Origin: Sulfurimonas sp.
GTDB taxonomy: Bacteria; Campylobacterota; Campylobacteria; Campylobacterales; Sulfurimonadaceae
Direction: 5' to 3'
Assembly: GCF_028714655.1 (NCBI RefSeq)
Contig: NZ_JAQTLY010000008.1
Span: forward strand, 1-64,000
DNA: 64,000 nt
The notes beneath the pieces were generated by a model. That model did not search any database. It was not told the DNA's origin and was given only the letters and a program-made list of their open reading frames with translations. A program made the translations under genes and the position numbers. This document shows positions 1-64,000 of this stretch, one piece after another. Every line of letters begins with the position of its first letter. Position 1 is the stretch's first letter.

Positions 1-2
1 AA

Positions 3-1310
<1,308 letters not shown>

Positions 1311-1326
1311 TTCATAAAGGACTGAC

Positions 1327-1719
1327 ATGGATAAGTTAAAACTTGAAATCCTGACTCCTAACGGCATTATCTATAATGGTGAAGCCCTTAGCGTAACTCT
1401 TCCGGGTGAAGAGGGAGAGTTTGGTGTTCTGGCAGAACACTCTTCTTTAACTACACTGCTTGAAGCAGGTGTAATTGATATAGAGAAAGAGGATAAATCA
1501 GTCGAATCAGTTCTTATCAATTGGGGCGTAGTCCAAGTTGATGAGAAAAAAGTTATTGTATTGGTTGAAGGTGCCGTAGCGATTCGCGGAGATAGTGAAA
1601 GTGCTGTTGCAAAAGCTCTTGGTGACGCTAAAGAACTTATTGAATCTATTAAAGATAACAATCCTGCGATTGCATCTGTTACTGCTAGACTTGAGTCGGC
1701 AGCTCAGAATTTAATATAA
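1327..1719 (+). CDS. atpC: F1Fo ATP synthase subunit epsilon
   Basis: Epsilon subunit of the F1 central stalk, which couples rotation to catalysis and can inhibit ATP hydrolysis. The 130-residue product has the N-terminal beta-sandwich signature (LEILTPNGIIYNGEA, then GEEGEFGVLAEHS) and a C-terminal helical segment. It starts at ATG 1327 behind an AAAGGA ribosome binding site and directly follows atpD. Confidence 0.96.
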   Translation: MDKLKLEILTPNGIIYNGEALSVTLPGEEGEFGVLAEHSSLTTLLEAGVIDIEKEDKSVESVLINWGVVQVDEKKVIVLVEGAVAIRGDSESAVAKALGDAKELIESIKDNNPAIASVTARLESAAQNLI

Positions 1720-1724
1720 AATAT

Positions 1725-2291
1725 ATGATTAACCAATTAATTGATTTTTACCTCAAAAGTCACCCTGTTACTTTGGGTGTCTTGGCTCTTTTAGCACTCT
1801 ACTTTATAGTGCTAAATTGGGTTTTTTACTACCGATATCTTTCTCTTGCTAGTTGGCTTGAAATTGAAAACAGATCTCTTGAGAGCGTTTTAATGGGATC
1901 TACGACTGTGAGTCCGCAATCTTATTTAAGCAATTTTTTGAAAAGCAGTTCAAATGTTTCGAAAGATATTTTGGCATTAGCTCAATTGGCTGCAACAAAA
2001 GATGCTACAAAAGGACTCTCTATTCTCTCAATTTTTGCATCTACAACGCCGTTTATCGGTTTGTTTGGAACCGTTGTTTCAATATTGGATACATTTACGC
2101 ATATCGGTCAAAGCAGCGGCGGTATGTCTGTAATAGCGGGTGGTGTTTCTGATGCTCTTGTAGCAACTGCCGCAGGTATCTTTGTTGCTATTTTTTCATA
2201 TACATATCACCAAATATTAAAAAGAAAATCATATGAGCTACTTAACTTTATAGAAATGCAAAGCGATGCTATAATGGCTCGAAGAGTGTAA
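1725..2291 (+). CDS. exbB: MotA/TolQ/ExbB proton channel family protein
   Basis: Inner-membrane subunit of the proton-driven motor that energises TolA or TonB. The 188-residue protein has an N-terminal membrane helix (about residues 15-36). Two further helices enclose the family core around TPFIGLFGTVVSILDTF and DALVATAAGIFVAIFSY. It is the first gene of the exbB-exbD-tolA-tolB-pal-cpoB run, placed 5 bases after atpC. TolQ is equally possible as a name; the linked tolB and pal favour a Tol role. Confidence 0.9.
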   Translation: MINQLIDFYLKSHPVTLGVLALLALYFIVLNWVFYYRYLSLASWLEIENRSLESVLMGSTTVSPQSYLSNFLKSSSNVSKDILALAQLAATKDATKGLSILSIFASTTPFIGLFGTVVSILDTFTHIGQSSGGMSVIAGGVSDALVATAAGIFVAIFSYTYHQILKRKSYELLNFIEMQSDAIMARRV

Positions 2292-2293
2292 AT

Positions 2294-2689
2294 ATGGCTT
2301 ATAACTGGGATGAAAAACCTGAATTAAACATTACGCCACTTGTGGATGTAATGTTGGTTCTTTTAGCAATAATGATGGTTATTGCACCGAATATGATATA
2401 TGAAGAGAAGATTAACCTTCCTCAAAGTTCAAAAACTAAAACATTATCTAAGATACCTCCGGTACATATTACAATTGATAAAGATAAAAAAGTAAAAATT
2501 AATAAAGATAATTTTGAGTTGGATGTGTCATTTCAAGATAATTTTTTTCTTTATTCAAAGAAACTTGATTTAAAAGCAACCGTACTTATCAGTGCGGATA
2601 AAAGTTTGGATTATGGTATAGTTATGTCCGTGCTTGCTGCTGTTAAGCGCGCAGGTTTCGTAGATGTTTCACTAGCTACTAATGGATAA
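2294..2689 (+). CDS. exbD: ExbD/TolR biopolymer transport protein
   Basis: Partner of the ExbB/TolQ-like channel in the Tol motor. The 131-residue protein has one N-terminal membrane helix preceded by LNITPLVDVMLVLL, which carries the conserved membrane Asp that conducts protons, followed by a periplasmic domain. It begins 2 bases after exbB and overlaps the next gene by 8 bases, which suggests translational coupling. Confidence 0.92.
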   Translation: MAYNWDEKPELNITPLVDVMLVLLAIMMVIAPNMIYEEKINLPQSSKTKTLSKIPPVHITIDKDKKVKINKDNFELDVSFQDNFFLYSKKLDLKATVLISADKSLDYGIVMSVLAAVKRAGFVDVSLATNG

Positions 2690-3452
2690 AAACAGCTCCT
2701 ATTTTTATATTAGTGGTTTTATATCACTATCTCTTTTTACAATATTTTCAGCTATTTTTCTTATGGCTATTGTTTTGTCGGATAAAGTAAAAGATTATGC
2801 GTTGCAAAAGGATAACTTTATATCAGTATCGGTTAACATGGTAGCGGCGCAATCAAGCGAAGTAAAAAAAACCGTAGATAAACCGGTGGAAAAAGAGAAA
2901 AAAGAAGTTCCTGTTATAGAGAAGGAACCTGAAAAAGAAACGGTTGCCAAGACAGAAAAAAAAGAGATAAATATTGATAATTTATTTAGTGAAGTAAAAA
3001 CTAAAAGTATTAAAAAAGCAGATGAAAAAGTAATTGAAAAAGAAGATAAAAGAGTCGCACAAGAACTTTCTAAAAAAAGTACCAAATCGGATGAGACTAA
3101 AGTTGAATCAATAACAAGTAAGATTCAAAAAATAAATTCAGAAAACAAATCTGAAAAAGAGTCTAAAAAATCCAGCGGCAATGAAGTTAATGAATATTTG
3201 GCTAAAATTAAAGCTTTAGTTTATGAAAATTTTACGCCGCCTGAAAATAGTCAACACAAGGTTGTAAAAGCTGTTATAGAGCTTAATGCATTTGGAAAAG
3301 TTATTGATTTTAGAATCCTGACTTATTCAGACAGCACTGCTTTTAACAGCGAATGCGATAAAATAAAAGATAGGCTTAAAAGCGTCTTGTTTCCAAAAAA
3401 CCCTGATAATAAATCGGGTGTATATGTAATAAATTTAATTTCAGAGGAGTAA
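2682..3452 (+). CDS. tolA: TolA/TonB-like energy-transducing protein
   Basis: Probable link between the inner-membrane motor and the outer membrane. The 256-residue protein has an N-terminal membrane anchor (about residues 10-33) and a long Lys/Glu-rich periplasmic stretch (about 60-165). A small C-terminal TonB/TolA-type domain includes VVKAVIELNAFGKVIDFRI. Its place between exbD and tolB supports TolA, although TonB-type C-terminal domains are similar. Confidence 0.82.
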   Translation: MDKNSSYFYISGFISLSLFTIFSAIFLMAIVLSDKVKDYALQKDNFISVSVNMVAAQSSEVKKTVDKPVEKEKKEVPVIEKEPEKETVAKTEKKEINIDNLFSEVKTKSIKKADEKVIEKEDKRVAQELSKKSTKSDETKVESITSKIQKINSENKSEKESKKSSGNEVNEYLAKIKALVYENFTPPENSQHKVVKAVIELNAFGKVIDFRILTYSDSTAFNSECDKIKDRLKSVLFPKNPDNKSGVYVINLISEE

Positions 3453-3454
3453 AC

Positions 3455-4705
3455 TTGAAAATAATCATTTCAATTTTATTGGTCATTTCGTCACTGTTTG
3501 CAAATGATGCTACTATAGATGTCATAAAAAAGGCAGGTAATCTTCCCTCAATTGCCGTTGAAGATTCATCTGCTAGTTATGATCAGTCATTTAAAGATAG
3601 ATTTTTCAAATCAATCGTTGCCGATTTAAATGTTCTTGCTATTTTTAATGTTGACGGAAACTACAGAAAAGTTAGCTACGATGCAGGTAGCGTAGTAGTT
3701 GAAAACAAAGATATGAAGTATGTGTTACGATACAGAATAAGTGAAGGCGATAACGGTGCGTTTAATACGGATATTAAACTGATAAGCGACGGCAATATTG
3801 TTTTTAATAAAAACTATAGCGTAAATAATTCCAATATTTATATGTTTGTTTCCCACTCAATCGCATTTGATATAAATAAATTTATGGGCGAAGCTCCTGT
3901 TGAATGGATGAAGAGAAAAGTTATTTTCTCAAGAATGACCTCTCCTCAAAAAAGCGAATTGGTTATTTCTGATTATACGCTTACTTATCAGCATGTAATA
4001 GTAAAAGGCGGGTTTAATATATTTCCTAAGTGGGCAAATAAAGAGCAAACAGCTTTTTACTATAGTGCAATGGATGAAAGAAAGCCGACTTTAAAATATT
4101 TAGATATCAGAACAGGAAAAGTTCAAGTTATAAAATCGTCTGATGGGATGATGATTTGTTCTGATGTTAGCGATGATGGAAATAAATTATTGCTTACGAT
4201 GGCTCCAAAAGGTCAGCCGGATGTTTATCTTTACGATGTAAATACAAAAAACTTAAAAGTTTTGACAAATTACGGCGGGATAGATGTCGGCGGGCAGTTT
4301 ATGGGTAACGATAAAGTAGTGTTTGTATCTGATCGTTTAGGTTATCCTAATATTTTTTCTACAAATATAAATTCTAATAATGTTGAACAGATGGTTCACT
4401 ACGGAAAAAGCAACGCTGCTTGCAGTGTGCATGGCGACTATATAGTTTATAAAGCAAGGGAAAGTTCAGAATCTTTTGGTAATAATACATTTAATTTACA
4501 TCTTGTTTCCACAAAGACTGATTTTATCAGAAGGCTAACCGCAGTCGGTGTAAATGAATTTCCAAGGTTTTCGGTAGATGGTGATGCAATAATTTTTATT
4601 AAAAGTTATGAATCTCAAAGTTCAATTGGTATTATTAGACTAAATCATAATAAAAATTTTCTTTTCCCACTCAAATACGGCAAAGTTCAGTCAATTGATT
4701 GGTAA
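3455..4705 (+). CDS. tolB: Tol-Pal system beta-propeller protein TolB
   Basis: Periplasmic protein that binds Pal and works in outer-membrane constriction and integrity. The 416-residue product has an N-terminal signal peptide (MKIIISILLVISSLFA), an alpha/beta N-terminal domain, and a C-terminal propeller with repeated blades such as GGFNIFPKWANKEQTAFYYS and VGVNEFPRFSVDGDAIIF. It starts 2 bases after tolA and is followed by pal. Confidence 0.93.
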   Translation: MKIIISILLVISSLFANDATIDVIKKAGNLPSIAVEDSSASYDQSFKDRFFKSIVADLNVLAIFNVDGNYRKVSYDAGSVVVENKDMKYVLRYRISEGDNGAFNTDIKLISDGNIVFNKNYSVNNSNIYMFVSHSIAFDINKFMGEAPVEWMKRKVIFSRMTSPQKSELVISDYTLTYQHVIVKGGFNIFPKWANKEQTAFYYSAMDERKPTLKYLDIRTGKVQVIKSSDGMMICSDVSDDGNKLLLTMAPKGQPDVYLYDVNTKNLKVLTNYGGIDVGGQFMGNDKVVFVSDRLGYPNIFSTNINSNNVEQMVHYGKSNAACSVHGDYIVYKARESSESFGNNTFNLHLVSTKTDFIRRLTAVGVNEFPRFSVDGDAIIFIKSYESQSSIGIIRLNHNKNFLFPLKYGKVQSIDW

Positions 4706-4741
4706 AGTTTAAAATATAATTTTTTTTTAATATTATTTAGG

Positions 4742-4747
4742 TATAAT
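4742..4747 (+). promoter_or_regulatory. Predicted -10 element for pal
   Basis: A perfect TATAAT lies 29 bases before the pal start, behind a long T/A-rich tract (about 4708-4740) typical of Campylobacterota sigma-70 promoters, which often lack a clear -35. It would let pal be transcribed at a higher level than the upstream tol genes. No start site has been measured. Confidence 0.6.
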
Positions 4748-4776
4748 GCCGACAAATAAACTCTAAGGTAGAAAAA

Positions 4777-5304
4777 ATGAGAAAAGTAGTAGTTTCAAGT
4801 GTATTTGCAGCGCTTTTAGTGTTAAGTGGATGTAGTGATAAAGAGCCAAAAGTAGAAGGCTTAGATAATGCAGCAGCAGGCAGCAAAGTAAGTTCAGCAG
4901 GCGAGGGTCTATCAGGTAAATCTCTTTCAAGCACAGAGTCTGAAAGCGATATCATGGCTCGTTTAGAAAAAGAGTTCAGTTCTGTATATTTTGATTTTGA
5001 TAAATTCAACATCAGAGCTGATATGCAAAGCAATGTATCTAAAGATGCTTCTGTAGCAAAATCTCAAGCAAGCAAATATGCTATCAAGCTAGAGGGAAAT
5101 TGTGATGAGTGGGGAAGTGATGAGTATAACTTCGCATTAGGATTAAAAAGAGCAAACACTGTTAAAAACGCTTTAGTTGCTGAAGGTGTTGATGCTAACC
5201 GTATCTCTATGGTAAGTTTAGGTGAAGGTAACCCTACATGTACTGATAAAACTAAAGAGTGCTGGGCTAAAAATCGTAGAGTTGAATTCAAACTTCTACC
5301 ATAA
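4777..5304 (+). CDS. pal: Peptidoglycan-associated lipoprotein Pal (OmpA family)
   Basis: Outer-membrane lipoprotein that binds peptidoglycan and TolB. The signal peptide ends in the lipobox LSGC, with Cys19 as the lipidation site. The OmpA-like domain starts near residue 70 (VYFDFDKFNIRAD) and includes EGNCDEWGSDEYN, ALGLKRA and the final NRRVEF motif. The gene has its own promoter and is followed 3 bases later by cpoB. Confidence 0.95.
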   Translation: MRKVVVSSVFAALLVLSGCSDKEPKVEGLDNAAAGSKVSSAGEGLSGKSLSSTESESDIMARLEKEFSSVYFDFDKFNIRADMQSNVSKDASVAKSQASKYAIKLEGNCDEWGSDEYNFALGLKRANTVKNALVAEGVDANRISMVSLGEGNPTCTDKTKECWAKNRRVEFKLLP

Positions 5305-5307
5305 TTT

Positions 5308-6219
5308 ATGAATAGTCGTAAAATAATTGCCTTATTGGCAGTAATCTTACCTCATTATTTAATCGGTGCCGAACCTTCTGCGTTTGGTGCCGGTGATTTA
5401 AATAATCCCAATCCATACGGTTTAACTTCAACTGAAGCAACCCTCCTAGAAACTAAAAAAAATCTTCAAAAAGTTGTTGTCAAAAGTAATACGCAAGCAA
5501 ACGAATTTGATTCTCTAAGAGAGAGAGTTGACGGATTGCAAACAATTATTGAAAGTATGAATGCTTCAACACATGATAATAAGCTTAAAATTAAATCTTT
5601 AACAGATGAAAATTCTCGTAAAAATGAGTATGATAAGCGGGTTATAGAGTCTGTTCAAGTAAATAGCAAAGATATAGAGAAAATAAATCTTCAAATTGTT
5701 GAGATATCCAAGTTAATAGATGTAATAAATCGTTCTTATGTTAAAAAAGATGAATTTAATTCGTTAGTAAATGATGTAAATAAACTTAAAGATTTACTGG
5801 TAAAAGATTCAGGGAGCAAATCAAAGACAGCGGCCAAAGCTCAAGACACTAATTTGCCAAGTGCAGAAATTGAAAAAAAAGCTAAAGATCTTTATGATAA
5901 AAAACATTATGAAGAGTCAATGGAGCTATACAAGAGTCTCGCTGAAAAAAATTATAAACCTGCTCTTTCTCATTATATGGTTGGTGAAATAGAATATTAT
6001 AAAAAGAGTTATTCCGATGCGATAGCATATTATAAAAAAAGTGCATCACTTAATGCTAAAGCGGATTATATGCCGGTTTTAATGCTTCATACTGCGATGT
6101 CTATGGAAAAAACAGGCGACAAAAAAAATGCAGAAGTTTTTTATGATGCAGTTATAGCGCAATATCCTAAGACTGAACATGCAAAAACTGCAAAAAGCAA
6201 ACTCAATTCACTCAAATAA
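5308..6219 (+). CDS. cpoB: Tol-Pal system coordinator with TPR repeats (CpoB/YbgF)
   Basis: Periplasmic protein that in E. coli links Tol function to peptidoglycan synthesis. The 303-residue product has a signal peptide (about residues 1-20), a central coiled-coil segment (about 45-165), and C-terminal TPR repeats (about 190-300; for example LYDKKHYEESMELYKSLAEK). Its position straight after pal is the usual one for this gene. Confidence 0.85.
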   Translation: MNSRKIIALLAVILPHYLIGAEPSAFGAGDLNNPNPYGLTSTEATLLETKKNLQKVVVKSNTQANEFDSLRERVDGLQTIIESMNASTHDNKLKIKSLTDENSRKNEYDKRVIESVQVNSKDIEKINLQIVEISKLIDVINRSYVKKDEFNSLVNDVNKLKDLLVKDSGSKSKTAAKAQDTNLPSAEIEKKAKDLYDKKHYEESMELYKSLAEKNYKPALSHYMVGEIEYYKKSYSDAIAYYKKSASLNAKADYMPVLMLHTAMSMEKTGDKKNAEVFYDAVIAQYPKTEHAKTAKSKLNSLK

Positions 6220-6224
6220 GTAGT

Positions 6225-6244
6225 ATCAATTAATCGTAATTGAT
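6225..6244. other. Inverted repeat between cpoB and slyD
   Basis: Perfect 8-bp arms ATCAATTA and TAATTGAT enclose ATCG. The hairpin is AT-only in its arms and has no strong U tract after it, so it could be a weak terminator of the tol operon or an operator for slyD. Its function is not shown by the sequence. Confidence 0.4.
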
Positions 6245-6287
6245 TTAATTATGATAAAATCGTAAAAAAATAAAAGGCATTAGAATT

Positions 6288-6800
6288 ATGGCAATAGAAG
6301 CAAATCAAATAGTATCAATAGAATATGAAGTAAGCGACGGAGAAAAAGTTGTAGATAGCAATATTGGCGGTATGCCGTTAGTATTTATGTTTGGCAGAGG
6401 TCAGATAATTCCTGGATTGGAAAACGCGATAGCAAATATGGCAATCGGTCAAAAAGCGGAAGTTCTTGTTAAGGCAGAAGACGCTTACGGTGAATATAAT
6501 GCAGAAGCTGTGCAAGAAGTTCCTTTAGACCAATTTGCCGGAATTGATTTAGAAGAAGGAATGAGTCTTTACGGTCAAGGTGAAGATGGCGGAACGGTTC
6601 AGGTTATCGTAAAAGAGATTGGTAATGAGAGCGTTATAATTGACTTCAATCACCCTTTATCAGGCAAAGATTTAGCTTTTGTAGTTTTAGTTAATAATAT
6701 AAGAGAAGCATCTGCCGAAGAAGCAATGAGTGGAATTCCTATAGAAAATCTACAAGATGATTGTTGTAGTTCCGGTGGTGGCACTGGTTGTGGATGCTAG
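6288..6800 (+). CDS. slyD: FKBP-type peptidyl-prolyl isomerase SlyD
   Basis: Cytoplasmic prolyl isomerase and chaperone. The 170-residue protein has the FKBP core at the N-terminus (YEVSDGEKVVDSN and GQIIPGLENAI), the inserted flap domain, and a short Cys-rich metal-binding tail (DDCCSSGGGTGCGC). In E. coli the SlyD tail delivers nickel for [NiFe] hydrogenase assembly. A hydrogenase is encoded later in this window, but a link is only an inference. Confidence 0.93.
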   Translation: MAIEANQIVSIEYEVSDGEKVVDSNIGGMPLVFMFGRGQIIPGLENAIANMAIGQKAEVLVKAEDAYGEYNAEAVQEVPLDQFAGIDLEEGMSLYGQGEDGGTVQVIVKEIGNESVIIDFNHPLSGKDLAFVVLVNNIREASAEEAMSGIPIENLQDDCCSSGGGTGCGC

Positions 6801-7539
6801 TTATGTAACTGCTTCTGTCTCTTCGGCACAAGCATTTAAAACGGCCACCCTTTTAAAAACACTAAATGTAAGCGCTCTTATAACGGGAGAAGTCGGTGTT
6901 GGAAAAAAAAGTTTGGCTCGTTACATTCTTCCGGATGCTCCGATGCTGGATGCATCCGACCACGATGAGTTATTAACAGCCTTGAGCGGCATTAGTAAAA
7001 TCATTATCACTAATTTAGAAAATTCACCAAATATAAAAAAAATTTTAGATATTGTTAATAATAACAACATAAGGGTTGTTGCAACTGCGAAAAATGCATA
7101 TTATAATGAATTTGCAGATAGACTCTTTAGTGTTAAATTTGATATTCCGTCTCTTAGAGAAAGACCGGAAGATGTTGAAGAGTTGGTACAAAAATTTATT
7201 AAAGAAGCTTCTTTGTTATTTTGCACAAAAGCGGAGTTTAAAATTAAAAACTTTAAACCTGATTTGAGTCAAAATTCAAACTCTTTAAGAAGACAAGTTA
7301 TGATTCATTATTTGTTGCAAGATATAAATGAAAATGAATTGATGGATATATTTCAAAATTATCTTGCGAACAGATTGGGTTCAAATAGTGATTATAAAAA
7401 TTTTCTGTATCTCTATGAAGTACCGTTAATTAAAGCCGGATTCAATAAATTTAAATCACAGCTTCAATTAGCGGATAGACTTGGACTAAATAGAAATACC
7501 TTAAGAAAAAAAATAGCAGATAATAGTAAATACTTATAA
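6790..7539 (+). CDS. Sigma-54-interaction-like ATPase fragment with Fis-type HTH
   Basis: Probable transcription regulator of a type common in Campylobacterota. The protein has a P-loop-like GEVGVGKKS near the N-terminus and a shortened AAA+-like region containing VRVVATAKNAYYNEFADRLF and LRERPEDVEELV. It ends in a Fis-like helix-turn-helix (LADRLGLNRNTLRKKIAD). The open frame runs back to 6757 inside slyD. GTG 6790 gives a more plausible short overlap, but the start is uncertain. The GAFTGA loop needed to activate sigma-54 is not evident, so it may not be a true activator. Confidence 0.65.
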   Translation: MDASYVTASVSSAQAFKTATLLKTLNVSALITGEVGVGKKSLARYILPDAPMLDASDHDELLTALSGISKIIITNLENSPNIKKILDIVNNNNIRVVATAKNAYYNEFADRLFSVKFDIPSLRERPEDVEELVQKFIKEASLLFCTKAEFKIKNFKPDLSQNSNSLRRQVMIHYLLQDINENELMDIFQNYLANRLGSNSDYKNFLYLYEVPLIKAGFNKFKSQLQLADRLGLNRNTLRKKIADNSKYL

Positions 7540-7548
7540 GGAATAAAA

Positions 7549-8487
7549 ATGAAAAAGATAGCGATGATTTTTGCTGGACAAGGTTCGCAAGCAACCGGAA
7601 TGGGAAAAGATTTTTTCGACAACACTGATATTGCCAAAGAGATGTTTGAAGAAGCCGGAAAGAGAGTCGGGCTAAAATTTGATGAGTTGATTTTCGGCGA
7701 GCATGAGTTGCTTGGTCAGACTGCATATACGCAGCCTTCAATACTTTTGATTCAGATGATAGCGTATCGTCTCTTTAAAGATAAGTGTCCTGATGTAAAA
7801 GCAGAACTATTTTTAGGTCACTCTTTGGGTGAATTTTCTGCTCTTTGCGCAAGCGGTGCGATTGACTATATAGATGCCGTTGAACTTGTTCATAGACGCG
7901 GTCAGCTTATGCAAGATGCTTGTGCTGATATTGAAGCCGGAATGATGGTTGTTATGGGACTTGATGATGAAGCGGTTGAGAGAATTTGCCAAGATGCACA
8001 AAAAGAGGGAAAAAAAGTTTGGCCTGCAAACTATAATCAAGACGGGCAGTTGGTAGTTGCGGGGATCAGATCGGATTTGGCATCGCTGGAACAGACATTT
8101 AAAGATGCGGGTGCAAAACGCGCACTTCTGCTTAATATGTCGGTTGCAAGTCATTGTGAGCTTTTATCTCCGGCACAGATTCCTCTAAAGAGTCTGATGG
8201 AGAGTATGATTAGCGAGAATTTTGAAGCTCCTGTTATCTCAAATGTAACTACGGCTCCATATGCAACCAAAAAAGAGGCAGTTGAACTTTTAACGGAACA
8301 GTTGGTTAAACCTGTTAAGTACAAGCAGTCTATTTTGGCAATTGCCGATGATGTTGATATTGCGATTGAGTTTGGAAACGGAGCGACTCTTAAAGGACTC
8401 AACAAAAGAATTGCGCCGAATTTAGAAACATACACTATCTCGGATATGAAATCATTGCTTGAAGTTGTAGAGCAGATTTGTAAATAA
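7549..8487 (+). CDS. fabD: Malonyl-CoA:ACP transacylase FabD
   Basis: Transfers malonyl from CoA to acyl carrier protein for fatty acid synthesis. The 312-residue protein starts with FAGQGSQATGMG and carries the active-site motif GHSLGEFSA with Ser92, the same position as in E. coli FabD. The later catalytic His lies in the ASHCELLSP segment. An AAGGAATAAAA leader precedes the ATG. The gene heads a tightly packed run with the next two genes. Confidence 0.97.
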   Translation: MKKIAMIFAGQGSQATGMGKDFFDNTDIAKEMFEEAGKRVGLKFDELIFGEHELLGQTAYTQPSILLIQMIAYRLFKDKCPDVKAELFLGHSLGEFSALCASGAIDYIDAVELVHRRGQLMQDACADIEAGMMVVMGLDDEAVERICQDAQKEGKKVWPANYNQDGQLVVAGIRSDLASLEQTFKDAGAKRALLLNMSVASHCELLSPAQIPLKSLMESMISENFEAPVISNVTTAPYATKKEAVELLTEQLVKPVKYKQSILAIADDVDIAIEFGNGATLKGLNKRIAPNLETYTISDMKSLLEVVEQICK

Positions 8488-8488
8488 T

Positions 8489-9205
8489 ATGAGAGTTACT
8501 CTGGCTCAAACGGCACCGAGGTTAAACCGCTCAAATCTGGCGGAGATTATTTCAATAGTTACTGCGTGTAAAGATGAGAGTGATTTGGTAGTTTTTCCGG
8601 AGTTGTCGTTAAACGGTTATATGCTTCAAGACAAACTCTTTGAGGACGCTTGGAATATTGATGAACTTGATGCTTTAAGAGATTTAAGTCTGAATATAGA
8701 TATAGCAGTAGGTGCCGCCCTCAGAGACGGAAGCGATTTTAGAAATGCGGCGCTCTACTTCTCTAAAGGTAAGCTTTTATCAAAACACAATAAAGTCCAT
8801 TTGCCTAATTACGGAATGTTTGAAGAGGCTAGATACTTCAAATCAGGGGAAATTTTTGAGAGTTTTTCAAGTAAACTCGGAAAAGTATCTATGGCGGTTT
8901 GTGAGGATCTTTGGCATAGCAGCACTTACGAGAAATTAAAGAAAAACAGTCCTGATTATATAATAGTGCTTGCTGCCTCTCCTGCACGCGGTTTTAGCGA
9001 TAGCGGACTCTATATTGAAGATAAGTGGTATGAGATTATTAAAACGGTAGCGTCGGAGTGCAAAGCTAAACTTATATTTGTAAACAGAGTAGGTTTTGAA
9101 GACGGTCTCGGTTTTTGGGGCGGAAGCTGCATTGTTAATGAGAGTGCAGAGATTTTGCACAAGCTGCCTCGATATAAAAAAATAGTTAAAACATTTGAAA
9201 TATAA
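8489..9205 (+). CDS. Carbon-nitrogen hydrolase (nitrilase superfamily)
   Basis: Cytoplasmic amidase-type enzyme with the complete nitrilase triad Glu38 (FPELSLNGY), Lys102 (HNKVHLPNYG) and Cys138 (MAVCEDLWH). At 238 residues it is a stand-alone catalytic domain. It resembles the glutaminase half of NAD synthetase but has no synthetase domain, and its substrate cannot be told from sequence. It starts 1 base after fabD, so the two are probably co-transcribed. Confidence 0.85.
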   Translation: MRVTLAQTAPRLNRSNLAEIISIVTACKDESDLVVFPELSLNGYMLQDKLFEDAWNIDELDALRDLSLNIDIAVGAALRDGSDFRNAALYFSKGKLLSKHNKVHLPNYGMFEEARYFKSGEIFESFSSKLGKVSMAVCEDLWHSSTYEKLKKNSPDYIIVLAASPARGFSDSGLYIEDKWYEIIKTVASECKAKLIFVNRVGFEDGLGFWGGSCIVNESAEILHKLPRYKKIVKTFEI

Positions 9206-9214
9206 GGAAATTTT

Positions 9215-9916
9215 ATGAAAATTGCAATAATGGGTGCAATGCCCGAAGAGATCTCTCCGATACTCGAAAAACTAGGCTCATATAAGACAACCCAGTATGC
9301 AGGCAATAAATATTATGAGTCAACATATAGAGGTGTTGATTTGGTTGTTGCGTATAGTAAGATAGGAAAAGTCTTTTCTACTCTTACCGCTACAACTATG
9401 ATTGAACATTTTGGGGCTGATAGATTGCTTTTTTCAGGTGTTGCGGGAGCGATATCTCCTACTCTTAAAGTGGGAGATTTGATAGTAGCTACAAAATTAT
9501 CCCAACACGATTTGGATATTACCGCTTTTGGTCATCCGTACGGTTATGTTCCTGAGGGTGCGGTTTTTGTCGAAGCAGATAAAGAGATGATAGAGATGAG
9601 CAAAAAAGTGGCATCCGAGATGGGTAAAAGTGTTCAAGAAGGTATTATTGCCACGGGAGATCAGTTTGTAGCAAATGAAGAGCGAAAGAACTGGATAGGC
9701 AAAACATTCGGTGCGGATGCGCTTGAGATGGAGGGCGGAAGCGTTGCGGTTGTTTGCAGCGCTCTAAATATTCCATTTTTTATCCTTCGCGCTATAAGTG
9801 ATGCAGCCGATATGGATGCAAGTTTTAGTTTTGATGAGTTTTTAGAGAGCAGTGCAAAAGAGAGTGCAGAGTTTATAATGAAAATGGTGCAGTCCATTAT
9901 TGAGAACGCTAAATGA
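9215..9916 (+). CDS. mtnN: MTA/SAH or aminodeoxyfutalosine nucleosidase
   Basis: Removes adenine from 5'-methylthioadenosine and S-adenosylhomocysteine. In many Campylobacterota the same enzyme also cleaves 6-amino-6-deoxyfutalosine for menaquinone synthesis (MqnB). The 233-residue protein has the family features IGAMPEEISPIL-like N-terminus, FSGVAGAISPTLKVGD, the EMEGGSVAVVC ribose-binding segment and ISDAAD with the catalytic Asp. An AAGGAAATTTT leader precedes it. Confidence 0.92.
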   Translation: MKIAIMGAMPEEISPILEKLGSYKTTQYAGNKYYESTYRGVDLVVAYSKIGKVFSTLTATTMIEHFGADRLLFSGVAGAISPTLKVGDLIVATKLSQHDLDITAFGHPYGYVPEGAVFVEADKEMIEMSKKVASEMGKSVQEGIIATGDQFVANEERKNWIGKTFGADALEMEGGSVAVVCSALNIPFFILRAISDAADMDASFSFDEFLESSAKESAEFIMKMVQSIIENAK

Positions 9917-9991
9917 ACAAAGTCTATTTAGCTACGCTAACGCTATGTTTTACTCAGCGTAAAGCTCTTGTTCAGACAAGCCGAGCTTAAA

Positions 9992-10750
9992 ATGTCTATA
10001 AAAATATCTAAAAAAATTATGAGCAAGCTTGGCAAAACAAATGCCGAGTTTAACCTTATAGAAGAGGGCGATAAGATTTTAGTGGGACTGAGCGGCGGTA
10101 AAGATTCGCTTACATTGGTTCATGCACTAAAAGAGCAACAACGCCGCGCTCCGTTTAAGTTTGAGTTTATTGCCGTAACGGTTTCGTACGGTATGGGTGA
10201 AAACTATGATAAACTTAAAGCTCACTGCCAAGAGCATGGCATAGAATATGAGGTATACGATACCAATATCTATGATATTGCAGAAGATAAAATCAGAAAA
10301 AACTCCTCTTTTTGCAGTTTTTTCTCTCGTATGAGAAGAGGATCTCTATATAGTGCCGCCGAGAAATATGAGTGCAATAAAGTTGCACTCGGACATCACA
10401 TGGATGATGCTGCGGAGAGTTTTTTTATGAACTTTATCTACAACGGGCAGCTAAGAAGTCTTGCTCCAAAGTATAAAGCGGACAGAGGAGTTACGGTTAT
10501 TCGTCCTCTTATTCAGATGAGAGAGAGACAGTTAGAGGCATTTGCCCGTGAAAATGCCATAGAGACTATCGGTGATGAGGCGTGTCCGTCAATGAGATTT
10601 GATATAAAAATGCCACACGCCAGAGCGCACACAAAAGAGATGCTCTCTAAGATGGAAAAAGAGTTTCCGACGCTTTTTACCAGCTTAAATGCAGCATTTA
10701 AAAATATATCTACCGAGAGTTTTTTTGATAAAGAGTTGTTTCAACTCTAA
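9992..10750 (+). CDS. ttcA: TtcA-like tRNA thiolation PP-loop ATPase
   Basis: Adenylating enzyme of the TtcA family, which makes 2-thiocytidine in tRNA. It has the PP-loop SGGKDS at residues 34-39 and the downstream RMRRGSLY and ALGHHMDDAAESFF segments. Where E. coli TtcA has a CxxC pair for its [4Fe-4S] cluster, this protein reads CSFF, so one ligand is missing. A third Cys is present in EACPSM. ATG 9992 is preferred; the frame also extends to a TTG at 9968 without a good leader. Confidence 0.75.
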   Translation: MSIKISKKIMSKLGKTNAEFNLIEEGDKILVGLSGGKDSLTLVHALKEQQRRAPFKFEFIAVTVSYGMGENYDKLKAHCQEHGIEYEVYDTNIYDIAEDKIRKNSSFCSFFSRMRRGSLYSAAEKYECNKVALGHHMDDAAESFFMNFIYNGQLRSLAPKYKADRGVTVIRPLIQMRERQLEAFARENAIETIGDEACPSMRFDIKMPHARAHTKEMLSKMEKEFPTLFTSLNAAFKNISTESFFDKELFQL

Positions 10751-10769
10751 TTTTTTTTAAGGCGGCTTT

Positions 10770-12026
10770 ATGTTAATGACTGTTATGGGTATTTATACTT
10801 TTTTTGTTCTTGTCTCAATATATACAAGCGTTATGCAGATAGGTTTTGTAAATCAGGTAAAAAGAGGCAAAGCGGTTCTTCTTTTGGATAATGATTTTAT
10901 AAAAGCGGGAAACTACAGTGTGGCAAAAGAGAAGATGAGCATAGCGACTATGTTTGTCGACTATATCGCTTTTATAATGTGGATAGGTTTTGGAATAAAA
11001 TTTTTGCAAAATAGTATATATTTTGAAAATGAAGCCTTTTTAAATATTGCAGTCGTTATGAGTTTTTTAGTGATTAACTCTATCGTCTCTTTGCCGTTTG
11101 GATACTATGAGAAGTTTGTGCTTGACGAGAAGTTCGGTTTTAACAAATCAACCAAAGCGCAGTGGATAAAAGATATGCTTATCTCGTTTGCAACTACTCT
11201 AATATTCGGCTCACTTGTAGTATGGGGTATTTATGCGATAATATCCAGTTTTGCTCTTTGGTGGCTTTGGAGTTTTGTCTTTATATTTGCGGTGGTTATT
11301 TTAATAAATATGCTGTATCCTACTTTTAGAGCTATGTTTTTTGACAAACTTACTCCTCTTCAAAATGAGGAGTTGGATGGTCAAATAAAGAGCTTAATGG
11401 ATAAGACGGGCTTTGTAAGCGCAGGTGTTTTCATAAGCGATGCTAGCAAAAGAGATGCAAGACTAAATGCCTATTTCGGCGGGCTTGGCAAATCAAAAAG
11501 AGTCGTACTTTTTGATACTTTGATAGAAAAGCTAACCACAAAAGAGCTTTTGGCTGTTTTAGGACATGAACTTGGTCATTTTGCTCATAAAGATATATAT
11601 AAAAATATTGCTATGATCGGCGTTATGCTTTTTGCGATGTTTGCCATTTTTGGGAATTTGCCTAACTCTTTATATGCGGAACTGGGAATTAGTCAATCTC
11701 CGTCTGTTTTGATGATTTTACTGCTTCTTTTTATGCCTGTTTTGGGATTTTTGATGATGCCTGTTATGGGAGTAGTCAGTCGTCATAATGAGTATGCGGC
11801 GGATAGAATGGGAAGTGAACTTGGCGGAAGCGGCGGAGCAGTTGAACTTGCAAACGCACTTAAAAAGTTGGTAAATGAAAACAAAAGCTTCCCTTTGTCG
11901 CATCCGCTTTATATCTTTTTTCACTACACTCATCCTCCTGTTTTAGAGAGACTAAAAGAGCTTGGCGTTGATGTAGGAAATGAAGATAAAAGTGCTTTGG
12001 GAGCGATATGCCAAGCGGATATATAG
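10770..12026 (+). CDS. M48 family membrane metalloprotease (Ste24/CAAX type)
   Basis: Zinc endopeptidase in the inner membrane. The 418-residue protein has several membrane helices and the zinc motif GHELGHFAHKD (HExxH) with the second-shell segment NEYAADRMGSELG. The N-terminal half matches the Ste24 CAAX prenyl protease layout, although bacteria lack the classic prenyl substrates, so a role in membrane protein quality control is more likely. The gene overlaps prmC by 19 bases. Confidence 0.9.
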   Translation: MLMTVMGIYTFFVLVSIYTSVMQIGFVNQVKRGKAVLLLDNDFIKAGNYSVAKEKMSIATMFVDYIAFIMWIGFGIKFLQNSIYFENEAFLNIAVVMSFLVINSIVSLPFGYYEKFVLDEKFGFNKSTKAQWIKDMLISFATTLIFGSLVVWGIYAIISSFALWWLWSFVFIFAVVILINMLYPTFRAMFFDKLTPLQNEELDGQIKSLMDKTGFVSAGVFISDASKRDARLNAYFGGLGKSKRVVLFDTLIEKLTTKELLAVLGHELGHFAHKDIYKNIAMIGVMLFAMFAIFGNLPNSLYAELGISQSPSVLMILLLLFMPVLGFLMMPVMGVVSRHNEYAADRMGSELGGSGGAVELANALKKLVNENKSFPLSHPLYIFFHYTHPPVLERLKELGVDVGNEDKSALGAICQADI

Positions 12027-12838
12027 TTAAAGATATTTTAAAAGATATTACCCAGAGATTAAACCCTTTTATTGAAAGAGCTTCAAGAGAGGCTCAACTC
12101 CTTTTGATGTACCATTTAGGCGTAGATGAACTATGGCTTTTGACAAATCAAAATTCACATGTAAAAGATGCAGATAAACTTTTTAAATGGGTTGATAGAC
12201 GAGCCAAAAACGAACCTTTGGAGTATATAACCAATCGTGTAAGTTTTTATAGTGAAGAGTTTTACATTGCAAAGGGTGCGCTTATTCCTCGTCCCGAAAC
12301 TGAGCTTTTAATAGATGAAGTTATAAAAAATGTATCTGATAAAAATGCGAATATAACTTTTGCAGAAGTCGGAGTAGGGAGCGGAATTATTTCTATTATG
12401 CTTGCAAAACAGTTCTTAAATGCAACGATTATCGCAGTCGATATTTCGGAGGCTGCAATAGAGATTGCAAAGAAAAATATAGAAAAATTCGGACTCAAGA
12501 GCAGAATAGAATTAAGACACGGTTCTCTTTTAGAACCGATAGACGAACGAATAGATTATTTGGTTTCAAATCCGCCTTATATAGCAAACAGCGCAGAATT
12601 GGAATCAAATCTATCGTATGAACCGCAAAATGCACTGTTTGGCGGAGAAGTAGGAGATGAGATAGTAAGAGAACTTCTTGATGAAGTCTTAAGTAGAGAG
12701 ATTAACTTCTTTACATGTGAGATAGGTTATGACCAAAAAGATAAAATACAGAGTTATTTAAAGAATAAGTCTATGTCAAAATTGGAATTTTATAAAGATT
12801 ATGGTGATTTTGATAGGGGTTTTACATTAAGGTTGTAG
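12008..12838 (+). CDS. prmC: Peptide chain release factor N5-glutamine methyltransferase PrmC
   Basis: Methylates the GGQ glutamine of release factors RF1 and RF2. The 276-residue protein has an N-terminal helical domain, the SAM-binding segment FAEVGVGSGIISIMLA, and the catalytic SNPPYI motif that defines N-methylation of glutamine. A GGGAG ribosome binding site inside the upstream gene supports ATG 12008. Confidence 0.94.
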   Translation: MPSGYIVKDILKDITQRLNPFIERASREAQLLLMYHLGVDELWLLTNQNSHVKDADKLFKWVDRRAKNEPLEYITNRVSFYSEEFYIAKGALIPRPETELLIDEVIKNVSDKNANITFAEVGVGSGIISIMLAKQFLNATIIAVDISEAAIEIAKKNIEKFGLKSRIELRHGSLLEPIDERIDYLVSNPPYIANSAELESNLSYEPQNALFGGEVGDEIVRELLDEVLSREINFFTCEIGYDQKDKIQSYLKNKSMSKLEFYKDYGDFDRGFTLRL

Positions 12839-12841
12839 TTC

Positions 12842-13321
12842 GTGAAAAGAAATATTTACATTGATTTTAGCTATCTTGCTCTGTTGGCTTCAACTTTTGG
12901 AGCGGTTATAGTGCTTGGTGCAGTTGTTGCTCCTACTATCTTTAATACTAATGAAATTTTATATTCAGTGTTGATTGATAATTTTAATGCCGGGATAATA
13001 ATGGGTGAAATTTTTCATCGTTTTAGTTATTGGGTATATTTAGTAGTTATTTTTGTCGCTGCGTATGAATTTATAATGTATAAAAAAGGGCAAAGAGATG
13101 CCATAATATTTGGCAGTTCGGTTACGGTTGTTTTTTCCGCTCTTATGTTTAGTGCTATCTATTCGCCAAAGATTTTAGCTATGCAGAGACTCGGTGTTGA
13201 AGCAACCCAAAGCGATACATTTAGAAATATTCATATGGCAAGCGAGTTTGATTTTAAAATTTTAGCGATAGCTCTGCTTATATTATTTATAAGAAGATTA
13301 ATGCTTCTTAAGATACAATAA
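12842..13321 (+). CDS. DUF4149-type integral membrane protein
   Basis: Protein of 159 residues with about four membrane helices (near 10-32, 58-78, 86-108 and 133-153). The pattern of a first helix ending in VVAPTIFN, a RFSYW segment before the second helix, and a conserved IHMASE loop before the last matches DUF4149 proteins, which have no settled function. It starts with GTG at 12842, 3 bases after prmC. Confidence 0.65.
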   Translation: MKRNIYIDFSYLALLASTFGAVIVLGAVVAPTIFNTNEILYSVLIDNFNAGIIMGEIFHRFSYWVYLVVIFVAAYEFIMYKKGQRDAIIFGSSVTVVFSALMFSAIYSPKILAMQRLGVEATQSDTFRNIHMASEFDFKILAIALLILFIRRLMLLKIQ

Positions 13322-13375
13322 CGGACTTTTTTACTTTTATTGTAGAGATTAATATGCAAAGAAAGGTTTAATACT

Positions 13376-14467
13376 ATGAAATTTATTTTAATGTTAGCAG
13401 TGGCTCTATTTTTGACTGTGTTAAGTTTATATGCAGAGAGTTTTACAAAATCTGCAACAATTAAGCCTGAGTTGGTTCAAATAGGGTCGCAAAAAGAGTG
13501 GTGTCCCGTATGTGGTATGAACATCGAGGCATTTTATAAAACTTCTCATACTTCAAAAATTCACAATCATAAAGATAGACAATATTGTTCGATGAGATGT
13601 TTAGCCGTCGATATGCAAGAGCATGAAATAAATATTGATAGTATAAAAGTCGTGGATGTTGCAACGCAAAAACTGATCAATGCAAAGAGTGCTTATTATA
13701 TAGTCGGTTCTGATGTGCAAGGCACAATGTCAAAGGTCAGCAAGCTGGCTTTTGGAGATAAAGAAGCGGCAGAAGATTTCAATATGGAGCATGGCGGAAA
13801 AATCGTTGATTTTAAAACTGCTCTAAAAATGGCGCAAGATTCACTTGCCTCTGATGTTGAAATGGTGCAAAATAAGAAGAACAAGCAAGTTTATCCGATG
13901 GGCAAAAAAGTGTTTGAAAAAAATTGTAAAAATAACATAGATATAAACGCTTATTTAGAGATAAACGAGCTAAAGGCGGGTATAAGGGAAAAACAGTTTT
14001 GCGGTGATTTAAATGAGCCGGAACTTCAAGCACTCTCTTTATATCTTTGGGAAGTAAAAAGATTCGGTTATACGCAAAACAGCACTGATTTTATAAAAGT
14101 AAGCAAAGATGAGAAGTGTCCGGTTTGCGGAATGTTTGTCTATAAATATCCAAAATGGGCAGCGCAAATATTTTACAAAGATAAACACTTATCTTTTGAC
14201 GGTGCAAAAGATATGATGAAGTACTATTTTGAACATAAAGATGGTATAAGCAAGATGTTGGTTTCGGATTACTACTCTCAAAAAGCAATAGATGCTGCAA
14301 AAGCTTACTTTGTAATCGGCAGCGATATTTATGGACCTATGGGGCATGAGCTTATACCTTTTAAAAACGAGAGTGAAGCAAAAACTTTCAGTTTGGATCA
14401 CAAAGGCGTAAAGGTTTTAAAGTTTGAAGAGGTCAAACAAAAAGAAGTTCAAAAATTAGATGAATAA
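13376..14467 (+). CDS. Tandem NosL-domain protein with a heme-less cytochrome-like centre
   Basis: Exported protein (signal peptide about residues 1-20) with two NosL-type domains. The first has WCPVCGM (Cys43, Cys46, Met48) and a CSMRC site (Cys71, Cys75). The second has KCPVCGM (Cys248, Cys251). Between them, residues about 172-232 follow a c-type cytochrome layout: a first helix YPMGKKVFEKNC and a last helix LNEPELQALSLYLWEVKR. There is no CxxCH, so no covalent heme is expected. NosL binds Cu(I) for NosZ maturation. A copper-carrier role here is inferred. The gene heads a tightly coupled plus-strand locus and overlaps the next gene by 8 bases. Confidence 0.8.
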   Translation: MKFILMLAVALFLTVLSLYAESFTKSATIKPELVQIGSQKEWCPVCGMNIEAFYKTSHTSKIHNHKDRQYCSMRCLAVDMQEHEINIDSIKVVDVATQKLINAKSAYYIVGSDVQGTMSKVSKLAFGDKEAAEDFNMEHGGKIVDFKTALKMAQDSLASDVEMVQNKKNKQVYPMGKKVFEKNCKNNIDINAYLEINELKAGIREKQFCGDLNEPELQALSLYLWEVKRFGYTQNSTDFIKVSKDEKCPVCGMFVYKYPKWAAQIFYKDKHLSFDGAKDMMKYYFEHKDGISKMLVSDYYSQKAIDAAKAYFVIGSDIYGPMGHELIPFKNESEAKTFSLDHKGVKVLKFEEVKQKEVQKLDE

Positions 14468-14771
14468 AAAAAGTAAGTTTTTGTTTTACTCTTTTTTTGT
14501 ATCGGCTACTCTTTTTTTTATTGAAATAAGCTATCTTTACACTGCAAAAAGTATGGATAGAGATGCTCTTGATAAAAAAAAAGAGTTTGTAAAATCACTA
14601 GGAATTCCTGATTTGGCAATTTCAACAGAGGCTTCATATGTCAGACATAGAAGTTTAAGCGATTTTTTTTCAATATATAGAGATGATGGAACATTAAGAG
14701 AGTATTTTGCATCGACCTATCTATTTTCTCATTCAAATATTATAAATACCAAGAGCAAAAATGAGAAATAA
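14460..14771 (+). CDS. Small single-pass membrane protein of the NosL-ABC locus
   Basis: Unrecognised 103-residue protein with one N-terminal membrane helix (about residues 6-28) and a polar tail that probably faces the periplasm. It overlaps the tandem-NosL gene by 8 bases and the ABC permease by 11. It is therefore almost certainly translated as part of that operon. No known motif is visible. Confidence 0.65.
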   Translation: MNKKSKFLFYSFFVSATLFFIEISYLYTAKSMDRDALDKKKEFVKSLGIPDLAISTEASYVRHRSLSDFFSIYRDDGTLREYFASTYLFSHSNIINTKSKNEK

Positions 14772-15936
14772 AATCAATCTTTACATAGTAGAGTATGCCA
14801 TAAACTCGCTGCTTCGTCAAAAGTACAAAACATTTTTCGTATCATTCATTTTAAGCGTTCTTGTCTTTTTGCTAAGTTCGCTCTTTTTTATAACAAACTC
14901 CATAAAATATGAACTTCAATCCACCGTAAATTCTCTTCCTGAGATAACCGTTCAAAAGATTAAAGCTGGGCGGCATTACGATATGGATGTAAGCGTTGTT
15001 GATGAGATTTTAGAGATTACAGGTGTAGAGAGTGCCGTTGCTAGGGTTTGGGGATACTACTACTTTGAAAATGCGGGAGTAAATTTTAGCATTGTCGGTT
15101 TGGATGAGTATGAAGAGCAGTATAAAAACTCTTTTGTCGAAGCCGTAAAAAAACTCGATTTTAGTAAATCTTCCATGGTAGTGGGAGAGGGCGTTAAAAA
15201 AATTATGGATAAGAACTACTATAGAGAGTATTTTAACTTCATAAAACCAAACGGAGAGCTAAAGAGGGTAGATATCGGCGGTTTGTTTAAGGGTCAAACG
15301 GAGTTGGAGTCAAACGATGTGATAGTTATGAGCAAAGAGAGTGTAAGAGAGATTTTTGATATGGATGAGTCAAAAGCTACGGATATAGTAGTCAAGGTGG
15401 CAAATTTCAATGAAGTTGCAAAAGTGGCTTCAAAGATTAAACTTCTCTATCCCGACAGCAGAGTGATAACAAAAGACGATTTAAAGATAAGTTATCAAAA
15501 TATTTTTGATTATAAAAGCGGAATTTTTTTGGCTCTTTTCGTCGTTTCGCTTTTTACATTTTTTATAATTGTTTATGATAAGGCAAGCGGGCTTAGCAGT
15601 GAACAAAAAAGAGAGATAGGTATACTAAAGGCAATCGGCTGGCGGGTAGACGATGTGCTTAGAGAGAAGTTTTATGAAGGCTTTATAGTCTCATTTTTCT
15701 CATATATGACGGGGGTTATTTTGGCGTTAGCTTTTGTATATATATTTAAAGCCCCGCTTTTGCAAAATATTTTTACGGGTTACTCTGGGCTAAAAACATC
15801 GTTTAATCTCCCTTTTGTGCTTGATGTGCAGACTTTGGCTCTGATATTTTTTCTAAGCGTGCCGATTTATATAGCGGCGATAATTATTCCTTCATGGAGA
15901 AGTGCTACGCTTGAAGCGGATGAGGTTATAAGATAG
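14761..15936 (+). CDS. ABC transporter permease, FtsX/MacB type
   Basis: Inner-membrane permease of the type VII ABC (MacB/LolCE) class. The 391-residue protein has an N-terminal helix (about 20-42), a large periplasmic domain (about 45-250), and three C-terminal helices starting near GIFLALFVVSLFTFFIIV. The cytoplasmic coupling segment EQKREIGILKAIGW is typical of the family. Such transporters usually move substrates within or out of the periplasm. The neighbouring NosL proteins suggest a copper- or lipoprotein-related job. Confidence 0.85.
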   Translation: MRNKINLYIVEYAINSLLRQKYKTFFVSFILSVLVFLLSSLFFITNSIKYELQSTVNSLPEITVQKIKAGRHYDMDVSVVDEILEITGVESAVARVWGYYYFENAGVNFSIVGLDEYEEQYKNSFVEAVKKLDFSKSSMVVGEGVKKIMDKNYYREYFNFIKPNGELKRVDIGGLFKGQTELESNDVIVMSKESVREIFDMDESKATDIVVKVANFNEVAKVASKIKLLYPDSRVITKDDLKISYQNIFDYKSGIFLALFVVSLFTFFIIVYDKASGLSSEQKREIGILKAIGWRVDDVLREKFYEGFIVSFFSYMTGVILALAFVYIFKAPLLQNIFTGYSGLKTSFNLPFVLDVQTLALIFFLSVPIYIAAIIIPSWRSATLEADEVIR

Positions 15937-16604
15937 TGATAGAGTTAAAAGAGATAGTTAAGCAGTATGAAGCAAACGGTATAGATACCGTAACGGCGTT
16001 AAAAGAGATAAATCTTCATATAAGCAAGGGTGAGCTGGTAGTGTTAAGAGGTGCAAGCGGAAGCGGAAAGAGTACGATTCTCTCACTCATTGCCGCTCTT
16101 AGCAAACCTACAAGCGGAGAGGTGGTAGTCGGCGGAGATAGAATATCCAAGCTTCCCGATAACTTTGCATCCGATTTTAGACGCCACAGTATAGGTTTTG
16201 TTTTCCAAAAATATAATCTTATACCGACCCTTAGTGTAAAAGAGAATATAATTTTACCGCTTGTCCCTATGAACATGGAAGCTAAGGAAATTGAGGATAA
16301 GCTGCTCAGAGTTTTAAAAATGTTTCATATTGAGCATAAAGAGAATCAGCTTGTTAAAAATCTCTCAGGCGGAGAGCAGCAAAGGGTAGCAATAGCAAGA
16401 GCAAATATAAATAATCCACAAATTATTTTGGCAGATGAACCTACCGCCAATTTGGATGAGAAGCTCTCTTTGGCTTTTATAGAGATTTTAAAAGAGCTAA
16501 AAAAAGATGGCAAGACTATTGTAATAGCTACGCATGACCCGCTCTTTTTTGGACTGGATATTGTAGATAGAGAGATAGAAATCTATCAGGGAAGTATCGT
16601 TTAA
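15936..16604 (+). CDS. ABC transporter ATP-binding protein, LolD/MacB type
   Basis: ATPase partner of the preceding permease. The 222-residue protein has Walker A GASGSGKST, the Q-loop at FVFQKYNLIPTLSV, the signature LSGGEQQRVAIARA, and Walker B IILADEPTANLD. The GTG start overlaps the permease stop by one base, and its own stop overlaps the next ATG. This places three genes in strict translational coupling. Confidence 0.93.
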   Translation: MIELKEIVKQYEANGIDTVTALKEINLHISKGELVVLRGASGSGKSTILSLIAALSKPTSGEVVVGGDRISKLPDNFASDFRRHSIGFVFQKYNLIPTLSVKENIILPLVPMNMEAKEIEDKLLRVLKMFHIEHKENQLVKNLSGGEQQRVAIARANINNPQIILADEPTANLDEKLSLAFIEILKELKKDGKTIVIATHDPLFFGLDIVDREIEIYQGSIV

Positions 16605-17551
16605 TGCTCTTAACCCCTGAAGTACTGACTATTCTTATATTAAATGGCATATTTGCGCTCTTAGGCGTAGTGGCTTTTGTATTAAGCGTAAGAATATATT
16701 TGGGATGGAATATAGACTCGACTTTGCCTCTGCAGTATAAACTCGAAAAAGAGAGCTTTTTAGCATCGACGATTATAAAATATATATTTAGCATAAAAGT
16801 GCCGCTTTTTCTATTTTTTGTTTTCGCGCTAGATAAGATATCCAATGTTATAACGGGTGCCATGTGTGCGGCAGGGGTTGTTGATGCTGCGCAGATAGGG
16901 ATGAGTCTTATAGTTTTAAAAATTATAAATTTATATCTGTTTGCTTATTGGCTAAGACTTCATTCTCAGGATATGACGGATAAAAATCAGCCCTATACTA
17001 AACAAAAATTCGGACTCTTTATAGGGCTTTTTTTTCTTTTTATAGTTGAGGTTGTTTTAGAGATTTTTATGTTTAGTTCTATTGAGATAAATAAGATGGT
17101 CAGTTGCTGCGGAAGTATATACTCAAGTTCTTCAACATCTGCTATCTCTACACTTTTTACGCTGGATACTTCTCTTTTGCTTGCTCTGTTTTATGGCAAT
17201 TACCTACTAATTGCACTCTTTTATTTTTTAAAAAATAGATATATTTTTACTCTCTTAAACATAATTTTTATACCGGTTTCGCTTATATCGCTTATACTCT
17301 TTTTCGGAACATATATATATGAACTTCCCTCTCACCACTGCCCGTTTTGTTACTTGCAGAGTGATTACTATTATGTCGGATATCTTATATACTTTTTACT
17401 TTTTATCGGAACATTCTACGGTTTGGTCGTGAGTTTTGTAAAAGAGTCGAAAGCAAGCTATAGAGTCTCACTTTTATTTAATTCTCTTTATGTTATATTG
17501 CTGACAATGTATGTAGTGATTTACTATATAAAAAATGGCGTTTTGCTATAA
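16604..17551 (+). CDS. Eight-helix membrane protein with CCG and HHCPFC motifs
   Basis: Unrecognised 315-residue integral membrane protein with about eight membrane helices. Two loops are rich in Cys: MVSCCGSIYSS near residue 167, and SHHCPFCYLQSDYYYVGY near residue 247. The His-His-Cys-x-x-Cys cluster could bind a metal or act in thiol chemistry. The gene is coupled to the ATPase upstream and followed 8 bases later by a NosL lipoprotein. It is probably part of the same transport or metal-handling machine. No function is assigned. Confidence 0.7.
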   Translation: MLLTPEVLTILILNGIFALLGVVAFVLSVRIYLGWNIDSTLPLQYKLEKESFLASTIIKYIFSIKVPLFLFFVFALDKISNVITGAMCAAGVVDAAQIGMSLIVLKIINLYLFAYWLRLHSQDMTDKNQPYTKQKFGLFIGLFFLFIVEVVLEIFMFSSIEINKMVSCCGSIYSSSSTSAISTLFTLDTSLLLALFYGNYLLIALFYFLKNRYIFTLLNIIFIPVSLISLILFFGTYIYELPSHHCPFCYLQSDYYYVGYLIYFLLFIGTFYGLVVSFVKESKASYRVSLLFNSLYVILLTMYVVIYYIKNGVLL

Positions 17552-17559
17552 GGATGTGT

Positions 17560-17988
17560 ATGTTGAAGCTTAAGTTGTTACCGTTATTTTTATTTTTTAT
17601 TTTTTTAGGTTGTCAAGATAAGATTGAGAGTGGAGCTGCAAAGATAAATTGGGATAGAGACATGTGTGACAGATGTGTTATGGTTTTGAGTGATAGAAAG
17701 CATACTATTCAACTTAGAGATCCAAGCAGTAAAAAAGTTTATAAGTTTGATGATATCGGATGTATGGTTTTATGGTTCAATGAGGAAAAGATAGCGTACA
17801 AAGATAGTGTTCAAATTTGGATTACCGATGCGATAAGCGGAGAGTGGATAGATGCAAGATCTGCCTTTTATACAACACAAAATGTTACGCCTATGGCATA
17901 CGGATTTAGCGCATATAAAAATAAAGAGTCTATAAAATCCGGTGATGAGATTATAACTTACGATGAGGTATTAAAAAGAGTAAAATGA
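17560..17988 (+). CDS. NosL-family lipoprotein
   Basis: Copper-binding accessory lipoprotein of the NosL family, 142 residues. The signal peptide ends in the lipobox FLGC (Cys18). The metal motif is CDRCVM (Cys36, Cys39, Met41), followed by FDDIGCMVLW and TPMAYGFSAY. These last two segments closely match the second NosL lipoprotein in this window (19998-20468), so the two are paralogues. ATG 17560 is chosen because AAGGA sits 6 bases before it; the upstream ATG at 17554 overlaps that site. Confidence 0.87.
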   Translation: MLKLKLLPLFLFFIFLGCQDKIESGAAKINWDRDMCDRCVMVLSDRKHTIQLRDPSSKKVYKFDDIGCMVLWFNEEKIAYKDSVQIWITDAISGEWIDARSAFYTTQNVTPMAYGFSAYKNKESIKSGDEIITYDEVLKRVK

Positions 17989-18614
17989 AAGCACATATAA
18001 AAAATATAGTTCTTTTTAATAACATAGATGAAGAGACGATAAAAAAAATAGAAGCTTTTACGACTGAGTACAAAATTCCTAAAGACAATATTGTTTTTTA
18101 TGAGGGTGATGACCCGAAATTTTTATATCTTTTAGTAAAAGGTGTTATCAAACTCTACAAAACATCCTCAAGCCATAAAGAGATAGTCCTTAAATATTTT
18201 CATGACAATGAACTTATCGGTGAAGTTGCAAACTTTGAAGGTATCCCTTATCCTGCAACGGCAAAAGCTTACAGCGATGTCGAGATTTTAAAAATTGATT
18301 TTGATAAATTAAAAGATATTATATTTTCAAATCCGAATATGGCATTTAATATTCAAACATCTTTGATAAAAAAGATTAAAAATCTTGAAAACATCATATC
18401 AACAAACTTGGTGTTGGATTCAAGAGAGAGAGTAGCAAAATATATCTATAACCATGTCGATGATTTTTTTGAGACAAAAAATATAGAGATAGCAGAAGTG
18501 CTTGGTGTCTCACCGGAGACGCTCTCAAGAATATTAAAATTTTTCAAAGATAACAACACTATAAATGTTAAAACCAGATATATAAACAAAGAAGCGCTAA
18601 TCGAGTATTTTTAG
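17985..18614 (+). CDS. Crp/Fnr family transcription regulator
   Basis: DNA-binding regulator of 209 residues with an N-terminal cyclic-nucleotide-type beta-barrel (about 10-120), a dimer helix and a C-terminal winged helix (IAEVLGVSPETLSRILKFFKDNN). It contains no cysteine at all, so it cannot carry an FNR-type Fe-S cluster. It could sense another signal, such as NO, through a cofactor. It overlaps the NosL lipoprotein gene by 4 bases and ends the plus-strand locus. Control of this locus or of nosZ is an inference. Confidence 0.9.
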   Translation: MKAHIKNIVLFNNIDEETIKKIEAFTTEYKIPKDNIVFYEGDDPKFLYLLVKGVIKLYKTSSSHKEIVLKYFHDNELIGEVANFEGIPYPATAKAYSDVEILKIDFDKLKDIIFSNPNMAFNIQTSLIKKIKNLENIISTNLVLDSRERVAKYIYNHVDDFFETKNIEIAEVLGVSPETLSRILKFFKDNNTINVKTRYINKEALIEYF

Positions 18615-18645
18615 TAAAAACAGAATAATTGCCTGTTTTTACTAA
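18611..18645. terminator. Bidirectional terminator between two converging operons
   Basis: Perfect 13-bp arms TTAGTAAAAACAG and CTGTTTTTACTAA enclose a 9-base loop. The hairpin includes the stop codon of the Crp/Fnr gene and lies before the end of the minus-strand nos cluster, so it can serve both directions. Confidence 0.75.
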
Positions 18646-18651
18646 TGTGCA

Positions 18652-19149
18652 TTAAATTTTTCCGTTAAGCAGTCTTATAAGAGCGTCTGATATTTGATTG
18701 AAAGCCATTACCCTTTTTCCGTTATGTTTAGAAGCAAAGTTTTTAGCTGCTTCATATGTTGCAAACGCTACCAAATCGTCACCTGCAGGTGAAGTTACAT
18801 TGCTTCCGTAAACAAAAAAAGCACCTTTGGCGTTTATCGGTTTTAGCGTGTCAAAATCGGTAACTAGTATCTCTTTGAAATCGTTCTCGCTTTTTACTCC
18901 GATATCAAACCATTTTCCCGGAGTTTGATAGAACTCTATCATTGATTTGGGAGATGAAAAGAAAAGTTTTTTGCCGTTTGTAAGCTCTACTTTAGCAACC
19001 CATTTAGGTTCTTGATAAACTTTGATTTTTCTGACTATACAAGTTGACTCTTTGTCATAATCCATTTTGTATGATTCGTTTGCAACTAAAGTCGAAATTA
19101 GCGAGAGAGATGAAGCAATCACCAGCGATGTAAATAATTTTTTGTACAT
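18652..19149 (-). CDS. NosL-like periplasmic protein without the CxxC motif
   Basis: Exported protein of 165 residues (signal peptide about 1-23). Its fold pattern matches the second domain of the tandem-NosL protein: EPKWVAKVELTNGKKLFF, ITDF-like, INAKGAFFVYGSNVTSPAGDDLVAF, and AAKNFASKHNGKRVMAF. The usual CxxCGM is reduced to STCIVRK, leaving one Cys. It is the last gene of the nos cluster, after nosY. It may bind copper differently or act as a structural partner. Confidence 0.75.
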   Translation of the reverse strand: MYKKLFTSLVIASSLSLISTLVANESYKMDYDKESTCIVRKIKVYQEPKWVAKVELTNGKKLFFSSPKSMIEFYQTPGKWFDIGVKSENDFKEILVTDFDTLKPINAKGAFFVYGSNVTSPAGDDLVAFATYEAAKNFASKHNGKRVMAFNQISDALIRLLNGKI

Positions 19150-19160
19150 AAAAACTCCTT

Positions 19161-19988
19161 TTAAACTAAATCTTTTTTTTCAAATATTTTAAAACCGGCG
19201 TAAGCAAAAGCCAATCCGATTAAAAGCGGATAGCCTATCGATAAAAGAACAAATACGCTTTGGCTCATCAAATCAAGTATATAAAATGCAACGGGACCCA
19301 TAACCGTCAGTTCGGGATCAAAAAGAGAGATAGCGGCTACTCTAAAGAGTTCCATAGGATTAATCATAGATATAAATATAATTAACTCTTCATTTAATCT
19401 TTGCTGCATCATTAGCGAGATAAGAGCTATATCAATAAAAGCAAGCAGAAATATCCATACGAAAAACGAGATTCCGAGTGCGACTTCGGATGATTTTACA
19501 AACGAAGATATAAAAAATGCAATCCCCAAAAAAGCGCTTGAGAGTGAAAAAAGCAGTCCCGTATATAAAAAGAAGATACTCCACGGAATTGCCGCACCTT
19601 TTATGAAACCGAAGATTATAGCGATAATCATAGCAAAAAGAACCGGCAGATATACCGTGATAAATCTTCCTATGATTTTACCCCAATAGTATTGTCTAAG
19701 CGAAATTGGAAAAGAGAGCATATACTCAAGTATATGATTGTCTCTGTCACCCGAGATTGAGCGAACCGTGGTTATAAGTATAAATATAGGAAGTATAACT
19801 ATGGTTATTTGGATATACATAAGCAGAAGTCTGCTGAGTCCGCTGAATCCCATAACTTGAGATTCAGTCACTCCCGCAATAAAAAAGAGGGCAATCAACC
19901 CTCCAAATACAAGAGAGTAGACCAAAAACCATTTGGCTCTTATGGACTCTTTCAAATCCAAGTATGCAATTAAATATAAATTTTTCAA
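19161..19988 (-). CDS. nosY: NosY-type ABC transporter permease
   Basis: Membrane component of the NosDFY complex, which supports copper-centre assembly on nitrous oxide reductase. The 275-residue protein has about six membrane helices and the NosY-typical segment ITTVRSISGDRDNHILEYML between the second and third helices. It lies downstream of nosF and nosL, the Wolinella arrangement. Confidence 0.9.
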   Translation of the reverse strand: MKNLYLIAYLDLKESIRAKWFLVYSLVFGGLIALFFIAGVTESQVMGFSGLSRLLLMYIQITIVILPIFILITTVRSISGDRDNHILEYMLSFPISLRQYYWGKIIGRFITVYLPVLFAMIIAIIFGFIKGAAIPWSIFFLYTGLLFSLSSAFLGIAFFISSFVKSSEVALGISFFVWIFLLAFIDIALISLMMQQRLNEELIIFISMINPMELFRVAAISLFDPELTVMGPVAFYILDLMSQSVFVLLSIGYPLLIGLAFAYAGFKIFEKKDLV

Positions 19989-19997
19989 ACTAATCCT

Positions 19998-20468
19998 TTA
20001 TTGTCCAAGTATCTGTTTTCTGATTTTTGGATTTGCCATATGTTCGCCTCTGAGCATCTTAAGCTTTACTTCATCTATCTTTATGAAGCTCTCTTTTTTG
20101 TATTCATAAGCGCTAAATCCATAATTCATAGGTGTTTTTTCACTAATCGTAAAATATGCCGCAGAAGCTTCTATATATCTATGCGTGTCGTTTGTAAAAA
20201 CTTCTGTTTTTGCCGCATCTATATCTATGTTTTTATCTTTAGCCCATAGAACCAAACATCCTATATCGTCAAAATAGTAACTGTTCGTATCTTTTAATAT
20301 CTTTGCCGTATGGATATTTGATGAGGGCAGTTCCATATTGCATTTTGAGCAAACTTTATGATTAGCGTCTCTCTCTTTGGAAGATGAGGCTTCCGAAGTG
20401 TTGCAACCGGTTATAAAAAACAGGAGTAGAAAATTTAAGATAAAAAATAAAAATCTAAAATTTCTCAT
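19998..20468 (-). CDS. nosL: Copper chaperone lipoprotein NosL
   Basis: Periplasm-facing lipoprotein that binds Cu(I) for NosZ maturation. The 156-residue protein has lipobox ITGC (Cys22), the metal motif CSKCNM (Cys40, Cys43, Met45), then FDDIGCLVLW and TPMNYGFSAY. It overlaps nosF by 14 bases and sits between nosF and nosY, the two subunits of one transporter. It is the standard NosL of this cluster and is paralogous to 17560-17988. Confidence 0.92.
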   Translation of the reverse strand: MRNFRFLFFILNFLLLFFITGCNTSEASSSKERDANHKVCSKCNMELPSSNIHTAKILKDTNSYYFDDIGCLVLWAKDKNIDIDAAKTEVFTNDTHRYIEASAAYFTISEKTPMNYGFSAYEYKKESFIKIDEVKLKMLRGEHMANPKIRKQILGQ

Positions 20469-21093
20469 CTGAAACTATTTTTCCCAAGTCCATATATATT
20501 TGTCTGTTTACAAGTTCTTGAACCTCTTCAAGTCTGTGCGTAACAAAGAGAAGAACTTTTTCATCCTCATTTTGTTTTAAGAGTCTATAAAAATCATCCC
20601 TTGCTTTTGGGTCAAGATTTGCAGTCGGTTCGTCGTATATAATGATACTGCTTTTTTTAGCCAAACTTATTGCAATAAGCAGTTTTTGCTTCATTCCGCC
20701 GCTTAGTTTGAAAAAAGATTTATAGAGATTGGACTTGATGTCAAGTTTCATCTCATTTGAGTAGTGTTCAATGAGTTCTTTGTCTATATCCGTACTCATA
20801 CAAACATACTGCATAAGTTCTTGGATATTTAATTTAATCGGGGGAGGGAGTTGCGGTACGAAACTGATGTTTTGCAGCACTTTGACTCTATCTTTAACAG
20901 GGCAAAAACCGTCTATCAAAACTTTCCCAAAATCAGGATGGTAGTATCCGAGGATTGAACGGATGAGGGTTGTTTTTCCTGCACCGTTTGCGCCCATTAA
21001 TGCTATGGAGTCATTTTTGTTAAATTCGCAGCTGACATCATCAAGAGATATATGCGAACCGAATTTTTTTGTAAGATTTGAGATAGTTATCAT
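20455..21093 (-). CDS. nosF: NosF-type ABC transporter ATP-binding protein
   Basis: ATPase that drives NosDFY. The 212-residue protein has Walker A GANGAGKTT, the signature LSGGMKQKLLIAISLA, and Walker B SIIIYDEPTANLDP. It starts 2 bases after nosH ends on the minus strand and overlaps nosL. Confidence 0.93.
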   Translation of the reverse strand: MITISNLTKKFGSHISLDDVSCEFNKNDSIALMGANGAGKTTLIRSILGYYHPDFGKVLIDGFCPVKDRVKVLQNISFVPQLPPPIKLNIQELMQYVCMSTDIDKELIEHYSNEMKLDIKSNLYKSFFKLSGGMKQKLLIAISLAKKSSIIIYDEPTANLDPKARDDFYRLLKQNEDEKVLLFVTHRLEEVQELVNRQIYMDLGKIVSDEKF

Positions 21094-21095
21094 CT

Positions 21096-22001
21096 TTATA
21101 CCAAACTTTTTAGTCTAAAATCAAATTTTAGCGCATCTGCATGACAAACATCAATACATCTTCCGCAAAGTGTACAGTCGGCACCGGTTATATACTCTCT
21201 TGTTATACCTTTTTCTTCTCTTTGTTTGTCATATTTTGCTTTAGTAATCTCTAAAACTTGATTTTCAAAACAGACATCATGGCAAACCATACAGTGGTCA
21301 CAATTGTCATTCCACTCAACTCTTAGAGCTGAAATTTTTCCTATGTAGCCGTATGTAGTTCCAATCGGGCAGATGTATGTACACCAAGCTCTGCGAGAGT
21401 AAAAAACTTCAATAGCAAAAACGACTACTACCCAAATCAAAGCCAAGCTCCAACCGTAAGCAATCATTCTGCTTAGAATACCGACTACATTAAAAGTTTC
21501 AAAAACCAAAAAACCGCTAAAAAGCGATAGAATTAAAAAGATAGCCCAAAAGATATGTCTGACTCTGTGATCAAATTTTCTCTCTTTGATAATTTTTTTA
21601 TTTACCAGAGTATTATGCCATTTTTCGCCGATTTCGCTAAGAATCCCATAAGGGCAAACCCAAGCGCAGTAGCTTCTTCCGCCTATTAAAAGATAAAAAA
21701 TCAGGATAGTTACGGTTCCGATTACCATATTTACGGGCAGTTCGTGAGTCGCCAGAAAAAGCTCCATAGTAGTAAATATATCTATAAGGTGAAAACCTAA
21801 AAATCTTGAACCGTTTAGCGTTCCTTCCAGCGTTTGAATATCAATCGAAAAAGATAGAAAAAATAGCAGATGTATAGATAAAACAAGTATCCATCTCTTC
21901 ATTCTATAGCTAAAAAATTTCTTTCCATCTCTTGAAGTGTCAAAAAATGTCGACCAAAACGAAGAATGTTTTACTGTTTCTCTATTGTTATACTTATCCA
22001 T
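21096..22001 (-). CDS. nosH: NosH/NapH-type quinol-linked iron-sulfur membrane protein
   Basis: Membrane protein of the NapH/MauN family that, with NosG, is thought to pass electrons from menaquinol toward the periplasm. The 301-residue protein has four membrane helices and two cytoplasmic CxxxCP motifs (CAWVCPYG, CTYICPIG). It ends with two [4Fe-4S] motifs, CDHCMVCHDVC and CTLCGRCIDVC. It belongs to the clade II nos cluster. Confidence 0.92.
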   Translation of the reverse strand: MDKYNNRETVKHSSFWSTFFDTSRDGKKFFSYRMKRWILVLSIHLLFFLSFSIDIQTLEGTLNGSRFLGFHLIDIFTTMELFLATHELPVNMVIGTVTILIFYLLIGGRSYCAWVCPYGILSEIGEKWHNTLVNKKIIKERKFDHRVRHIFWAIFLILSLFSGFLVFETFNVVGILSRMIAYGWSLALIWVVVVFAIEVFYSRRAWCTYICPIGTTYGYIGKISALRVEWNDNCDHCMVCHDVCFENQVLEITKAKYDKQREEKGITREYITGADCTLCGRCIDVCHADALKFDFRLKSLV

Positions 22002-22097
22002 TTAAAGCTCCATTGTTTTTACTTTTTGACTTCTTTCATAACTAAAAATTAGATTCCAAATGACTAAAGGAAATACTTTTGTGGCACAAGTTTATCA

Positions 22098-22144
22098 ATG
22101 ACGAGATTTCCGACTTTCGTCATCCTGAACTTGATTCAGTATCT
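22098..22144. repeat. REP-like palindromic element in the nosC2-nosH gap
   Basis: The 167-base gap between nosC2 and nosH holds an inverted repeat with arms ATGACGA (22098-22104) and TCGTCAT (22117-22123). It runs into a second hairpin, CTGAA-CTTGA-TTCAG (22125-22139). The CGTCATCCTGAACTTGATTC string resembles dispersed intergenic repeats common in many bacterial genomes. The rest of this gap shows nothing else. Confidence 0.6.
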
Positions 22145-22168
22145 TTAGTTTGAAAGAAGTCTATTCAA

Positions 22169-22681
22169 TTATTTGTTAACAGCTCCGGTACCGTTAGAAA
22201 AATTTCCGATTTCATCGGCATATTTTTTCAACTCTTCTTCGCTGATATTGATCAATAGCCCTTTCATAATTATGTTCTCTTTTCTTCCGGCTTTGAAATC
22301 AACTAAATCTTTATATATTTTATCTGCATTTTGTCCATAAAGTTTCGGTCCCATCAGTTTTCTTCCCTCTTGCATTCCCGAACCGTCTACACCGTGGCAA
22401 GCGGAACATCTAGCTTTATACTCGGCGCTAACTTTGACTTGTCCGACATTTCCCGCCTTCTCTTTAAGTGCGCTTAGCTGTTCTTGCTCTTTTTCTCTAT
22501 CGCTTTTCTCTTGCGGTGGAGTTGTGGATGTTTGTTGTTGCTGTACGACTACTGCTTTATTTCCGATGTTCTCCGTAACTTTTGCATGCTCTCCGCCATG
22601 GTAAGCTCTGCCTTTTGAGGCTGTCCATGCCATTAACGCAAATACTAAAATCGTTAAAAATCCTACAACTATATTTTTCAT
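22169..22681 (-). CDS. nosC2: Monoheme cytochrome c of the nos cluster
   Basis: Periplasmic or membrane-anchored electron carrier for N2O reduction. The 170-residue protein has an N-terminal membrane helix (about 4-22) without a clear cleavage site, a polar Gln/Lys/Glu-rich linker, and one heme site CSACH at residues 92-96. The axial Met is probably in KLMGPKLYG or IMKGLLINIS. It starts 2 bases after nosC1 ends. Confidence 0.9.
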   Translation of the reverse strand: MKNIVVGFLTILVFALMAWTASKGRAYHGGEHAKVTENIGNKAVVVQQQQTSTTPPQEKSDREKEQEQLSALKEKAGNVGQVKVSAEYKARCSACHGVDGSGMQEGRKLMGPKLYGQNADKIYKDLVDFKAGRKENIIMKGLLINISEEELKKYADEIGNFSNGTGAVNK

Positions 22682-22683
22682 AG

Positions 22684-23328
22684 CTATTTCCTCGCTTCTT
22701 TTATAATTTTGTTAAACTCAAATATCTCATTAGCTAATTCTCTTATCTCTTTTTCGTCCATTCTGTCTACTAGCCCGCTCATCAATACATTTTTTGAAGT
22801 TCCGTCTTTAAACTTAACTATTTTGTTAAATATGTAATCTGAATCTTTTCCAAGAAGCGAAGGACCGATAATGCCGTTTGCGTAGTCATTGTGACATGCA
22901 GAACATTTGACTATAAAGTTTTTACTTAATTTTTTCATTATCATAGAGACTTGAACTTGCTCATAGGGACTTCTGACATGAAGATTTGCTTCTAAAGGCG
23001 TTCTTGGATTTGTTTTTTCAGATGCATCGTTGTTGACCGGCTTTGCATTTAAATCATGAAATCCATGTGAATCATGTTCGCTTTTTGCATTGTAGTCGTA
23101 GTAGTAAGATTTACTTTGATTTTCATCATACTCCTTTTGGGCAACTTTAATCTCTTTTGCATTTTCATTTTGAACAACTTCTATCTTTTGAGTAGGAGCA
23201 GTTTGTGAAGACAATGAAGCGCTTTCATTTGTTTTGTTGTTTTTCTGACTATTGTCGCTGCATCCCGCCAAAACTGTTAGTAACAAACCAAAAGTATAAG
23301 ATAGATTCTTTAAACTATTAATTTTCAT
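22684..23328 (-). CDS. nosC1: Monoheme cytochrome c lipoprotein of the nos cluster
   Basis: Electron-carrier lipoprotein with lipobox LAGC (Cys23), a long disordered linker rich in Asn, Asp, His and Tyr (about 25-120), and one heme site CSACH at residues 142-146. The C-terminal half (IFNKIVKFKDGTSKNVLMSG) resembles NosC2, so the pair probably arose by duplication. It lies between nosG and nosC2, as in Wolinella. Confidence 0.9.
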   Translation of the reverse strand: MKINSLKNLSYTFGLLLTVLAGCSDNSQKNNKTNESASLSSQTAPTQKIEVVQNENAKEIKVAQKEYDENQSKSYYYDYNAKSEHDSHGFHDLNAKPVNNDASEKTNPRTPLEANLHVRSPYEQVQVSMIMKKLSKNFIVKCSACHNDYANGIIGPSLLGKDSDYIFNKIVKFKDGTSKNVLMSGLVDRMDEKEIRELANEIFEFNKIIKEARK

Positions 23329-23337
23329 CTTTTATCC

Positions 23338-24078
23338 TTAATTTTTATTTGCATAATACTGTTCATAAGTAACTCTTGGTTTAACAACTATTGATGGCGT
23401 AGTTGTCGGGCACACTTCTTGGCACGCTCCGCAACCGATACAGCCGTCATAAATTTGAGGTCTATTCCCGCCTCCGCTGTCTTGTACCATAGCAATAGCG
23501 CTTAAGGGATTTGGAATTGGACACATATCGGCACATAAGGTACACTGCTTGCCCTCAAAAGAGTCAAATTTCTTTAAAAGTTCAACTTCAAGCTCATGAG
23601 TATTTACTACGGAATTAGTAAATTTATGCATTCTCTTATTATAGTCCTTAGGAATAGGCGTATTTGTCATAGCAATACATGTGTTTGGAAATTCAAGTAC
23701 GGCAATCCCCATTTTAATATCTTGCGGTTTTTCGCAGTGGTGATCCAATGCTCCGCTTGGACATGCAAGTACGCATGGTACGGCGCTGCAAGCATAACAG
23801 CCTCTTTCATTTGCATCTATGTACGGTGTGCCGACGCCGTGACCCATACCAAAATCTGAAAGTTTTATAGAATGGTAAGGGCAAACTTGAAGACATTGAC
23901 CGCATTTTATACATAGTGCCAGAAATTTTTTCTCATCAACAGCACCAGGCGGTCTTAATCTGTTTTCGGCTTTGAGTACATAAGGGCTAAATACCATTCC
24001 TCCGCCTAAAACAAGTCCAAGTACTCCTAGCGTAGAGTATTTGATAAACTCTCGTTTGTCTGTTTTAACTTTTTCCAT
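23338..24078 (-). CDS. nosG: NosG/NapG-type periplasmic iron-sulfur protein
   Basis: Ferredoxin-like protein with four [4Fe-4S] motifs (CIKCGQCLQVC, CYACSAVPCVLAC, CTLCADMC and CIGCGACQEVC). It works with NosH in quinol oxidation. The N-terminus has a Tat-like layout (DKREFIKYSTLGVLGLVLGG), but the usual RR pair is replaced by KR. Export may still use Tat because the clusters need cytoplasmic assembly. Confidence 0.92.
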   Translation of the reverse strand: MEKVKTDKREFIKYSTLGVLGLVLGGGMVFSPYVLKAENRLRPPGAVDEKKFLALCIKCGQCLQVCPYHSIKLSDFGMGHGVGTPYIDANERGCYACSAVPCVLACPSGALDHHCEKPQDIKMGIAVLEFPNTCIAMTNTPIPKDYNKRMHKFTNSVVNTHELEVELLKKFDSFEGKQCTLCADMCPIPNPLSAIAMVQDSGGGNRPQIYDGCIGCGACQEVCPTTTPSIVVKPRVTYEQYYANKN

Positions 24079-24080
24079 GT

Positions 24081-25298
24081 TTATCCTTCAGTCTTAACTA
24101 TTGGTTTTTTATCTTCAAGTAAAAAAAGCGGCTTTGTAAAAGGAGCCAGTTTCGCCAAAAAATTTAGCAAAGAGATAACAGGCGATCCGTAAAAAAATTT
24201 TACATTTGGATTATAAAGCCAAAGCTGATCCGCATATCGATAAACTTTGTGCGGCGTGTCACCTATGTTGTCGCCGTTTCTATCGAAACCTTCGTAATTA
24301 TCCCAATAATTTTCTCTTATATCATTGTTATAAGTCTTGCTTGATTTACCGTCATTTACGACATCTTCGATATTTCCCATTATCTTATTGTTCTTTATAA
24401 TATTATCTTCACTTAGTGAATGGAAATGAAGTGCTTCGGCATTGTATAATATTTTATTGTTTTCAATCCAGTTGTTAGTCTCCGGTTCAAACGGAGATCT
24501 GTCGATATAAAGACCCTGTGCGCAGTAAAGAATAGTATTGTCTTTTATGGTAAAGTTCGTAACCTCTTTTAGCCCTATGCCCATTCCGGTGGCACCCAAA
24601 GAACTTTTTATTATATTGCCTGATGCAACGGTATCTTTTGAGTACATAAAAAATATCCCTACGGAGTTGTATTGATATCTATTATTTATTACATTGTTTT
24701 TACCGGCATACATAAAGTGAAGAGAATATCTGCAATACTCGCCGACATTCTCTTCTATGGTATTTCCGTGGCTATACCAAACAACCATATCACGCGAGCG
24801 AATAAGCGAGTTTTTTTTGACAATATTGTTGTTGCTATACCAAAGTCTTAAACCGTCTCCTTTGAGTCCAAGCTCAAAATTTTTCGATGTAATTTTATTG
24901 TTTGATATTACGGAGTTGCTTACCATTTGCATATCAATGCCAAATAGACAATCTTCTATTACACAATCACTAACTTCGCACTGCTTCGCTTCAGATATAG
25001 TGATGGCAGCATCAATTTTTTCATGCCTTGCACCGCTGTTTATAATTTTTAAATTTTTCAGCGTTACAAAAGAACTTTTAACCGTTATTACGGTTCCGTC
25101 TCCCTCTCCGTCAATAATAACGCCGTTTTCTCTGCCTATAATCGTCAAAGGCTTGTCTATAGTTATTTTACCTTTATAGACTCCCGCAGGCAATTTTAAA
25201 ATTGATCCGCTAGGAGCATTGTCAATCGCCTCTTGTAGCACACCGGCACTTAACTCGGCGGTAAGAAAAACTATAGTGAAGAGGAAAATTCTAAACAT
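24081..25298 (-). CDS. nosD: NosD periplasmic copper-insertion protein
   Basis: Right-handed beta-helix protein that, with NosF and NosY, helps build the copper centres of NosZ. The 405-residue product has a signal peptide (about 1-17) and many repeated beta-helix turns such as VISNNKITS and VINNRYQYNSVGIFFMYSKD. It ends with a hydrophobic C-terminal region. It starts 2 bases after nosB ends. Confidence 0.93.
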   Translation of the reverse strand: MFRIFLFTIVFLTAELSAGVLQEAIDNAPSGSILKLPAGVYKGKITIDKPLTIIGRENGVIIDGEGDGTVITVKSSFVTLKNLKIINSGARHEKIDAAITISEAKQCEVSDCVIEDCLFGIDMQMVSNSVISNNKITSKNFELGLKGDGLRLWYSNNNIVKKNSLIRSRDMVVWYSHGNTIEENVGEYCRYSLHFMYAGKNNVINNRYQYNSVGIFFMYSKDTVASGNIIKSSLGATGMGIGLKEVTNFTIKDNTILYCAQGLYIDRSPFEPETNNWIENNKILYNAEALHFHSLSEDNIIKNNKIMGNIEDVVNDGKSSKTYNNDIRENYWDNYEGFDRNGDNIGDTPHKVYRYADQLWLYNPNVKFFYGSPVISLLNFLAKLAPFTKPLFLLEDKKPIVKTEG

Positions 25299-25300
25299 AT

Positions 25301-26083
25301 CTATAAATTCGACTCTTTAAGAGCTTTTTGCTTTGCAAAAAAAGCAAGTAGGCTTAATAAACTAATTACGACAATTAGATAAAAACCTATAGCCGGATAT
25401 GAATGAGTTACGAACTGAGCTATTTTCCCATCACCAAAAACCGTCGGCATAAAAGGTTTTATTTTAAATGCTCCCCAATCATGAAGATTGTGTCCAAACC
25501 AATATAGCCAATATGAATAATCGGCAATAAAAAGCAGTGGAAGCGATGCAGGTATCAAGACAATATAGTTTAAAAATTTTGAATTATAAGCTATAAAATA
25601 GACTATTCCCAAAGAGAGAGCCAAAAGAGCGTAAATGCCGATTTCTCTCTCAATTATACCGCCAATCCACATCGGATCCATCCCGACATAGTGGTTGATT
25701 GTATTCATTTCATGTACTTCTCCGCTATAACCGTCAAAATGAAAATATACGGGGATACCTTCAGGAAACGCCTCTTTAGGATAGTTTGGAGCTTCAAGCG
25801 AAACTGCCCAAATCGGCAGTGAAGCAACACCGATTTCTGATGAAGAGTCTATCATTTTTTCTAAATTGTTATGAGCATCTTTGGGAGTAGTAACACTTTT
25901 ATATCTGCCTTGGTTGTATAGATTCCAAATAGTTTTACTAAAAGATGAGACTTCATCTTTCTTTCCGGCGTCAATTTGGTTTAGCGTACCGTGAAAAGCA
26001 ATCATCGGAAGAGTAAAAGAGAGCGTTAAAATAACTAAAGCTAAAGTTGCAAAAAACTTTGCCTTTATTAAACTTTTGTTCAT
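25301..26083 (-). CDS. nosB: NosB-like membrane protein
   Basis: Integral membrane protein found between nosZ and nosD in clade II clusters; its role is not established. It has an N-terminal helix (about residues 10-32), a large periplasmic loop, and three more helices. The loop includes LPIWAVSLEAPNYPKEAFPE and HVDGY-like segments rich in His. ATG 26083 is chosen because AGGA lies 10 bases upstream. The longer frame to 26137 would run through a strong hairpin. Confidence 0.82.
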   Translation of the reverse strand: MNKSLIKAKFFATLALVILTLSFTLPMIAFHGTLNQIDAGKKDEVSSFSKTIWNLYNQGRYKSVTTPKDAHNNLEKMIDSSSEIGVASLPIWAVSLEAPNYPKEAFPEGIPVYFHFDGYSGEVHEMNTINHYVGMDPMWIGGIIEREIGIYALLALSLGIVYFIAYNSKFLNYIVLIPASLPLLFIADYSYWLYWFGHNLHDWGAFKIKPFMPTVFGDGKIAQFVTHSYPAIGFYLIVVISLLSLLAFFAKQKALKESNL

Positions 26084-26103
26084 AGCAAATGTTCCTTTTT
26101 TGT

Positions 26104-26147
26104 AAAATAAAACTTGAAGATTAAAAATAACCCTCAAGTTTTATTTT
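26104..26147 (-). other. Long hairpin in the nosB leader
   Basis: Perfect 14-bp arms AAAATAAAACTTGA and TCAAGTTTTATTTT enclose a 16-base loop just upstream of the nosB ribosome binding site. It could be a second terminator or a structure that protects the 5' end of a processed nosBDGC message. Confidence 0.65.
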
Positions 26148-26212
26148 GATAAGTATTATATAACTAAATTTCTTTTATAAGCTTAAATAATAAAAAAATA
26201 ATCAACCAAAAA

Positions 26213-26241
26213 AAAAGGGGAGGAAAAATTCCTCCCCTTTT
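26213..26241 (-). terminator. Strong rho-independent terminator after nosZ
   Basis: Perfect 13-bp stem with arms AAAAGGGGAGGAA and TTCCTCCCCTTTT and a 3-base loop. On the minus strand it is followed by a run of six T. It lies 19 bases after the nosZ stop and should make nosZ message more abundant than the rest of the operon. Confidence 0.92.
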
Positions 26242-26259
26242 TATAACTAAATCTATCTA

Positions 26260-28860
26260 TTAGAATAGATTTGCATTCTGATCTACCCATTTTAGGTATT
26301 CAATAATGTTTTTAGTATCTTTTTCATCCATATGCTGATTTGGCATTTTTAGATTAAAGTAATCAATCATACCTTTAACATAAGGATCGTTATACATAGC
26401 TTCAGGTTTCATAACGAAATCTTTAACCCATTTCTCACCCTCTTTACCGTGTCTTGAAAGAACACCCGTTAAGTCCGGACCTGATGAAACTTTACCGATA
26501 ACATGGCATCCGCCGCATCCGCCTTCACCGAATGCTTTTTCACCCGCAGCCGCAGCAACTGATTGTTTTGTAGCGATTAGTCTTACAAGCGCATCTTTTG
26601 CTCTGATACCAACATCCGCAGTCTTAACCATATACTGCCAAATCATGTTCTCAAAAAGAATCGCTTTTTCCATATCGCCGGCTTTTACAGCAGCATCAGC
26701 TTGTTTCTTTTGCTCAGGAATTTTTCCATACTGATCCATAGCATCCGTTACAAGGTCAGCAACAACTTTATGTTTTTCATATTTGTTCTCTTTTAAGAAT
26801 TTAACAACAGATTGGATAACCGCATCAGTAGCGGCATTCGTTGCAACAGTTTTGTCATATTCAGCTTTTAACTGCTCAGGAGACATAGTCTGCATTTTTT
26901 TCTTTTGAGAACTATCGTACTTTTTGTTTGGATCTTTAACCATCAAATAACCCATCATCTCTAAGTGAAGAGCTGAACAAAACTCTGTACAGTAGTAAGG
27001 GAAAACACCCTCGATATCTGCTATAAACTTGAGACTTGAAGTTTTACCGGGCTCCAGTGATGCATGGAGGTTATAGTGGTCAACTGTAAATCCGTGTGAT
27101 TCATCTTGCGCACGCTCAAGGTTTGTTAGGTACATAGTAACTTCATCACCTTTGTTTACGGTAATTCTTTCAGGGTTTATGTGTGAACGAACAACTGTAG
27201 CATAAATTGTAACTTTATTGCCTTTTCTCTCAATTCTCTCTTGACCTGCAAGTGTTTTACCTTCGTGAATAGAATCTGTTCTTGAGTTGGTACCCATTGC
27301 GTATCTGACATGTCCATTGAGTTTTTCGGATCTAATAGCAACAGCGTTGTGTGGCTCACCTAACGGTAGAGGCATATCAACAAGAAGATCCATCTTTTTG
27401 CCGCTAATATCAATTAACTGGTGGTTTTGCGGATGCAGTGGACCGACATTTTGGAATCTATCAATCGCCAGTTTGTTTAGAGCGATAATATATCTTCCTT
27501 GAGGATCCATTGTTTCACTCTCCATGCCACATAAGTGACCAATGTTATAGTGAACATTTTGTTTATCAATTACTTTTAGAGTTTTGTAGTTCCATTTTAC
27601 AACTTGACTATCAACATAGAGTGAAGTATATATCTCTCCGTCAACAGGAGAATATTGGCTATGTAATGGCCCCAGTCCCAGCTCAGCTTGACCGTGTAGA
27701 GATTTTTTCATATCTAAGATAGGAATCCCGAATGGATCTTTTCCTGCATACTCTTTGTTTTTAATAAGTTTTTGAATTTTTTCAAAACTAAAAACAGAAG
27801 CGTGTGTATCTAATTTTCCACAAACAGTGATGTAGTTACCATCAGGAGAAACATCCACACCGTGCGGTGATTTTGGTTCAGGAATTAAGAACAGAGCATC
27901 ATTTTTAACAGCTACTTCCATAGGGATAACTTTATGATCATTGATGATTTTTACATTTTTAGAGTCTTTTGCAAGTTCTGCCAATTTTTTCCAGTTATAG
28001 ACATGTAAAAAGTCAGTATCATTTCTACTCATACCTGCTTCGTTTGGCGGCATACCTACTTCGATTCCGCCTGTGTACATTTCACTGTTTACAGAGTTGG
28101 TAAAACCCCAACCGTCAGATACAGCTTTACCGGAGTCACTTAAATCTTGCATATACGGAGGCATTTCAATAGTAAATGACTCTTTTTCTTGGATTCTACC
28201 TTTTTTATGGTCAAATCTCCACATTGTAACACCGCCGCGGTAATCCTCTTTATAGTCTTCAATCGGATGATAATTATTATCAAACGGAGCAGCGTATTGA
28301 CATGCTTCTAGGATAAAATCACTATTTTGAGTAAAGAAAGCTCCGCCGTGAGATGATTTGAATACAGGATTAACTACAATTTGCTTTGTTTCAAAGTCTG
28401 CTAAGTCGATAATTGCTATACGAGGGTTTGCTTTATCGTTAATCGCTAACCATTTACCGTCATATTTTCCATCTTTTTCCGATAACGCAGGGTGGTGAGT
28501 ATCTCCCCAATTAATCTCTCTTCCTCTGATATTTCCTTGTCTGAGAATTTTTTTAGATTCTTCATCGAATCCGTATCCTTGCCAAGGCTCAGGAGTAAAT
28601 ACACCAATGTATTTTAAAATTCTCATAGACGGAACACCGTAAACAATTACTTGTCCTGCTTGCCCGCCTGAACTAAATACTACATACTCATCTTTAACAC
28701 CTGAAGGGTTGTAAGTTTTTGCAGCACGAACTACATCAACTTCGCTTAAGCCCCTTTTCTTCATTACCTCTGCTAATTCACCGCCGGCAGCAGCTAACGC
28801 CGTTGCAACCAGTGAAGTGCCTAGGATAATCGAAGAAAACTTACTGAAATGTCTTTCCAT
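26260..28860 (-). CDS. nosZ: Clade II nitrous oxide reductase with C-terminal cytochrome c domain
   Basis: Periplasmic copper enzyme that reduces N2O to N2. The 866-residue protein has a Sec-type signal peptide (no twin arginine), typical of clade II. An N-terminal seven-blade propeller carries the His ligands of CuZ (for example DTHHPAL and SPHGVDVSPDG). A cupredoxin domain holds the CuA motif CTEFCSALHLEMM near residue 625. A fused C-terminal monoheme domain has CGGCH near residue 783. The heme domain is the electron entry point known for epsilon-type enzymes. A Crp/Fnr-like palindrome lies upstream. Confidence 0.98.
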   Translation of the reverse strand: MERHFSKFSSIILGTSLVATALAAAGGELAEVMKKRGLSEVDVVRAAKTYNPSGVKDEYVVFSSGGQAGQVIVYGVPSMRILKYIGVFTPEPWQGYGFDEESKKILRQGNIRGREINWGDTHHPALSEKDGKYDGKWLAINDKANPRIAIIDLADFETKQIVVNPVFKSSHGGAFFTQNSDFILEACQYAAPFDNNYHPIEDYKEDYRGGVTMWRFDHKKGRIQEKESFTIEMPPYMQDLSDSGKAVSDGWGFTNSVNSEMYTGGIEVGMPPNEAGMSRNDTDFLHVYNWKKLAELAKDSKNVKIINDHKVIPMEVAVKNDALFLIPEPKSPHGVDVSPDGNYITVCGKLDTHASVFSFEKIQKLIKNKEYAGKDPFGIPILDMKKSLHGQAELGLGPLHSQYSPVDGEIYTSLYVDSQVVKWNYKTLKVIDKQNVHYNIGHLCGMESETMDPQGRYIIALNKLAIDRFQNVGPLHPQNHQLIDISGKKMDLLVDMPLPLGEPHNAVAIRSEKLNGHVRYAMGTNSRTDSIHEGKTLAGQERIERKGNKVTIYATVVRSHINPERITVNKGDEVTMYLTNLERAQDESHGFTVDHYNLHASLEPGKTSSLKFIADIEGVFPYYCTEFCSALHLEMMGYLMVKDPNKKYDSSQKKKMQTMSPEQLKAEYDKTVATNAATDAVIQSVVKFLKENKYEKHKVVADLVTDAMDQYGKIPEQKKQADAAVKAGDMEKAILFENMIWQYMVKTADVGIRAKDALVRLIATKQSVAAAAGEKAFGEGGCGGCHVIGKVSSGPDLTGVLSRHGKEGEKWVKDFVMKPEAMYNDPYVKGMIDYFNLKMPNQHMDEKDTKNIIEYLKWVDQNANLF

Positions 28861-28914
28861 AATATTCTCCTTAAATTCCTTTGAGTTTTACACACTACTC
28901 AAATGATAAATATA

Positions 28915-28920
28915 ATATTA
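28915..28920 (-). promoter_or_regulatory. Possible -10 element of the nosZ promoter
   Basis: On the minus strand TAATAT lies about 32 bases from the centre of the upstream palindrome. That spacing would put the palindrome near -41.5, the class II activator position. Several overlapping AT-rich hexamers are possible, so the exact element is uncertain. Confidence 0.4.
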
Positions 28921-28939
28921 ATCTAATTCAAGGACTCAA

Positions 28940-28959
28940 AATTTGACTAAGGTCAAATT
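28940..28959. promoter_or_regulatory. Crp/Fnr-type operator upstream of nosZ
   Basis: A perfect 20-bp palindrome with 8-bp arms AATTTGAC and GTCAAATT around TAAG. The TTGAC-N4-GTCAA core has the form of Crp/Fnr-family sites. It lies about 90 bases before the nosZ start, in the only gap between nosZ and its upstream neighbour. The two Crp/Fnr proteins encoded nearby are candidate ligands. Confidence 0.75.
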
Positions 28960-28965
28960 GTTTAA

Positions 28966-29922
28966 TTAATTTTTATTTTTAAGGTTGGGTTGGGTCGTAT
29001 AGGAGATTAGACTCTCCAAATCATCTTTTAAACTCTTTAATCCTTTTGTCATAGAGCTTAATTCCTCAAGTGATTGTATTACTGCATCCTCTTTTTTTCT
29101 TAGCTCTTTATCTCTTGCGTTTTCATTCATTGTATATATCAAATCTATTAAATCTTCTATGTTTTGCTCTACGATTTCTAGCGATTTGTAAGAGTGTTCT
29201 ATGGAACTGCTTGAGTATTTAATAGAATCATTTATTCTTTGTACAAGTGTATTGAAATTATCTTTTGCTTGAGAAATATCGTTTATACCGTCATCTATTT
29301 CGATAGGTTTTAGCTCTTTAATGGATGAGTTTGAAATAATAGCTTTTGATGCCGTGAGAAATTTTTGCATAAAAGCCATTATTGTTTTTAACTGGGTAAA
29401 TATATATATAAGCAGTAACACTAACATTGCAAATAATATATATTGAGTCAGTTTGTATATATACTGTTTTTTATCAAAATCAATCTGTTTTGCTATGATT
29501 ATTTTGTCAAACTCAACAATCAACTCTAGGTTAGTGTTGTAAATATCTTTTACGCTTTTTTCAATAATAATGTTTGAATAGAGTGATTTGTTATTTGCCT
29601 GATCTCTAAAATGCTGTACATGAAGATAAAAATTATTCCATAATTTTATGACTTGCGTACTTTTTTTTAGCGTTTGTTCCTCATTTTTAATATTGCTTAA
29701 AAATTTTTTTATAGAGTTGTCTAGGCTCTGTGTAGAGCTGTTTGGATTTTTGTAGATATAAAAAATATTTTTTGATATCTCTTGTGTAAAATCTTTTTGC
29801 AGGTTCATTGCATTTATAAAATCATTATGAATAGAACTCTCTTTTGATGTATAATTAAAGAGCAACGCTAATGTCATAGAGAGTATAAATATAAGAGCAC
29901 CGACTATTTTAATTCTTTGCAT
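28966..29922 (-). CDS. Two-helix membrane sensor-like protein next to nosZ
   Basis: Unrecognised 318-residue protein. It has membrane helices near residues 5-25 and 160-180, a mainly helical periplasmic domain between them, and a cytoplasmic coiled-coil tail (about 185-310). The layout is that of chemoreceptor or PilJ-type sensor input modules. There is no kinase, cyclase or methyl-accepting output domain. It follows a Crp/Fnr gene by 3 bases, so it may sense a periplasmic signal for nosZ control. Confidence 0.7.
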   Translation of the reverse strand: MQRIKIVGALIFILSMTLALLFNYTSKESSIHNDFINAMNLQKDFTQEISKNIFYIYKNPNSSTQSLDNSIKKFLSNIKNEEQTLKKSTQVIKLWNNFYLHVQHFRDQANNKSLYSNIIIEKSVKDIYNTNLELIVEFDKIIIAKQIDFDKKQYIYKLTQYILFAMLVLLLIYIFTQLKTIMAFMQKFLTASKAIISNSSIKELKPIEIDDGINDISQAKDNFNTLVQRINDSIKYSSSSIEHSYKSLEIVEQNIEDLIDLIYTMNENARDKELRKKEDAVIQSLEELSSMTKGLKSLKDDLESLISYTTQPNLKNKN

Positions 29923-29925
29923 ATA

Positions 29926-30594
29926 CTACTCCTCGCAAACGGATATTAGAGCTTCTTTATCTAAAACTACAACTTTTCCGTTAATTGAATCGATTATTTT
30001 ATCTCTTTTTAGCCTATTTAAAACCCTCGATAAAGTTTCCGGCTGTATATGCAGTATAAGTGATATTTCAGCTCGTTTTAATTTGTTAAAAATTTCTAAA
30101 TCATCATGTAACATCATAGCAACTTTTACAACGGAGTTAAAAATAAACTCTCTATTTATGAGAGATTGAAGTTGTTGAGATCTTAAAATAATCTCATTTG
30201 TAAATTCAGAACATAAATAGCCTCTGTCTATAAATAAGTCTTTGAATTTTTTATAATCAATATGGAGTATTTGGGAGTCTTCTAGCAGTGCTACATTTGA
30301 AAAAGAGCTAAGCGTATCTTGTTTAATATTTGATATTTCAGATATTAAAGAGTTGGCATGTATATAGTGTAAAAATATTTCGTTGTTGTGCTTATCGATT
30401 TTATATGCTTTTGATAAACCGCTTAAAAGAAATAAAAGAGAGTTGTTTTTGTTTTTTTCATAATAAACAACATACCCTTTCGCGTATGTATTTATTGTAG
30501 ATATGGATGCTAAAAGTTCAATTTGCTCTTCATTTAGAGATGAGAAGAAATTTAAATAAGTTATGGCGCCTTTAGTAGAGATAAAATTGCTCAT
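29926..30594 (-). CDS. Crp/Fnr family transcription regulator adjacent to nosZ
   Basis: Regulator of 222 residues with an N-terminal beta-barrel sensor domain and a C-terminal winged helix (LKRAEISLILHIQPETLSRVLNRLKRD). It lacks the N-terminal Cys cluster of FNR. The family and position resemble the Nss regulators that control nitrate and N2O respiration in Wolinella. Binding to the palindrome upstream of nosZ is an inference. Confidence 0.9.
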   Translation of the reverse strand: MSNFISTKGAITYLNFFSSLNEEQIELLASISTINTYAKGYVVYYEKNKNNSLLFLLSGLSKAYKIDKHNNEIFLHYIHANSLISEISNIKQDTLSSFSNVALLEDSQILHIDYKKFKDLFIDRGYLCSEFTNEIILRSQQLQSLINREFIFNSVVKVAMMLHDDLEIFNKLKRAEISLILHIQPETLSRVLNRLKRDKIIDSINGKVVVLDKEALISVCEE

Positions 30595-30597
30595 TAT

Positions 30598-31026
30598 CTA
30601 TAGTTTTAGACAACTCTCTTGAGATATGTCAAATCTAAATAACTCTGCTTTGGTAAGTGCGCTTTTATATATATAGCGAATAGATATATTTGCTTCCAAA
30701 AAACGCTTTGAAGTTTTGCAAGTTCCTTCCGTAACCGCTTTTTGCATTCGGCTATGATCCTCTTTCTTTACTGTTTCATCACTTTTTGGAGCCGTATTAA
30801 TCTCATGAATATAGACTAAAGTTGTATTATCTGCTTGCGCATCTGTAAGTTTTGTATATTTGTCAACTGTTTGCGGAAGTGATTTTGAAATCTCTTCTGC
30901 AGCCAATTTTGTAATCTCTTTGCCCTGATCTTTTATAGCTTGAGGCGATAACTCTTTATTTTGAATCTGTGCTGCCGAGGCTAAAAGAGGCAGCATTATG
31001 GTTAGAGCTATAAAAAAAGATTTCAC
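30598..31026 (-). CDS. Small periplasmic protein of unknown function
   Basis: 142-residue exported protein with a clear signal peptide (cleavage near residue 18, ASA-A). The mature part has two cysteines, in GTCKTSKRFLEANISIRYIY and QESCLKL, which could form a disulfide. It is the first gene of a three-gene minus-strand set with a Crp/Fnr regulator and a membrane sensor-like protein. No family was recognised. Confidence 0.65.
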   Translation of the reverse strand: MKSFFIALTIMLPLLASAAQIQNKELSPQAIKDQGKEITKLAAEEISKSLPQTVDKYTKLTDAQADNTTLVYIHEINTAPKSDETVKKEDHSRMQKAVTEGTCKTSKRFLEANISIRYIYKSALTKAELFRFDISQESCLKL

Positions 31027-31068
31027 TATTCGCCTTTAATAATGGAGTGGAAATAAAACATAAAACAA

Positions 31069-31090
31069 TTCCCGACAAAAGTGAAGGGAA
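31069..31090 (-). terminator. Possible terminator after ftsZ upstream region
   Basis: Arms TTCCC and GGGAA enclose a 12-base loop, and on the minus strand are followed by TTGTTTTATGTTTT. The site lies between the ftsZ end and the next minus-strand gene, so it may end the ftsA-ftsZ transcript. The stem is short. Confidence 0.4.
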
Positions 31091-31110
31091 CTGGTGTTTA
31101 ATAAAGAGAT

Positions 31111-32229
31111 TTAGTCTTGTTGTTGTCTCATATAAGACGGAATATCGAGGTGGCTTCCGTCAAGATCGCCGCCGACAACCAGTCTTGGGCGAATTTTTGT
31201 AACAGGAAGCAGAGAGTCGCTTACAAAATTTTCGTTATTTGAAATTGAGTTAGAACTTTTTTCAAAACCTGTTGCAATGATAGTTATTTTAACATAGTTT
31301 TCAGGAAGAGTCTCATCGGTTGAAGTCCCGAAAATTACATCGGCGTCTTCATGTGCGCTCTCTTGAACTACTATCATAGCTTCAGATGTTTCTATCATAG
31401 GAAAATTCGGATGCATATGAAAGTGTACTAAAACACCCATTGCGCCGTTTATAGATACATTATCAAGAAGAGGAGACTCTATTGCTGCCTTAATTGCTTC
31501 ATAAGCTGCGTTTTCACCTTCATACTCACCTACACCCATAAGTGCCATACCTTTATGGCTCATTACGGTTCTTAAGTCGGCAAAGTCAAGATTGATATCA
31601 TTTTCGCCGTTTGATAAGATAACCCCTGCAGTTCCGCTAACAGCTTGAGCTAGAACACTGTCAACAATTTTAAAACTATCTTTTAGACCAAGTTTTCTAT
31701 CAATTATAGAGAGCAGTTTGTCATTTGGAATAACAACAATAGAATCGCTCTCTTTTTTTAACTCTTCAAGACCGGCATTTGCAAGTTTTAATCTTTTCGG
31801 TGCTTCAAACATAAAAGGTTTTGTAACGATTGATATAGTCAGTGCATCTACTTCTTTAGCAATTTTTGCTATGATAGGAGCAGCACCCGTACCTGTTCCG
31901 CCGCCAAGACCTGCTGAGATAAATACTATGTCGGCACCTGTCAGTGCTTTTTTTATCTCATCATAATTCTCTATTGCGGACTCTCTGCCGATTTCAGGTT
32001 TCATCCCTGCACCAAGTCCTTTTGTAAGTTTGGCACCGATTTGAATAGTGGTTGCATTTTTTGTATCTTTTAGAGCTTGGGCATCAGTGTTGATCATAAT
32101 CATCTCTATACCGCTTACACCTTCTCTAATCATATGCCCGATCATGTTGCCGCCGCCACCGCCGACACCCACGGCTACGATTCTTGCTCCGCTTATTTTA
32201 CTTGCTTCTTCTATTAAAAATGGTTCCAT
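31111..32229 (-). CDS. ftsZ: Cell division GTPase FtsZ
   Basis: Tubulin-like protein that forms the cytokinetic ring. The 372-residue product has the N-terminal GVGGGGGNMI nucleotide loop, the tubulin signature GGGTGTG at residues 109-115, the T7-loop region NDINLDFADLRTVM, and the short C-terminal tail IPSYMRQQ that binds FtsA. It follows ftsA by 9 bases. Confidence 0.98.
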   Translation of the reverse strand: MEPFLIEEASKISGARIVAVGVGGGGGNMIGHMIREGVSGIEMIMINTDAQALKDTKNATTIQIGAKLTKGLGAGMKPEIGRESAIENYDEIKKALTGADIVFISAGLGGGTGTGAAPIIAKIAKEVDALTISIVTKPFMFEAPKRLKLANAGLEELKKESDSIVVIPNDKLLSIIDRKLGLKDSFKIVDSVLAQAVSGTAGVILSNGENDINLDFADLRTVMSHKGMALMGVGEYEGENAAYEAIKAAIESPLLDNVSINGAMGVLVHFHMHPNFPMIETSEAMIVVQESAHEDADVIFGTSTDETLPENYVKITIIATGFEKSSNSISNNENFVSDSLLPVTKIRPRLVVGGDLDGSHLDIPSYMRQQQD

Positions 32230-32238
32230 AATCTCTCC

Positions 32239-33600
32239 TTAAAATAACTGGTTTGCCCAGTTCCAAAATTTGCTAATCGCGCCGGCTTCTTCACTCTTCT
32301 TCTCTTTTTTTGTCGGGATGAAAACCATTTTCTCTTTTTTCTCATCGGCGTTAAGCAGTTGAGAAGATAAAATAGCAAGATCATCGGTTAGATTTACACT
32401 GGTTTGTTCTGCAGGTGCTTCATTTGAGTGCCTTATTCTTTTATTTGCATCTATTTCATACGGAGTGTACGCAGATGCGGCATATAAAACAAGACCGATA
32501 GCACTTGAGTATTGAGGCGAGCGAAGATTTTCAAAAAGTCCGCTCATCTCTTTTGGTTTGGCAAGACGAACAGGAACGGAACCAAAAGTTGCTACTGCTA
32601 ACTCTCTTATACCTTCCATCTGTGAAAAACCGCCGGTTAAAACTATGCCGGCACCGATTTTGTCTTTTAAGCCGCTGTTTTCAATGAACTGAGCCAAAAT
32701 CATTAAAGTTTCTTCAACTCTTGCGTAAATAACATTGTGCACAACTTCAAGAGAAACTTCGTGAGTTGTATTTTCATCGCCTATTATAGGAAGCTCGATT
32801 AGGTCATTGCTAGGGTTTAGAAGTGAGCCGTAATTTAATTTTACGCTATCGGCAATATTAAGCGGTGTGTGAAGCGCCATAGACAAATCACTGGTTACAT
32901 GATTAGAACCGACTCCTAAAAAGTCATTGTATATGATAGAGTTACCTGAGTGAATAATTATATTGCTTGTGTTTCCGCCCATATCAATAAGAGCTACACC
33001 TAGCTCTTTTTCATCTTCATTGAGTGTTGCAATAGAAGAAGCATAACCGGTTAAAACAATACTTTCAACTTCGATACCCGCACCGCGAACAGCTTTTCTA
33101 AGATTGTTTAAATTTGATTTTTGAGTTGTAATAATATGAGTATCGACTTCAAGTCTTGAAGCGTTCATCCCCATCGGATCTTCTACATGATCTTGATCGT
33201 CAACTTTAAAATTGTAAGGCAGCGCATGTAAAACTTCATACTCGTTTGGTATGTTTGCGTTATAAAGAGATGTCTGCATAACTCTCTCTATCTCTTTAAA
33301 AGTTACCTCTTTGTTTTGAATATTTACGATGCCGCTTGCGTTAATACTCTTAGTATAGGCTCCCGATATAGAGACGATTGCAGTGTTAACTTCACTTCCG
33401 GATATTCTTTTTGCGTCGTTAACGGCAGTTTTTATAGATTTTGAAGCAAGCTCAATATTTGTTATGCTTCCTCTCTTAAGCCCTTGTGCTTTTGAAATCC
33501 CTGCACCTGTTATAGCTATGGAGTTGTCATCTGCTATTTCAGCGATGATTGCACATATCTTTGTAGAGCCAATATCAATGGCTAAAACAGTTCTGCTCAA
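32239..33600 (-). CDS. ftsA: Cell division actin-like protein FtsA
   Basis: Membrane-tethered actin homologue that anchors FtsZ. The 453-residue protein has phosphate-binding motifs (AIDIGSTKICAII and ALIDMGGNTSNIII), the VLTGGFSQMEGI segment, and a C-terminal amphipathic helix (KFWNWANQLF) for membrane binding. It starts 1 base after the PpiD-like gene ends, so the three genes form an operon. Confidence 0.97.
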   Translation of the reverse strand: MSRTVLAIDIGSTKICAIIAEIADDNSIAITGAGISKAQGLKRGSITNIELASKSIKTAVNDAKRISGSEVNTAIVSISGAYTKSINASGIVNIQNKEVTFKEIERVMQTSLYNANIPNEYEVLHALPYNFKVDDQDHVEDPMGMNASRLEVDTHIITTQKSNLNNLRKAVRGAGIEVESIVLTGYASSIATLNEDEKELGVALIDMGGNTSNIIIHSGNSIIYNDFLGVGSNHVTSDLSMALHTPLNIADSVKLNYGSLLNPSNDLIELPIIGDENTTHEVSLEVVHNVIYARVEETLMILAQFIENSGLKDKIGAGIVLTGGFSQMEGIRELAVATFGSVPVRLAKPKEMSGLFENLRSPQYSSAIGLVLYAASAYTPYEIDANKRIRHSNEAPAEQTSVNLTDDLAILSSQLLNADEKKEKMVFIPTKKEKKSEEAGAISKFWNWANQLF

Positions 33601-33601
33601 C

Positions 33602-35065
33602 TTATAGTCCTTGGATAAAAATCTCGGTTTTGTACTTGTTTTGTAAGTTCTTGACTAAACTTTCATTAAACATAGCACTCTTTAATCTAACAATTTGATT
33701 GTCTTGATTAGTGTTAGTGTTACTAAGCATTTTTTGTTCCAATATATTGTACATTACAATGTTTCCGTTCTCTAAAGTAACAAATCCTTTTTTTGTTTGG
33801 GTTGTAAAGAGTGTGCTTAAAAATTCATTAGCTTCCTCTAAACTCAAATCTGTTAGTTTGTTAGAGTCGTTTCCTGTTATAAAATCAGTCGTATTTCCAT
33901 TAAATGTATTAAATGAATTTTTTGCCAACTCTAAAAGTTTTGTCTTTTTTTGTTCCGCCGCATATATAGAAGCAACTTCTTTTTTTGCCTCTTCATAGCT
34001 TTTTGCCGTTGATGGATTTGTTTTTACAAGCTCAAAAGTAATATAATCGTCTCCAACCATAACAGGTTTTGAAAATGGCGATGCGGATGTCAGTTTTGAT
34101 ACTATTTCAAACGCTTCAATGCCAAAAGGATTGTTGCTTGCAGAGAGAGTAGAGCTGTTTGTCTCTATATCTTTAAGCTCGCCTTTTTTATATGCTATAT
34201 ATGATTTTAAAGCCTCTTTTTTAGTCTCTTTAGCATTTAAAGCCTCTTTGATTTTATCTTTAGCCGCATCTAAAGAGAGCAATTTCCCCTCTGCGTCTTT
34301 TAAGCCGTTTTTATTTTCATTGTAATATTCGTTAATTGCCGCGTCATCATGTTCTTTAGAGATTTTTGCTTGTTTAATGAATTTTACATCATAGCTAACT
34401 TCAGTCATAAATTTGTTTTGCATTTTTTCCCAAAAAGGCTTTAGAGCTTCATCAGACATATTAACACTAATCTCGCCGGTTTTTAAAACTTTATAGTTTA
34501 CTTTGTCTGCAATATTCATTGCGGTATCTAAAATCTTTAATTCGCTATCTTTTGTTTTTATAGGAAGAAGAGCAAGGGCTTTTTGAATCAGCAGCTCTTT
34601 TCTTGTGCCGGCTTCATACTCTTTGATGCTTAAGTTATTTTTGGAAAGAACATCTTTATACACATCTTTGTTAAAAACACCGTTTTTAAAAAAATAATCT
34701 TTTGTTTTAATATTAGCCAACAGTTCATCATCGTTAACTTGTAAATCATATGATGCAGCCAAGTTTAAAATCAAAGCCTGCTGAGTTAAAAATTGAAGAG
34801 CTTGAGATTTAAGTCCGAAACTTTTAGCTTTTTCTTCATCGAAATTGCCCTGAAACATTTGATTATATTGTGCATAAAGATTTGAGTAGCTTTTTTGAAG
34901 TTCGCCCATTGTTATCTCAACATTACCTACTTTTGCGACGGCCCCTGCTTTATCGCCGTATTTATATTGACCCCAGCCTACAAAACCGGCCCCTACAAAA
35001 GCGATAGTAGAAATCCAGATAGTAATAATGAGATATTTTTTATGTCTTTGCATCCATGTAATCAT
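33602..35065 (-). CDS. PpiD/SurA-like membrane-anchored peptidyl-prolyl isomerase
   Basis: Periplasmic chaperone anchored by one N-terminal helix (residues about 12-31). The 487-residue protein has a SurA N-terminal type domain (VAKVGNVEITMGELQKSY) and a parvulin-like C-terminal region in which catalytic residues are not obvious. It probably helps fold exported proteins at the Sec exit. Confidence 0.82.
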   Translation of the reverse strand: MITWMQRHKKYLIITIWISTIAFVGAGFVGWGQYKYGDKAGAVAKVGNVEITMGELQKSYSNLYAQYNQMFQGNFDEEKAKSFGLKSQALQFLTQQALILNLAASYDLQVNDDELLANIKTKDYFFKNGVFNKDVYKDVLSKNNLSIKEYEAGTRKELLIQKALALLPIKTKDSELKILDTAMNIADKVNYKVLKTGEISVNMSDEALKPFWEKMQNKFMTEVSYDVKFIKQAKISKEHDDAAINEYYNENKNGLKDAEGKLLSLDAAKDKIKEALNAKETKKEALKSYIAYKKGELKDIETNSSTLSASNNPFGIEAFEIVSKLTSASPFSKPVMVGDDYITFELVKTNPSTAKSYEEAKKEVASIYAAEQKKTKLLELAKNSFNTFNGNTTDFITGNDSNKLTDLSLEEANEFLSTLFTTQTKKGFVTLENGNIVMYNILEQKMLSNTNTNQDNQIVRLKSAMFNESLVKNLQNKYKTEIFIQGL

Positions 35066-35118
35066 TGAGTCAATAACCTTATATATGATATTTTTGTAAT
35101 TTTAGGTAAATTCGTATT

Positions 35119-35138
35119 AAACCTTGATAAAAAGGTTT
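35119..35138. other. Hairpin in a divergent promoter region
   Basis: Arms AAACCTT and AAGGTTT enclose a 6-base loop between the divergent ppiD-like gene and the gene at 35223. A terminator is not expected between divergent starts, so it may be an operator or leader structure. Confidence 0.35.
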
Positions 35139-35222
35139 TTAACTTCTTAAATAGGTATAAATAATAGAAATATAATTGAAAATGCGGTAAAATCAAAACA
35201 GAGAGTCAAAAAAGGATTTTTT

Positions 35223-35573
35223 ATGAGTGGTATTGCAAAATATTCAAATATTAAAGAAGAGTTGCCAAAATTACCGGAAGTATTGCTAAATACGATTCAA
35301 TCCGATGTTTTAGAGATAAAGAGAGTTGATAAAACATGTGAAAAGTATCTCGGAGCATGCTCTAAAACACCCGAATTTAAAGATGTCTATTATGTAGTTT
35401 ATTCAAAGTATATAGGTAAAGATAATCATAAATATGAAAAATTTATATTTTTAGGCAAAGAGGGAGAAGAGCTTTTTGATGTAAGCGGAACAGAGATGGA
35501 GTTATACGGGCTTCTCTCATGTACCGCTCTTAATTATACACAAGAGTATGAAGCTTCTATGTCAAAAAGATAA
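35223..35573 (+). CDS. Conserved hypothetical cytoplasmic protein
   Basis: 116-residue soluble protein with no signal peptide and no recognised motif. It has two central cysteines (TCEKYLGACSK). A TAAAAT -10-like hexamer (35188-35193) and an AAAAAAGGA site precede the ATG. It ends 5 bases before bioA and is likely co-transcribed with it. Confidence 0.65.
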   Translation: MSGIAKYSNIKEELPKLPEVLLNTIQSDVLEIKRVDKTCEKYLGACSKTPEFKDVYYVVYSKYIGKDNHKYEKFIFLGKEGEELFDVSGTEMELYGLLSCTALNYTQEYEASMSKR

Positions 35574-35578
35574 GATAT

Positions 35579-36874
35579 ATGACTAATTTTGAGTTAAAAA
35601 GTAGAGACTTGGGTGTTTTGTGGCACCCTTGTACTCAAATGAAAGATCATGAAACTCTTCCTCTTATTCCGATTAAAAAAGCCCACGGAGTCTACTTGGA
35701 AGATTTTGAGGGCAACTGCTACATAGATGCTATAAGCAGTTGGTGGGTTAATCTTTTCGGTCACACAAACAGTTATATAAACGCTAAGATTAAAGAGCAG
35801 TTGGATACGCTTGAACATGTAATACTTGCAGGCTTTACGCATGAGCAGGTGGTAATATTGTCCGAGAGACTTGTAAAATTATCACCGGACGGCTTAGAAA
35901 AATGTTTTTATGCGGATAACGGCTCTAGTGCCGTCGAAATCGCGTTAAAGATGAGTTTTCATGCACATAAAAATAGCGGCAAAGAGAAGAGCATTTTTGT
36001 TTCGCTAACAAACTCATATCACGGTGAAACAATCGGGGCATTAAGCGTAGGCGATGTAAAACTTTATAAAGATACTTATGAACCTCTTTTTGTTAAAACT
36101 ATTCAAACTTCGGTACCAAAAGATATGAGTTTGGAGGCTGCTAAAATAGCTGCAAGCGAGTTTGAGAAGTTGTGTAGCAAAAGAGCCGATGAGATAAGTG
36201 CTATTATTTTAGAACCGTTAGTGCAGGGTGCTGGTTCTATGCATATGTATAACAAAGAGTTTTTGGTTTTAGTGCGTGAAATTTGCAATAAGTACGATAT
36301 ACATCTGATTGCCGATGAAGTTATGGTCGGTTTTGGCAGAACAGGAGAGATGTTTGCATGCGGGAGTGCTAACATAACGCCGGATTTTCTTGTTTTATCA
36401 AAAGGTTTAACAGGCGGCTATCTGCCGCTCTCAGTCGTACTAACAACCAATGAAATTTATGCCAAATTTTACTGCGACTATAGCGAACATAAAGCTTTTT
36501 TACACTCACACAGTTATACGGGAAATGCTCTTGCTTGTGCTGCCGCAAACGCTACTCTTGATCTCTTTGAGAGAGATAATGTTATAGAAAAAAACAGAGT
36601 AACGGCAAAGTACATGAGTAATAAACTCTCAAAATTTCAAGAGCTAAAAAATGTTGCATCCGTTAGACAAACCGGTATGATTTGTGCCGTAGAGTTAAAA
36701 GGGTATAAGCCGGAAGATAGAGTAGGATTAAAGATTTATCAATACGGACTTAAAAACGGTGTGCTGTTGCGACCGCTTGGACATATTATCTACTTTATGC
36801 CGCCGTATATTATAACAGAAAAAGAGTGTGACAAGATGATGGATACGGCTTACGAGGCTATAAAATTATTTTAA
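35579..36874 (+). CDS. bioA: Adenosylmethionine-8-amino-7-oxononanoate aminotransferase
   Basis: PLP enzyme of biotin synthesis that converts KAPA to DAPA using S-adenosylmethionine as amino donor. The 431-residue protein has the WHPCTQM opening, the NGSSAVEIALKM segment, IADEVMVGFGRTG, and the PLP lysine in SKGLTGG at residue 275. Length and motif order match BioA. Its end overlaps the convergent arsR gene by 4 bases. Confidence 0.95.
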   Translation: MTNFELKSRDLGVLWHPCTQMKDHETLPLIPIKKAHGVYLEDFEGNCYIDAISSWWVNLFGHTNSYINAKIKEQLDTLEHVILAGFTHEQVVILSERLVKLSPDGLEKCFYADNGSSAVEIALKMSFHAHKNSGKEKSIFVSLTNSYHGETIGALSVGDVKLYKDTYEPLFVKTIQTSVPKDMSLEAAKIAASEFEKLCSKRADEISAIILEPLVQGAGSMHMYNKEFLVLVREICNKYDIHLIADEVMVGFGRTGEMFACGSANITPDFLVLSKGLTGGYLPLSVVLTTNEIYAKFYCDYSEHKAFLHSHSYTGNALACAAANATLDLFERDNVIEKNRVTAKYMSNKLSKFQELKNVASVRQTGMICAVELKGYKPEDRVGLKIYQYGLKNGVLLRPLGHIIYFMPPYIITEKECDKMMDTAYEAIKLF

Positions 36875-37245
36875 TTTGGGTTTATTTCATCAAAAAAAAG
36901 TTCTCTATTTGTATCAAAATTTTCGACTAAAGTTGTAAAACAGTTTCCTAATTCTCGTATTATCTCAATATTTGGCTCTATATATATTTTGTTCGCTATT
37001 TTTTGCATTTTTATAATATTAGCTTCGCGCAAAAGTTGAAGATGTTTTGAGATAGTGGGCAGAGAAAAGTCAAAATGCTGCGCTATTGTAGTTACACATG
37101 TTGCATGTGGATTTATTTTTGTTTTAGGTTTTTTTTCATCAATTGAACAAGTGTAACCTCCTGTGAATACATTTTTAAAAATTAAAAAACGAGTTTCATT
37201 TCCAAGAGCTTTAAATATTTTTATTTTTTGTTGCATGTCTAACAT
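36871..37245 (-). CDS. ArsR-family repressor with three cysteines
   Basis: Winged-helix regulator of 124 residues with the ArsR recognition segment FDFSLPTISKHLQLLREANII. Cys33, Cys50 and Cys102 are present. Cys50 and Cys102 are placed roughly like the sulfide-sensing pair in SqrR/BigR. It is divergent from a rhodanese remnant and a DsrE-like gene, which supports a sulfur or thiol signal. The CVC metal motif of ArsR/SmtB is absent. AAGGAAATTACT precedes the ATG. Confidence 0.85.
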   Translation of the reverse strand: MLDMQQKIKIFKALGNETRFLIFKNVFTGGYTCSIDEKKPKTKINPHATCVTTIAQHFDFSLPTISKHLQLLREANIIKMQKIANKIYIEPNIEIIRELGNCFTTLVENFDTNRELFFDEINPN

Positions 37246-37267
37246 AGTAATTTCCTTGACAAATAAT

Positions 37268-37319
37268 CTAAATAATTATACCATAACGGTAGTTATTTAG
37301 TTAAATGCCTAAATAGGCA
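37268..37319. promoter_or_regulatory. Inverted repeats in the arsR-rhodanese divergent promoter
   Basis: Two inverted repeats occupy the 100-base gap. Arms CTAAATAA (37268-37275) and TTATTTAG (37293-37300) flank 17 bases. TGCCT (37306-37310) and AGGCA (37315-37319) flank AAAT. These are candidate operators for the ArsR-family protein. Confidence 0.5.
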
Positions 37320-37345
37320 AGTAGAAATAGTGTTAAAGGCTGATA

Positions 37346-37603
37346 ATGAAAAAAATAGTAATAAGTTTTGTATATTTTGCGGGATTGCTCTTTGCATCTT
37401 CATCTCTTTTTGCGCAAGGTGATGCAAAAATGGTGCTTATAAATGAAGCAAAAAAAGAGGCTGGAGAAGTTATGCCGCAAACACTTAAAAAACTCGGTTA
37501 TAAAAATGCTAAAAACCTTAAAGGTGGAATTCAAGATTGGGCAAAAGCAGGTTATAGTGTAAAAACAGGCTTAGGCATAACTAAACTAACGACAAAGGAA
37601 TAG
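37346..37603 (+). pseudogene. Truncated periplasmic rhodanese
   Basis: 85-residue product with an intact signal peptide (about 1-23) joined to only the last part of a rhodanese domain (LKKLGYKNAKNLKGGIQDWAKAGYSV). The middle of the domain, including the active-site Cys loop, is missing, so sulfur transfer is not expected. The frame is intact. This looks like an in-frame deletion, and the gene may be a relic or a small protein with a new role. It is followed 3 bases later by a DsrE-like gene. Confidence 0.6.
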
Positions 37604-37606
37604 AAG

Positions 37607-37960
37607 ATGATTACTATAATATTAAATCATGAACCATACGATGGCTCTGATATTACTTGGAATGCTTTGCGTCTGGCTTCAACACTGCATAAAAATGGAG
37701 AAAATGTAAATATTTTTTTGATGAATGATGCGGTTGATTTGGCAAGAGATAAAACATTAAAGCCTGATAGTTACGACCATGACTTGGTTTTGATGTTAAA
37801 AGAACTTTACAAAAAAGGTGTGGCATTGCAAGCTTGCGGAACTTGTAATGCAAGATGTGGGATTTTTAAAAATGAACCATACTTTGATGAAAGAGTATCA
37901 TCAACTATGCAGGTTCTCTCGGACTGGGTTGTTCAAAGCAAGCAAGTTTTAACATTTTAA
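37607..37960 (+). CDS. DsrE/DsrF-like sulfur-relay family protein
   Basis: 117-residue soluble protein of the DsrE fold (IILNHEPYDGSDITWNALRLASTL at the start is characteristic). It has a CGTCNARCGI motif near residue 76, with Cys in the usual active position. Family members bind or transfer sulfane sulfur. Its linkage to an ArsR regulator and a rhodanese remnant fits a sulfur-handling unit. Confidence 0.82.
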   Translation: MITIILNHEPYDGSDITWNALRLASTLHKNGENVNIFLMNDAVDLARDKTLKPDSYDHDLVLMLKELYKKGVALQACGTCNARCGIFKNEPYFDERVSSTMQVLSDWVVQSKQVLTF

Positions 37961-37974
37961 CTGATGTTAAGCAC

Positions 37975-38059
37975 TCAACCGAGCAAAGTCGCAGTTTGAG
38001 TAGGGGGGGCTTGTGCGTCCCTTGCAACCCCCTTAAAGCTACGAAAAACGAGTTTTTCG
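37975..38059. terminator. Hairpin-rich gap between the DsrE-like gene and dnaJ
   Basis: The gap between converging genes holds a G7 tract (38003-38009) that can pair AGGGGG with CCCCCT downstream, and then a perfect hairpin CGAAAAAC-GA-GTTTTTCG (38042-38059). The second hairpin is a reasonable bidirectional terminator. The G-rich part resembles a dispersed intergenic repeat. Confidence 0.55.
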
Positions 38060-38092
38060 AGAATTAATAATTGTCAAATGCAATTTCTTAGT

Positions 38093-39217
38093 TTACTTAA
38101 ACCAGCTCTTCATCTTTTCAATTGCCGAATCTAAAACGCTCTCATGCGGTTTGGATTCTATTCCGAACGACTCCTGAAGTTTTTTTAGAAGCTCGCGTTG
38201 TTCATCATTGAGTTTATTCGGATATGTGATGTTGACTTGCGCAATTAAATTTCCCTTACCATGACCGTGGACATCATCTATACCTTCGCCTTTAAATACA
38301 AAGTGCTGTTTATCTTTTGTTCCAATATCTAGTTTTAGCTCTAATTCGCCGGTAAGTGATGGAATTGTCAAACTTTCACCCGTAACTGCCTGAGTAAAAA
38401 ATACCGGAATTGCGATGTAGATATCATTTCCGTCTCTTTGAAAATGTTTGTCGGGTTTTACGCTAAAAGTAACATACAAATCACCTCTGGTTCCGCGTTT
38501 TCCGATATTTCCTTTTCCTGAGACTCTTAAGCGATTTCCGTCATCAATCCCTTTTGGAACCTTGATAGTAACATTTCCTCTCTCTTCATGATAGCCGTTG
38601 CCATCACAACTTTGACACGGAGCAGACGGTGCAGAACCTGTTCCCTGACATACAGGACAAGTTTGTGAAAATGTCATAAAGCCCTGTTTCATAAAAACTT
38701 GACCTTGTCCTCTGCATTGATGACATGTTGAGAGTTTAGCGTCTTTTGCTCCGGTACCTTTACAGCTGTTACAAGAATTTTTGTATTTGAACTCTATCTC
38801 TTTTTCGCATCCAAAAACGGCTTCATTGAAACTAATGCTCATATTGACATTCATATCAAGATTGTATTTTTCCATATCTGCCGGATTTTGGCGACGGCGA
38901 GAACCTCCGCCTCCAAAACCGTTAAACATCTCTTCAAACATTGAACCGAGGTCGTCAAATCCGCCTGACGAGCGCCCGCGACTGCCCATTCCGGCAAGTC
39001 CCTCTTTTCCGTAGCGATCATAGATACTTCTTTGTTTGTCGTCGCTTAAACATTGGTATGCTTCGTTACACAATTTAAATTTATGTTCGGCTTCACTATC
39101 ACCATGATTTTTATCCGGATGGTAAATTTTAGCCATTTTTCGATATGCTTTTTTAATTGTTGTTTGGTCTGCGTCTCTTGAGACTTCTAATATTTCGTAA
39201 TAGCTTAAATCCTGCAT
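38093..39217 (-). CDS. dnaJ: Chaperone protein DnaJ
   Basis: Co-chaperone of DnaK. The 374-residue protein has the J-domain ([20 protein letters not shown], then HPDKNHGD), a Gly-rich linker, four zinc-binding CxxCxGxG repeats ([32 protein letters not shown]), and the C-terminal substrate domain. It stands alone in this window without dnaK or grpE. Confidence 0.97.
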
Positions 39218-39293
39218 ATTATATTAAATATCCTGACATTTAAAATTTTCGCAATTATATCGTTTTAAATTTAATGTATGTATAATTGCATTT

Positions 39294-40397
39294 ATGAAAC
39301 AAAATATCCTATTTTTAATTATTATTTTACTCCTTGTCGGCTGTTCTAAAGAACCAAAAGTAGTTCTTATAGAGACGCCAAAAACGGAGATTGCCGAGAG
39401 TAGCTTCGATGAGTTGCCGAATTGGGGCAATGAAGATTATTCCAAAGCTTTAAGCTCTTTTCTTGAAAGCTGTAAAACGAGTAAAACAAAAGCTCTTTAT
39501 AAAGAGTTGTGCAGCAGCGGTGCAAATACGACGGATGCAAAAAAGTTTTTTACACAAAATTTTACGCCGTATAAAATTGATACGACCGATAGTAAAGAGG
39601 ATGGGCTTTTAACGGGTTATTATGAACCGTTATTGAAAGGTTCTCTGACAAAAAAAGGACCATATATTTATCCGGTATATGCAACACCGAGAGATTTGGT
39701 CGTTGTTGATTTTGCTAAACAATATCCTGAGCTTCAAAATTATAGATTAAGAGGCAGGGTTAACGGCAATAAAGTGGTGCCTTACTACTCAAGAAAAGAG
39801 CTTAGCGGTAAAACTTTAGACGCGGATGTGGTTTGTTATGTAGATTCAAGAATCGATCTTTTTTTCTTAGAGGTGCAAGGCTCGGGAAGGGTACGGCTTG
39901 ATAACGGAGAGGTCATTTATGTGGGTTTTGACAATTTAAACGGATATAAATATAGTTCCATAGGAAAATACCTGATTGACATCGGTGAAATGAGTTATGC
40001 TCAAGCGTCTATGAAAGGCATAAAAGATTGGTGCGATAAAAATCCGTCCAAAGTCGATGATTTGCTAAATAAAAATGAATCTATGGTTTTTTTTAAAAAG
40101 AAAGATAAACCGGCAACAGGCTCGCTTGGAGTTGTTTTAACACCAAATCGCTCAGTTGCAGTTGACCAAAGATATCTTCCTCTTGGAAGTATGCTCTATC
40201 TTAGCGCAGATACCAAAGAGAAAGATTTAAATAGAATAGTTATAGCGCAAGATACCGGCGGAGCTATAAAAGGGTGCGTAAGAGCCGACCTTTTTTTCGG
40301 TTACGGGGATGAAGCGGGAAATAGTGCCGGAAAATTAAAGGCGCCTTTGAAATTATGGATATTATTGCCGAAAAATAACCCAAAAGAGAGCATGTGA
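39294..40397 (+). CDS. mltA: Membrane-bound lytic murein transglycosylase A
   Basis: Outer-membrane lipoprotein that cleaves peptidoglycan glycan strands. The signal peptide ends in LVGC (Cys17). The MltA barrel includes DGLLTGYYEPLLKGS and the catalytic 3D domain (IVIAQDTGGAIKGCVRADLFFGYG), with the acidic residues expected for catalysis. The gene overlaps recR by 4 bases. Confidence 0.93.
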   Translation: MKQNILFLIIILLLVGCSKEPKVVLIETPKTEIAESSFDELPNWGNEDYSKALSSFLESCKTSKTKALYKELCSSGANTTDAKKFFTQNFTPYKIDTTDSKEDGLLTGYYEPLLKGSLTKKGPYIYPVYATPRDLVVVDFAKQYPELQNYRLRGRVNGNKVVPYYSRKELSGKTLDADVVCYVDSRIDLFFLEVQGSGRVRLDNGEVIYVGFDNLNGYKYSSIGKYLIDIGEMSYAQASMKGIKDWCDKNPSKVDDLLNKNESMVFFKKKDKPATGSLGVVLTPNRSVAVDQRYLPLGSMLYLSADTKEKDLNRIVIAQDTGGAIKGCVRADLFFGYGDEAGNSAGKLKAPLKLWILLPKNNPKESM

Positions 40398-40963
40398 GAA
40401 GCTCGTTAGAGAAATTTAACAAACTTGTGGAGGCACTGCAAGAACTACCCACCATAGGAAAAAAATCTGCAACAAGACTAGCGTATCATATGGTTATGAA
40501 AGATAGTTTTGTCGGGATGAAAGTTTCCCATGCCATAGAAGAGGCTTTAGGAACACTAAAGCAGTGCAGTTCTTGCGGCGGAATGAGTGAAGATGATTTA
40601 TGTTTTATATGCTGTGATGAGAGTAGGGACGAGACGCTTCTTTGTATAGTAGAAAATGCAAAAGATATACTTCTTTTAGAAGAGAACGGACTTTTTGAGG
40701 GCAGATATTTTGTTTTGGAATCTTTAGCGGAGATGAATTTTTTAAGTTTAGAAAAACTAGTCGGTTCGGGAGTTAAAGAGATTGTTTTTGCATTGACTCC
40801 TTCTATTTCAAATGATGCCGTTATGTTATATATTGAAGATAAATTAAGTAATTTTGATATAAACTATACGAAAATCGCTCAGGGTGTTCCGACGGGAGTG
40901 AGTTTAGAAAATATAGATTTATTGTCTCTAACCAGGGCATTGGCAGACAGGGTAAAGGTATAA
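40394..40963 (+). CDS. recR: Recombination protein RecR
   Basis: DNA-repair protein that works with RecO and RecF to load RecA. The 189-residue product has the N-terminal HhH-like segment LPTIGKKSATRLAYH, a zinc finger (CSSCGGMSEDDLCFIC), and a Toprim domain (LCIVENAKDILLLEE). It starts with GTG at 40394 inside the end of mltA. Confidence 0.95.
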   Translation: MRSSLEKFNKLVEALQELPTIGKKSATRLAYHMVMKDSFVGMKVSHAIEEALGTLKQCSSCGGMSEDDLCFICCDESRDETLLCIVENAKDILLLEENGLFEGRYFVLESLAEMNFLSLEKLVGSGVKEIVFALTPSISNDAVMLYIEDKLSNFDINYTKIAQGVPTGVSLENIDLLSLTRALADRVKV

Positions 40964-40965
40964 AT

Positions 40966-41757
40966 TTGAGATTTATTTATTTGACGATATGTTTATCTAT
41001 AATTTTAAATTTTGCAGGATGCAGTTCAAAAAATATTGAAAAACCAAGTGAAGCAGCTCTTTATGAAGCAAAAGAGAACAATGCCGTAAACGGTGATGTT
41101 GAGGAATTCTCCGACGAGTTTAAAACAGAAGAGGTATATGACCCTTTTAGCGGGTACAACAGATTTATGACAGGCTTTAATGACGGTGCTTATGAGTATG
41201 TACTTAAACCTGTTTCAAAGGGGTATAAAACCGTGTTGCATGTTGAGATAAGGGAGAGTGTAAGAAATTTTTTTAATAATCTTTATTTTCCTATGCGTTT
41301 TGCCAATAATATTTTGCAAGGAAAACTCTCATATGCTTCTGAAGAGGGCGCTAGATTTGTTCTTAACACTACGGTCGGTATCGCGGGATTGTTTGATCCG
41401 GCAAAGAGTTGTTTTGAACTTCAAGCACATGAAGAGGATTTCGGTCAGACACTTGGGTTTTACGGCGTAGGCAGCGGTCCACATATAGTTTTACCGCTTC
41501 TTGGTCCGTCAAACTTGAGAGATATGATTAGTCTTTATCCTGATTCGCTGCTTAGTCCGATTGATTATAATGAGAGAAGGTATTGGACTTTAACGGATAC
41601 CTTGGCAGAGTATTTGGAGGCAAAGTCATTGGAAAATATAAATTATATGTCCTTAAATATGGATAGATATGAAAAAATGAGAAAGGATGCTGTGGATTTA
41701 TACCCGTATTTAAGAGATGTGTACGAGCAGTATAGAAATAAACAGATTAAGGAGTAA
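40966..41757 (+). CDS. mlaA: MlaA (VacJ) outer-membrane lipoprotein
   Basis: Outer-membrane component of the Mla phospholipid transport system. The 263-residue protein has the lipobox FAGC (Cys19), and the MlaA core YDPFSGYNRFMTGFND and GPHIVLPLLGPSNLRDM. It starts with TTG at 40966, 2 bases after recR. mlaC follows at once. Confidence 0.92.
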   Translation: MRFIYLTICLSIILNFAGCSSKNIEKPSEAALYEAKENNAVNGDVEEFSDEFKTEEVYDPFSGYNRFMTGFNDGAYEYVLKPVSKGYKTVLHVEIRESVRNFFNNLYFPMRFANNILQGKLSYASEEGARFVLNTTVGIAGLFDPAKSCFELQAHEEDFGQTLGFYGVGSGPHIVLPLLGPSNLRDMISLYPDSLLSPIDYNERRYWTLTDTLAEYLEAKSLENINYMSLNMDRYEKMRKDAVDLYPYLRDVYEQYRNKQIKE

Positions 41758-41759
41758 GA

Positions 41760-42365
41760 ATGAAAAAAGTGTATAAAAATGTAATGTTGATGCTATTTTT
41801 TATAATGGCATTTGGACAAAATTTGGCAGCAAATGAGCAGGTAGAATTAAAAAAGCATTTTTTAAAAAAAATTGATGAGGTTATTTTAGTAGTTGAAGAT
41901 AAAAAATTATCTAAAGACAGCAGAAATGGAAATATCATAAAGTGTTTAACACCGATGTTTGATTTTGAGCTTATGGCAAAACTTAGCTTAGGAAATAAGT
42001 GGAAGGAACTTTCAAAAGAGAATCAGGATAAGTTTGTTGCTCTTTATGTAGAGAGAATGAAACAGTCATATTCATCAAAAATAGATGCCTATAAAGATGA
42101 AAAAGTTGAAGTTAAAAAGATAGACCAATCGCAAGAGGGTAGAATTGCTTTTGTAACAGATCTTGTCAGTAAAGAGCAAAAACTTGAAATTGTCTATAAG
42201 TTTCATAAACCTAAAGAGAAGAGAAACGATAAAGACAGTTGGTTAATATATGATGTGGAAATTTTAGGAGTTAGCATACTTAAAACGGATATAGCTCAAT
42301 TTAAAGAGTTTTTACAAACAAAAAGCATAACCGAACTAATTGATGCTTTATCTAAGCAATCATAG
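41760..42365 (+). CDS. mlaC: MlaC-type phospholipid-binding periplasmic protein
   Basis: Periplasmic carrier that shuttles phospholipid between MlaA and the inner-membrane MlaFEDB transporter. The 201-residue protein has a signal peptide (about 1-24) and the MlaC pattern MFDFELMAKLSLGNKWKEL and WLIYDVEILGVSILKT. Only mlaA and mlaC are present here; the inner-membrane genes must lie elsewhere. Confidence 0.92.
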   Translation: MKKVYKNVMLMLFFIMAFGQNLAANEQVELKKHFLKKIDEVILVVEDKKLSKDSRNGNIIKCLTPMFDFELMAKLSLGNKWKELSKENQDKFVALYVERMKQSYSSKIDAYKDEKVEVKKIDQSQEGRIAFVTDLVSKEQKLEIVYKFHKPKEKRNDKDSWLIYDVEILGVSILKTDIAQFKEFLQTKSITELIDALSKQS

Positions 42366-42460
42366 TTGTATTTATGGCTATTCTAGGCAATTTTTTAATG
42401 TTGTTTGCTTCTTAATATTTTAAATTTAAAAGGGTATAAGTGGCTATTTTTAGTAGTTGC

Positions 42461-42490
42461 TTGGACTTGAATTAAATTTTACGGTACAAT
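42461..42490 (+). promoter_or_regulatory. Predicted sigma-70 promoter for the glucan synthase gene
   Basis: TTGGAC (42461-42466) and TACAAT (42485-42490) are 18 bases apart, 67 bases before the chosen start. The remaining mlaC to glucan synthase gap shows no other clear signal. Confidence 0.55.
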
Positions 42491-42556
42491 TTTTTTTATT
42501 AAGCAACATTTTTCGAAATTTTGGTATACAATTCGTTTTATTTTTTAGGAAATTCA

Positions 42557-45217
42557 TTGAAATACATTATAAGTTCATTACTATTAGCTTCACTGCTTCA
42601 AGTTTTCTTGTGGCTAAATAGCGACAAAAAGTTTATCTCTCCGCCTGATGCTGATAATATTATAGAATCTCTATCTTACGCGCCGTATAAAAAAAGCAAT
42701 AATAAAGAGTTTCTTAGTGATGAGGAGATAGTACAAGACTTAACTCTGCTTAAACAATTTACGAACAAAGTTCGTCTCTATTCTGCCGAAGATTCACAAA
42801 GAGTAATGCCTGCAGTCAAAAAACTTGGAATGCAAGCACATATGGGTCTTTGGCTATCTCCCGTTGCAGAAAATAACGAAAAAGAGATTGCACTGGCAAA
42901 GAGTCTTATAGCAGCTTATCATGAGAATTTGGCATCCGTCATTGTCGGAAATGAGGTATTGCTTCGCGATGATTTATCACCTGAAGATTTAATTGTTTTT
43001 ATTAAAGATTTTAAAGAATTTACTAATAATGTGGTTAAAGCCGATAGAGAATCTAAAGCTAAAGCCGCTAAAGAAGAAATTGCTAAAGAAAAAGATAGAA
43101 AAGCAAGAGCCGCAAAAGAAAAAGCCGCTAAAGAAAAAGCTGCCAAAGAAAAAGAACATAAAATATTGGTTACTACTGCAGAAATTTGGAATATGTGGTT
43201 ATTATATCCGGATTTAGTTCAAGAAGTTGATGTTATCAATATACATATTCTTCCTTATTGGGAAAAAATAAAAGCCGAAAATTTTGAATCGTTTTTTAAA
43301 GAGATATACAAAAAAGTAAATGATGCATATAAAAATAAGCCTATATTCATCGGCGAGTTTGGATGGCCTAGTCAAGGATATAACAATCAAGGTTCCGTAG
43401 CAAGCCCCCAAAATCAAGCAACTATTATTAGAAGATTTTTAGTTTTAGCCAAAGAAGAGGGGTTTAGCTATAACCTTATTGAAGCGTTTGACCAACCTTG
43501 GAAAGGGGTTGACGAGGGTAGCGTAGGGCAATATTGGGGTGTTTTTGATGCAAATCGCCATCAGAAATTTGAGATGCAGGGAGAAGTTCTTGTAGAGCCG
43601 TATTGGTTTACGCAAATGGTAGTAGCTGCATTAATCGGTGCAATTTTTACTTTCTTTGGACTTAGAAATCAACATGTTAATTTCTTGCATGCTATGACTT
43701 ACGGTTTGGCTGCACAAGGTATTTCTTTCGGTATCGTTATGTCTGCCGTCTATCCTTTTGTTCATTATATGAATTTTGGTAAATGGGTTATGTGGGGAAT
43801 GGGCTCAATTCTCATGGTTCCTCTTACATTGATTACATTAGCTAAAGCAAATGAGCTCTTCAAATGTACAATCGGAAGACGACCTCAAAGACTTATTCCG
43901 CTTGATCTTAAATCAAATCATGTACCGTTTGTGAGTATACATGTGCCTGCCTATAAAGAGCAACCCGCTGTTTTAGAAGAGACGCTTATTGCACTGTCAA
44001 AACTTAATTACACAAATTATGAGGTGCTTGTTATTATTAACAATACGCCTGAAGATTACTATAAAGCGCCGATAAAAGCTTTATGCGAAGAACTTGGATC
44101 AAGATTTGTATATCTTGATATAGAGTGCACAGGCTTTAAAGCGGGAGCACTAAACAAAGCGCTTGACTTTACAAGCCCGCAGAGTGAAATTTTAGCAGTT
44201 ATAGATGCCGATTATGTTATTAGTCCAAATTGGCTTATTGATTTGGTGCCTATTTTTGATGATCCGAAAGTGGCGTTGGTTCAAGCTCCACAAGATCACA
44301 GGGACGGCAATGAATCGCTTCTAAAAACTGCAATGAATGCAGAGTATGCAGGTTTCTTTGATATCGGAATGGTTGAACGCAACGAAGAAAATGCTATCGT
44401 TGCTCATGGTACTATGCTTTTAATACGCTTAAGTGCTTTTAACGAGGTAGGTAAATGGAACACAGACACCATAGTTGAAGATAGTGAGCTGGGACTTAGA
44501 CTCTTTGAAGCAGGTTATATGGGACATTATACAAATCGCAGATACGGTTTTGGTCTATTGCCGGATACGATTGAAGCTTTCAAAAATCAGCGACATCGTT
44601 GGGCCTACGGAGCAATACAGATTCTAAAAAAACATTGGCAGCATTTTAAACCATCTTCCGAAACGCTGACGCCTGCTCAAAAGCATCATTTTATCACAGG
44701 ATGGTTTTTTTGGCTCTCTGATGCACTCGGAACGGTTACTTCGATTTTAAATATAATTTGGGTGCCGGTAATTATATTTGTCGGTGTTACAATCCCGACT
44801 ATCGCTCTTACCGTACCGATTTTAACTGCATTTATAGTCAATGTTATTCACTCTTTTGTGCTTTACAGAACAAGGGTTAAGGCAAACTTTTATCACTCAC
44901 TCTTGGGTGCAATTGCGGCTATGAGTCTGCAGCTTACGATTTTTAAAGCAGTATATGACGGATTTGTAAAAGATCGTCTGCCGTTTAAGAGAACGGAAAA
45001 AGGCGGAAATAGTAAGAAGTCTTTAGAAAATCCTATTAAGAACGAAATTATTTTATCTGTACTTCTTTTAGGTTCATTTATAGCGCTTATTATGACGAAT
45101 CATCAAAGGATTGTAGAGGTTTATATCTTTTCTTTAACTCTGTTGGTACAAAGTATCCCATATATTTCGGCTATTATTCTTAGAATGATTGAGATTAGTT
45201 CTTATAAAAAAGCTTAA
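42557..45217 (+). CDS. GH17-GT2 fusion, probable beta-glucan synthase
   Basis: Membrane enzyme of about 886 residues. After an N-terminal helix comes a GH17-type glucanase domain, with acid/base Glu133 (IVGNE) and nucleophile Glu267 (GEFGWPS). Three membrane helices follow, then a GT2 domain (VPAYKEQPAVLEETL, DADYVI, QRHRWAYGA) and more helices. This resembles NdvB-type enzymes that make beta-1,3-linked glucans. The GH17 domain carries a Lys/Ala/Glu-rich insert near residues 170-202 with three AAKEK repeats. TTG 42557 is preferred over TTG 42521 because AGGA lies 7 bases before it. Confidence 0.83.
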   Translation: MKYIISSLLLASLLQVFLWLNSDKKFISPPDADNIIESLSYAPYKKSNNKEFLSDEEIVQDLTLLKQFTNKVRLYSAEDSQRVMPAVKKLGMQAHMGLWLSPVAENNEKEIALAKSLIAAYHENLASVIVGNEVLLRDDLSPEDLIVFIKDFKEFTNNVVKADRESKAKAAKEEIAKEKDRKARAAKEKAAKEKAAKEKEHKILVTTAEIWNMWLLYPDLVQEVDVINIHILPYWEKIKAENFESFFKEIYKKVNDAYKNKPIFIGEFGWPSQGYNNQGSVASPQNQATIIRRFLVLAKEEGFSYNLIEAFDQPWKGVDEGSVGQYWGVFDANRHQKFEMQGEVLVEPYWFTQMVVAALIGAIFTFFGLRNQHVNFLHAMTYGLAAQGISFGIVMSAVYPFVHYMNFGKWVMWGMGSILMVPLTLITLAKANELFKCTIGRRPQRLIPLDLKSNHVPFVSIHVPAYKEQPAVLEETLIALSKLNYTNYEVLVIINNTPEDYYKAPIKALCEELGSRFVYLDIECTGFKAGALNKALDFTSPQSEILAVIDADYVISPNWLIDLVPIFDDPKVALVQAPQDHRDGNESLLKTAMNAEYAGFFDIGMVERNEENAIVAHGTMLLIRLSAFNEVGKWNTDTIVEDSELGLRLFEAGYMGHYTNRRYGFGLLPDTIEAFKNQRHRWAYGAIQILKKHWQHFKPSSETLTPAQKHHFITGWFFWLSDALGTVTSILNIIWVPVIIFVGVTIPTIALTVPILTAFIVNVIHSFVLYRTRVKANFYHSLLGAIAAMSLQLTIFKAVYDGFVKDRLPFKRTEKGGNSKKSLENPIKNEIILSVLLLGSFIALIMTNHQRIVEVYIFSLTLLVQSIPYISAIILRMIEISSYKKA
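43109..43153 (+). repeat. Three 15-bp tandem repeats encoding AAKEK
   Basis: Three in-frame 15-bp units (43109-43123, 43124-43138 and 43139-43153) each encode Ala-Ala-Lys-Glu-Lys. They lie within a longer charged insert in the GH17 domain. Length changes in multiples of five residues by slippage would keep the frame. Confidence 0.85.
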
Positions 45218-45228
45218 ATAGCTTTTTT
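45206..45228. terminator. Bidirectional terminator between glucan synthase and hox genes
   Basis: Arms AAAAAAGCT and AGCTTTTTT enclose TAAAT and overlap the glucan synthase stop codon. A/T runs on both sides allow termination in both directions, which suits the converging genes. Confidence 0.8.
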
Positions 45229-45242
45229 ATGGGGCTTTGTTC

Positions 45243-45656
45243 TTAGTCTAATAAATGCTTTACTGCTATATCCACACACTCTCTATACTTTTTTAGATCC
45301 GTTATCTCATCAAAACTGCTGCTCATCATTGAGTATATAAAAAAATTCGGGTGTCGGTTATATAAACTCTTTAGCATATAGATGATTGTTTTGGGCGAGA
45401 TATGATGGCTTAGATTTAAACCGTTTTGCTCACTCAAAGAACAAGAGAGCGAGTAGTGATTTTTTTCATCGCTACATGTGTCTATAAAGATTATCTCATC
45501 TGCATCAAGCAGTTCTAAAACTATCTCCGGTGTCAGTTGAAAAACGGAAATAAGTTTTGTATCTTTTAGAGAAAATTTTTGCATTTCTTTTATAACGGCT
45601 ACTCCAAAAGCATCTTCGCCTCTTAACTCATTGCCGTATCCAATGATAACTCTCAT
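45243..45656 (-). CDS. hoxW: [NiFe] hydrogenase maturation protease
   Basis: Endopeptidase that removes the C-terminal extension of the hydrogenase large subunit after nickel insertion. The 137-residue protein has the family start GYGNELRGEDAFGVAVI with the nickel-sensing Glu and Asp, and the DADEIIFIDTC segment with the second Asp. It overlaps hoxH by one base. hoxH in turn keeps the cleavable tail. Confidence 0.9.
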   Translation of the reverse strand: MRVIIGYGNELRGEDAFGVAVIKEMQKFSLKDTKLISVFQLTPEIVLELLDADEIIFIDTCSDEKNHYSLSCSLSEQNGLNLSHHISPKTIIYMLKSLYNRHPNFFIYSMMSSSFDEITDLKKYRECVDIAVKHLLD

Positions 45657-47086
45657 TAGTTTCGCTCAATAACTTTAATTATGTTTTTGTTATGATCTCG
45701 CACTTCAATTTTTGATGAGACGATTCCCAGTGCATGTGTAGAACAGCTAAGGCACGGGTCAAAACACCTTATGACGGCTTCGACTCTGTTTAGCGCTCCG
45801 TCTGTGATGTTATTGCCGTCTACAAACGCAAGAGCTGTCTGTTTTACTCCTGCGTTCATAGCAAGGTTGTTGTTTCCTGTCGCTATGATAAGATTTACTG
45901 CGGTTATTACTCCCTCTTTTGTAACATGGTACTCGTGAAAAAGAGTTCCTCTGGGTGCTTCCGAACATCCGACGCCTCTGTTTTTGCTCACCTTTGAAGT
46001 CGCTTTTACGGTTTCGCTCATCGTCTCATCGTCGTTTAAAAGCATTTCTATTTTCTCAATGGCGTAAATTATCTCGATAAGCCTTGCGTAGTGGTAGTAA
46101 AATGAGTTTAAAACGGGTTTGCCGCTGCCGAGTGCTTTGAAATTTTTAAGCTCCTCGTCCGCTAAAGGTGTTCCGCAAGTTGATGTTACATTTAATCTTG
46201 CCAATGCTCCTACTCTATACATTCCCATAGGATAGCCTAAAGGTTTGTAGTAGGGTGATTTTAGGTAGCTGTCTTCTTCTACCGCTTCACCTATAAAATC
46301 CTTATAATTTTGCGGATTAACTCCATCTTCAAGTATGTTTCCATCACTGTCAATAAAGCGTAAAACCCCGTCATAATGCTCAAGCGTTCCATCTTTATTT
46401 ATAAGAGCCATAAAAAGAGAGGAAAATGTCGCAAAGGAGTCTATCTCTTTTTGAAACTTATGAAGATTTTCTTTGAAATATTTAAGTGCGCCTTGTGCGA
46501 TTTTCATAGCATTTGGAATCTCTTTAAGTATTATCTCTTTTTGCGACTCTTCAATACTTTTAGCCGCTCCGCCGGGAGTTATACCTGTTGGATGGATTCT
46601 TTTTCCTCCAAGCTCCTCTATGATTTTTTGCCCGAAAGCTCTTAGCATTATGCCGTCTTTTGCCATTTGAGGGTGCGTCTGCATCATCTTAAAGATATTT
46701 CTTTCCTCTTTTGGCGCGTCAAAACCGTAGATAAAATCGGGGCTGGAGAGATGAAAAAAGTTTAGCGTATGTGACTGGAGTATTTGAGCTAGGTTTATGA
46801 TTTTTCTTATGTTTATACCGGCTTGAGGCGGAGTAACGGCTAAAATCTCATCAATGGCTTTTGTTGAAGCAACAACATGGCTGACGGGACAGATTCCGCA
46901 AGTTCTGGCTGTTATTGCAGGCATTTCTGTATACATTCTGCCCTCGCAAAACTTTTCAAAACCACGGTATTGCGTTACATGTATCTTGGCATCTTCTACT
47001 TTGCCCTCATAATCAAGGTCGATTGTGATTTTTGCATGTCCTTCTATTCTGGTTACGGGGTCGATTATGATTTTTTTATTTTCCAT
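45656..47086 (-). CDS. hoxH: NAD-linked [NiFe] hydrogenase large subunit
   Basis: Catalytic subunit of a cytoplasmic bidirectional hydrogenase (group 3d by gene content). The two Ni-Fe ligand motifs are RTCGICPVSH (Cys63, Cys66) and DPCLSCSTH (Cys445, Cys448). About 25 residues follow His451 and should be cut off by the protease encoded next. It lies 2 bases after hoxY. Confidence 0.95.
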   Translation of the reverse strand: MENKKIIIDPVTRIEGHAKITIDLDYEGKVEDAKIHVTQYRGFEKFCEGRMYTEMPAITARTCGICPVSHVVASTKAIDEILAVTPPQAGINIRKIINLAQILQSHTLNFFHLSSPDFIYGFDAPKEERNIFKMMQTHPQMAKDGIMLRAFGQKIIEELGGKRIHPTGITPGGAAKSIEESQKEIILKEIPNAMKIAQGALKYFKENLHKFQKEIDSFATFSSLFMALINKDGTLEHYDGVLRFIDSDGNILEDGVNPQNYKDFIGEAVEEDSYLKSPYYKPLGYPMGMYRVGALARLNVTSTCGTPLADEELKNFKALGSGKPVLNSFYYHYARLIEIIYAIEKIEMLLNDDETMSETVKATSKVSKNRGVGCSEAPRGTLFHEYHVTKEGVITAVNLIIATGNNNLAMNAGVKQTALAFVDGNNITDGALNRVEAVIRCFDPCLSCSTHALGIVSSKIEVRDHNKNIIKVIERN

Positions 47087-47088
47087 AA

Positions 47089-47640
47089 TTATTTTCCAAA
47101 TCTTGTATATTCATATATATTTATCTCTCTGCCTTCAATGAGTGCTTTTAACATCTCGTAAATAGCATTGTACGGAGCAGGGCAGCCGGGGAGAAAGTAG
47201 TCGACTTTTACGACTTCATGCAGAGGCAAGACTTTATCCAGCAGTTTTGGAACGATCTTTGATGGGTACGCATTGCTCTCATTTATATCTGCCAAATCAA
47301 AATAACCTTTTTGCAAAACCCCGTCGCTTCCGAATAGGTTTTTCATAGCCGAAATATTTCCAGTAATCGCGCAATCTCCAAGGGCGAGTATGAGCTTTGA
47401 GTTCTCTCTTATCTTTTTTATCATAGCTATATCGTGATCCGTACTGAGCGCACCCTCAACTATGGTCAAATCAACATCTGAGGGAAACTCTTTTGCATCG
47501 ACATAAGGACTATAAACGACATCGACATACTGGGCAATCTCGATAAGTTTTTCATCCATATCTAGTATAGACATATGGCATCCGGAACATCCATCAAGCC
47601 AAATGGTAGCAAGCCTTATTTTTTTTGGAGAATTTTCCAT
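47089..47640 (-). CDS. hoxY: NAD-linked [NiFe] hydrogenase small subunit
   Basis: Iron-sulfur subunit that carries electrons from HoxH to the HoxEFU diaphorase. The 183-residue protein has WLDGCSGCHMS (Cys18, Cys21), a later LALGDCAITGN and the LPGCPAPYN motif, the four ligands of the proximal [4Fe-4S] cluster. GAGG lies before its ATG. hoxU would normally be just upstream but is 10 kb away. Confidence 0.94.
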   Translation of the reverse strand: MENSPKKIRLATIWLDGCSGCHMSILDMDEKLIEIAQYVDVVYSPYVDAKEFPSDVDLTIVEGALSTDHDIAMIKKIRENSKLILALGDCAITGNISAMKNLFGSDGVLQKGYFDLADINESNAYPSKIVPKLLDKVLPLHEVVKVDYFLPGCPAPYNAIYEMLKALIEGREINIYEYTRFGK

Positions 47641-47682
47641 CTGTTTTACCTCTGTTGTAAAGAGAATAGTATAACAAACTTT

Positions 47683-50268
47683 CTACAAAATTAACTCTGC
47701 AAACCTCTCTCTAAATTCACTCTCGTTTGCATGGTTATAAAAAGGAAGCCCAAAAAGTTTATAGCATCCGTTTTCATAAAGTTTAAGCCTATTTTCGTTT
47801 ATGTCTTCTAGCACTAAACTATTTTGAGCAGTGAGCTTTGTAATATCCTCCAAAAATTCATTTTTCCATTTTTCTGAAGAGTTTTCAAACCCTTCTTTTG
47901 CGTCTTTTGTCCAGTCGCCCTTTGGCTCGCAAAAAATCTGATGATAGCAGTCATTTTCATCTTTTAAAAGCAGTACAAAATCAGGCTCAAACCTCGCCCC
48001 GTCTCGTAGCTTGTCAAAACTGTAAATCTCAAATGCTTTTTCGTTTCGTATAAGTTTTACGGTTTTATATTTTGTTTTTAATTCATCTGATACTTTTAGT
48101 ATAAAGTCTGTAAAATGTCTCTCTTCGCTCGTCCCGCCGTGTGCTTCAAAAACATACCAATCATCTATGACATCGATTCTGCTATCACTCTCTTTTAATT
48201 TTATAGTTTTTTTAGCAGGTATTTTTGAGCTGATTCGTACAGGGTAAAATTCACGGCTTCCGATATGTTCTTTTGCATTTTTTACTATCTTGCTCTCTAT
48301 ATCGCGCAAGAGTTCAAGGATAAATTTTATCTTTACCTCAGTATTAAGCTCAAACTCTTTTGTAGTGTAAAAAGCAAACTCCACACATCCAAGATAGTCA
48401 TCGCTTGCTATAAACTCGCTTATGCTTGTAAGATTTATAAAATAGTTCTTTAGGCTCTCAAAGTAAAAGAACGGCTTTTTATTTATTGCAACCCGCACCA
48501 AATTTTTATCAATCTCTTTGATTTTAAATTTTGCTATTTTGCTAAAGTTTACCTCTGTTATTTCCTCATCAAACACTTTTAGCTCGTGTGTCGTGTTGTC
48601 AATATATCTTTTTTGCGTTTTATAAGAGTTACCGACATAGTCACTAATACCTTTTATTATACCTTTGTCTTGAGATACTTTTCTATTTACGAAAACTACA
48701 CCGTTTTTGTAAAACTCATCTTCTAAAAAGCTCTGCTTTAACTTTAGCTCAACGGTTTTAGGCTCATCACCCTCATCATCAAGAAGCCCGATTTTTCTAA
48801 GCTCTTTTGTAAGAGATGCTATATAATCACTCTGATTTACACTATAAAAGTGCATCTCCTCTAAAACTCTTAAAGGATGTTCAAACTCTTTGTCAAACTT
48901 TCTTTTATATCTGTCTTCATCTTTATATGCAAAAGGAAAGTATCTTGCTCCTCTCCCGATAAGCTGCGCTTCGCTGATAGTACTTTTTGTATTTTTTTGC
49001 ATCTCATCAAGTTTTACAATATCAAAGAGATTTAAAACATCCCAACCTTCATTTAAAATATTTACCTCAAAAATAGCTCTGATTCTATTTTTGGCATCTT
49101 CAAGAGAGTTGAGATATGCTAGTTTTTCCTCTTTATCTTTTACCTTTGAGTGGATAACCAAACAGTTTGATTTTTCAAAAGCGTATTTGATATTTTGCAC
49201 AAAAACTTTTTTATCGCTCACTATTTTTTCTAGCTCTTTTATGGCTTTTATCTCTGAAATTTTAAAAATTTCATCAATATCTTTTATGCACAAATCCTCT
49301 ATTAGTTTTACAAACACATCAAACACCGCATCGATATTTTGGGTATTTTTTACGGTTTTAAATAAAATGATTGGCTTTATGCTCAAGTTTAACTCTTTTT
49401 GCGCCACAAGTCGTCTGTATTCGCTTACCATTACCGCCGATAAAATCCGTTTTTTATCATCTAGGTTATCGCTTATAAGTTTGATATCTTTGGAGTATCT
49501 ATCCTCTTTAAACTTTACAAGCGGATAGTCGGCGATGATTTTATCTCTGTATTTTGCGCCTATCTTTTTATCTTCCAAATCTTGTGTTGCCGTAAACTCC
49601 AGCAAAACATTCTCTTTGTTTGTATTTAAAAGATTTTTTGTAGTCTGTTCCCAGTTTTGCTCTGTATCTTTTTCGGTTTTAGTATTTGCGTTTAAGTGGT
49701 GTGCCTCATCCGCTATGAGTACAAGCTTTTTATCTTTAAAGTCGGCGTATGTGATGGAGTTCTCTTTTACGGTAGTCTCCAAATCGCTATGCAGTTTGTT
49801 TATGGTCGTAAAGAGGATATTTATATCATCATTTTTTGAACTCTCAAATGTATCGTCTATGAGGTTGATGCTTACTTCTTTATTGTTTATGAGGATTTTT
49901 TCTTTAAAGAGATACTTTGACGAGTATCTATCCGCAAGATTTGCTTTTGTTTTTGTGATGATGTTGTTGGTGTTTACAAAAAAGATAAAATCTCTATAGC
50001 CTCTCTCATAAAGGTACAAAATAGAAGCGGCGATAATGTTCGTTTTTCCGCTTCCCGTTGCCATGTGAAAAAGTAGGTGTTTGCTTGGGATATCTTTATG
50101 CTTTTTGCTTGTCATGTAAAAGATAAAATTTTCAAGCGCGCTGATTTGATACTCACGAAGCGGCTGTTTTATGTTGTCCGTTATGCTTTTTGGGATATCT
50201 GGTTTTTCTACATACTCAAAAGCACTCTCGATACTTTGATATAAAAGATTATTCATCACAAAGTCCAT
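47683..50268 (-). CDS. res: Type III restriction endonuclease Res subunit
   Basis: DNA helicase-nuclease that cuts unmodified DNA together with the Mod subunit. The 861-residue protein has Walker A ATGSGKT at residues 70-76, the DEAH box at 187-190, a helicase C-terminal motif (QLIGRGARYFPF), and a C-terminal PD-ExK nuclease core (EPDFVLLL, then FCEPKGDW). It overlaps mod by 20 bases. An in-frame ATG at 50256 is an alternative start. Confidence 0.94.
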   Translation of the reverse strand: MDFVMNNLLYQSIESAFEYVEKPDIPKSITDNIKQPLREYQISALENFIFYMTSKKHKDIPSKHLLFHMATGSGKTNIIAASILYLYERGYRDFIFFVNTNNIITKTKANLADRYSSKYLFKEKILINNKEVSINLIDDTFESSKNDDINILFTTINKLHSDLETTVKENSITYADFKDKKLVLIADEAHHLNANTKTEKDTEQNWEQTTKNLLNTNKENVLLEFTATQDLEDKKIGAKYRDKIIADYPLVKFKEDRYSKDIKLISDNLDDKKRILSAVMVSEYRRLVAQKELNLSIKPIILFKTVKNTQNIDAVFDVFVKLIEDLCIKDIDEIFKISEIKAIKELEKIVSDKKVFVQNIKYAFEKSNCLVIHSKVKDKEEKLAYLNSLEDAKNRIRAIFEVNILNEGWDVLNLFDIVKLDEMQKNTKSTISEAQLIGRGARYFPFAYKDEDRYKRKFDKEFEHPLRVLEEMHFYSVNQSDYIASLTKELRKIGLLDDEGDEPKTVELKLKQSFLEDEFYKNGVVFVNRKVSQDKGIIKGISDYVGNSYKTQKRYIDNTTHELKVFDEEITEVNFSKIAKFKIKEIDKNLVRVAINKKPFFYFESLKNYFINLTSISEFIASDDYLGCVEFAFYTTKEFELNTEVKIKFILELLRDIESKIVKNAKEHIGSREFYPVRISSKIPAKKTIKLKESDSRIDVIDDWYVFEAHGGTSEERHFTDFILKVSDELKTKYKTVKLIRNEKAFEIYSFDKLRDGARFEPDFVLLLKDENDCYHQIFCEPKGDWTKDAKEGFENSSEKWKNEFLEDITKLTAQNSLVLEDINENRLKLYENGCYKLFGLPFYNHANESEFRERFAELIL

Positions 50269-52060
50269 AAAATCGTTTGTTAATTTTTATCTCTTCTTCC
50301 AAAATACCATACTCCGCATCTTCTATCTCTGCAAACGGTAGATAGTGCATATTTTTATTTAGCTTTCCAATCTCTGCATCTTTAAAAGTCTCGATTTGTT
50401 TAAGTTCAGCGTAGATAAAACTGCCGCCGCCGCTCCAATTTAGAGCTTTACTAATCCCGCCTTGTTCGCCCTCTATCACTTTTTTTAGTCTCTCAACTGC
50501 GATATCTTCGATGTAATCCATCTGCTCTATACCGATGTAGCGGCGGTTCATTTTATGAGCTACCGCACATGTTGTACCGCTTCCTAAGTGATAGTCAAGA
50601 ATGATGTCGCTACTTTTTGTAAATAACTTAATCAAAAAAGCTATTAATTCTTCAGGCTTTTTCCCATTCCTGAAATCAACATCACCCTCACTGGCAACAT
50701 TGTTGTACTCTCTTTCAAAGTTGTAAAAATTAGGATATGGCTTCATTGTAACATCAGACGATGTTGGTTTCCCTTGGTAATATGAGCCATTTTTATTACC
50801 TTGTGCAGGCGAATGAAAATATCTAAAGTCATAAATATCATCACCCATATTTGGAACTTTAAACAATGTTTTAGCTGGATATTTATTTTGGATTGGTTCG
50901 AGATATTTGACATAAAATCTACCACTGCTATTTTTTTCTCTTAATGAACCACGCACACTAATTGTCTTCAGAGAAGTAGAATTCGGTGAGCCTTTAATTT
51001 CTTCGTATTTGTCTGGCAAATATATTTCAACTTGCTTTTCTCCACAAGAAATTATTTCTGGAATACCCTTAGTGACAATATTATAAACATACTCACCATC
51101 TTCCTTTGCCTCAATCTTTCTTGGAAATTTATATTTTTTATCCTTGCTATATAACAATATATATTCTATAACATCATTAAATTCTTTATCGCCAGTAAGT
51201 ACTCTATTCGGATGTCTAACTTGAATATTAAATGTACACAACCCACATTGAGTAGTAAAAAGTTCATCCATTAATACTTTTAAATATGCATATTCGTGAA
51301 AACTACAATGAACAGCTATTACTCCATCTTCTCGAAGTAAATTTTTTGCTATCTCTAATCTATTTTTCATAAATGTCAACCAAGTTGCGTGATTAAATGA
51401 ATCGTTATAACCAAAGCTATCACTTCCAGTGTTATACGGCGGGTCAATGTAGATGAGTTTTACTTTTCCTGCATATTTTTTCTTTAGACTATGAAGGGCT
51501 ATAAGATTGTTTCCTTTTATGATTAGGTTGTCATTTTCGGTTATTTCTAATGGAGTAGATTGCTTCACTTCGCTCGCAATGACGGAGAAATTTTTTATAT
51601 TTGTCAATGCTTTTGGCTCAAAAAGTCTGTCAATCTCATCACGGCTTAGTATTTCGTTATAAAAAACTTCATTTTTTTTATCGTTGTCTCTGTTTTGTCC
51701 GCCCTCTAAGATGCAATCTTTATGAGGCCATGCAAGCACGACATCATCAAATTTTTTTATAAAACTGTCTTTTTTTATAAGTCCGATTTTGTTTGTATAG
51801 CTTGTGTAGGAGTTTTTAGAAAACTCATTCATGGTAAAAAACTCTATAAGCTTGTTTTGATTGAGAACGAAAATATCTTCGACTTTTGTAAAAAACTGCT
51901 CTTTTGCTTTTTCATTGCTTAAAAGTAATTTTACTAAATCAATGTCAATATTTTCTATCGCCTCAAGTACGCTAAGCACAAAAATATTTCCATCCTTATC
52001 GCAAAATTTTTCACTCTTTTTTAGCAGTTCTTGCATATGTTGGATTATTTTTAAAGACAT
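50249..52060 (-). CDS. mod: Type III DNA methyltransferase Mod subunit
   Basis: Adenine N6-methyltransferase that sets the target of the restriction system. The 603-residue protein has the beta-class order: catalytic DPPYNTGSD (206-214) first and the SAM-binding HLGSGTT near residue 510. Residues 160-169 (VIASEVKQST) come from a palindromic repeat inserted in frame just before the catalytic domain. The central region, about 270-470, is the expected variable target recognition domain. Confidence 0.94.
   Translation of the reverse strand: MSLKIIQHMQELLKKSEKFCDKDGNIFVLSVLEAIENIDIDLVKLLLSNEKAKEQFFTKVEDIFVLNQNKLIEFFTMNEFSKNSYTSYTNKIGLIKKDSFIKKFDDVVLAWPHKDCILEGGQNRDNDKKNEVFYNEILSRDEIDRLFEPKALTNIKNFSVIASEVKQSTPLEITENDNLIIKGNNLIALHSLKKKYAGKVKLIYIDPPYNTGSDSFGYNDSFNHATWLTFMKNRLEIAKNLLREDGVIAVHCSFHEYAYLKVLMDELFTTQCGLCTFNIQVRHPNRVLTGDKEFNDVIEYILLYSKDKKYKFPRKIEAKEDGEYVYNIVTKGIPEIISCGEKQVEIYLPDKYEEIKGSPNSTSLKTISVRGSLREKNSSGRFYVKYLEPIQNKYPAKTLFKVPNMGDDIYDFRYFHSPAQGNKNGSYYQGKPTSSDVTMKPYPNFYNFEREYNNVASEGDVDFRNGKKPEELIAFLIKLFTKSSDIILDYHLGSGTTCAVAHKMNRRYIGIEQMDYIEDIAVERLKKVIEGEQGGISKALNWSGGGSFIYAELKQIETFKDAEIGKLNKNMHYLPFAEIEDAEYGILEEEIKINKRFYGLCDE
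51558..51587 (-). repeat. Palindromic intergenic repeat embedded in mod
   Basis: The segment contains arms ATTGC (51559-51563) and GCAAT (51576-51580) around a TTCACTTCGCTC loop, followed by GACGGAG. This string closely resembles a dispersed repeat seen between genes in many bacteria. Here it is translated as VIASEVKQST without breaking the frame. Confidence 0.7.
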
Positions 52061-52065
52061 ATTTT

Positions 52066-52152
52066 CCCTCTTTTTACTTTTAAAAAAGTAAATGATACCT
52101 ATATAAAATTAAAAGAGAGGGATATTTTCTCTTATTTTTTTAAAAAAGAGGG
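52066..52152. promoter_or_regulatory. Repeated CCCTCTTTT motifs between mod and the HTH gene
   Basis: The divergent gap has CCCTCTTTTT (52066-52075) and two reversed copies, AAAAGAGAGGG (52111-52121) and AAAAAAGAGGG (52142-52152), plus a near-palindrome ACTTTT-AA-AAAAGT (52076-52089). These are candidate operators for the small HTH protein encoded at 52217. Confidence 0.5.
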
Positions 52153-52216
52153 TTATTTGGGCTTGTTGTAACATCAAGGGAAGTTTTGTAATTTTTGCTT
52201 AAAAAAGGTAAAAATA

Positions 52217-52405
52217 ATGACTCAGCGAGATATGGCAGGATTTTTGGATATTGATGTTAAAACTATTAGAAATTGGCGTGAAAAGAAACCACATTTATAT
52301 GAAATAATCATGAAAGGCTTTGCATTTGAAGAAGTGGTAAAAAAAGCCCAACAAAACGCCGACGAGCTAAAAGCTTTGGAAGAGCAGTTTAAAGGGAAGA
52401 AGTAA
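52217..52405 (+). CDS. Small helix-turn-helix protein divergent from mod
   Basis: 62-residue protein whose first half is an HTH (TQRDMAGFLDIDVKTIRNWREKKP) and whose second half is a charged helix. A good AAAAAAGGT ribosome binding site precedes the ATG. Its place opposite the restriction operon suggests it could act as a controller of mod and res expression. That role is inferred; the sequence is shorter than typical C proteins. Confidence 0.7.
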   Translation: MTQRDMAGFLDIDVKTIRNWREKKPHLYEIIMKGFAFEEVVKKAQQNADELKALEEQFKGKK

Positions 52406-52415
52406 ATATTTATCT

Positions 52416-52438
52416 AAAATATTGCATTTTGTCATATT
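52416..52438. repeat. 23-bp direct repeat, copy 1
   Basis: First of three copies of an AT-rich 23-mer with core ATATTGCATTTTG, between the small HTH gene and the TPR gene. It is identical to the copy at 57567-57589, more than 5 kb away. Confidence 0.75.
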
Positions 52439-52521
52439 ATTTTTCTTTTCTTTTTTTAGCAGGTATAATTTGTATAAATTTTCAAATGAAATAGAATAAT
52501 GATTACAAAAGGAAATACAAT

Positions 52522-54036
52522 ATGCTTAGAGTGAAACTAGAAGAACAATTAAAACTTTTAAAAAATTCTTGTGAACTATATGATAAAGGCAGGATTGAGG
52601 AAGCACTTGATATTGCTAAAACATTAAGAACATTATTTCATGATACAAAATCAAGCACATCATTGGTTAAACAGCTTAATCAAAAAGACATTATTAAACT
52701 TTTATCAACTTTATCTGATAAAACAAAAGATTCTTTACTAAAGACTATGAAAAATGTAACTACAATATCAATTATGATGACCAGTGATGGGCAAAGACCT
52801 TATTTGAACAATGGTGAAAAAAAAGAATTACTATCTATCAAAGATTGGCTAGAAGAGAATGTACTCATAATAGATGATAAATCATATTCAAGGTACGATA
52901 TTATCAAAATTACTGCTCACAAAGATGGTGGTGCGCACATTGAAATTGGGGGTAAAGAATTAAAACCACTAAAAAATAAGTTTGGTACTTTTACAATAAG
53001 TGAATACAATCATAAAATTACTAAAGATTTAACTAATCATCATTATATACTGCTTAGACAATTTGCTTATGAAGTTTTACACAGTGAAGAAATATTTACG
53101 AATAATAATTTATCTTTTGAACCTATGAAGATTTATAAATCATATAGAGAATATATGATTGATGGGGATGGCTACTTTTCTCAAAAAAAATTTTATAAAG
53201 CCATTGAATCATATAAACTAGCCATTGAAATAAACTCTAATAATTGTGAAATTCCATATAACAATATTGCAAATTGTTTAGTAGAATTTGGAGAAATTGA
53301 TGAAGCAATAGAATATTATAAAAAAGCTATACAATTAAATGATAAATATATTGATGCATTATATAATTTATCAATTAGGTATGAAAAAATGAAACGATAT
53401 GATTTAACAATTGATTTATATATAAAAATATTAAATTTAGACAATTCTCATAAAGCTGTAAATCATAACTTAAGAGCAACGATAAATATTTTAAATGATT
53501 TAGAAGAAGAGATTTTATTTCAAAATGAATTGTATATTACAAATAATTCTTCTAGCTTATTGTATCTACAAAATTTAGGCATTGGTTTGCTTAAGTTAGG
53601 TTGTTTTGAAGAGGCTGAAAAACTACATAACTATGCAATAAGTAAATTTAGTGATAACATATATTTACTCAATAACTTAGCTTATACACTATTTAAACAA
53701 AATAAATTAAAAGAAGCCTCTCAAATATTTAATACCTTACTAAAACAGGATATTGATAACTATAAAATATTTTTAGCAATAATTGAGTTTTACTTAATTT
53801 CAAATAGTAATTTATCAGATGAAATTGTTGAAAAATTTCAAAAGTTATTTAATGAGCAAATCATTTATTTAGAAATGTTTATGATTTTATTTAAACTAAG
53901 AGACAGCAATATTGAAGAAAACATTTCAATTGAAAAGTTTAGAAACAATATTAAAGATTTCGATTTTACAGACATTAAACATTGGGCAGTTAATAAAACA
54001 AATATACTCAATTTTATAGAAAAATTAGAAATTTGA
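52522..54036 (+). CDS. TPR-repeat protein with an unclassified N-terminal domain
   Basis: Cytoplasmic protein of 504 residues. Residues about 1-190 form an unrecognised domain with LRTLFHDTKSSTSLVKQL near residue 36 and DGGAHIEIGGKEL near residue 137. Residues about 205-480 are TPR repeats (YFSQKKFYKAIESYKLAIEI, VEFGEIDEAIEYYKKAIQL and later ones). Codon use is more AT-rich than in the flanking hox genes. In a defence island it might be a sensor or effector. No activity is assigned. Confidence 0.75.
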   Translation: MLRVKLEEQLKLLKNSCELYDKGRIEEALDIAKTLRTLFHDTKSSTSLVKQLNQKDIIKLLSTLSDKTKDSLLKTMKNVTTISIMMTSDGQRPYLNNGEKKELLSIKDWLEENVLIIDDKSYSRYDIIKITAHKDGGAHIEIGGKELKPLKNKFGTFTISEYNHKITKDLTNHHYILLRQFAYEVLHSEEIFTNNNLSFEPMKIYKSYREYMIDGDGYFSQKKFYKAIESYKLAIEINSNNCEIPYNNIANCLVEFGEIDEAIEYYKKAIQLNDKYIDALYNLSIRYEKMKRYDLTIDLYIKILNLDNSHKAVNHNLRATINILNDLEEEILFQNELYITNNSSSLLYLQNLGIGLLKLGCFEEAEKLHNYAISKFSDNIYLLNNLAYTLFKQNKLKEASQIFNTLLKQDIDNYKIFLAIIEFYLISNSNLSDEIVEKFQKLFNEQIIYLEMFMILFKLRDSNIEENISIEKFRNNIKDFDFTDIKHWAVNKTNILNFIEKLEI

Positions 54037-54102
54037 CTCACACTATTTGGTAGCGTTCAAGATTCTGTATCAGCATCAAGTAATTCTTAAAATTGTATTA
54101 CA

Positions 54103-54294
54103 AACCCAAACTCAACAAAAAAGCCCCACCAAAAAGCGAGGCTTTAAAATTGTCCCCAAGGGACGAGCAAAGAGATAAGATCTCCAGCCCAAATACTTAA
54201 AAATAATTGTATAACAAATTATCTAAATTCACACAAACCCAATCTTCTTCGTTCCCTCCCTAGCTTCATCATGGATACTCCGCATACTTGAAAC
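54103..54294 (-). repeat. ORF6N tail plus 3' hairpin module, copy A
   Basis: About 190 bases that match 56858-57048 with few changes. The upper part (54233-54294) still encodes the last 20 or so residues of the ORF6N protein (SIHDEAREGTKKIGFV) and its stop. The lower part (54120-54185) is the three-hairpin 3' module. It abuts the rhuM stop codon within 3 bases. The gap from 54037 to 54102 shows nothing else. Confidence 0.8.
54120..54145 (-). terminator. Terminator in repeat copy A
   Basis: On the minus strand AAAGCCTCGC pairs with GTGGGGCTTT (two G-U pairs) around a 6-base loop, followed by TTTTG. It would end transcription from rhuM. Two short hairpins (GTCCC-CAA-GGGAC and GAGAT-AAG-ATCTC) lie on its 5' side in the minus direction. 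Confidence 0.75.
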
Positions 54295-54296
54295 TC

Positions 54297-55127
54297 TTAT
54301 ATATTTTTCAGCAAATCATTTACAGATATAGCGATTTTATTGACAGCAAATACTTTGTTTCCAAGATCCTTGAAACTTGCTCCAAAATGATATACGGTTT
54401 CATCACAGATCAAAAATCTATCGTGAAAATTTTTAGTGATTTTTACTTCAAGATTGCGGTATTGTTTGTTGTATTTTTCTATATCAAGTTGTAGTTTTTT
54501 AGATCTGTTTTGAGTATAAAGAGTAAATTGTACATTTTGATTTTTTGACAACAGAGTCAATATAGATTCATCTATATAGTTATCAATCAAAATGATTGAA
54601 ACTTTTGCACTATTTATTAAATCAGATAAAAGTACATAAGCATCAAATATTTGTCCATTAAAAAATATTCCGTGTTTGATTTCTATTGTATTATTTTTAA
54701 TATGAGATTTGATATTAGCCATATCATTTTCAAGAAGAGATAATCTTTGTTCTGTAATTTTATGAGTATTGATAGCATAACCGTTTTGGATATAATTTTT
54801 AAGTACAGATGTTGCCCATTGTCTAAATTTTGTGGCTTTTAACGAGCTTACTCTGTACCCCACAGAAATAATTGCATCTAAATTGTAGTGTTTTATGTTT
54901 CTTTTAACGCTTCTACTACCTTCTTGCCGAACTACCGAGAAATCCTCGACAGTTGAATTTTCAGTTAGCTCTTTTTCTTTGTAGATATTTTTCAAATGCA
55001 GACTAATATTATCACTGCTCGTCTCAAATAATTCAGCCATTTGAACTTGATTAAGCCAAATAGTCTCTTCATTAACTGAGATTTTTAGCTCTAATTCCCC
55101 ATCATTATAAACCACTACATCAGACAT
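54297..55127 (-). CDS. rhuM: RhuM-family protein with a PLD-like C-terminal region
   Basis: 276-residue protein. Residues about 1-155 match RhuM proteins (ETIWLNQVQMAELFETSSDNISLHLKN-type start, VKRNIKHYNLDAIISVGYRV, FRQWATSVLKNYIQNGYAIN). The rest contains FNGQIFDAYVLLSDLINSA and FHDRFLICDE, then YHFGASFKDLG, like one half of a phospholipase D-type fold. RhuM proteins occur on pathogenicity and defence islands; their role is unclear. ATG 55127 is used because AGGGG precedes it; the frame opens at 55169. Confidence 0.8.
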   Translation of the reverse strand: MSDVVVYNDGELELKISVNEETIWLNQVQMAELFETSSDNISLHLKNIYKEKELTENSTVEDFSVVRQEGSRSVKRNIKHYNLDAIISVGYRVSSLKATKFRQWATSVLKNYIQNGYAINTHKITEQRLSLLENDMANIKSHIKNNTIEIKHGIFFNGQIFDAYVLLSDLINSAKVSIILIDNYIDESILTLLSKNQNVQFTLYTQNRSKKLQLDIEKYNKQYRNLEVKITKNFHDRFLICDETVYHFGASFKDLGNKVFAVNKIAISVNDLLKNI

Positions 55128-55186
55128 ACATACCCCTGCTAATATTAGATTTTCACAACTATAATACAAAATAAAAATTTGATTTA

Positions 55187-55209
55187 AAAATATTGCATTT
55201 TGAAATATT
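55187..55209. repeat. 23-bp direct repeat, copy 2
   Basis: Second copy of the 23-mer, differing at two positions from copies 1 and 3, upstream of rhuM. The bases on its left (ATTTGATTT) are also shared with copy 3 upstream of the ORF6N gene, so the two promoter regions are related. Confidence 0.7.
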
Positions 55210-55237
55210 ATTTTACTTTATGATTTTTTGATAAGAT

Positions 55238-55442
55238 AAATTCACATAAACCCTATCTTCTTCGTTCCCTCTCTAGCTTCATCATGGATACTCTGCATAC
55301 TTGAAACCACTTGCACCACTTTTTGGAGTAGTTCTGTTGTCTCTTTGTCGTTTGTTTCTAGTTTTTCAAGCCTTTTGATGATGTAGAAGTATGGTACGGA
55401 TTGATTGAGATAAAGAAAATGTGGTGATTTAGAAAGTTTCAA
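55238..55442 (-). pseudogene. Remnant of an ORF6N gene, copy D
   Basis: The segment still encodes about 54 residues that match the C-terminus of the intact ORF6N protein (NQSVPYFYIIKRLEKLETND onward) with about four changes. It lacks the DNA-binding domain and a normal start. Homology to the intact copy ends near 55406. This is a truncated duplicate rather than a gene. Confidence 0.8.
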
Positions 55443-55502
55443 GATTTAAAACATATGTGATATAATCATACATATAAATAAAATACATACAAGGAAAACA
55501 AT

Positions 55503-55769
55503 ATGAATGCGCTAAAAGTGAGAAAAAACTTTTTGCTTGATAGTGATGTTATCGATAAAGCTACAGATATTTTAAAACAAAAGCATAAAAATATGACAGA
55601 AGCTATCAATTGCTACTTTCAAGCTATCACAAAAGACCCAACGCTTTTAGATACTATTGAAAATATCGCTTCAAGAAGAACTGGAAGCTTCATAGGATTA
55701 CTTGATGGTAAAATAGGTGATGAGGATTTCAAACAAATTAAAAAGGGCTATCATGAAAGTATTTCTTGA
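55503..55769 (+). CDS. Antitoxin of a PIN-domain toxin pair
   Basis: 88-residue protein whose N-terminal part (ALKVRKNFLLDSDVIDKATDIL, then MTEAINCYFQAI) suggests a ribbon-helix-helix or related DNA-binding fold. It overlaps the PIN toxin gene by 17 bases, the usual antitoxin-first order. It has an AAGGAAAAC leader. The exact family is not certain. Confidence 0.75.
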   Translation: MNALKVRKNFLLDSDVIDKATDILKQKHKNMTEAINCYFQAITKDPTLLDTIENIASRRTGSFIGLLDGKIGDEDFKQIKKGYHESIS

Positions 55770-56178
55770 TGCAAATATTTGTTTAGATTTGCTTGATTCT
55801 TCACGATTGACTTCTAAAAATTCTATAGCTTGGTATATGAAAAACAAAGATAAAGCCGATATGGAATTTTATTTTTCTGGTGATTTTATTACAACTATTT
55901 ACTATCATTTAACCGAAAAAAGAAAACTTGATGGAAAATTGGTCATAGAAGCTATCGATGCCCTTTGTGGTGAAATTTCCCCAATATACTTAACTTATAG
56001 CGATTTTCAACTAGCAAAAAAAAGCTTTTTTGATGGTGTATTTGATGATTTTGAAGATTTGATTGTACTTCACAGTGGAATTCGATTTGCTTGTAGTGAA
56101 TGTATCACAAATGATAAAAGATTACTCAAACTTGGTAATTTTGAGAATATGAAAATACTAACTTCAAATAATAAATGA
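55753..56178 (+). CDS. PIN-domain ribonuclease toxin
   Basis: 141-residue toxin of the PIN (VapC-like) family. The N-terminus MKVFLDANICLDLLD carries the first acidic residue. FDDFEDLIVLHSGIRFACSECITNDKRL carries the later acidic residues and the conserved TNDK motif. ATG 55753 is preferred, with AAAGGG just upstream. It would act by cutting RNA when the antitoxin is lost. Confidence 0.87.
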   Translation: MKVFLDANICLDLLDSSRLTSKNSIAWYMKNKDKADMEFYFSGDFITTIYYHLTEKRKLDGKLVIEAIDALCGEISPIYLTYSDFQLAKKSFFDGVFDDFEDLIVLHSGIRFACSECITNDKRLLKLGNFENMKILTSNNK

Positions 56179-56181
56179 AAG

Positions 56182-56247
56182 AAAGCCCCACCAAAAAGCG
56201 AGGCTTTAAAATTGTCCCCAAGGGACGAGCAAAGAGATAAAATCTCT
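56182..56247. repeat. 3' hairpin module, copy B (with terminator)
   Basis: 66 bases that match 54120-54185 almost perfectly, without the ORF6N tail. It holds three hairpins: AAAGCCCCAC/GCGAGGCTTT (56182-56207), GTCCC/GGGAC (56214-56226), and AGAGAT/ATCTCT (56233-56247). The last stem is complete here. It lies between the converging PIN toxin and RelE/ParE toxin genes and probably terminates the latter. Confidence 0.78.
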
Positions 56248-56265
56248 AGTCTAAATAAAACAGAA

Positions 56266-56550
56266 TCATTTTAATTTTTCCATATATTTGTTTATACCGA
56301 TGATAGTAATTTGATTTTTAGCAGTATCAATCTTATAAGGCACAACATAACCTTTAAATACAAGGTCTCTTATATTTTTATCATTGAAGTAGATTGATTT
56401 TTTATATTTAAAAGGCATATTTGGTATATCATCTATAGTCTCATCTAAATCTACTTGAAACTTTAGAGCCTGATTCACACTATCTTGTGCTATATATTCC
56501 ATGATAAATTGGAGTTTTTGAAGATAACTAGTATCCCTAATTATTTGCAT
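56266..56550 (-). CDS. RelE/ParE-family toxin
   Basis: 94-residue protein with the RelE/ParE layout: two N-terminal helices (LQKLQFIMEYIAQDSVNQALKF-like), then IDDIPNMPFKYKKSIYF and a C-terminal sheet (IRDLVFKGYVVPYKIDTAKNQITIIGI). It overlaps its antitoxin gene by 14 bases. ATG 56550 is preferred to 56580, which would extend far into the antitoxin gene. Confidence 0.85.
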   Translation of the reverse strand: MQIIRDTSYLQKLQFIMEYIAQDSVNQALKFQVDLDETIDDIPNMPFKYKKSIYFNDKNIRDLVFKGYVVPYKIDTAKNQITIIGINKYMEKLK

Positions 56551-56803
56551 ATTTAGACTTGAGATTTTCTTTGAAATCATTCATTTGATTGGTATATTGT
56601 TCCTGCGATAGTAACTGCGTATTGCCATTTTCTATATCTGATAAGCATTTATGAAAATACACCTTTGTTTGTTCAAAATCCTTATTTACGGCATCGCTCT
56701 CTTTTACCGAGAAATTTTTGACCATACCCTCTTTTAAACTTTTTATAATAGTTAAAAATGACTCATAGTTATCATCCTCTACTTGAAGCTGTACAGTTCT
56801 CAT
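56537..56803 (-). CDS. Antitoxin partner of the RelE/ParE-like toxin
   Basis: 88-residue protein with N-terminal VQLQVEDDNYESFLTIIKSL, a short strand-helix segment, followed by a charged helical tail. Size, position upstream of the toxin, and the overlap support an antitoxin role. An AAGAGGTAAGG leader precedes the ATG. Confidence 0.78.
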   Translation of the reverse strand: MRTVQLQVEDDNYESFLTIIKSLKEGMVKNFSVKESDAVNKDFEQTKVYFHKCLSDIENGNTQLLSQEQYTNQMNDFKENLKSKYANN

Positions 56804-56857
56804 CCTTACCTCTTTTTTCTTTTATTGTATCTTATTTTTAATATAAAATTATTTATA

Positions 56858-57048
56858 AATCCAAACTCAACAAAAAAACCTCACCAAAAAGCAATGCTTT
56901 AAAATTGTCCCCAAGGGACGAGCAAAGAGATAAGATCTCCAGCCCAAATACTTAAAAGTAATTGTATAACAAATTATCTAAATCATACAAACCCTATCTT
57001 CTTCGTTCCCTCTCTAGCTTCATCGTAAATGCTCTGCATACTTGAAAC
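56858..57048 (-). repeat. ORF6N tail plus 3' hairpin module, parental copy C
   Basis: The copy attached to the intact ORF6N gene. It runs from within the last 20 codons of the gene through about 125 bases of 3' region. The terminator arm here has changed to GCAATGCTTT, but AAAGC-AAT-GCTTT still forms a hairpin. Copies A, B and D are partial duplicates of this region and the gene end. Confidence 0.8.
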
Positions 57049-57513
57049 CACTTGCACCACTTTTTGGAGTAGTTCTGTTGTCTCTTTGTCGTTTGTTTCT
57101 AGTTTTTCAAGCCTTTTGATGATGTCAAAGTATGGTACGGACTGATTTTTAAGTTTTGTAAATGTTCGCATGATTTGTTTTGTGACTTCTACGGCAATAC
57201 CGCTTTTTAAAACTGTAGCCAACATGTAAACACCTTGTTCAGTAAATACATAAGGCAATTTTCTAACACCTCCCCAACTTGATGTCGCATTTTGCGATAT
57301 CAAGTTATCAAACTCTTCTTTTGTAAGTTGAAACATAAAATCACCATCAAATCGTTCTATGTTTCTTTTAACCTGTTCATTCAGTCTGCTAGTCTGGACT
57401 TTATAAAGTTCGGCTAAATCCTTATCAATCATTACCTGAATGCCTCTGATGATAAATATTTTATCATCTACGACAATATTATTTAAAACTTGATTTTTAG
57501 TATCCATCTCCAC
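56983..57513 (-). CDS. ORF6N-domain DNA-binding protein
   Basis: 176-residue protein with an N-terminal ORF6N domain (IFIIRGIQVMIDKDLAELYK, then LNEQVKRNIERFDGDFMFQL and WGGVRKLPYVFTEQGVYML). It ends in a coiled-coil C-terminus (IKRLEKLETNDKETTELLQK). ORF6N proteins are phage-type regulators or antirepressors often found on mobile DNA. Its 3' end has been copied at least twice nearby. Confidence 0.9.
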   Translation of the reverse strand: MEMDTKNQVLNNIVVDDKIFIIRGIQVMIDKDLAELYKVQTSRLNEQVKRNIERFDGDFMFQLTKEEFDNLISQNATSSWGGVRKLPYVFTEQGVYMLATVLKSGIAVEVTKQIMRTFTKLKNQSVPYFDIIKRLEKLETNDKETTELLQKVVQVVSSMQSIYDEAREGTKKIGFV

Positions 57514-57566
57514 CGCTCCTAGATTTTAAGATACAAAACCATAACAGAAAATTTGATTTTGATTTG

Positions 57567-57589
57567 AAAATATTGCATTTTGTCATATT
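57567..57589. repeat. 23-bp direct repeat, copy 3
   Basis: Identical to copy 1 over 23 bases. It lies upstream of the ORF6N gene and only about 50 bases from the hoxU stop, close to the edge of the island. Confidence 0.75.
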
Positions 57590-57600
57590 GTTGAAAATTA

Positions 57601-57646
57601 AAATAAGTGTCGACTCAAAATAATTTTCTTACAAGTAAACTTATTT
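57601..57646. other. Inverted repeat at the hoxU end of the island
   Basis: Arms AAATAAGT (57601-57608) and ACTTATTT (57639-57646) flank 30 bases; the second arm contains the hoxU stop codon. It could be a weak terminator of the now isolated hoxEFU transcript or part of the original junction sequence. Confidence 0.4.
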
Positions 57647-58360
57647 CCCCCTGTTTTTCACAAGCTCCGTAATAATCCCTCTTTTTTTAACAACTTCCTC
57701 TTCAGTGATATCTTTCTCATAAAGCGCGCCTGTCGGGCAGACATAGACGCATTTGCCGCAGCTTGTGCAACTCTGTGAGTCAGCCCACGGCTCGTCCATA
57801 TCATGAATTATTCTTGTAGTCAGTCCTCTGCCTAAGAGACCTATTGCATATGCACCCTCAATCTCGTCGCATACGCGGATGCATCTTGTGCATAGTATGC
57901 ATCTGTTTGGGTCATTTACAAAGTTTTTATGCGAAGCGTCTATCTCAAACCTTTGGTTCAGGTATGGAACTTGGCTATGTTCAAGCGGCAACTCTACGGA
58001 TTTGCTTTGAAGTTCGCAATCTCCGTTTGCCACACATGTGCTGCATATATGAGACCTTTCGCTAAAAAGCATCGAGAGTATCATTTTTCTGCTCGCTTCA
58101 ATTTTTGGCGAGCTTGTTATGACTTCCATCCCCTCTCTTATCTTTGCCGTACATGCAGGAGTCGGTTCTTTACATCCTTTTATATCAACTATGCACATTC
58201 TGCATGAACCGACACAGCTAAGACCTTCTAAATAGCAGAGCGTCGGAATCTCGATGGAGTTGTCGCGTGCAACTTCAAGTATGGTTTGGTTTGATTGCCC
58301 CGTGACATCTATGCCGTTTATTTTAAAGGTTTTAACCCTGACTTTTTCTCTAATCATCAT
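57641..58360 (-). CDS. hoxU: NAD-reducing hydrogenase diaphorase subunit HoxU
   Basis: Iron-sulfur subunit linking the HoxF flavin site to HoxY. The product of about 239 residues has an N-terminal plant-type [2Fe-2S] domain (CYLEGLSCVGSCRMC), a [4Fe-4S] site of His-Cys3 type (HICSTCVANGDCELQ), and two C-terminal [4Fe-4S] motifs (CILCTRCIRVC and CTSCGKCVYVC). ATG 58360 follows AAGGA inside the end of hoxF. The frame extends to 58387 with no better leader. Confidence 0.93.
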   Translation of the reverse strand: MMIREKVRVKTFKINGIDVTGQSNQTILEVARDNSIEIPTLCYLEGLSCVGSCRMCIVDIKGCKEPTPACTAKIREGMEVITSSPKIEASRKMILSMLFSERSHICSTCVANGDCELQSKSVELPLEHSQVPYLNQRFEIDASHKNFVNDPNRCILCTRCIRVCDEIEGAYAIGLLGRGLTTRIIHDMDEPWADSQSCTSCGKCVYVCPTGALYEKDITEEEVVKKRGIITELVKNRGK

Positions 58361-59963
58361 TAATTCCTTCAAGATATTCACTTTCAAAATATTTTATGGT
58401 GCTAAGAACGGGATTTGGAGCGGTTTGTCCGAGTCCGCAGAGGCTTGTGCTTTTTACAAATTCACACATCTCTTTTAGAAGTTCAAAATCGCTCTTTGTT
58501 GCCTCTTTTTTTATAAATTTATCCAAAAGCAGTGTAAGTTCCGTCGTTCCTACGCGGCAAGGCGTACACTTTCCGCAAGATTCACTTCTGCAAAAATCCA
58601 TAAAAAATCGCGCAATCTCAACCATATTTGAACTATCGTCAATTACTATCAAGCCTCCGCTTCCCATAATGGAACCTGCATTTTTAAGGGATTCATAGTC
58701 TACATGCAAATCTAAAAGCTCTTTTGGAATACATCCTCCGCTTGGACCTCCCGACTGAATGGCTTTAAATTTTTTTCCATCGGGAATTCCGCCGCCGATT
58801 TCATATATAAGCTCTCTTAGAGTCGTTCCCATAGGTACTTCAACAAGTCCGGTGTTTTTTATGTGTCCCGTCAGCGCAAAAACTTTTGTTCCGCTTGAGT
58901 TTTCTGTTCCGATATCTCTGTACCATGCACCACCGTTTTTAATAATGGGTGCAATGTTTGCTAAAGTCTCGACATTGTTAAGAACAGTGGGTTTGCCCCA
59001 TAGACCGTAATCTGTTAAATGAGGAGGCTTTTGCCTTGGATTGCCGCGGTTACCCTCAACCGAAGCGATAAGTGCAGTTGCTTCTCCGCATACAAACGCA
59101 CCCGCACCAAGGCGAATCTCAATGTTGAAACTAAAGTTGCTGTGGGCGATATTTTCTCCCAAAATTCCAAGTTTGGTTGCCTGTTTTATGGCTCTGCCTA
59201 ATTTCTCAACCGCCAAGGGGTATTCGGCTCTAACATAGATATAACCTTTATTTGCACCGCATGCATAACCTGCAATTGCCATTCCCTCTAACACTCTGTG
59301 CGGGTCGGACTCCATAACGGCTCTATCCATAAAAGCTCCGGGGTCGCCCTCATCGCCGTTACAGATTATATACTTTTGTTCACTGACAACTTTTGAGACG
59401 CTCTCCCATTTTATACCCGCAGGATAACCTCCGCCGCCGCGACCGCGCAGAGCGCTTGTTTTTACCTCTTCTATAACATCTTTTGGCATCATCCCGTCAA
59501 GTGCTTTAAACAGTGCTTCGTATCCGCCGTGAGCTATATAGTCTTCAATATCATCGGGGTCAATTATTCCCGTATTTTCAAGGACTATTTTGGTTTGTTT
59601 TGTAAAAAAAGGTTGAGTGATATCGCACATTTTATCTTTAAGCAAACCGCCGTTTTGGATGCTCTCAACTAAATCTTTTGTGTCTGAAGTCGTAATCTTT
59701 TCATACAGAGTGCTGCCATCTCCTCTGCAGTGAGAAACCAGCGTGCCGTTTGCGCAAAGTCCGTTACAGCCGACATTTTTTATTTTGTATTTATCTTCTA
59801 AATCTCTGTTTTGCAGTTCATCTTGCAGACTTTTTCCCAACTCTGCAGAACCCAGAGAGATACAGCTGCTTCCCATGCAGACTCTCAGCTCTTGGCGGCT
59901 GTTGCCGCTAGCACACTTTTTTTTATCGGCGAGTTCTTTTAACTCATTTAAAGATGTAATCAT
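58350..59963 (-). CDS. hoxF: NAD-reducing hydrogenase diaphorase subunit HoxF
   Basis: Flavoprotein that exchanges electrons with NAD(H). The 537-residue protein has an N-terminal thioredoxin-like [2Fe-2S] domain (CMGSSC, then VGCNGLC) and the NuoF-type FMN/NADH core (RGRGGGGYPAGIKW and GDEGDPGAFMDR). It ends with the [4Fe-4S] motif SCGKCTPCRVGT. It overlaps hoxE by 4 bases and hoxU by 11. Confidence 0.95.
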   Translation of the reverse strand: MITSLNELKELADKKKCASGNSRQELRVCMGSSCISLGSAELGKSLQDELQNRDLEDKYKIKNVGCNGLCANGTLVSHCRGDGSTLYEKITTSDTKDLVESIQNGGLLKDKMCDITQPFFTKQTKIVLENTGIIDPDDIEDYIAHGGYEALFKALDGMMPKDVIEEVKTSALRGRGGGGYPAGIKWESVSKVVSEQKYIICNGDEGDPGAFMDRAVMESDPHRVLEGMAIAGYACGANKGYIYVRAEYPLAVEKLGRAIKQATKLGILGENIAHSNFSFNIEIRLGAGAFVCGEATALIASVEGNRGNPRQKPPHLTDYGLWGKPTVLNNVETLANIAPIIKNGGAWYRDIGTENSSGTKVFALTGHIKNTGLVEVPMGTTLRELIYEIGGGIPDGKKFKAIQSGGPSGGCIPKELLDLHVDYESLKNAGSIMGSGGLIVIDDSSNMVEIARFFMDFCRSESCGKCTPCRVGTTELTLLLDKFIKKEATKSDFELLKEMCEFVKSTSLCGLGQTAPNPVLSTIKYFESEYLEGINDD

Positions 59964-60433
59964 TTTATCATCTCCTCTATCTCACATAAAGAGTCTTCAA
60001 CAGTCACTTTGCCTTTTGGCACATTGTCATAAACAACAACCGGAGCAAGGGAACATGAACCGAAGCATCTGGCACTTAGAAGCGACAAAACATTATCGGG
60101 AGTTGTTTCACCGACTTTGATACCGTATCTTTGTTCGATTTTTTCGAGTATTTTATTGGAGCCTTTTATATAGCAGGCAGTTCCCATGCAAACAACGACA
60201 TTGTGTTTGCCTTTTGGTTTAAGCCTGAAATAGTTGTAAAATGTGGCAACACCGTAAACTTTTGAGTAGGGAAGCCTTAATCTTTGTGCTATAAACTTTA
60301 GAGTATCGATACCCAAATACCCGAATGTCTCTTGCGCGGTATGAAGAGTCTCAATGAGAGCGCTTTTGTCATACCCGAGTTTTTTCATGCTTTTTTCAAG
60401 CGTGTTATATCTATCGTCCGTTGCTGTTGACAT
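59960..60433 (-). CDS. hoxE: NAD-reducing hydrogenase subunit HoxE
   Basis: NuoE-like [2Fe-2S] subunit, 157 residues. It has the helical N-terminal part and the thioredoxin-like C-terminal domain with VCMGTACYIKGSNKILE and SARCFGSCSLAP, which supply four Cys ligands. ATG 60433 is preferred because AAGGA lies 9 bases upstream; the frame runs back to 60478. It is the first gene of the hox operon and is divergent from the hypB operon. Confidence 0.93.
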   Translation of the reverse strand: MSTATDDRYNTLEKSMKKLGYDKSALIETLHTAQETFGYLGIDTLKFIAQRLRLPYSKVYGVATFYNYFRLKPKGKHNVVVCMGTACYIKGSNKILEKIEQRYGIKVGETTPDNVLSLLSARCFGSCSLAPVVVYDNVPKGKVTVEDSLCEIEEMIK

Positions 60434-60520
60434 CTTAAAATATCCTTTGTAGGAAACTTTCTCAATTATAAGGAACAATTGATTAAAATAGTCTAATCTT
60501 TATAGAATAGGGGTACTTTT
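60434..60520. promoter_or_regulatory. Divergent promoter region between hoxE and the hypB operon
   Basis: On the minus strand a TATAAT near 60467-60472 lies before hoxE. On the plus strand TTGATT (60479-60484) and TATAGA (60501-60506), 16 bases apart, lie before the small ORF at 60521. Shared control of hydrogenase and nickel-insertion genes is plausible. Confidence 0.55.
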
Positions 60521-60694
60521 ATGAAATACATAGTGATTTTTCAACTTTTGCTAGGTAGTCTGTTTGCTCACGGCAAAGAGCATGAGCATTTGCACTTTTT
60601 TTCCTCTTTGCATGCGGAGTATTTTGTTTTCTTTATAGTCGGGTTAGTCGGCGCTTATGTCGTTTATGACAAATTTTTCAAGGATAATAGATAA
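60521..60694 (+). CDS. Small His-rich membrane protein upstream of hypB
   Basis: 57-residue protein. It has a signal-like first helix (YIVIFQLLLGSLFA), a His-rich stretch (AHGKEHEHLHFFSSLHAE), a second membrane helix (YFVFFIVGLVGAYVVYDKFF), and a basic end. A GGGG site lies 7 bases before the ATG. Its TAA overlaps the hypB ATG (TAATG), so the two are coupled. The His cluster near the membrane suggests nickel binding. This is an inference; no family was recognised. Confidence 0.72.
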   Translation: MKYIVIFQLLLGSLFAHGKEHEHLHFFSSLHAEYFVFFIVGLVGAYVVYDKFFKDNR

Positions 60695-61449
60695 TGTGTA
60701 AAGATTGCGGATGCGGCATAATAGAACATAGATATGAACATACTCACGAACACTCTCACGATATGCAAACTATCCATGCAAATCCTCAGTTAAACGACGC
60801 AAAAACTATCGAAGTAATAGAGAAGATTTTAGATAAAAATGACCATGAAGCTTCTCATAACAGAGCGCATTTTGAGAGTCACGGAGTGTTGGCGATAAAC
60901 ATTATGAGCAGTCCCGGGAGCGGAAAAACGGCACTTTTAGAGAAGTTTGCCCAGATGGCAAAATTTAAGTTCGCCGTTATAGAGGGCGACTTGCAGACCT
61001 CAAAAGATGCAGATAGGCTAAAAGCCAAAGGAGTAGAAGCTTATCAGATACAAACCGGCAGTGCGTGTCATTTGGATGCTTTTATGGTTCATAAGGCGCT
61101 GCATCATATCGATTTAGATGCGGTAGATGTCTGTTTTGTAGAAAATGTCGGCAACCTTGTATGTCCTGCCTCTTACGATGTCGGAACACACCTAAACATA
61201 GTCCTTGCAAGTGTACCGGAGGGAAATGACAAGATAGCAAAATACCCTGTTATGTTTCGCAAAGCCGATTTAGTGCTTATCACAAAAACAGACCTTTTGC
61301 CTTATATAGAGTTTGATGTAGAAGCAGAGAAAAAAGAGGCGAGAAAACTAAAACCAAATGTCGATATCTTAGAAGTAAATATAAAAGATGACGACTCTAT
61401 AAAAAGAGTCCTAGGTTGGATAGAGTTTAAAAGAGGGATGAGGGCTTAA
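60694..61449 (+). CDS. hypB: Hydrogenase nickel incorporation protein HypB
   Basis: GTPase that delivers nickel to [NiFe] hydrogenase precursors. The 251-residue protein has an N-terminal metal site (CKDCGCG, Cys2-Cys5-Cys7), a short His-rich stretch (HRYEHTHEHSHD), and the P-loop SSPGSGKT (residues 72-79). The conserved VENVGNLVCPA segment, with a metal-binding Cys, follows. Its 3' end overlaps the convergent flavoprotein gene by 4 bases. Confidence 0.96.
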   Translation: MCKDCGCGIIEHRYEHTHEHSHDMQTIHANPQLNDAKTIEVIEKILDKNDHEASHNRAHFESHGVLAINIMSSPGSGKTALLEKFAQMAKFKFAVIEGDLQTSKDADRLKAKGVEAYQIQTGSACHLDAFMVHKALHHIDLDAVDVCFVENVGNLVCPASYDVGTHLNIVLASVPEGNDKIAKYPVMFRKADLVLITKTDLLPYIEFDVEAEKKEARKLKPNVDILEVNIKDDDSIKRVLGWIEFKRGMRA

Positions 61450-62645
61450 GCCCTAGCTATATGTTTTGCAGCCAGATATCCGCTTGCCCATGCAAATGCA
61501 AAGTTGTATCCTCCGCGGCGACCGACTACATCTAAAACTTCTCCGCAGAAGTAGATGTTTTTTTGTTTAAGCGATTCAAAAGTTTTTGGGTTTATCTCCG
61601 TCGTATCGACTCCGCCGCCGCTTACTTCTGCATGGCGAAAACCGTGAGTACCGCTTACTTCAAAGCGCCAGTTTAGCATCTGATTTGCTATTTTTTTGGC
61701 AAGTTTTACGCCGATTTCATCTTGGCATAAAGAGGCTGAAATATCCAACTCTTCCAAAATTCCTGAGGCTATTTTTGTCGGAACAAGCCCTATTAGAATA
61801 TCAAAAATCGTCATTTTTAGCGATGAGGTTGCTAGTTTGTTTATGTGGGCTGAGAGTTTTTGCGCGTTGAGGTTTGGAAGCAGGTTTACGGATATGCTTA
61901 CATGCGAAAACTCCATCAAAGCTGTACTTGCCATCTGTGATATATCTAAGACGGCAAAACCGGAGACACCGTAGTCTGTAAAGAGTATATCACCGCTGGA
62001 AGTTGCTTCTTTTTTATTGTTGACAAGCAGTGTAACTTCGCCCTCTATCTTTGCTCCGCTCATCTTTTTTGCAATGTTGGAGTTTAAATGAAGTTGTACC
62101 AAAGATGGATATGTCGGAATGATGTTATGCCCAAACTCTTTTGCAAACTCTAAACCGTCTCTGTTTCCGCCAAGATGTGAGGCTGCTTCTGAACCGGTTG
62201 CTACGACGACGGAGTCATACTCACTAAGTAATTTTTTTATATCACTGATTTTTTTATCGGTATGGATAGCTACACCAAGGTTTTTTGCATGGCTAAGAAG
62301 CAGAGAAGCGACGCTTTTTGCTTCATTGCTTAGAGGATATACTCTTCCGTCATCTTTAATATCAAGTAAAAGACCGATACTCTCGCAGAACTTCTCAAAC
62401 TCGCCAAATCCGAATTCTTTAAGTGCAAACTCTACAAATAACGGATTTTGCGAGAAATAATCATTTGGGCTTAGGTTTTTGTTTGTAATATTGCAGCGAC
62501 CGTTTCCCGATACTAAAATCTTTTTGGCACATTTTGCATTTTGCTCAAAAACATCAACACTTAGAGATTTTTTTGCGCAAAATATGGCACATAAAAGTCC
62601 TGAAGCTCCACCGCCTATGATTGCTACTTTTTTTTCTTTTAACAC
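61446..62645 (-). CDS. BaiN/HI0933-family NAD(P)/FAD-dependent oxidoreductase
   Basis: Flavoprotein of 399 residues with an N-terminal FAD-binding motif (VAIIGGGASGLLCAIFCAK), the family string VSGNGRCNITNK, a second nucleotide segment (DSVVVATGSEAASHLGGNRDG), and the C-terminal GEVLDVVGRRGGYNFAFAWASG. The physiological substrate of this common family is not established. Confidence 0.9.
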   Translation of the reverse strand: MLKEKKVAIIGGGASGLLCAIFCAKKSLSVDVFEQNAKCAKKILVSGNGRCNITNKNLSPNDYFSQNPLFVEFALKEFGFGEFEKFCESIGLLLDIKDDGRVYPLSNEAKSVASLLLSHAKNLGVAIHTDKKISDIKKLLSEYDSVVVATGSEAASHLGGNRDGLEFAKEFGHNIIPTYPSLVQLHLNSNIAKKMSGAKIEGEVTLLVNNKKEATSSGDILFTDYGVSGFAVLDISQMASTALMEFSHVSISVNLLPNLNAQKLSAHINKLATSSLKMTIFDILIGLVPTKIASGILEELDISASLCQDEIGVKLAKKIANQMLNWRFEVSGTHGFRHAEVSGGGVDTTEINPKTFESLKQKNIYFCGEVLDVVGRRGGYNFAFAWASGYLAAKHIARA

Positions 62646-62730
62646 AAGTTACTCTTTTTTAAAAATTATAAGGATTGTACAATAGATATGAGTTACATTA
62701 AGATGAAATGAATAAAATGTTTGAGAGAGG

Positions 62731-62756
62731 AAGAGCAACACAATCGTGCCGCTCTT
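62731..62756 (-). terminator. Hairpin after the Lys/Ala-rich protein gene
   Basis: On the minus strand AAGAGCGGCAC pairs with GTGTTGCTCTT (two G-U pairs) around GATT. The 11-bp stem lies 6 bases after the stop of the small gene. There is no long U tract, so it may be a terminator or an mRNA 3' stabiliser. Confidence 0.6.
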
Positions 62757-62761
62757 AGAGA

Positions 62762-62953
62762 TTACTTAGAAGTTGCTTCTTCTGCTGTTTTGTTTTTTTT
62801 GTTTTTTTTAGCTTTTTTAGCTTTTTTAGCTTTTTTAGCATGAGAAGTTTTTTCTGATTTTTCTACTCTTTCACCTCTTTCAGATTTAGGAGTTGCAGCG
62901 AAAGCTGAAGTAGTTAGACCAAGAACGATAGCAAGTGCGATAATTTTTTTCAT
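62762..62953 (-). CDS. Small exported Lys/Ala-rich basic protein
   Basis: 63-residue protein with a signal peptide (cleavage near residue 19, AFA-A) and a mature part made almost only of Lys, Ala, Glu and Ser, including four KKA-type units and a KKNKKNK run. The DNA has a 9-bp tandem repeat (about 62802-62839). A basic exported peptide could bind cell wall, nucleic acid or polyanions. AAAAAAGGA precedes the ATG. It is probably a separate transcript from the kinase gene. Confidence 0.75.
   Translation of the reverse strand: MKKIIALAIVLGLTTSAFAATPKSERGERVEKSEKTSHAKKAKKAKKAKKNKKNKTAEEATSK
62802..62839 (-). repeat. 9-bp tandem repeats in the Lys/Ala-rich gene
   Basis: About four units of TTTTTTAGC (plus-strand reading) encode Ala-Lys-Lys repeats. 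T-rich tracts within them are prone to slippage, which would change repeat number by three residues or shift the frame. Confidence 0.75.
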
Positions 62954-62975
62954 AAATTAATCCTTTTTTGATGTT

Positions 62976-62990
62976 TACACTTTTTGTGTA
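62976..62990. promoter_or_regulatory. Inverted repeat upstream of the Lys/Ala-rich gene
   Basis: Arms TACAC and GTGTA enclose TTTTT in the 53-base gap upstream of the small basic protein. It could be an operator or part of a leader; the gap also has a minus-strand TATAAA sequence. Confidence 0.35.
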
Positions 62991-63006
62991 GAGGAATTTT
63001 ATATTA

Positions 63007-63999
63007 TTAAGTGTGAATTATTCGTGAATTATTCCAAGTTAAAGTAAAAGTTGTTCCGATATCTATTTTTGATACTGCTTCAATTTCTATATCGTACAAA
63101 TCACACAATGATTTTACGATACTAAGTCCAAGCCCAAAACCGCCGTTTGAGTTATCAAATCTTTTGTAGCGTTCAAAAATCTCTTTTGATTTTGATTGGT
63201 CAAATCCAATTCCCGTATCTGAAATGCTAAACGAATTTTCATTCAATTCTATCTTTATATTTCCATTTTTCTTGTTGTATTTGATAGCATTAGAGAGCAG
63301 ATTGTCAATAATCCTGCCCATGAGTCGTTCGTTAATCATAATTTCGCACTCTCTTAGCTCTTTTGTAAAGCTAAGATTTTTTGTAGATGCCAACGGCATA
63401 AAATAATCTATTCGTTGCAAAATCAGCTCTTTGAGATTTGTTTTTTGAACAGGATAGTGCTCGGAGGAAAACATTGTAAATGTTAGGTCGTTATAGAGAT
63501 GTGAGAGTGTTCTTGTTGCGATTAACATACGATTTGTTGATTTTAGATTTTTTTGGCTTAGTTCGTCTACTTCCATTGTCTCAAGGCTCATTGAGAGAAC
63601 AGAGATGGGAGTGTTTAGCTCGTGAATCGCATCCGTGATAAATTTGTTTAGCAGTTCAATGTATTGACGCAGAGGACGCAAGAAAATTTTTGATAAAATA
63701 AATATTACTGCACCAAAAAAGACAATAGAAAAAATCAAAACAATAAGTATTGTTTGTTTTGTTTTGTTTAACTCTTCGTCTATCGCATCCCCTCTGACTA
63801 TAAGATAGTGAATATTTTCGATATTTTCCAGTTCAATAGTTTTAATAAAAAAATAGTGAGTGTCTTCTCTAAAAAAACCTTGTTTAAACTTAACTTTAAA
63901 GGGAGCAGGATTTGGATATATGATATTCTTGTTTTTGTCCATCATAGCAATATCAAATTTTGGATGGTGCAGTAAATATTCATCCAAATCAGCTATATT
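63007..63999 (-). CDS. Sensor histidine kinase (5' partial)
   Basis: Two-component sensor whose N-terminus lies beyond the window: the frame is open to the edge, ahead of a TTG at 63987. Visible parts are a periplasmic segment, a membrane helix (TILIVLIFSIVFFGAVIFIL), and an H-box (FITDAIHELNTPIS). The ATP-binding domain follows (N-box DNLLSNAIKYNKKNG, G1 ISDTGIGFD, G2 GGFGLGLSIV). Ligand and partner regulator are not visible here. Confidence 0.92.
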   Translation of the reverse strand, partial: NIADLDEYLLHHPKFDIAMMDKNKNIIYPNPAPFKVKFKQGFFREDTHYFFIKTIELENIENIHYLIVRGDAIDEELNKTKQTILIVLIFSIVFFGAVIFILSKIFLRPLRQYIELLNKFITDAIHELNTPISVLSMSLETMEVDELSQKNLKSTNRMLIATRTLSHLYNDLTFTMFSSEHYPVQKTNLKELILQRIDYFMPLASTKNLSFTKELRECEIMINERLMGRIIDNLLSNAIKYNKKNGNIKIELNENSFSISDTGIGFDQSKSKEIFERYKRFDNSNGGFGLGLSIVKSLCDLYDIEIEAVSKIDIGTTFTLTWNNSRIIHT

Positions 64000-64000
64000 T

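Follow-up and report, generated by a model that had tools for sequence, protein, structure and literature searches.

NosDFY, together with NosL, is the copper-insertion machinery of N2O reductase, the enzyme that removes the greenhouse gas nitrous oxide; it sits in the inner membrane, is driven by ATP, and works with periplasmic Cu(I) chaperones. Its permease, NosY, is of the ABC-2 type and is accompanied by the beta-helix protein NosD. Cu(I) binding by NosL through a CXM motif, and the CXXCXM form found in clade II, have been described previously (PMC6530538). LolCDE, MacAB, HrtBA, FtsEX, and YbbAP-TesA are type VII ABC systems, a class described as working in the periplasm and not passing its substrate across the membrane (PMC12646458). 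Copper supply limits both N2O reductase and high-affinity oxidases, and the route by which copper reaches these enzymes is poorly known in the Campylobacterota, which include N2O consumers of vents and sediments. MacB-like permeases are also found with the P19 and FetM genes in the P19/FetM metal-uptake operon of Campylobacter.

The locus described here lies in a 64,000-nucleotide stretch of Sulfurimonas DNA (the window) and resembles several known systems in part. Like NosDFY and NosL, of which it is often a genetic neighbor, it would use ATP at the inner membrane and work with periplasmic NosL chaperones for Cu(I); unlike them, it has no NosD, its permease is of the type VII FtsX class, it adds an eight-helix membrane protein (TM8) and a DsbD_2 thiol reductant, and it is not tied to nosZ. 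It shares permease and ATPase fold and topology with the type VII systems named above. Its partners, NosL domains together with a Cys/His membrane protein and a thiol reductant, set it apart from them, as do its one permease gene and the lack of a recognized MacA or TolC. PA4063-PA4066 of Pseudomonas aeruginosa likewise combines a split MacB-type permease and ATPase with periplasmic metal-binding proteins, whereas that system is Zur regulated and concerned with zinc/cobalt-pyochelin, and NosL, TM8, and DsbD_2 are not described there (PMC11481552). We propose, with a probability of roughly one half, that the locus encodes a system that uses ATP to hand off Cu(I) in the periplasm and thereby supplies cuproenzymes, including N2O reductase.

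Results and Discussion

Layout of the operon

Six plus-strand genes, most of them overlapping, are followed by a Crp/Fnr-family regulator between positions 13376 and 18614; the initial annotation had described this arrangement correctly, and its open reading frames lie where it had placed them. The first gene encodes a tandem NosL protein of 363 amino acids (aa) with a signal peptide, NosL domains 1 and 2, and a central domain (13376 to 14467). It is followed by genes for a 103-aa small protein with one TM helix, predicted from sequence, and a short periplasmic tail (14460 to 14771); a 391-aa type VII ABC permease with TM1, a large periplasmic domain (about residues 60 to 237), and TM2 to TM4 (14761 to 15936); a 222-aa ABC ATPase of the FtsE/LolD/MacB type (15936 to 16604); the 315-aa TM8 protein (16604 to 17551); a 144-aa NosL lipoprotein (17554 to 17988); and the 209-aa regulator (17985 to 18614), which has cNMP_binding and HTH_Crp_2 domains according to Pfam. 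Successive genes overlap by 8, 11, 1, and 1 bases, are then separated by a gap of 2 bases, and finally overlap by 4 bases. The five genes for tandem NosL, the small membrane protein, the permease, the ATPase, and TM8 are a conserved module, and the arrangement is far beyond chance, since dozens of genomes share the identical gene order. Neither the 103-aa nor the 315-aa protein matched any Pfam or NCBIfam family; relatives of the 103-aa protein are found upstream of the permease in most module loci and are poorly conserved in sequence.

The sole earlier mention that we found in the literature is a "five-gene insertion," with no function assigned, in the nos clusters of Sulfurospirillum cavolei (PMC4794192). 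Judged by its gene order (hypothetical, ABC permease, ABC ATPase, hypothetical, hypothetical), this insertion is very likely the module; it was presented just as extra nos genes, with no link to NosL or copper, and its independence of nosZ went unseen. The main text of a Nitrosophilus labii transcriptome paper mentions neither NosL nor an ABC transporter (PMC11539149).

NosL domains, TM8, and partner genes

The Pfam NosL model (PF05573) matched the tandem NosL protein in two stretches with 187.6 bits (cutoff, 24). Domain 1 carries the motif C43-x-x-C46-x-M48 and domain 2 the motif C248-x-x-C251-x-M253 with a distal M322, while C184 and C209 lie in the central domain. Ligand-type residues are 97 to 100% conserved in 33 relatives (97% for the distal Met of domain 2), and domain 2 aligns to the Pseudomonas NosL structures 7osf and 7znq with an E value of 7e-10, CHVCGM and GAMG being matched. 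Both domains bear the clade II CXXCXM motif and are putative Cu(I) sites. The 144-aa NosL lipoprotein matched the same model below threshold (21.3 bits; cutoff, 24) and carries a CxxCxM motif (CDRCVM), the sequence TPMAYGF, and a lipobox-like LGC. Its close relatives (E < 1e-30) were present in 35/38 nosZ-positive versus 0/51 nosZ-negative relative genomes, and in some genomes they are found within the nos locus instead (loci L087 and L090). The lipoprotein at 17554 thus belongs to nos, although it is carried in the module operon, and it is the only gene of this operon that tracks nosZ.

TM8 has eight predicted TM helices in an AlphaFold2 model (pLDDT, 88.6). Its invariant residues are M87 and C88 in the loop between TM2 and TM3, C168 and C169 in loop 4-5, and H244, C246, P247, and C249 in loop 6-7; these residues, among them five Cys and one His, did not vary in sets of 72 and of 41 relatives. 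The Cys loops are predicted to be periplasmic from K+R bias. No match was obtained in Pfam at E ≤ 1 or among PDB sequences at E ≤ 10; TM8 represents a family without a Pfam model or a recognized solved relative. A fold search of the PDB gave no match at E ≤ 0.001 and returned generic helical bundles alone, a result from which neither novelty of the fold nor absence of kinship can be concluded.

The tightest partner of the module is an anchored NosL-like protein, whose gene was found in 65/67 module-bearing versus 5/41 module-less good-quality genomes (odds ratio, 234, without phylogenetic correction). This protein falls below the Pfam NosL cutoff and mostly begins with a helix that has no lipobox. 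At all 14 loci read, its gene adjoins one for a DsbD_2 thiol reductant; in the source genome the pair lies on another contig, outside the window, and in other genomes, including those of a second phylum, it ends the module operon. The order NosL, single-TM protein, permease, ATPase, TM8, anchored NosL, DsbD_2 recurs in the Campylobacterota and in that second phylum. A 906-aa gene beside the pair was considered as a CcsBA candidate and rejected, as it encodes DNA polymerase I. Among 86 module loci, a TonB-dependent receptor lies within 4.5 kb at 7 and TonB at 5. The permease-ATPase pair and TM8 are usually accompanied by NosL-type CxxCxM domains. One divergent, NosL-less form of the module has a cupredoxin and a cytochrome c peroxidase downstream, and no NosL gene was recognized alongside the divergent forms as a group (L079 to L084).

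These partners bear on an alternative in which the locus serves thiol redox or heme/cytochrome c biogenesis, with the NosL domains acting as redox or heme-site proteins. The DsbD_2 partner, the heme exporter HrtBA among the fold matches of the permease, and a tandem NosL central domain that looks like a cytochrome c having lost CxxCH are all consistent with it, as is the CPFCxLQ sequence of TM8, which we take to resemble a DsbB-type CxxC site. DsbB and VKOR were absent among the fold matches of TM8; this absence does not speak against kinship, and VIA-align barely probed the C-terminal half. A CcsBA-like gene does lie upstream, but at just 3/86 loci; CxxCxM with a distal Met corresponds to Cu(I) ligands rather than redox CxxC pairs; and CxxCH occurred in 0 of 142 NosL-type proteins of module loci. 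We consider this alternative unlikely, though it fares best among those weighed here.

Distribution relative to nosZ and cbb3 oxidase

The initial annotation tied the locus to N2O reduction, and the corresponding alternative to Cu(I) hand-off for several enzymes is that the whole operon is a second NosZ maturation transporter, dedicated to delivering copper to N2O reductase. An association does exist: nos genes lie within 4.5 kb of 19/86 module loci, in different genera and different orientations; the module is enriched in nosZ genomes among relatives (odds ratio, 4.3) and in the second phylum (6/7 versus 20/71), neither comparison being corrected for phylogeny; and in the window the nosZ-linked NosL is the final gene before the regulator. 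Dedication, however, did not survive the co-occurrence check, which found the module to be common without nosZ, the very observation named beforehand as refuting. No nosZ is present in 28 of the 67 good-quality relatives that bear the module, several of these 28 being complete single-contig genomes; conversely, the module is missing in 10 of 49 nosZ genomes and is absent from Wolinella-type nos clusters (PMC4794192). An exclusive role in N2O reduction is therefore largely refuted, and we regard it as improbable, with slightly less in its favor than a thiol-redox or heme function. Because many relatives carry the module without nosZ, its role seems to be copper supply in general and not one dedicated to N2O.

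The module was found in 0/8 good genomes that lack both cbb3 oxidase and nosZ, and the 4 module genomes without a detected ccoN all have nosZ. In 33 good genomes, cbb3 or nosZ is present and the module is absent, and cbb3 maturation in Campylobacter jejuni uses CcoI, CcoS, PCuAC, and Sco (PMC8267372); cbb3 therefore does not depend on the module.

Permease, ATPase, and proposed mechanism

The permease matched the FtsX C-terminal domain (PF02687) with 43.6 bits (cutoff, 25.5), and its structure model (pLDDT, 81.9) gave LolE, MacB, and HrtB as the best Foldseek matches in the PDB, with E values down to 2e-15. The ATPase matched ABC_tran in Pfam (3.5e-36) and has intact motifs (Walker A, GASGSGKST; signature, LSGGE; Walker B, IILADEP); NCBIfam models of the FtsE/LolD/MacB type ranked highest, all below their cutoffs. 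On FtsX domain, topology, modeled fold, and intact ATPase motifs, the pair can be assigned to the type VII ABC transporter superfamily.

The fold also bears on NosL lipoprotein trafficking, which the initial annotation had listed as an option and in which the module would be a dedicated Lol-like extractor moving NosL lipoproteins to the outer membrane. LolE and LolC are the best structural matches of the permease, NosL lipoproteins have been proposed as Lol substrates (PMC6530538), and a lipoprotein or anchored NosL gene is often downstream. The option is weakened by the single permease gene at each module locus, with no LolC/LolE-type pair, by a lolCE model score of 43.9 bits against a cutoff of 362.45, and by other lolC/E-like genes elsewhere in the genome; moreover, the helix of the anchored partner mostly lacks a lipobox, and trafficking leaves the TM8 Cys/His residues and DsbD_2 unexplained. 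We judge it quite unlikely. A MacAB-like efflux role, in which copper would be exported or detoxified across the envelope, is equally doubtful: the permease and ATPase are MacB-like, and PA4063-PA4066 has been proposed as a cobalt-pyochelin exporter (PMC11481552), but here permease and ATPase are separate genes, the MacB model gives the permease 14.1 bits against a cutoff of 966, no conserved MacA- or TolC-like neighbor was recognized by eye among neighboring open reading frames of module loci, the TonB receptors beside some loci point inward, and the module is absent where no copper enzyme was found.

A Cu(I) hand-off system could work as follows. DsbD_2 would keep thiols reduced, and TM8 and the NosL domains would provide Cu(I) binding sites facing the periplasm, metal binding by TM8 being suggested by conservation. 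ATP hydrolysis would move the periplasmic domain of the permease by mechanotransmission, copper not crossing the membrane, and this movement would drive Cu(I) hand-off from TM8 or from incoming copper to the NosL chaperones. These would then metallate cuproenzymes, namely, cbb3 oxidase and, where present, N2O reductase, which would be reached through the nosZ-linked NosL lipoprotein encoded in the module operon. A TonB receptor probably supplies the machine from outside in some lineages. More tentatively, and with somewhat less confidence than the hand-off itself, we suggest that type VII (mechanotransmission) ABC machines may have here their first member devoted to copper-enzyme metallation, a seven-gene Cu(I) relay across the periplasm in which TM8 would be a new membrane Cys/His copper protein family, shared by the Campylobacterota with one or more further phyla. 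The module is in any case a concrete, deletable gene set in which the nosZ-specific NosL can be told apart from the general machine.

Facing nos operon

On the minus strand, the facing operon contains nosZ (26260 to 28860), nosD (24081 to 25298), and, assigned by position and similarity, nosF (20455 to 21093) and nosY (19161 to 19988). NosDFY is thus separately present. The view that the module is a second ABC system, distinct from NosDFY and with many NosL domains of the Cu(I) type, holds. The facing operon is closed by a further NosL-like gene outside the module (18652 to 19149, minus strand; Pfam NosL, 67.5 bits), whose product has neither CxxCxM nor the distal Met, as is also the case in the relatives aligned and shown. 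The Crp/Fnr regulator adjoins the module in five nosZ-negative genomes (L037, L042, L045, L046, and L051) and is absent at most other module loci. No Nss/FNR-like box was found upstream of the tandem NosL gene in the window or, save for one looser match in L095, in the loci listed. A perfect palindrome resembling an FNR/Nss box, TTGACTAAGGTCAA (28943 to 28956), lies upstream of nosZ as the sole exact match in the window, and the same box is found upstream of nosZ in L085, L091, and L092.

Module composition and genomic context

The initial annotation had placed all seven open reading frames (ORFs) at this locus correctly, six of them nearly all overlapping and followed by the Crp/Fnr gene (17985-18614, plus strand). 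Family searches confirmed the predicted kinds of protein (tandem NosL [13376-14467], FtsX-class permease, ABC ATPase, NosL-like lipoprotein, and Crp-type regulator); the 103-aa membrane protein (sTM) and the 315-aa, eight-helix TM8 (16604-17551, plus strand) were without match in Pfam or NCBIfam. A clade II nos cluster makes up the facing operon. In Sulfurimonas, htpX-prmC-DUF4149 precede the module, and in many nosZ-negative genomes a trio with the size and order of ftsZ-ftsA-ppiD follows shortly after it; in the source genome, the nos genes are placed between module and ftsZ.

The proposed six-gene set held for its first five genes, which constitute the module. The sixth, encoding a NosL lipoprotein (17554-17988, plus strand) and last before the regulator, is not a module gene, because its close relatives track nosZ (35/38 nosZ-positive and 0/51 nosZ-negative genomes) and in some genomes sit inside the nos locus. 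A NosD paralogue (46 to 49% identical) and a gene of 174 to 179 aa adjoin the nos cluster at L087, L090, L096, and L100; at three of these loci, the NosL lipoprotein gene is their neighbor. The final genes of the module in Sulfurovum-type genomes are often those for an anchored NosL-like protein and a DsbD_2 protein, a pair that the source genome carries on a separate contig (G000:C4, about 61165-62514; L193). These two genes adjoined in 14/14 loci read, and the anchored NosL-like gene was present in 65/67 module-bearing versus 5/41 module-less good genomes; it is linked to the module far more tightly than nosZ is.

Searches of 149 relatives detected the permease in 92, TM8 in 93 (nearly identical sets), and nosZ in 67. 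The expected co-occurrence with nosZ was borne out as enrichment across the 108 good genomes (39 with both, 28 with the module alone, 10 with nosZ alone, 31 with neither; odds ratio 4.3, p 0.0007, uncorrected for phylogeny; a short permease match in G117 was excluded as a LolC-type hit), but the 28 module genomes without nosZ make it a frequent companion rather than a requirement. A second phylum, reached through the genome of L182 (an unclassified bacterium; GC content of the stretch read, 61%), was represented by 78 genomes. TM8 matched in seven of them, one weakly, and six of the seven carried nosZ (p 0.005; 0.014 if the weak match is dropped). Where contigs allowed gene order to be read there, L223 showed the same order as elsewhere: tandem NosL-sTM-permease-ATPase-TM8-anchored NosL-DsbD_2.

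The nos clusters of S. cavolei contain a five-gene insertion, including an ABC permease and ATPase, with function not given (PMC4794192); judged by gene order, this is very likely the module. No other earlier mention was found in the open literature; an earlier description may exist in subscription reviews.

Protein features and regulation

In the tandem NosL, CxxCxM is near-invariant in both domains and a distal Met is present; these features agree with the motif of clade II NosL (PMC6530538), and the sequence aligned to NosL structures. The permease model shows the topology of type VII transporters; its closest solved folds are LolE, MacB, and HrtB. TM8, whose structure was predicted with good confidence, has invariant C88, C168, C169, C246, C249, and H244 (72 relatives; 41 relatives). 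The predicted structure places all six residues on the membrane face with fewer Lys/Arg, in the loops TM2-3, 4-5, and 6-7; by the positive-inside rule, this face is periplasmic. We take CPFCxLQ at the beginning of TM7 to be reminiscent of DsbB; Pfam, PDB sequence, and PDB fold searches detected no homology between the two.

A perfect FNR/Nss-like palindrome, TTGACTAAGGTCAA (28943-28956), lies upstream of nosZ and also precedes nosZ in three relatives; no such box was seen before the module in the window. Since five nosZ-negative genomes keep the Crp/Fnr gene next to the module, the role of this regulator may lie with the module and not with nos.

Proposed copper relay

In type VII ABC systems, ATP drives work carried out in the periplasm via partner proteins (PMC12646458). 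Given the observed gene content, conservation, co-occurrence, and fold class, we propose that this work would be the passing of Cu(I) between TM8 and the NosL proteins, that DsbD_2 would keep these proteins reduced, and that the relay would feed cuproenzymes. TonB receptors, nos clustering, and copper-enzyme distribution favor supply over export, the least secure step of the proposal. Near the module, a TonB-dependent receptor occurred at 7/86 and TonB at 5/86 loci with enough flank. At L060 (11784-14218, minus strand), genes named from sequence as ExbB-, ExbD-, TonB-, and histidine-kinase-like lie immediately upstream of the tandem-NosL gene.

Our survey of copper enzymes covered cbb3 oxidase (ccoN) and nosZ. 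ccoN was detected in 96/108 good genomes; the four module-bearing genomes in which it was undetected all had nosZ, and the module occurred in 0/8 good genomes without either (Fisher p 0.0003, uncorrected). This distribution fits general copper supply, a reading limited by the many cbb3-carrying genomes without the module and by the use of other cbb3 maturation factors in C. jejuni (PMC8267372).

Variant loci

Divergent permease-ATPase-TM8 sets, where NosL was not recognized, occurred at L079, L080, L081, L083, and L084. Downstream of the L081 set are genes for a di-heme cytochrome c peroxidase, a plastocyanin-like cupredoxin, and a cytochrome c; comparable genes accompany other sets of this form. 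The domain scan of a 917-aa ORF at L229 (1619-4372) showed a NosL domain fused to NapH/CcoG-like 4Fe-4S membrane domains and a DUF4198-like region, so that the product may link a cupric reductase to a copper chaperone; an 896-aa ORF at L230 (1713-4403) is a candidate counterpart. Upstream of the module at L106, a small ORF (17626-18072) weakly similar to NosZ (27%) is perhaps a cupredoxin. The last gene of the nos operon in the window (18652-19149, minus strand) is NosL-like; CxxCxM and the distal Met are lost in aligned relatives, yet the gene is retained by nosY, and its product is a NosL without copper ligands that perhaps has a structural role.
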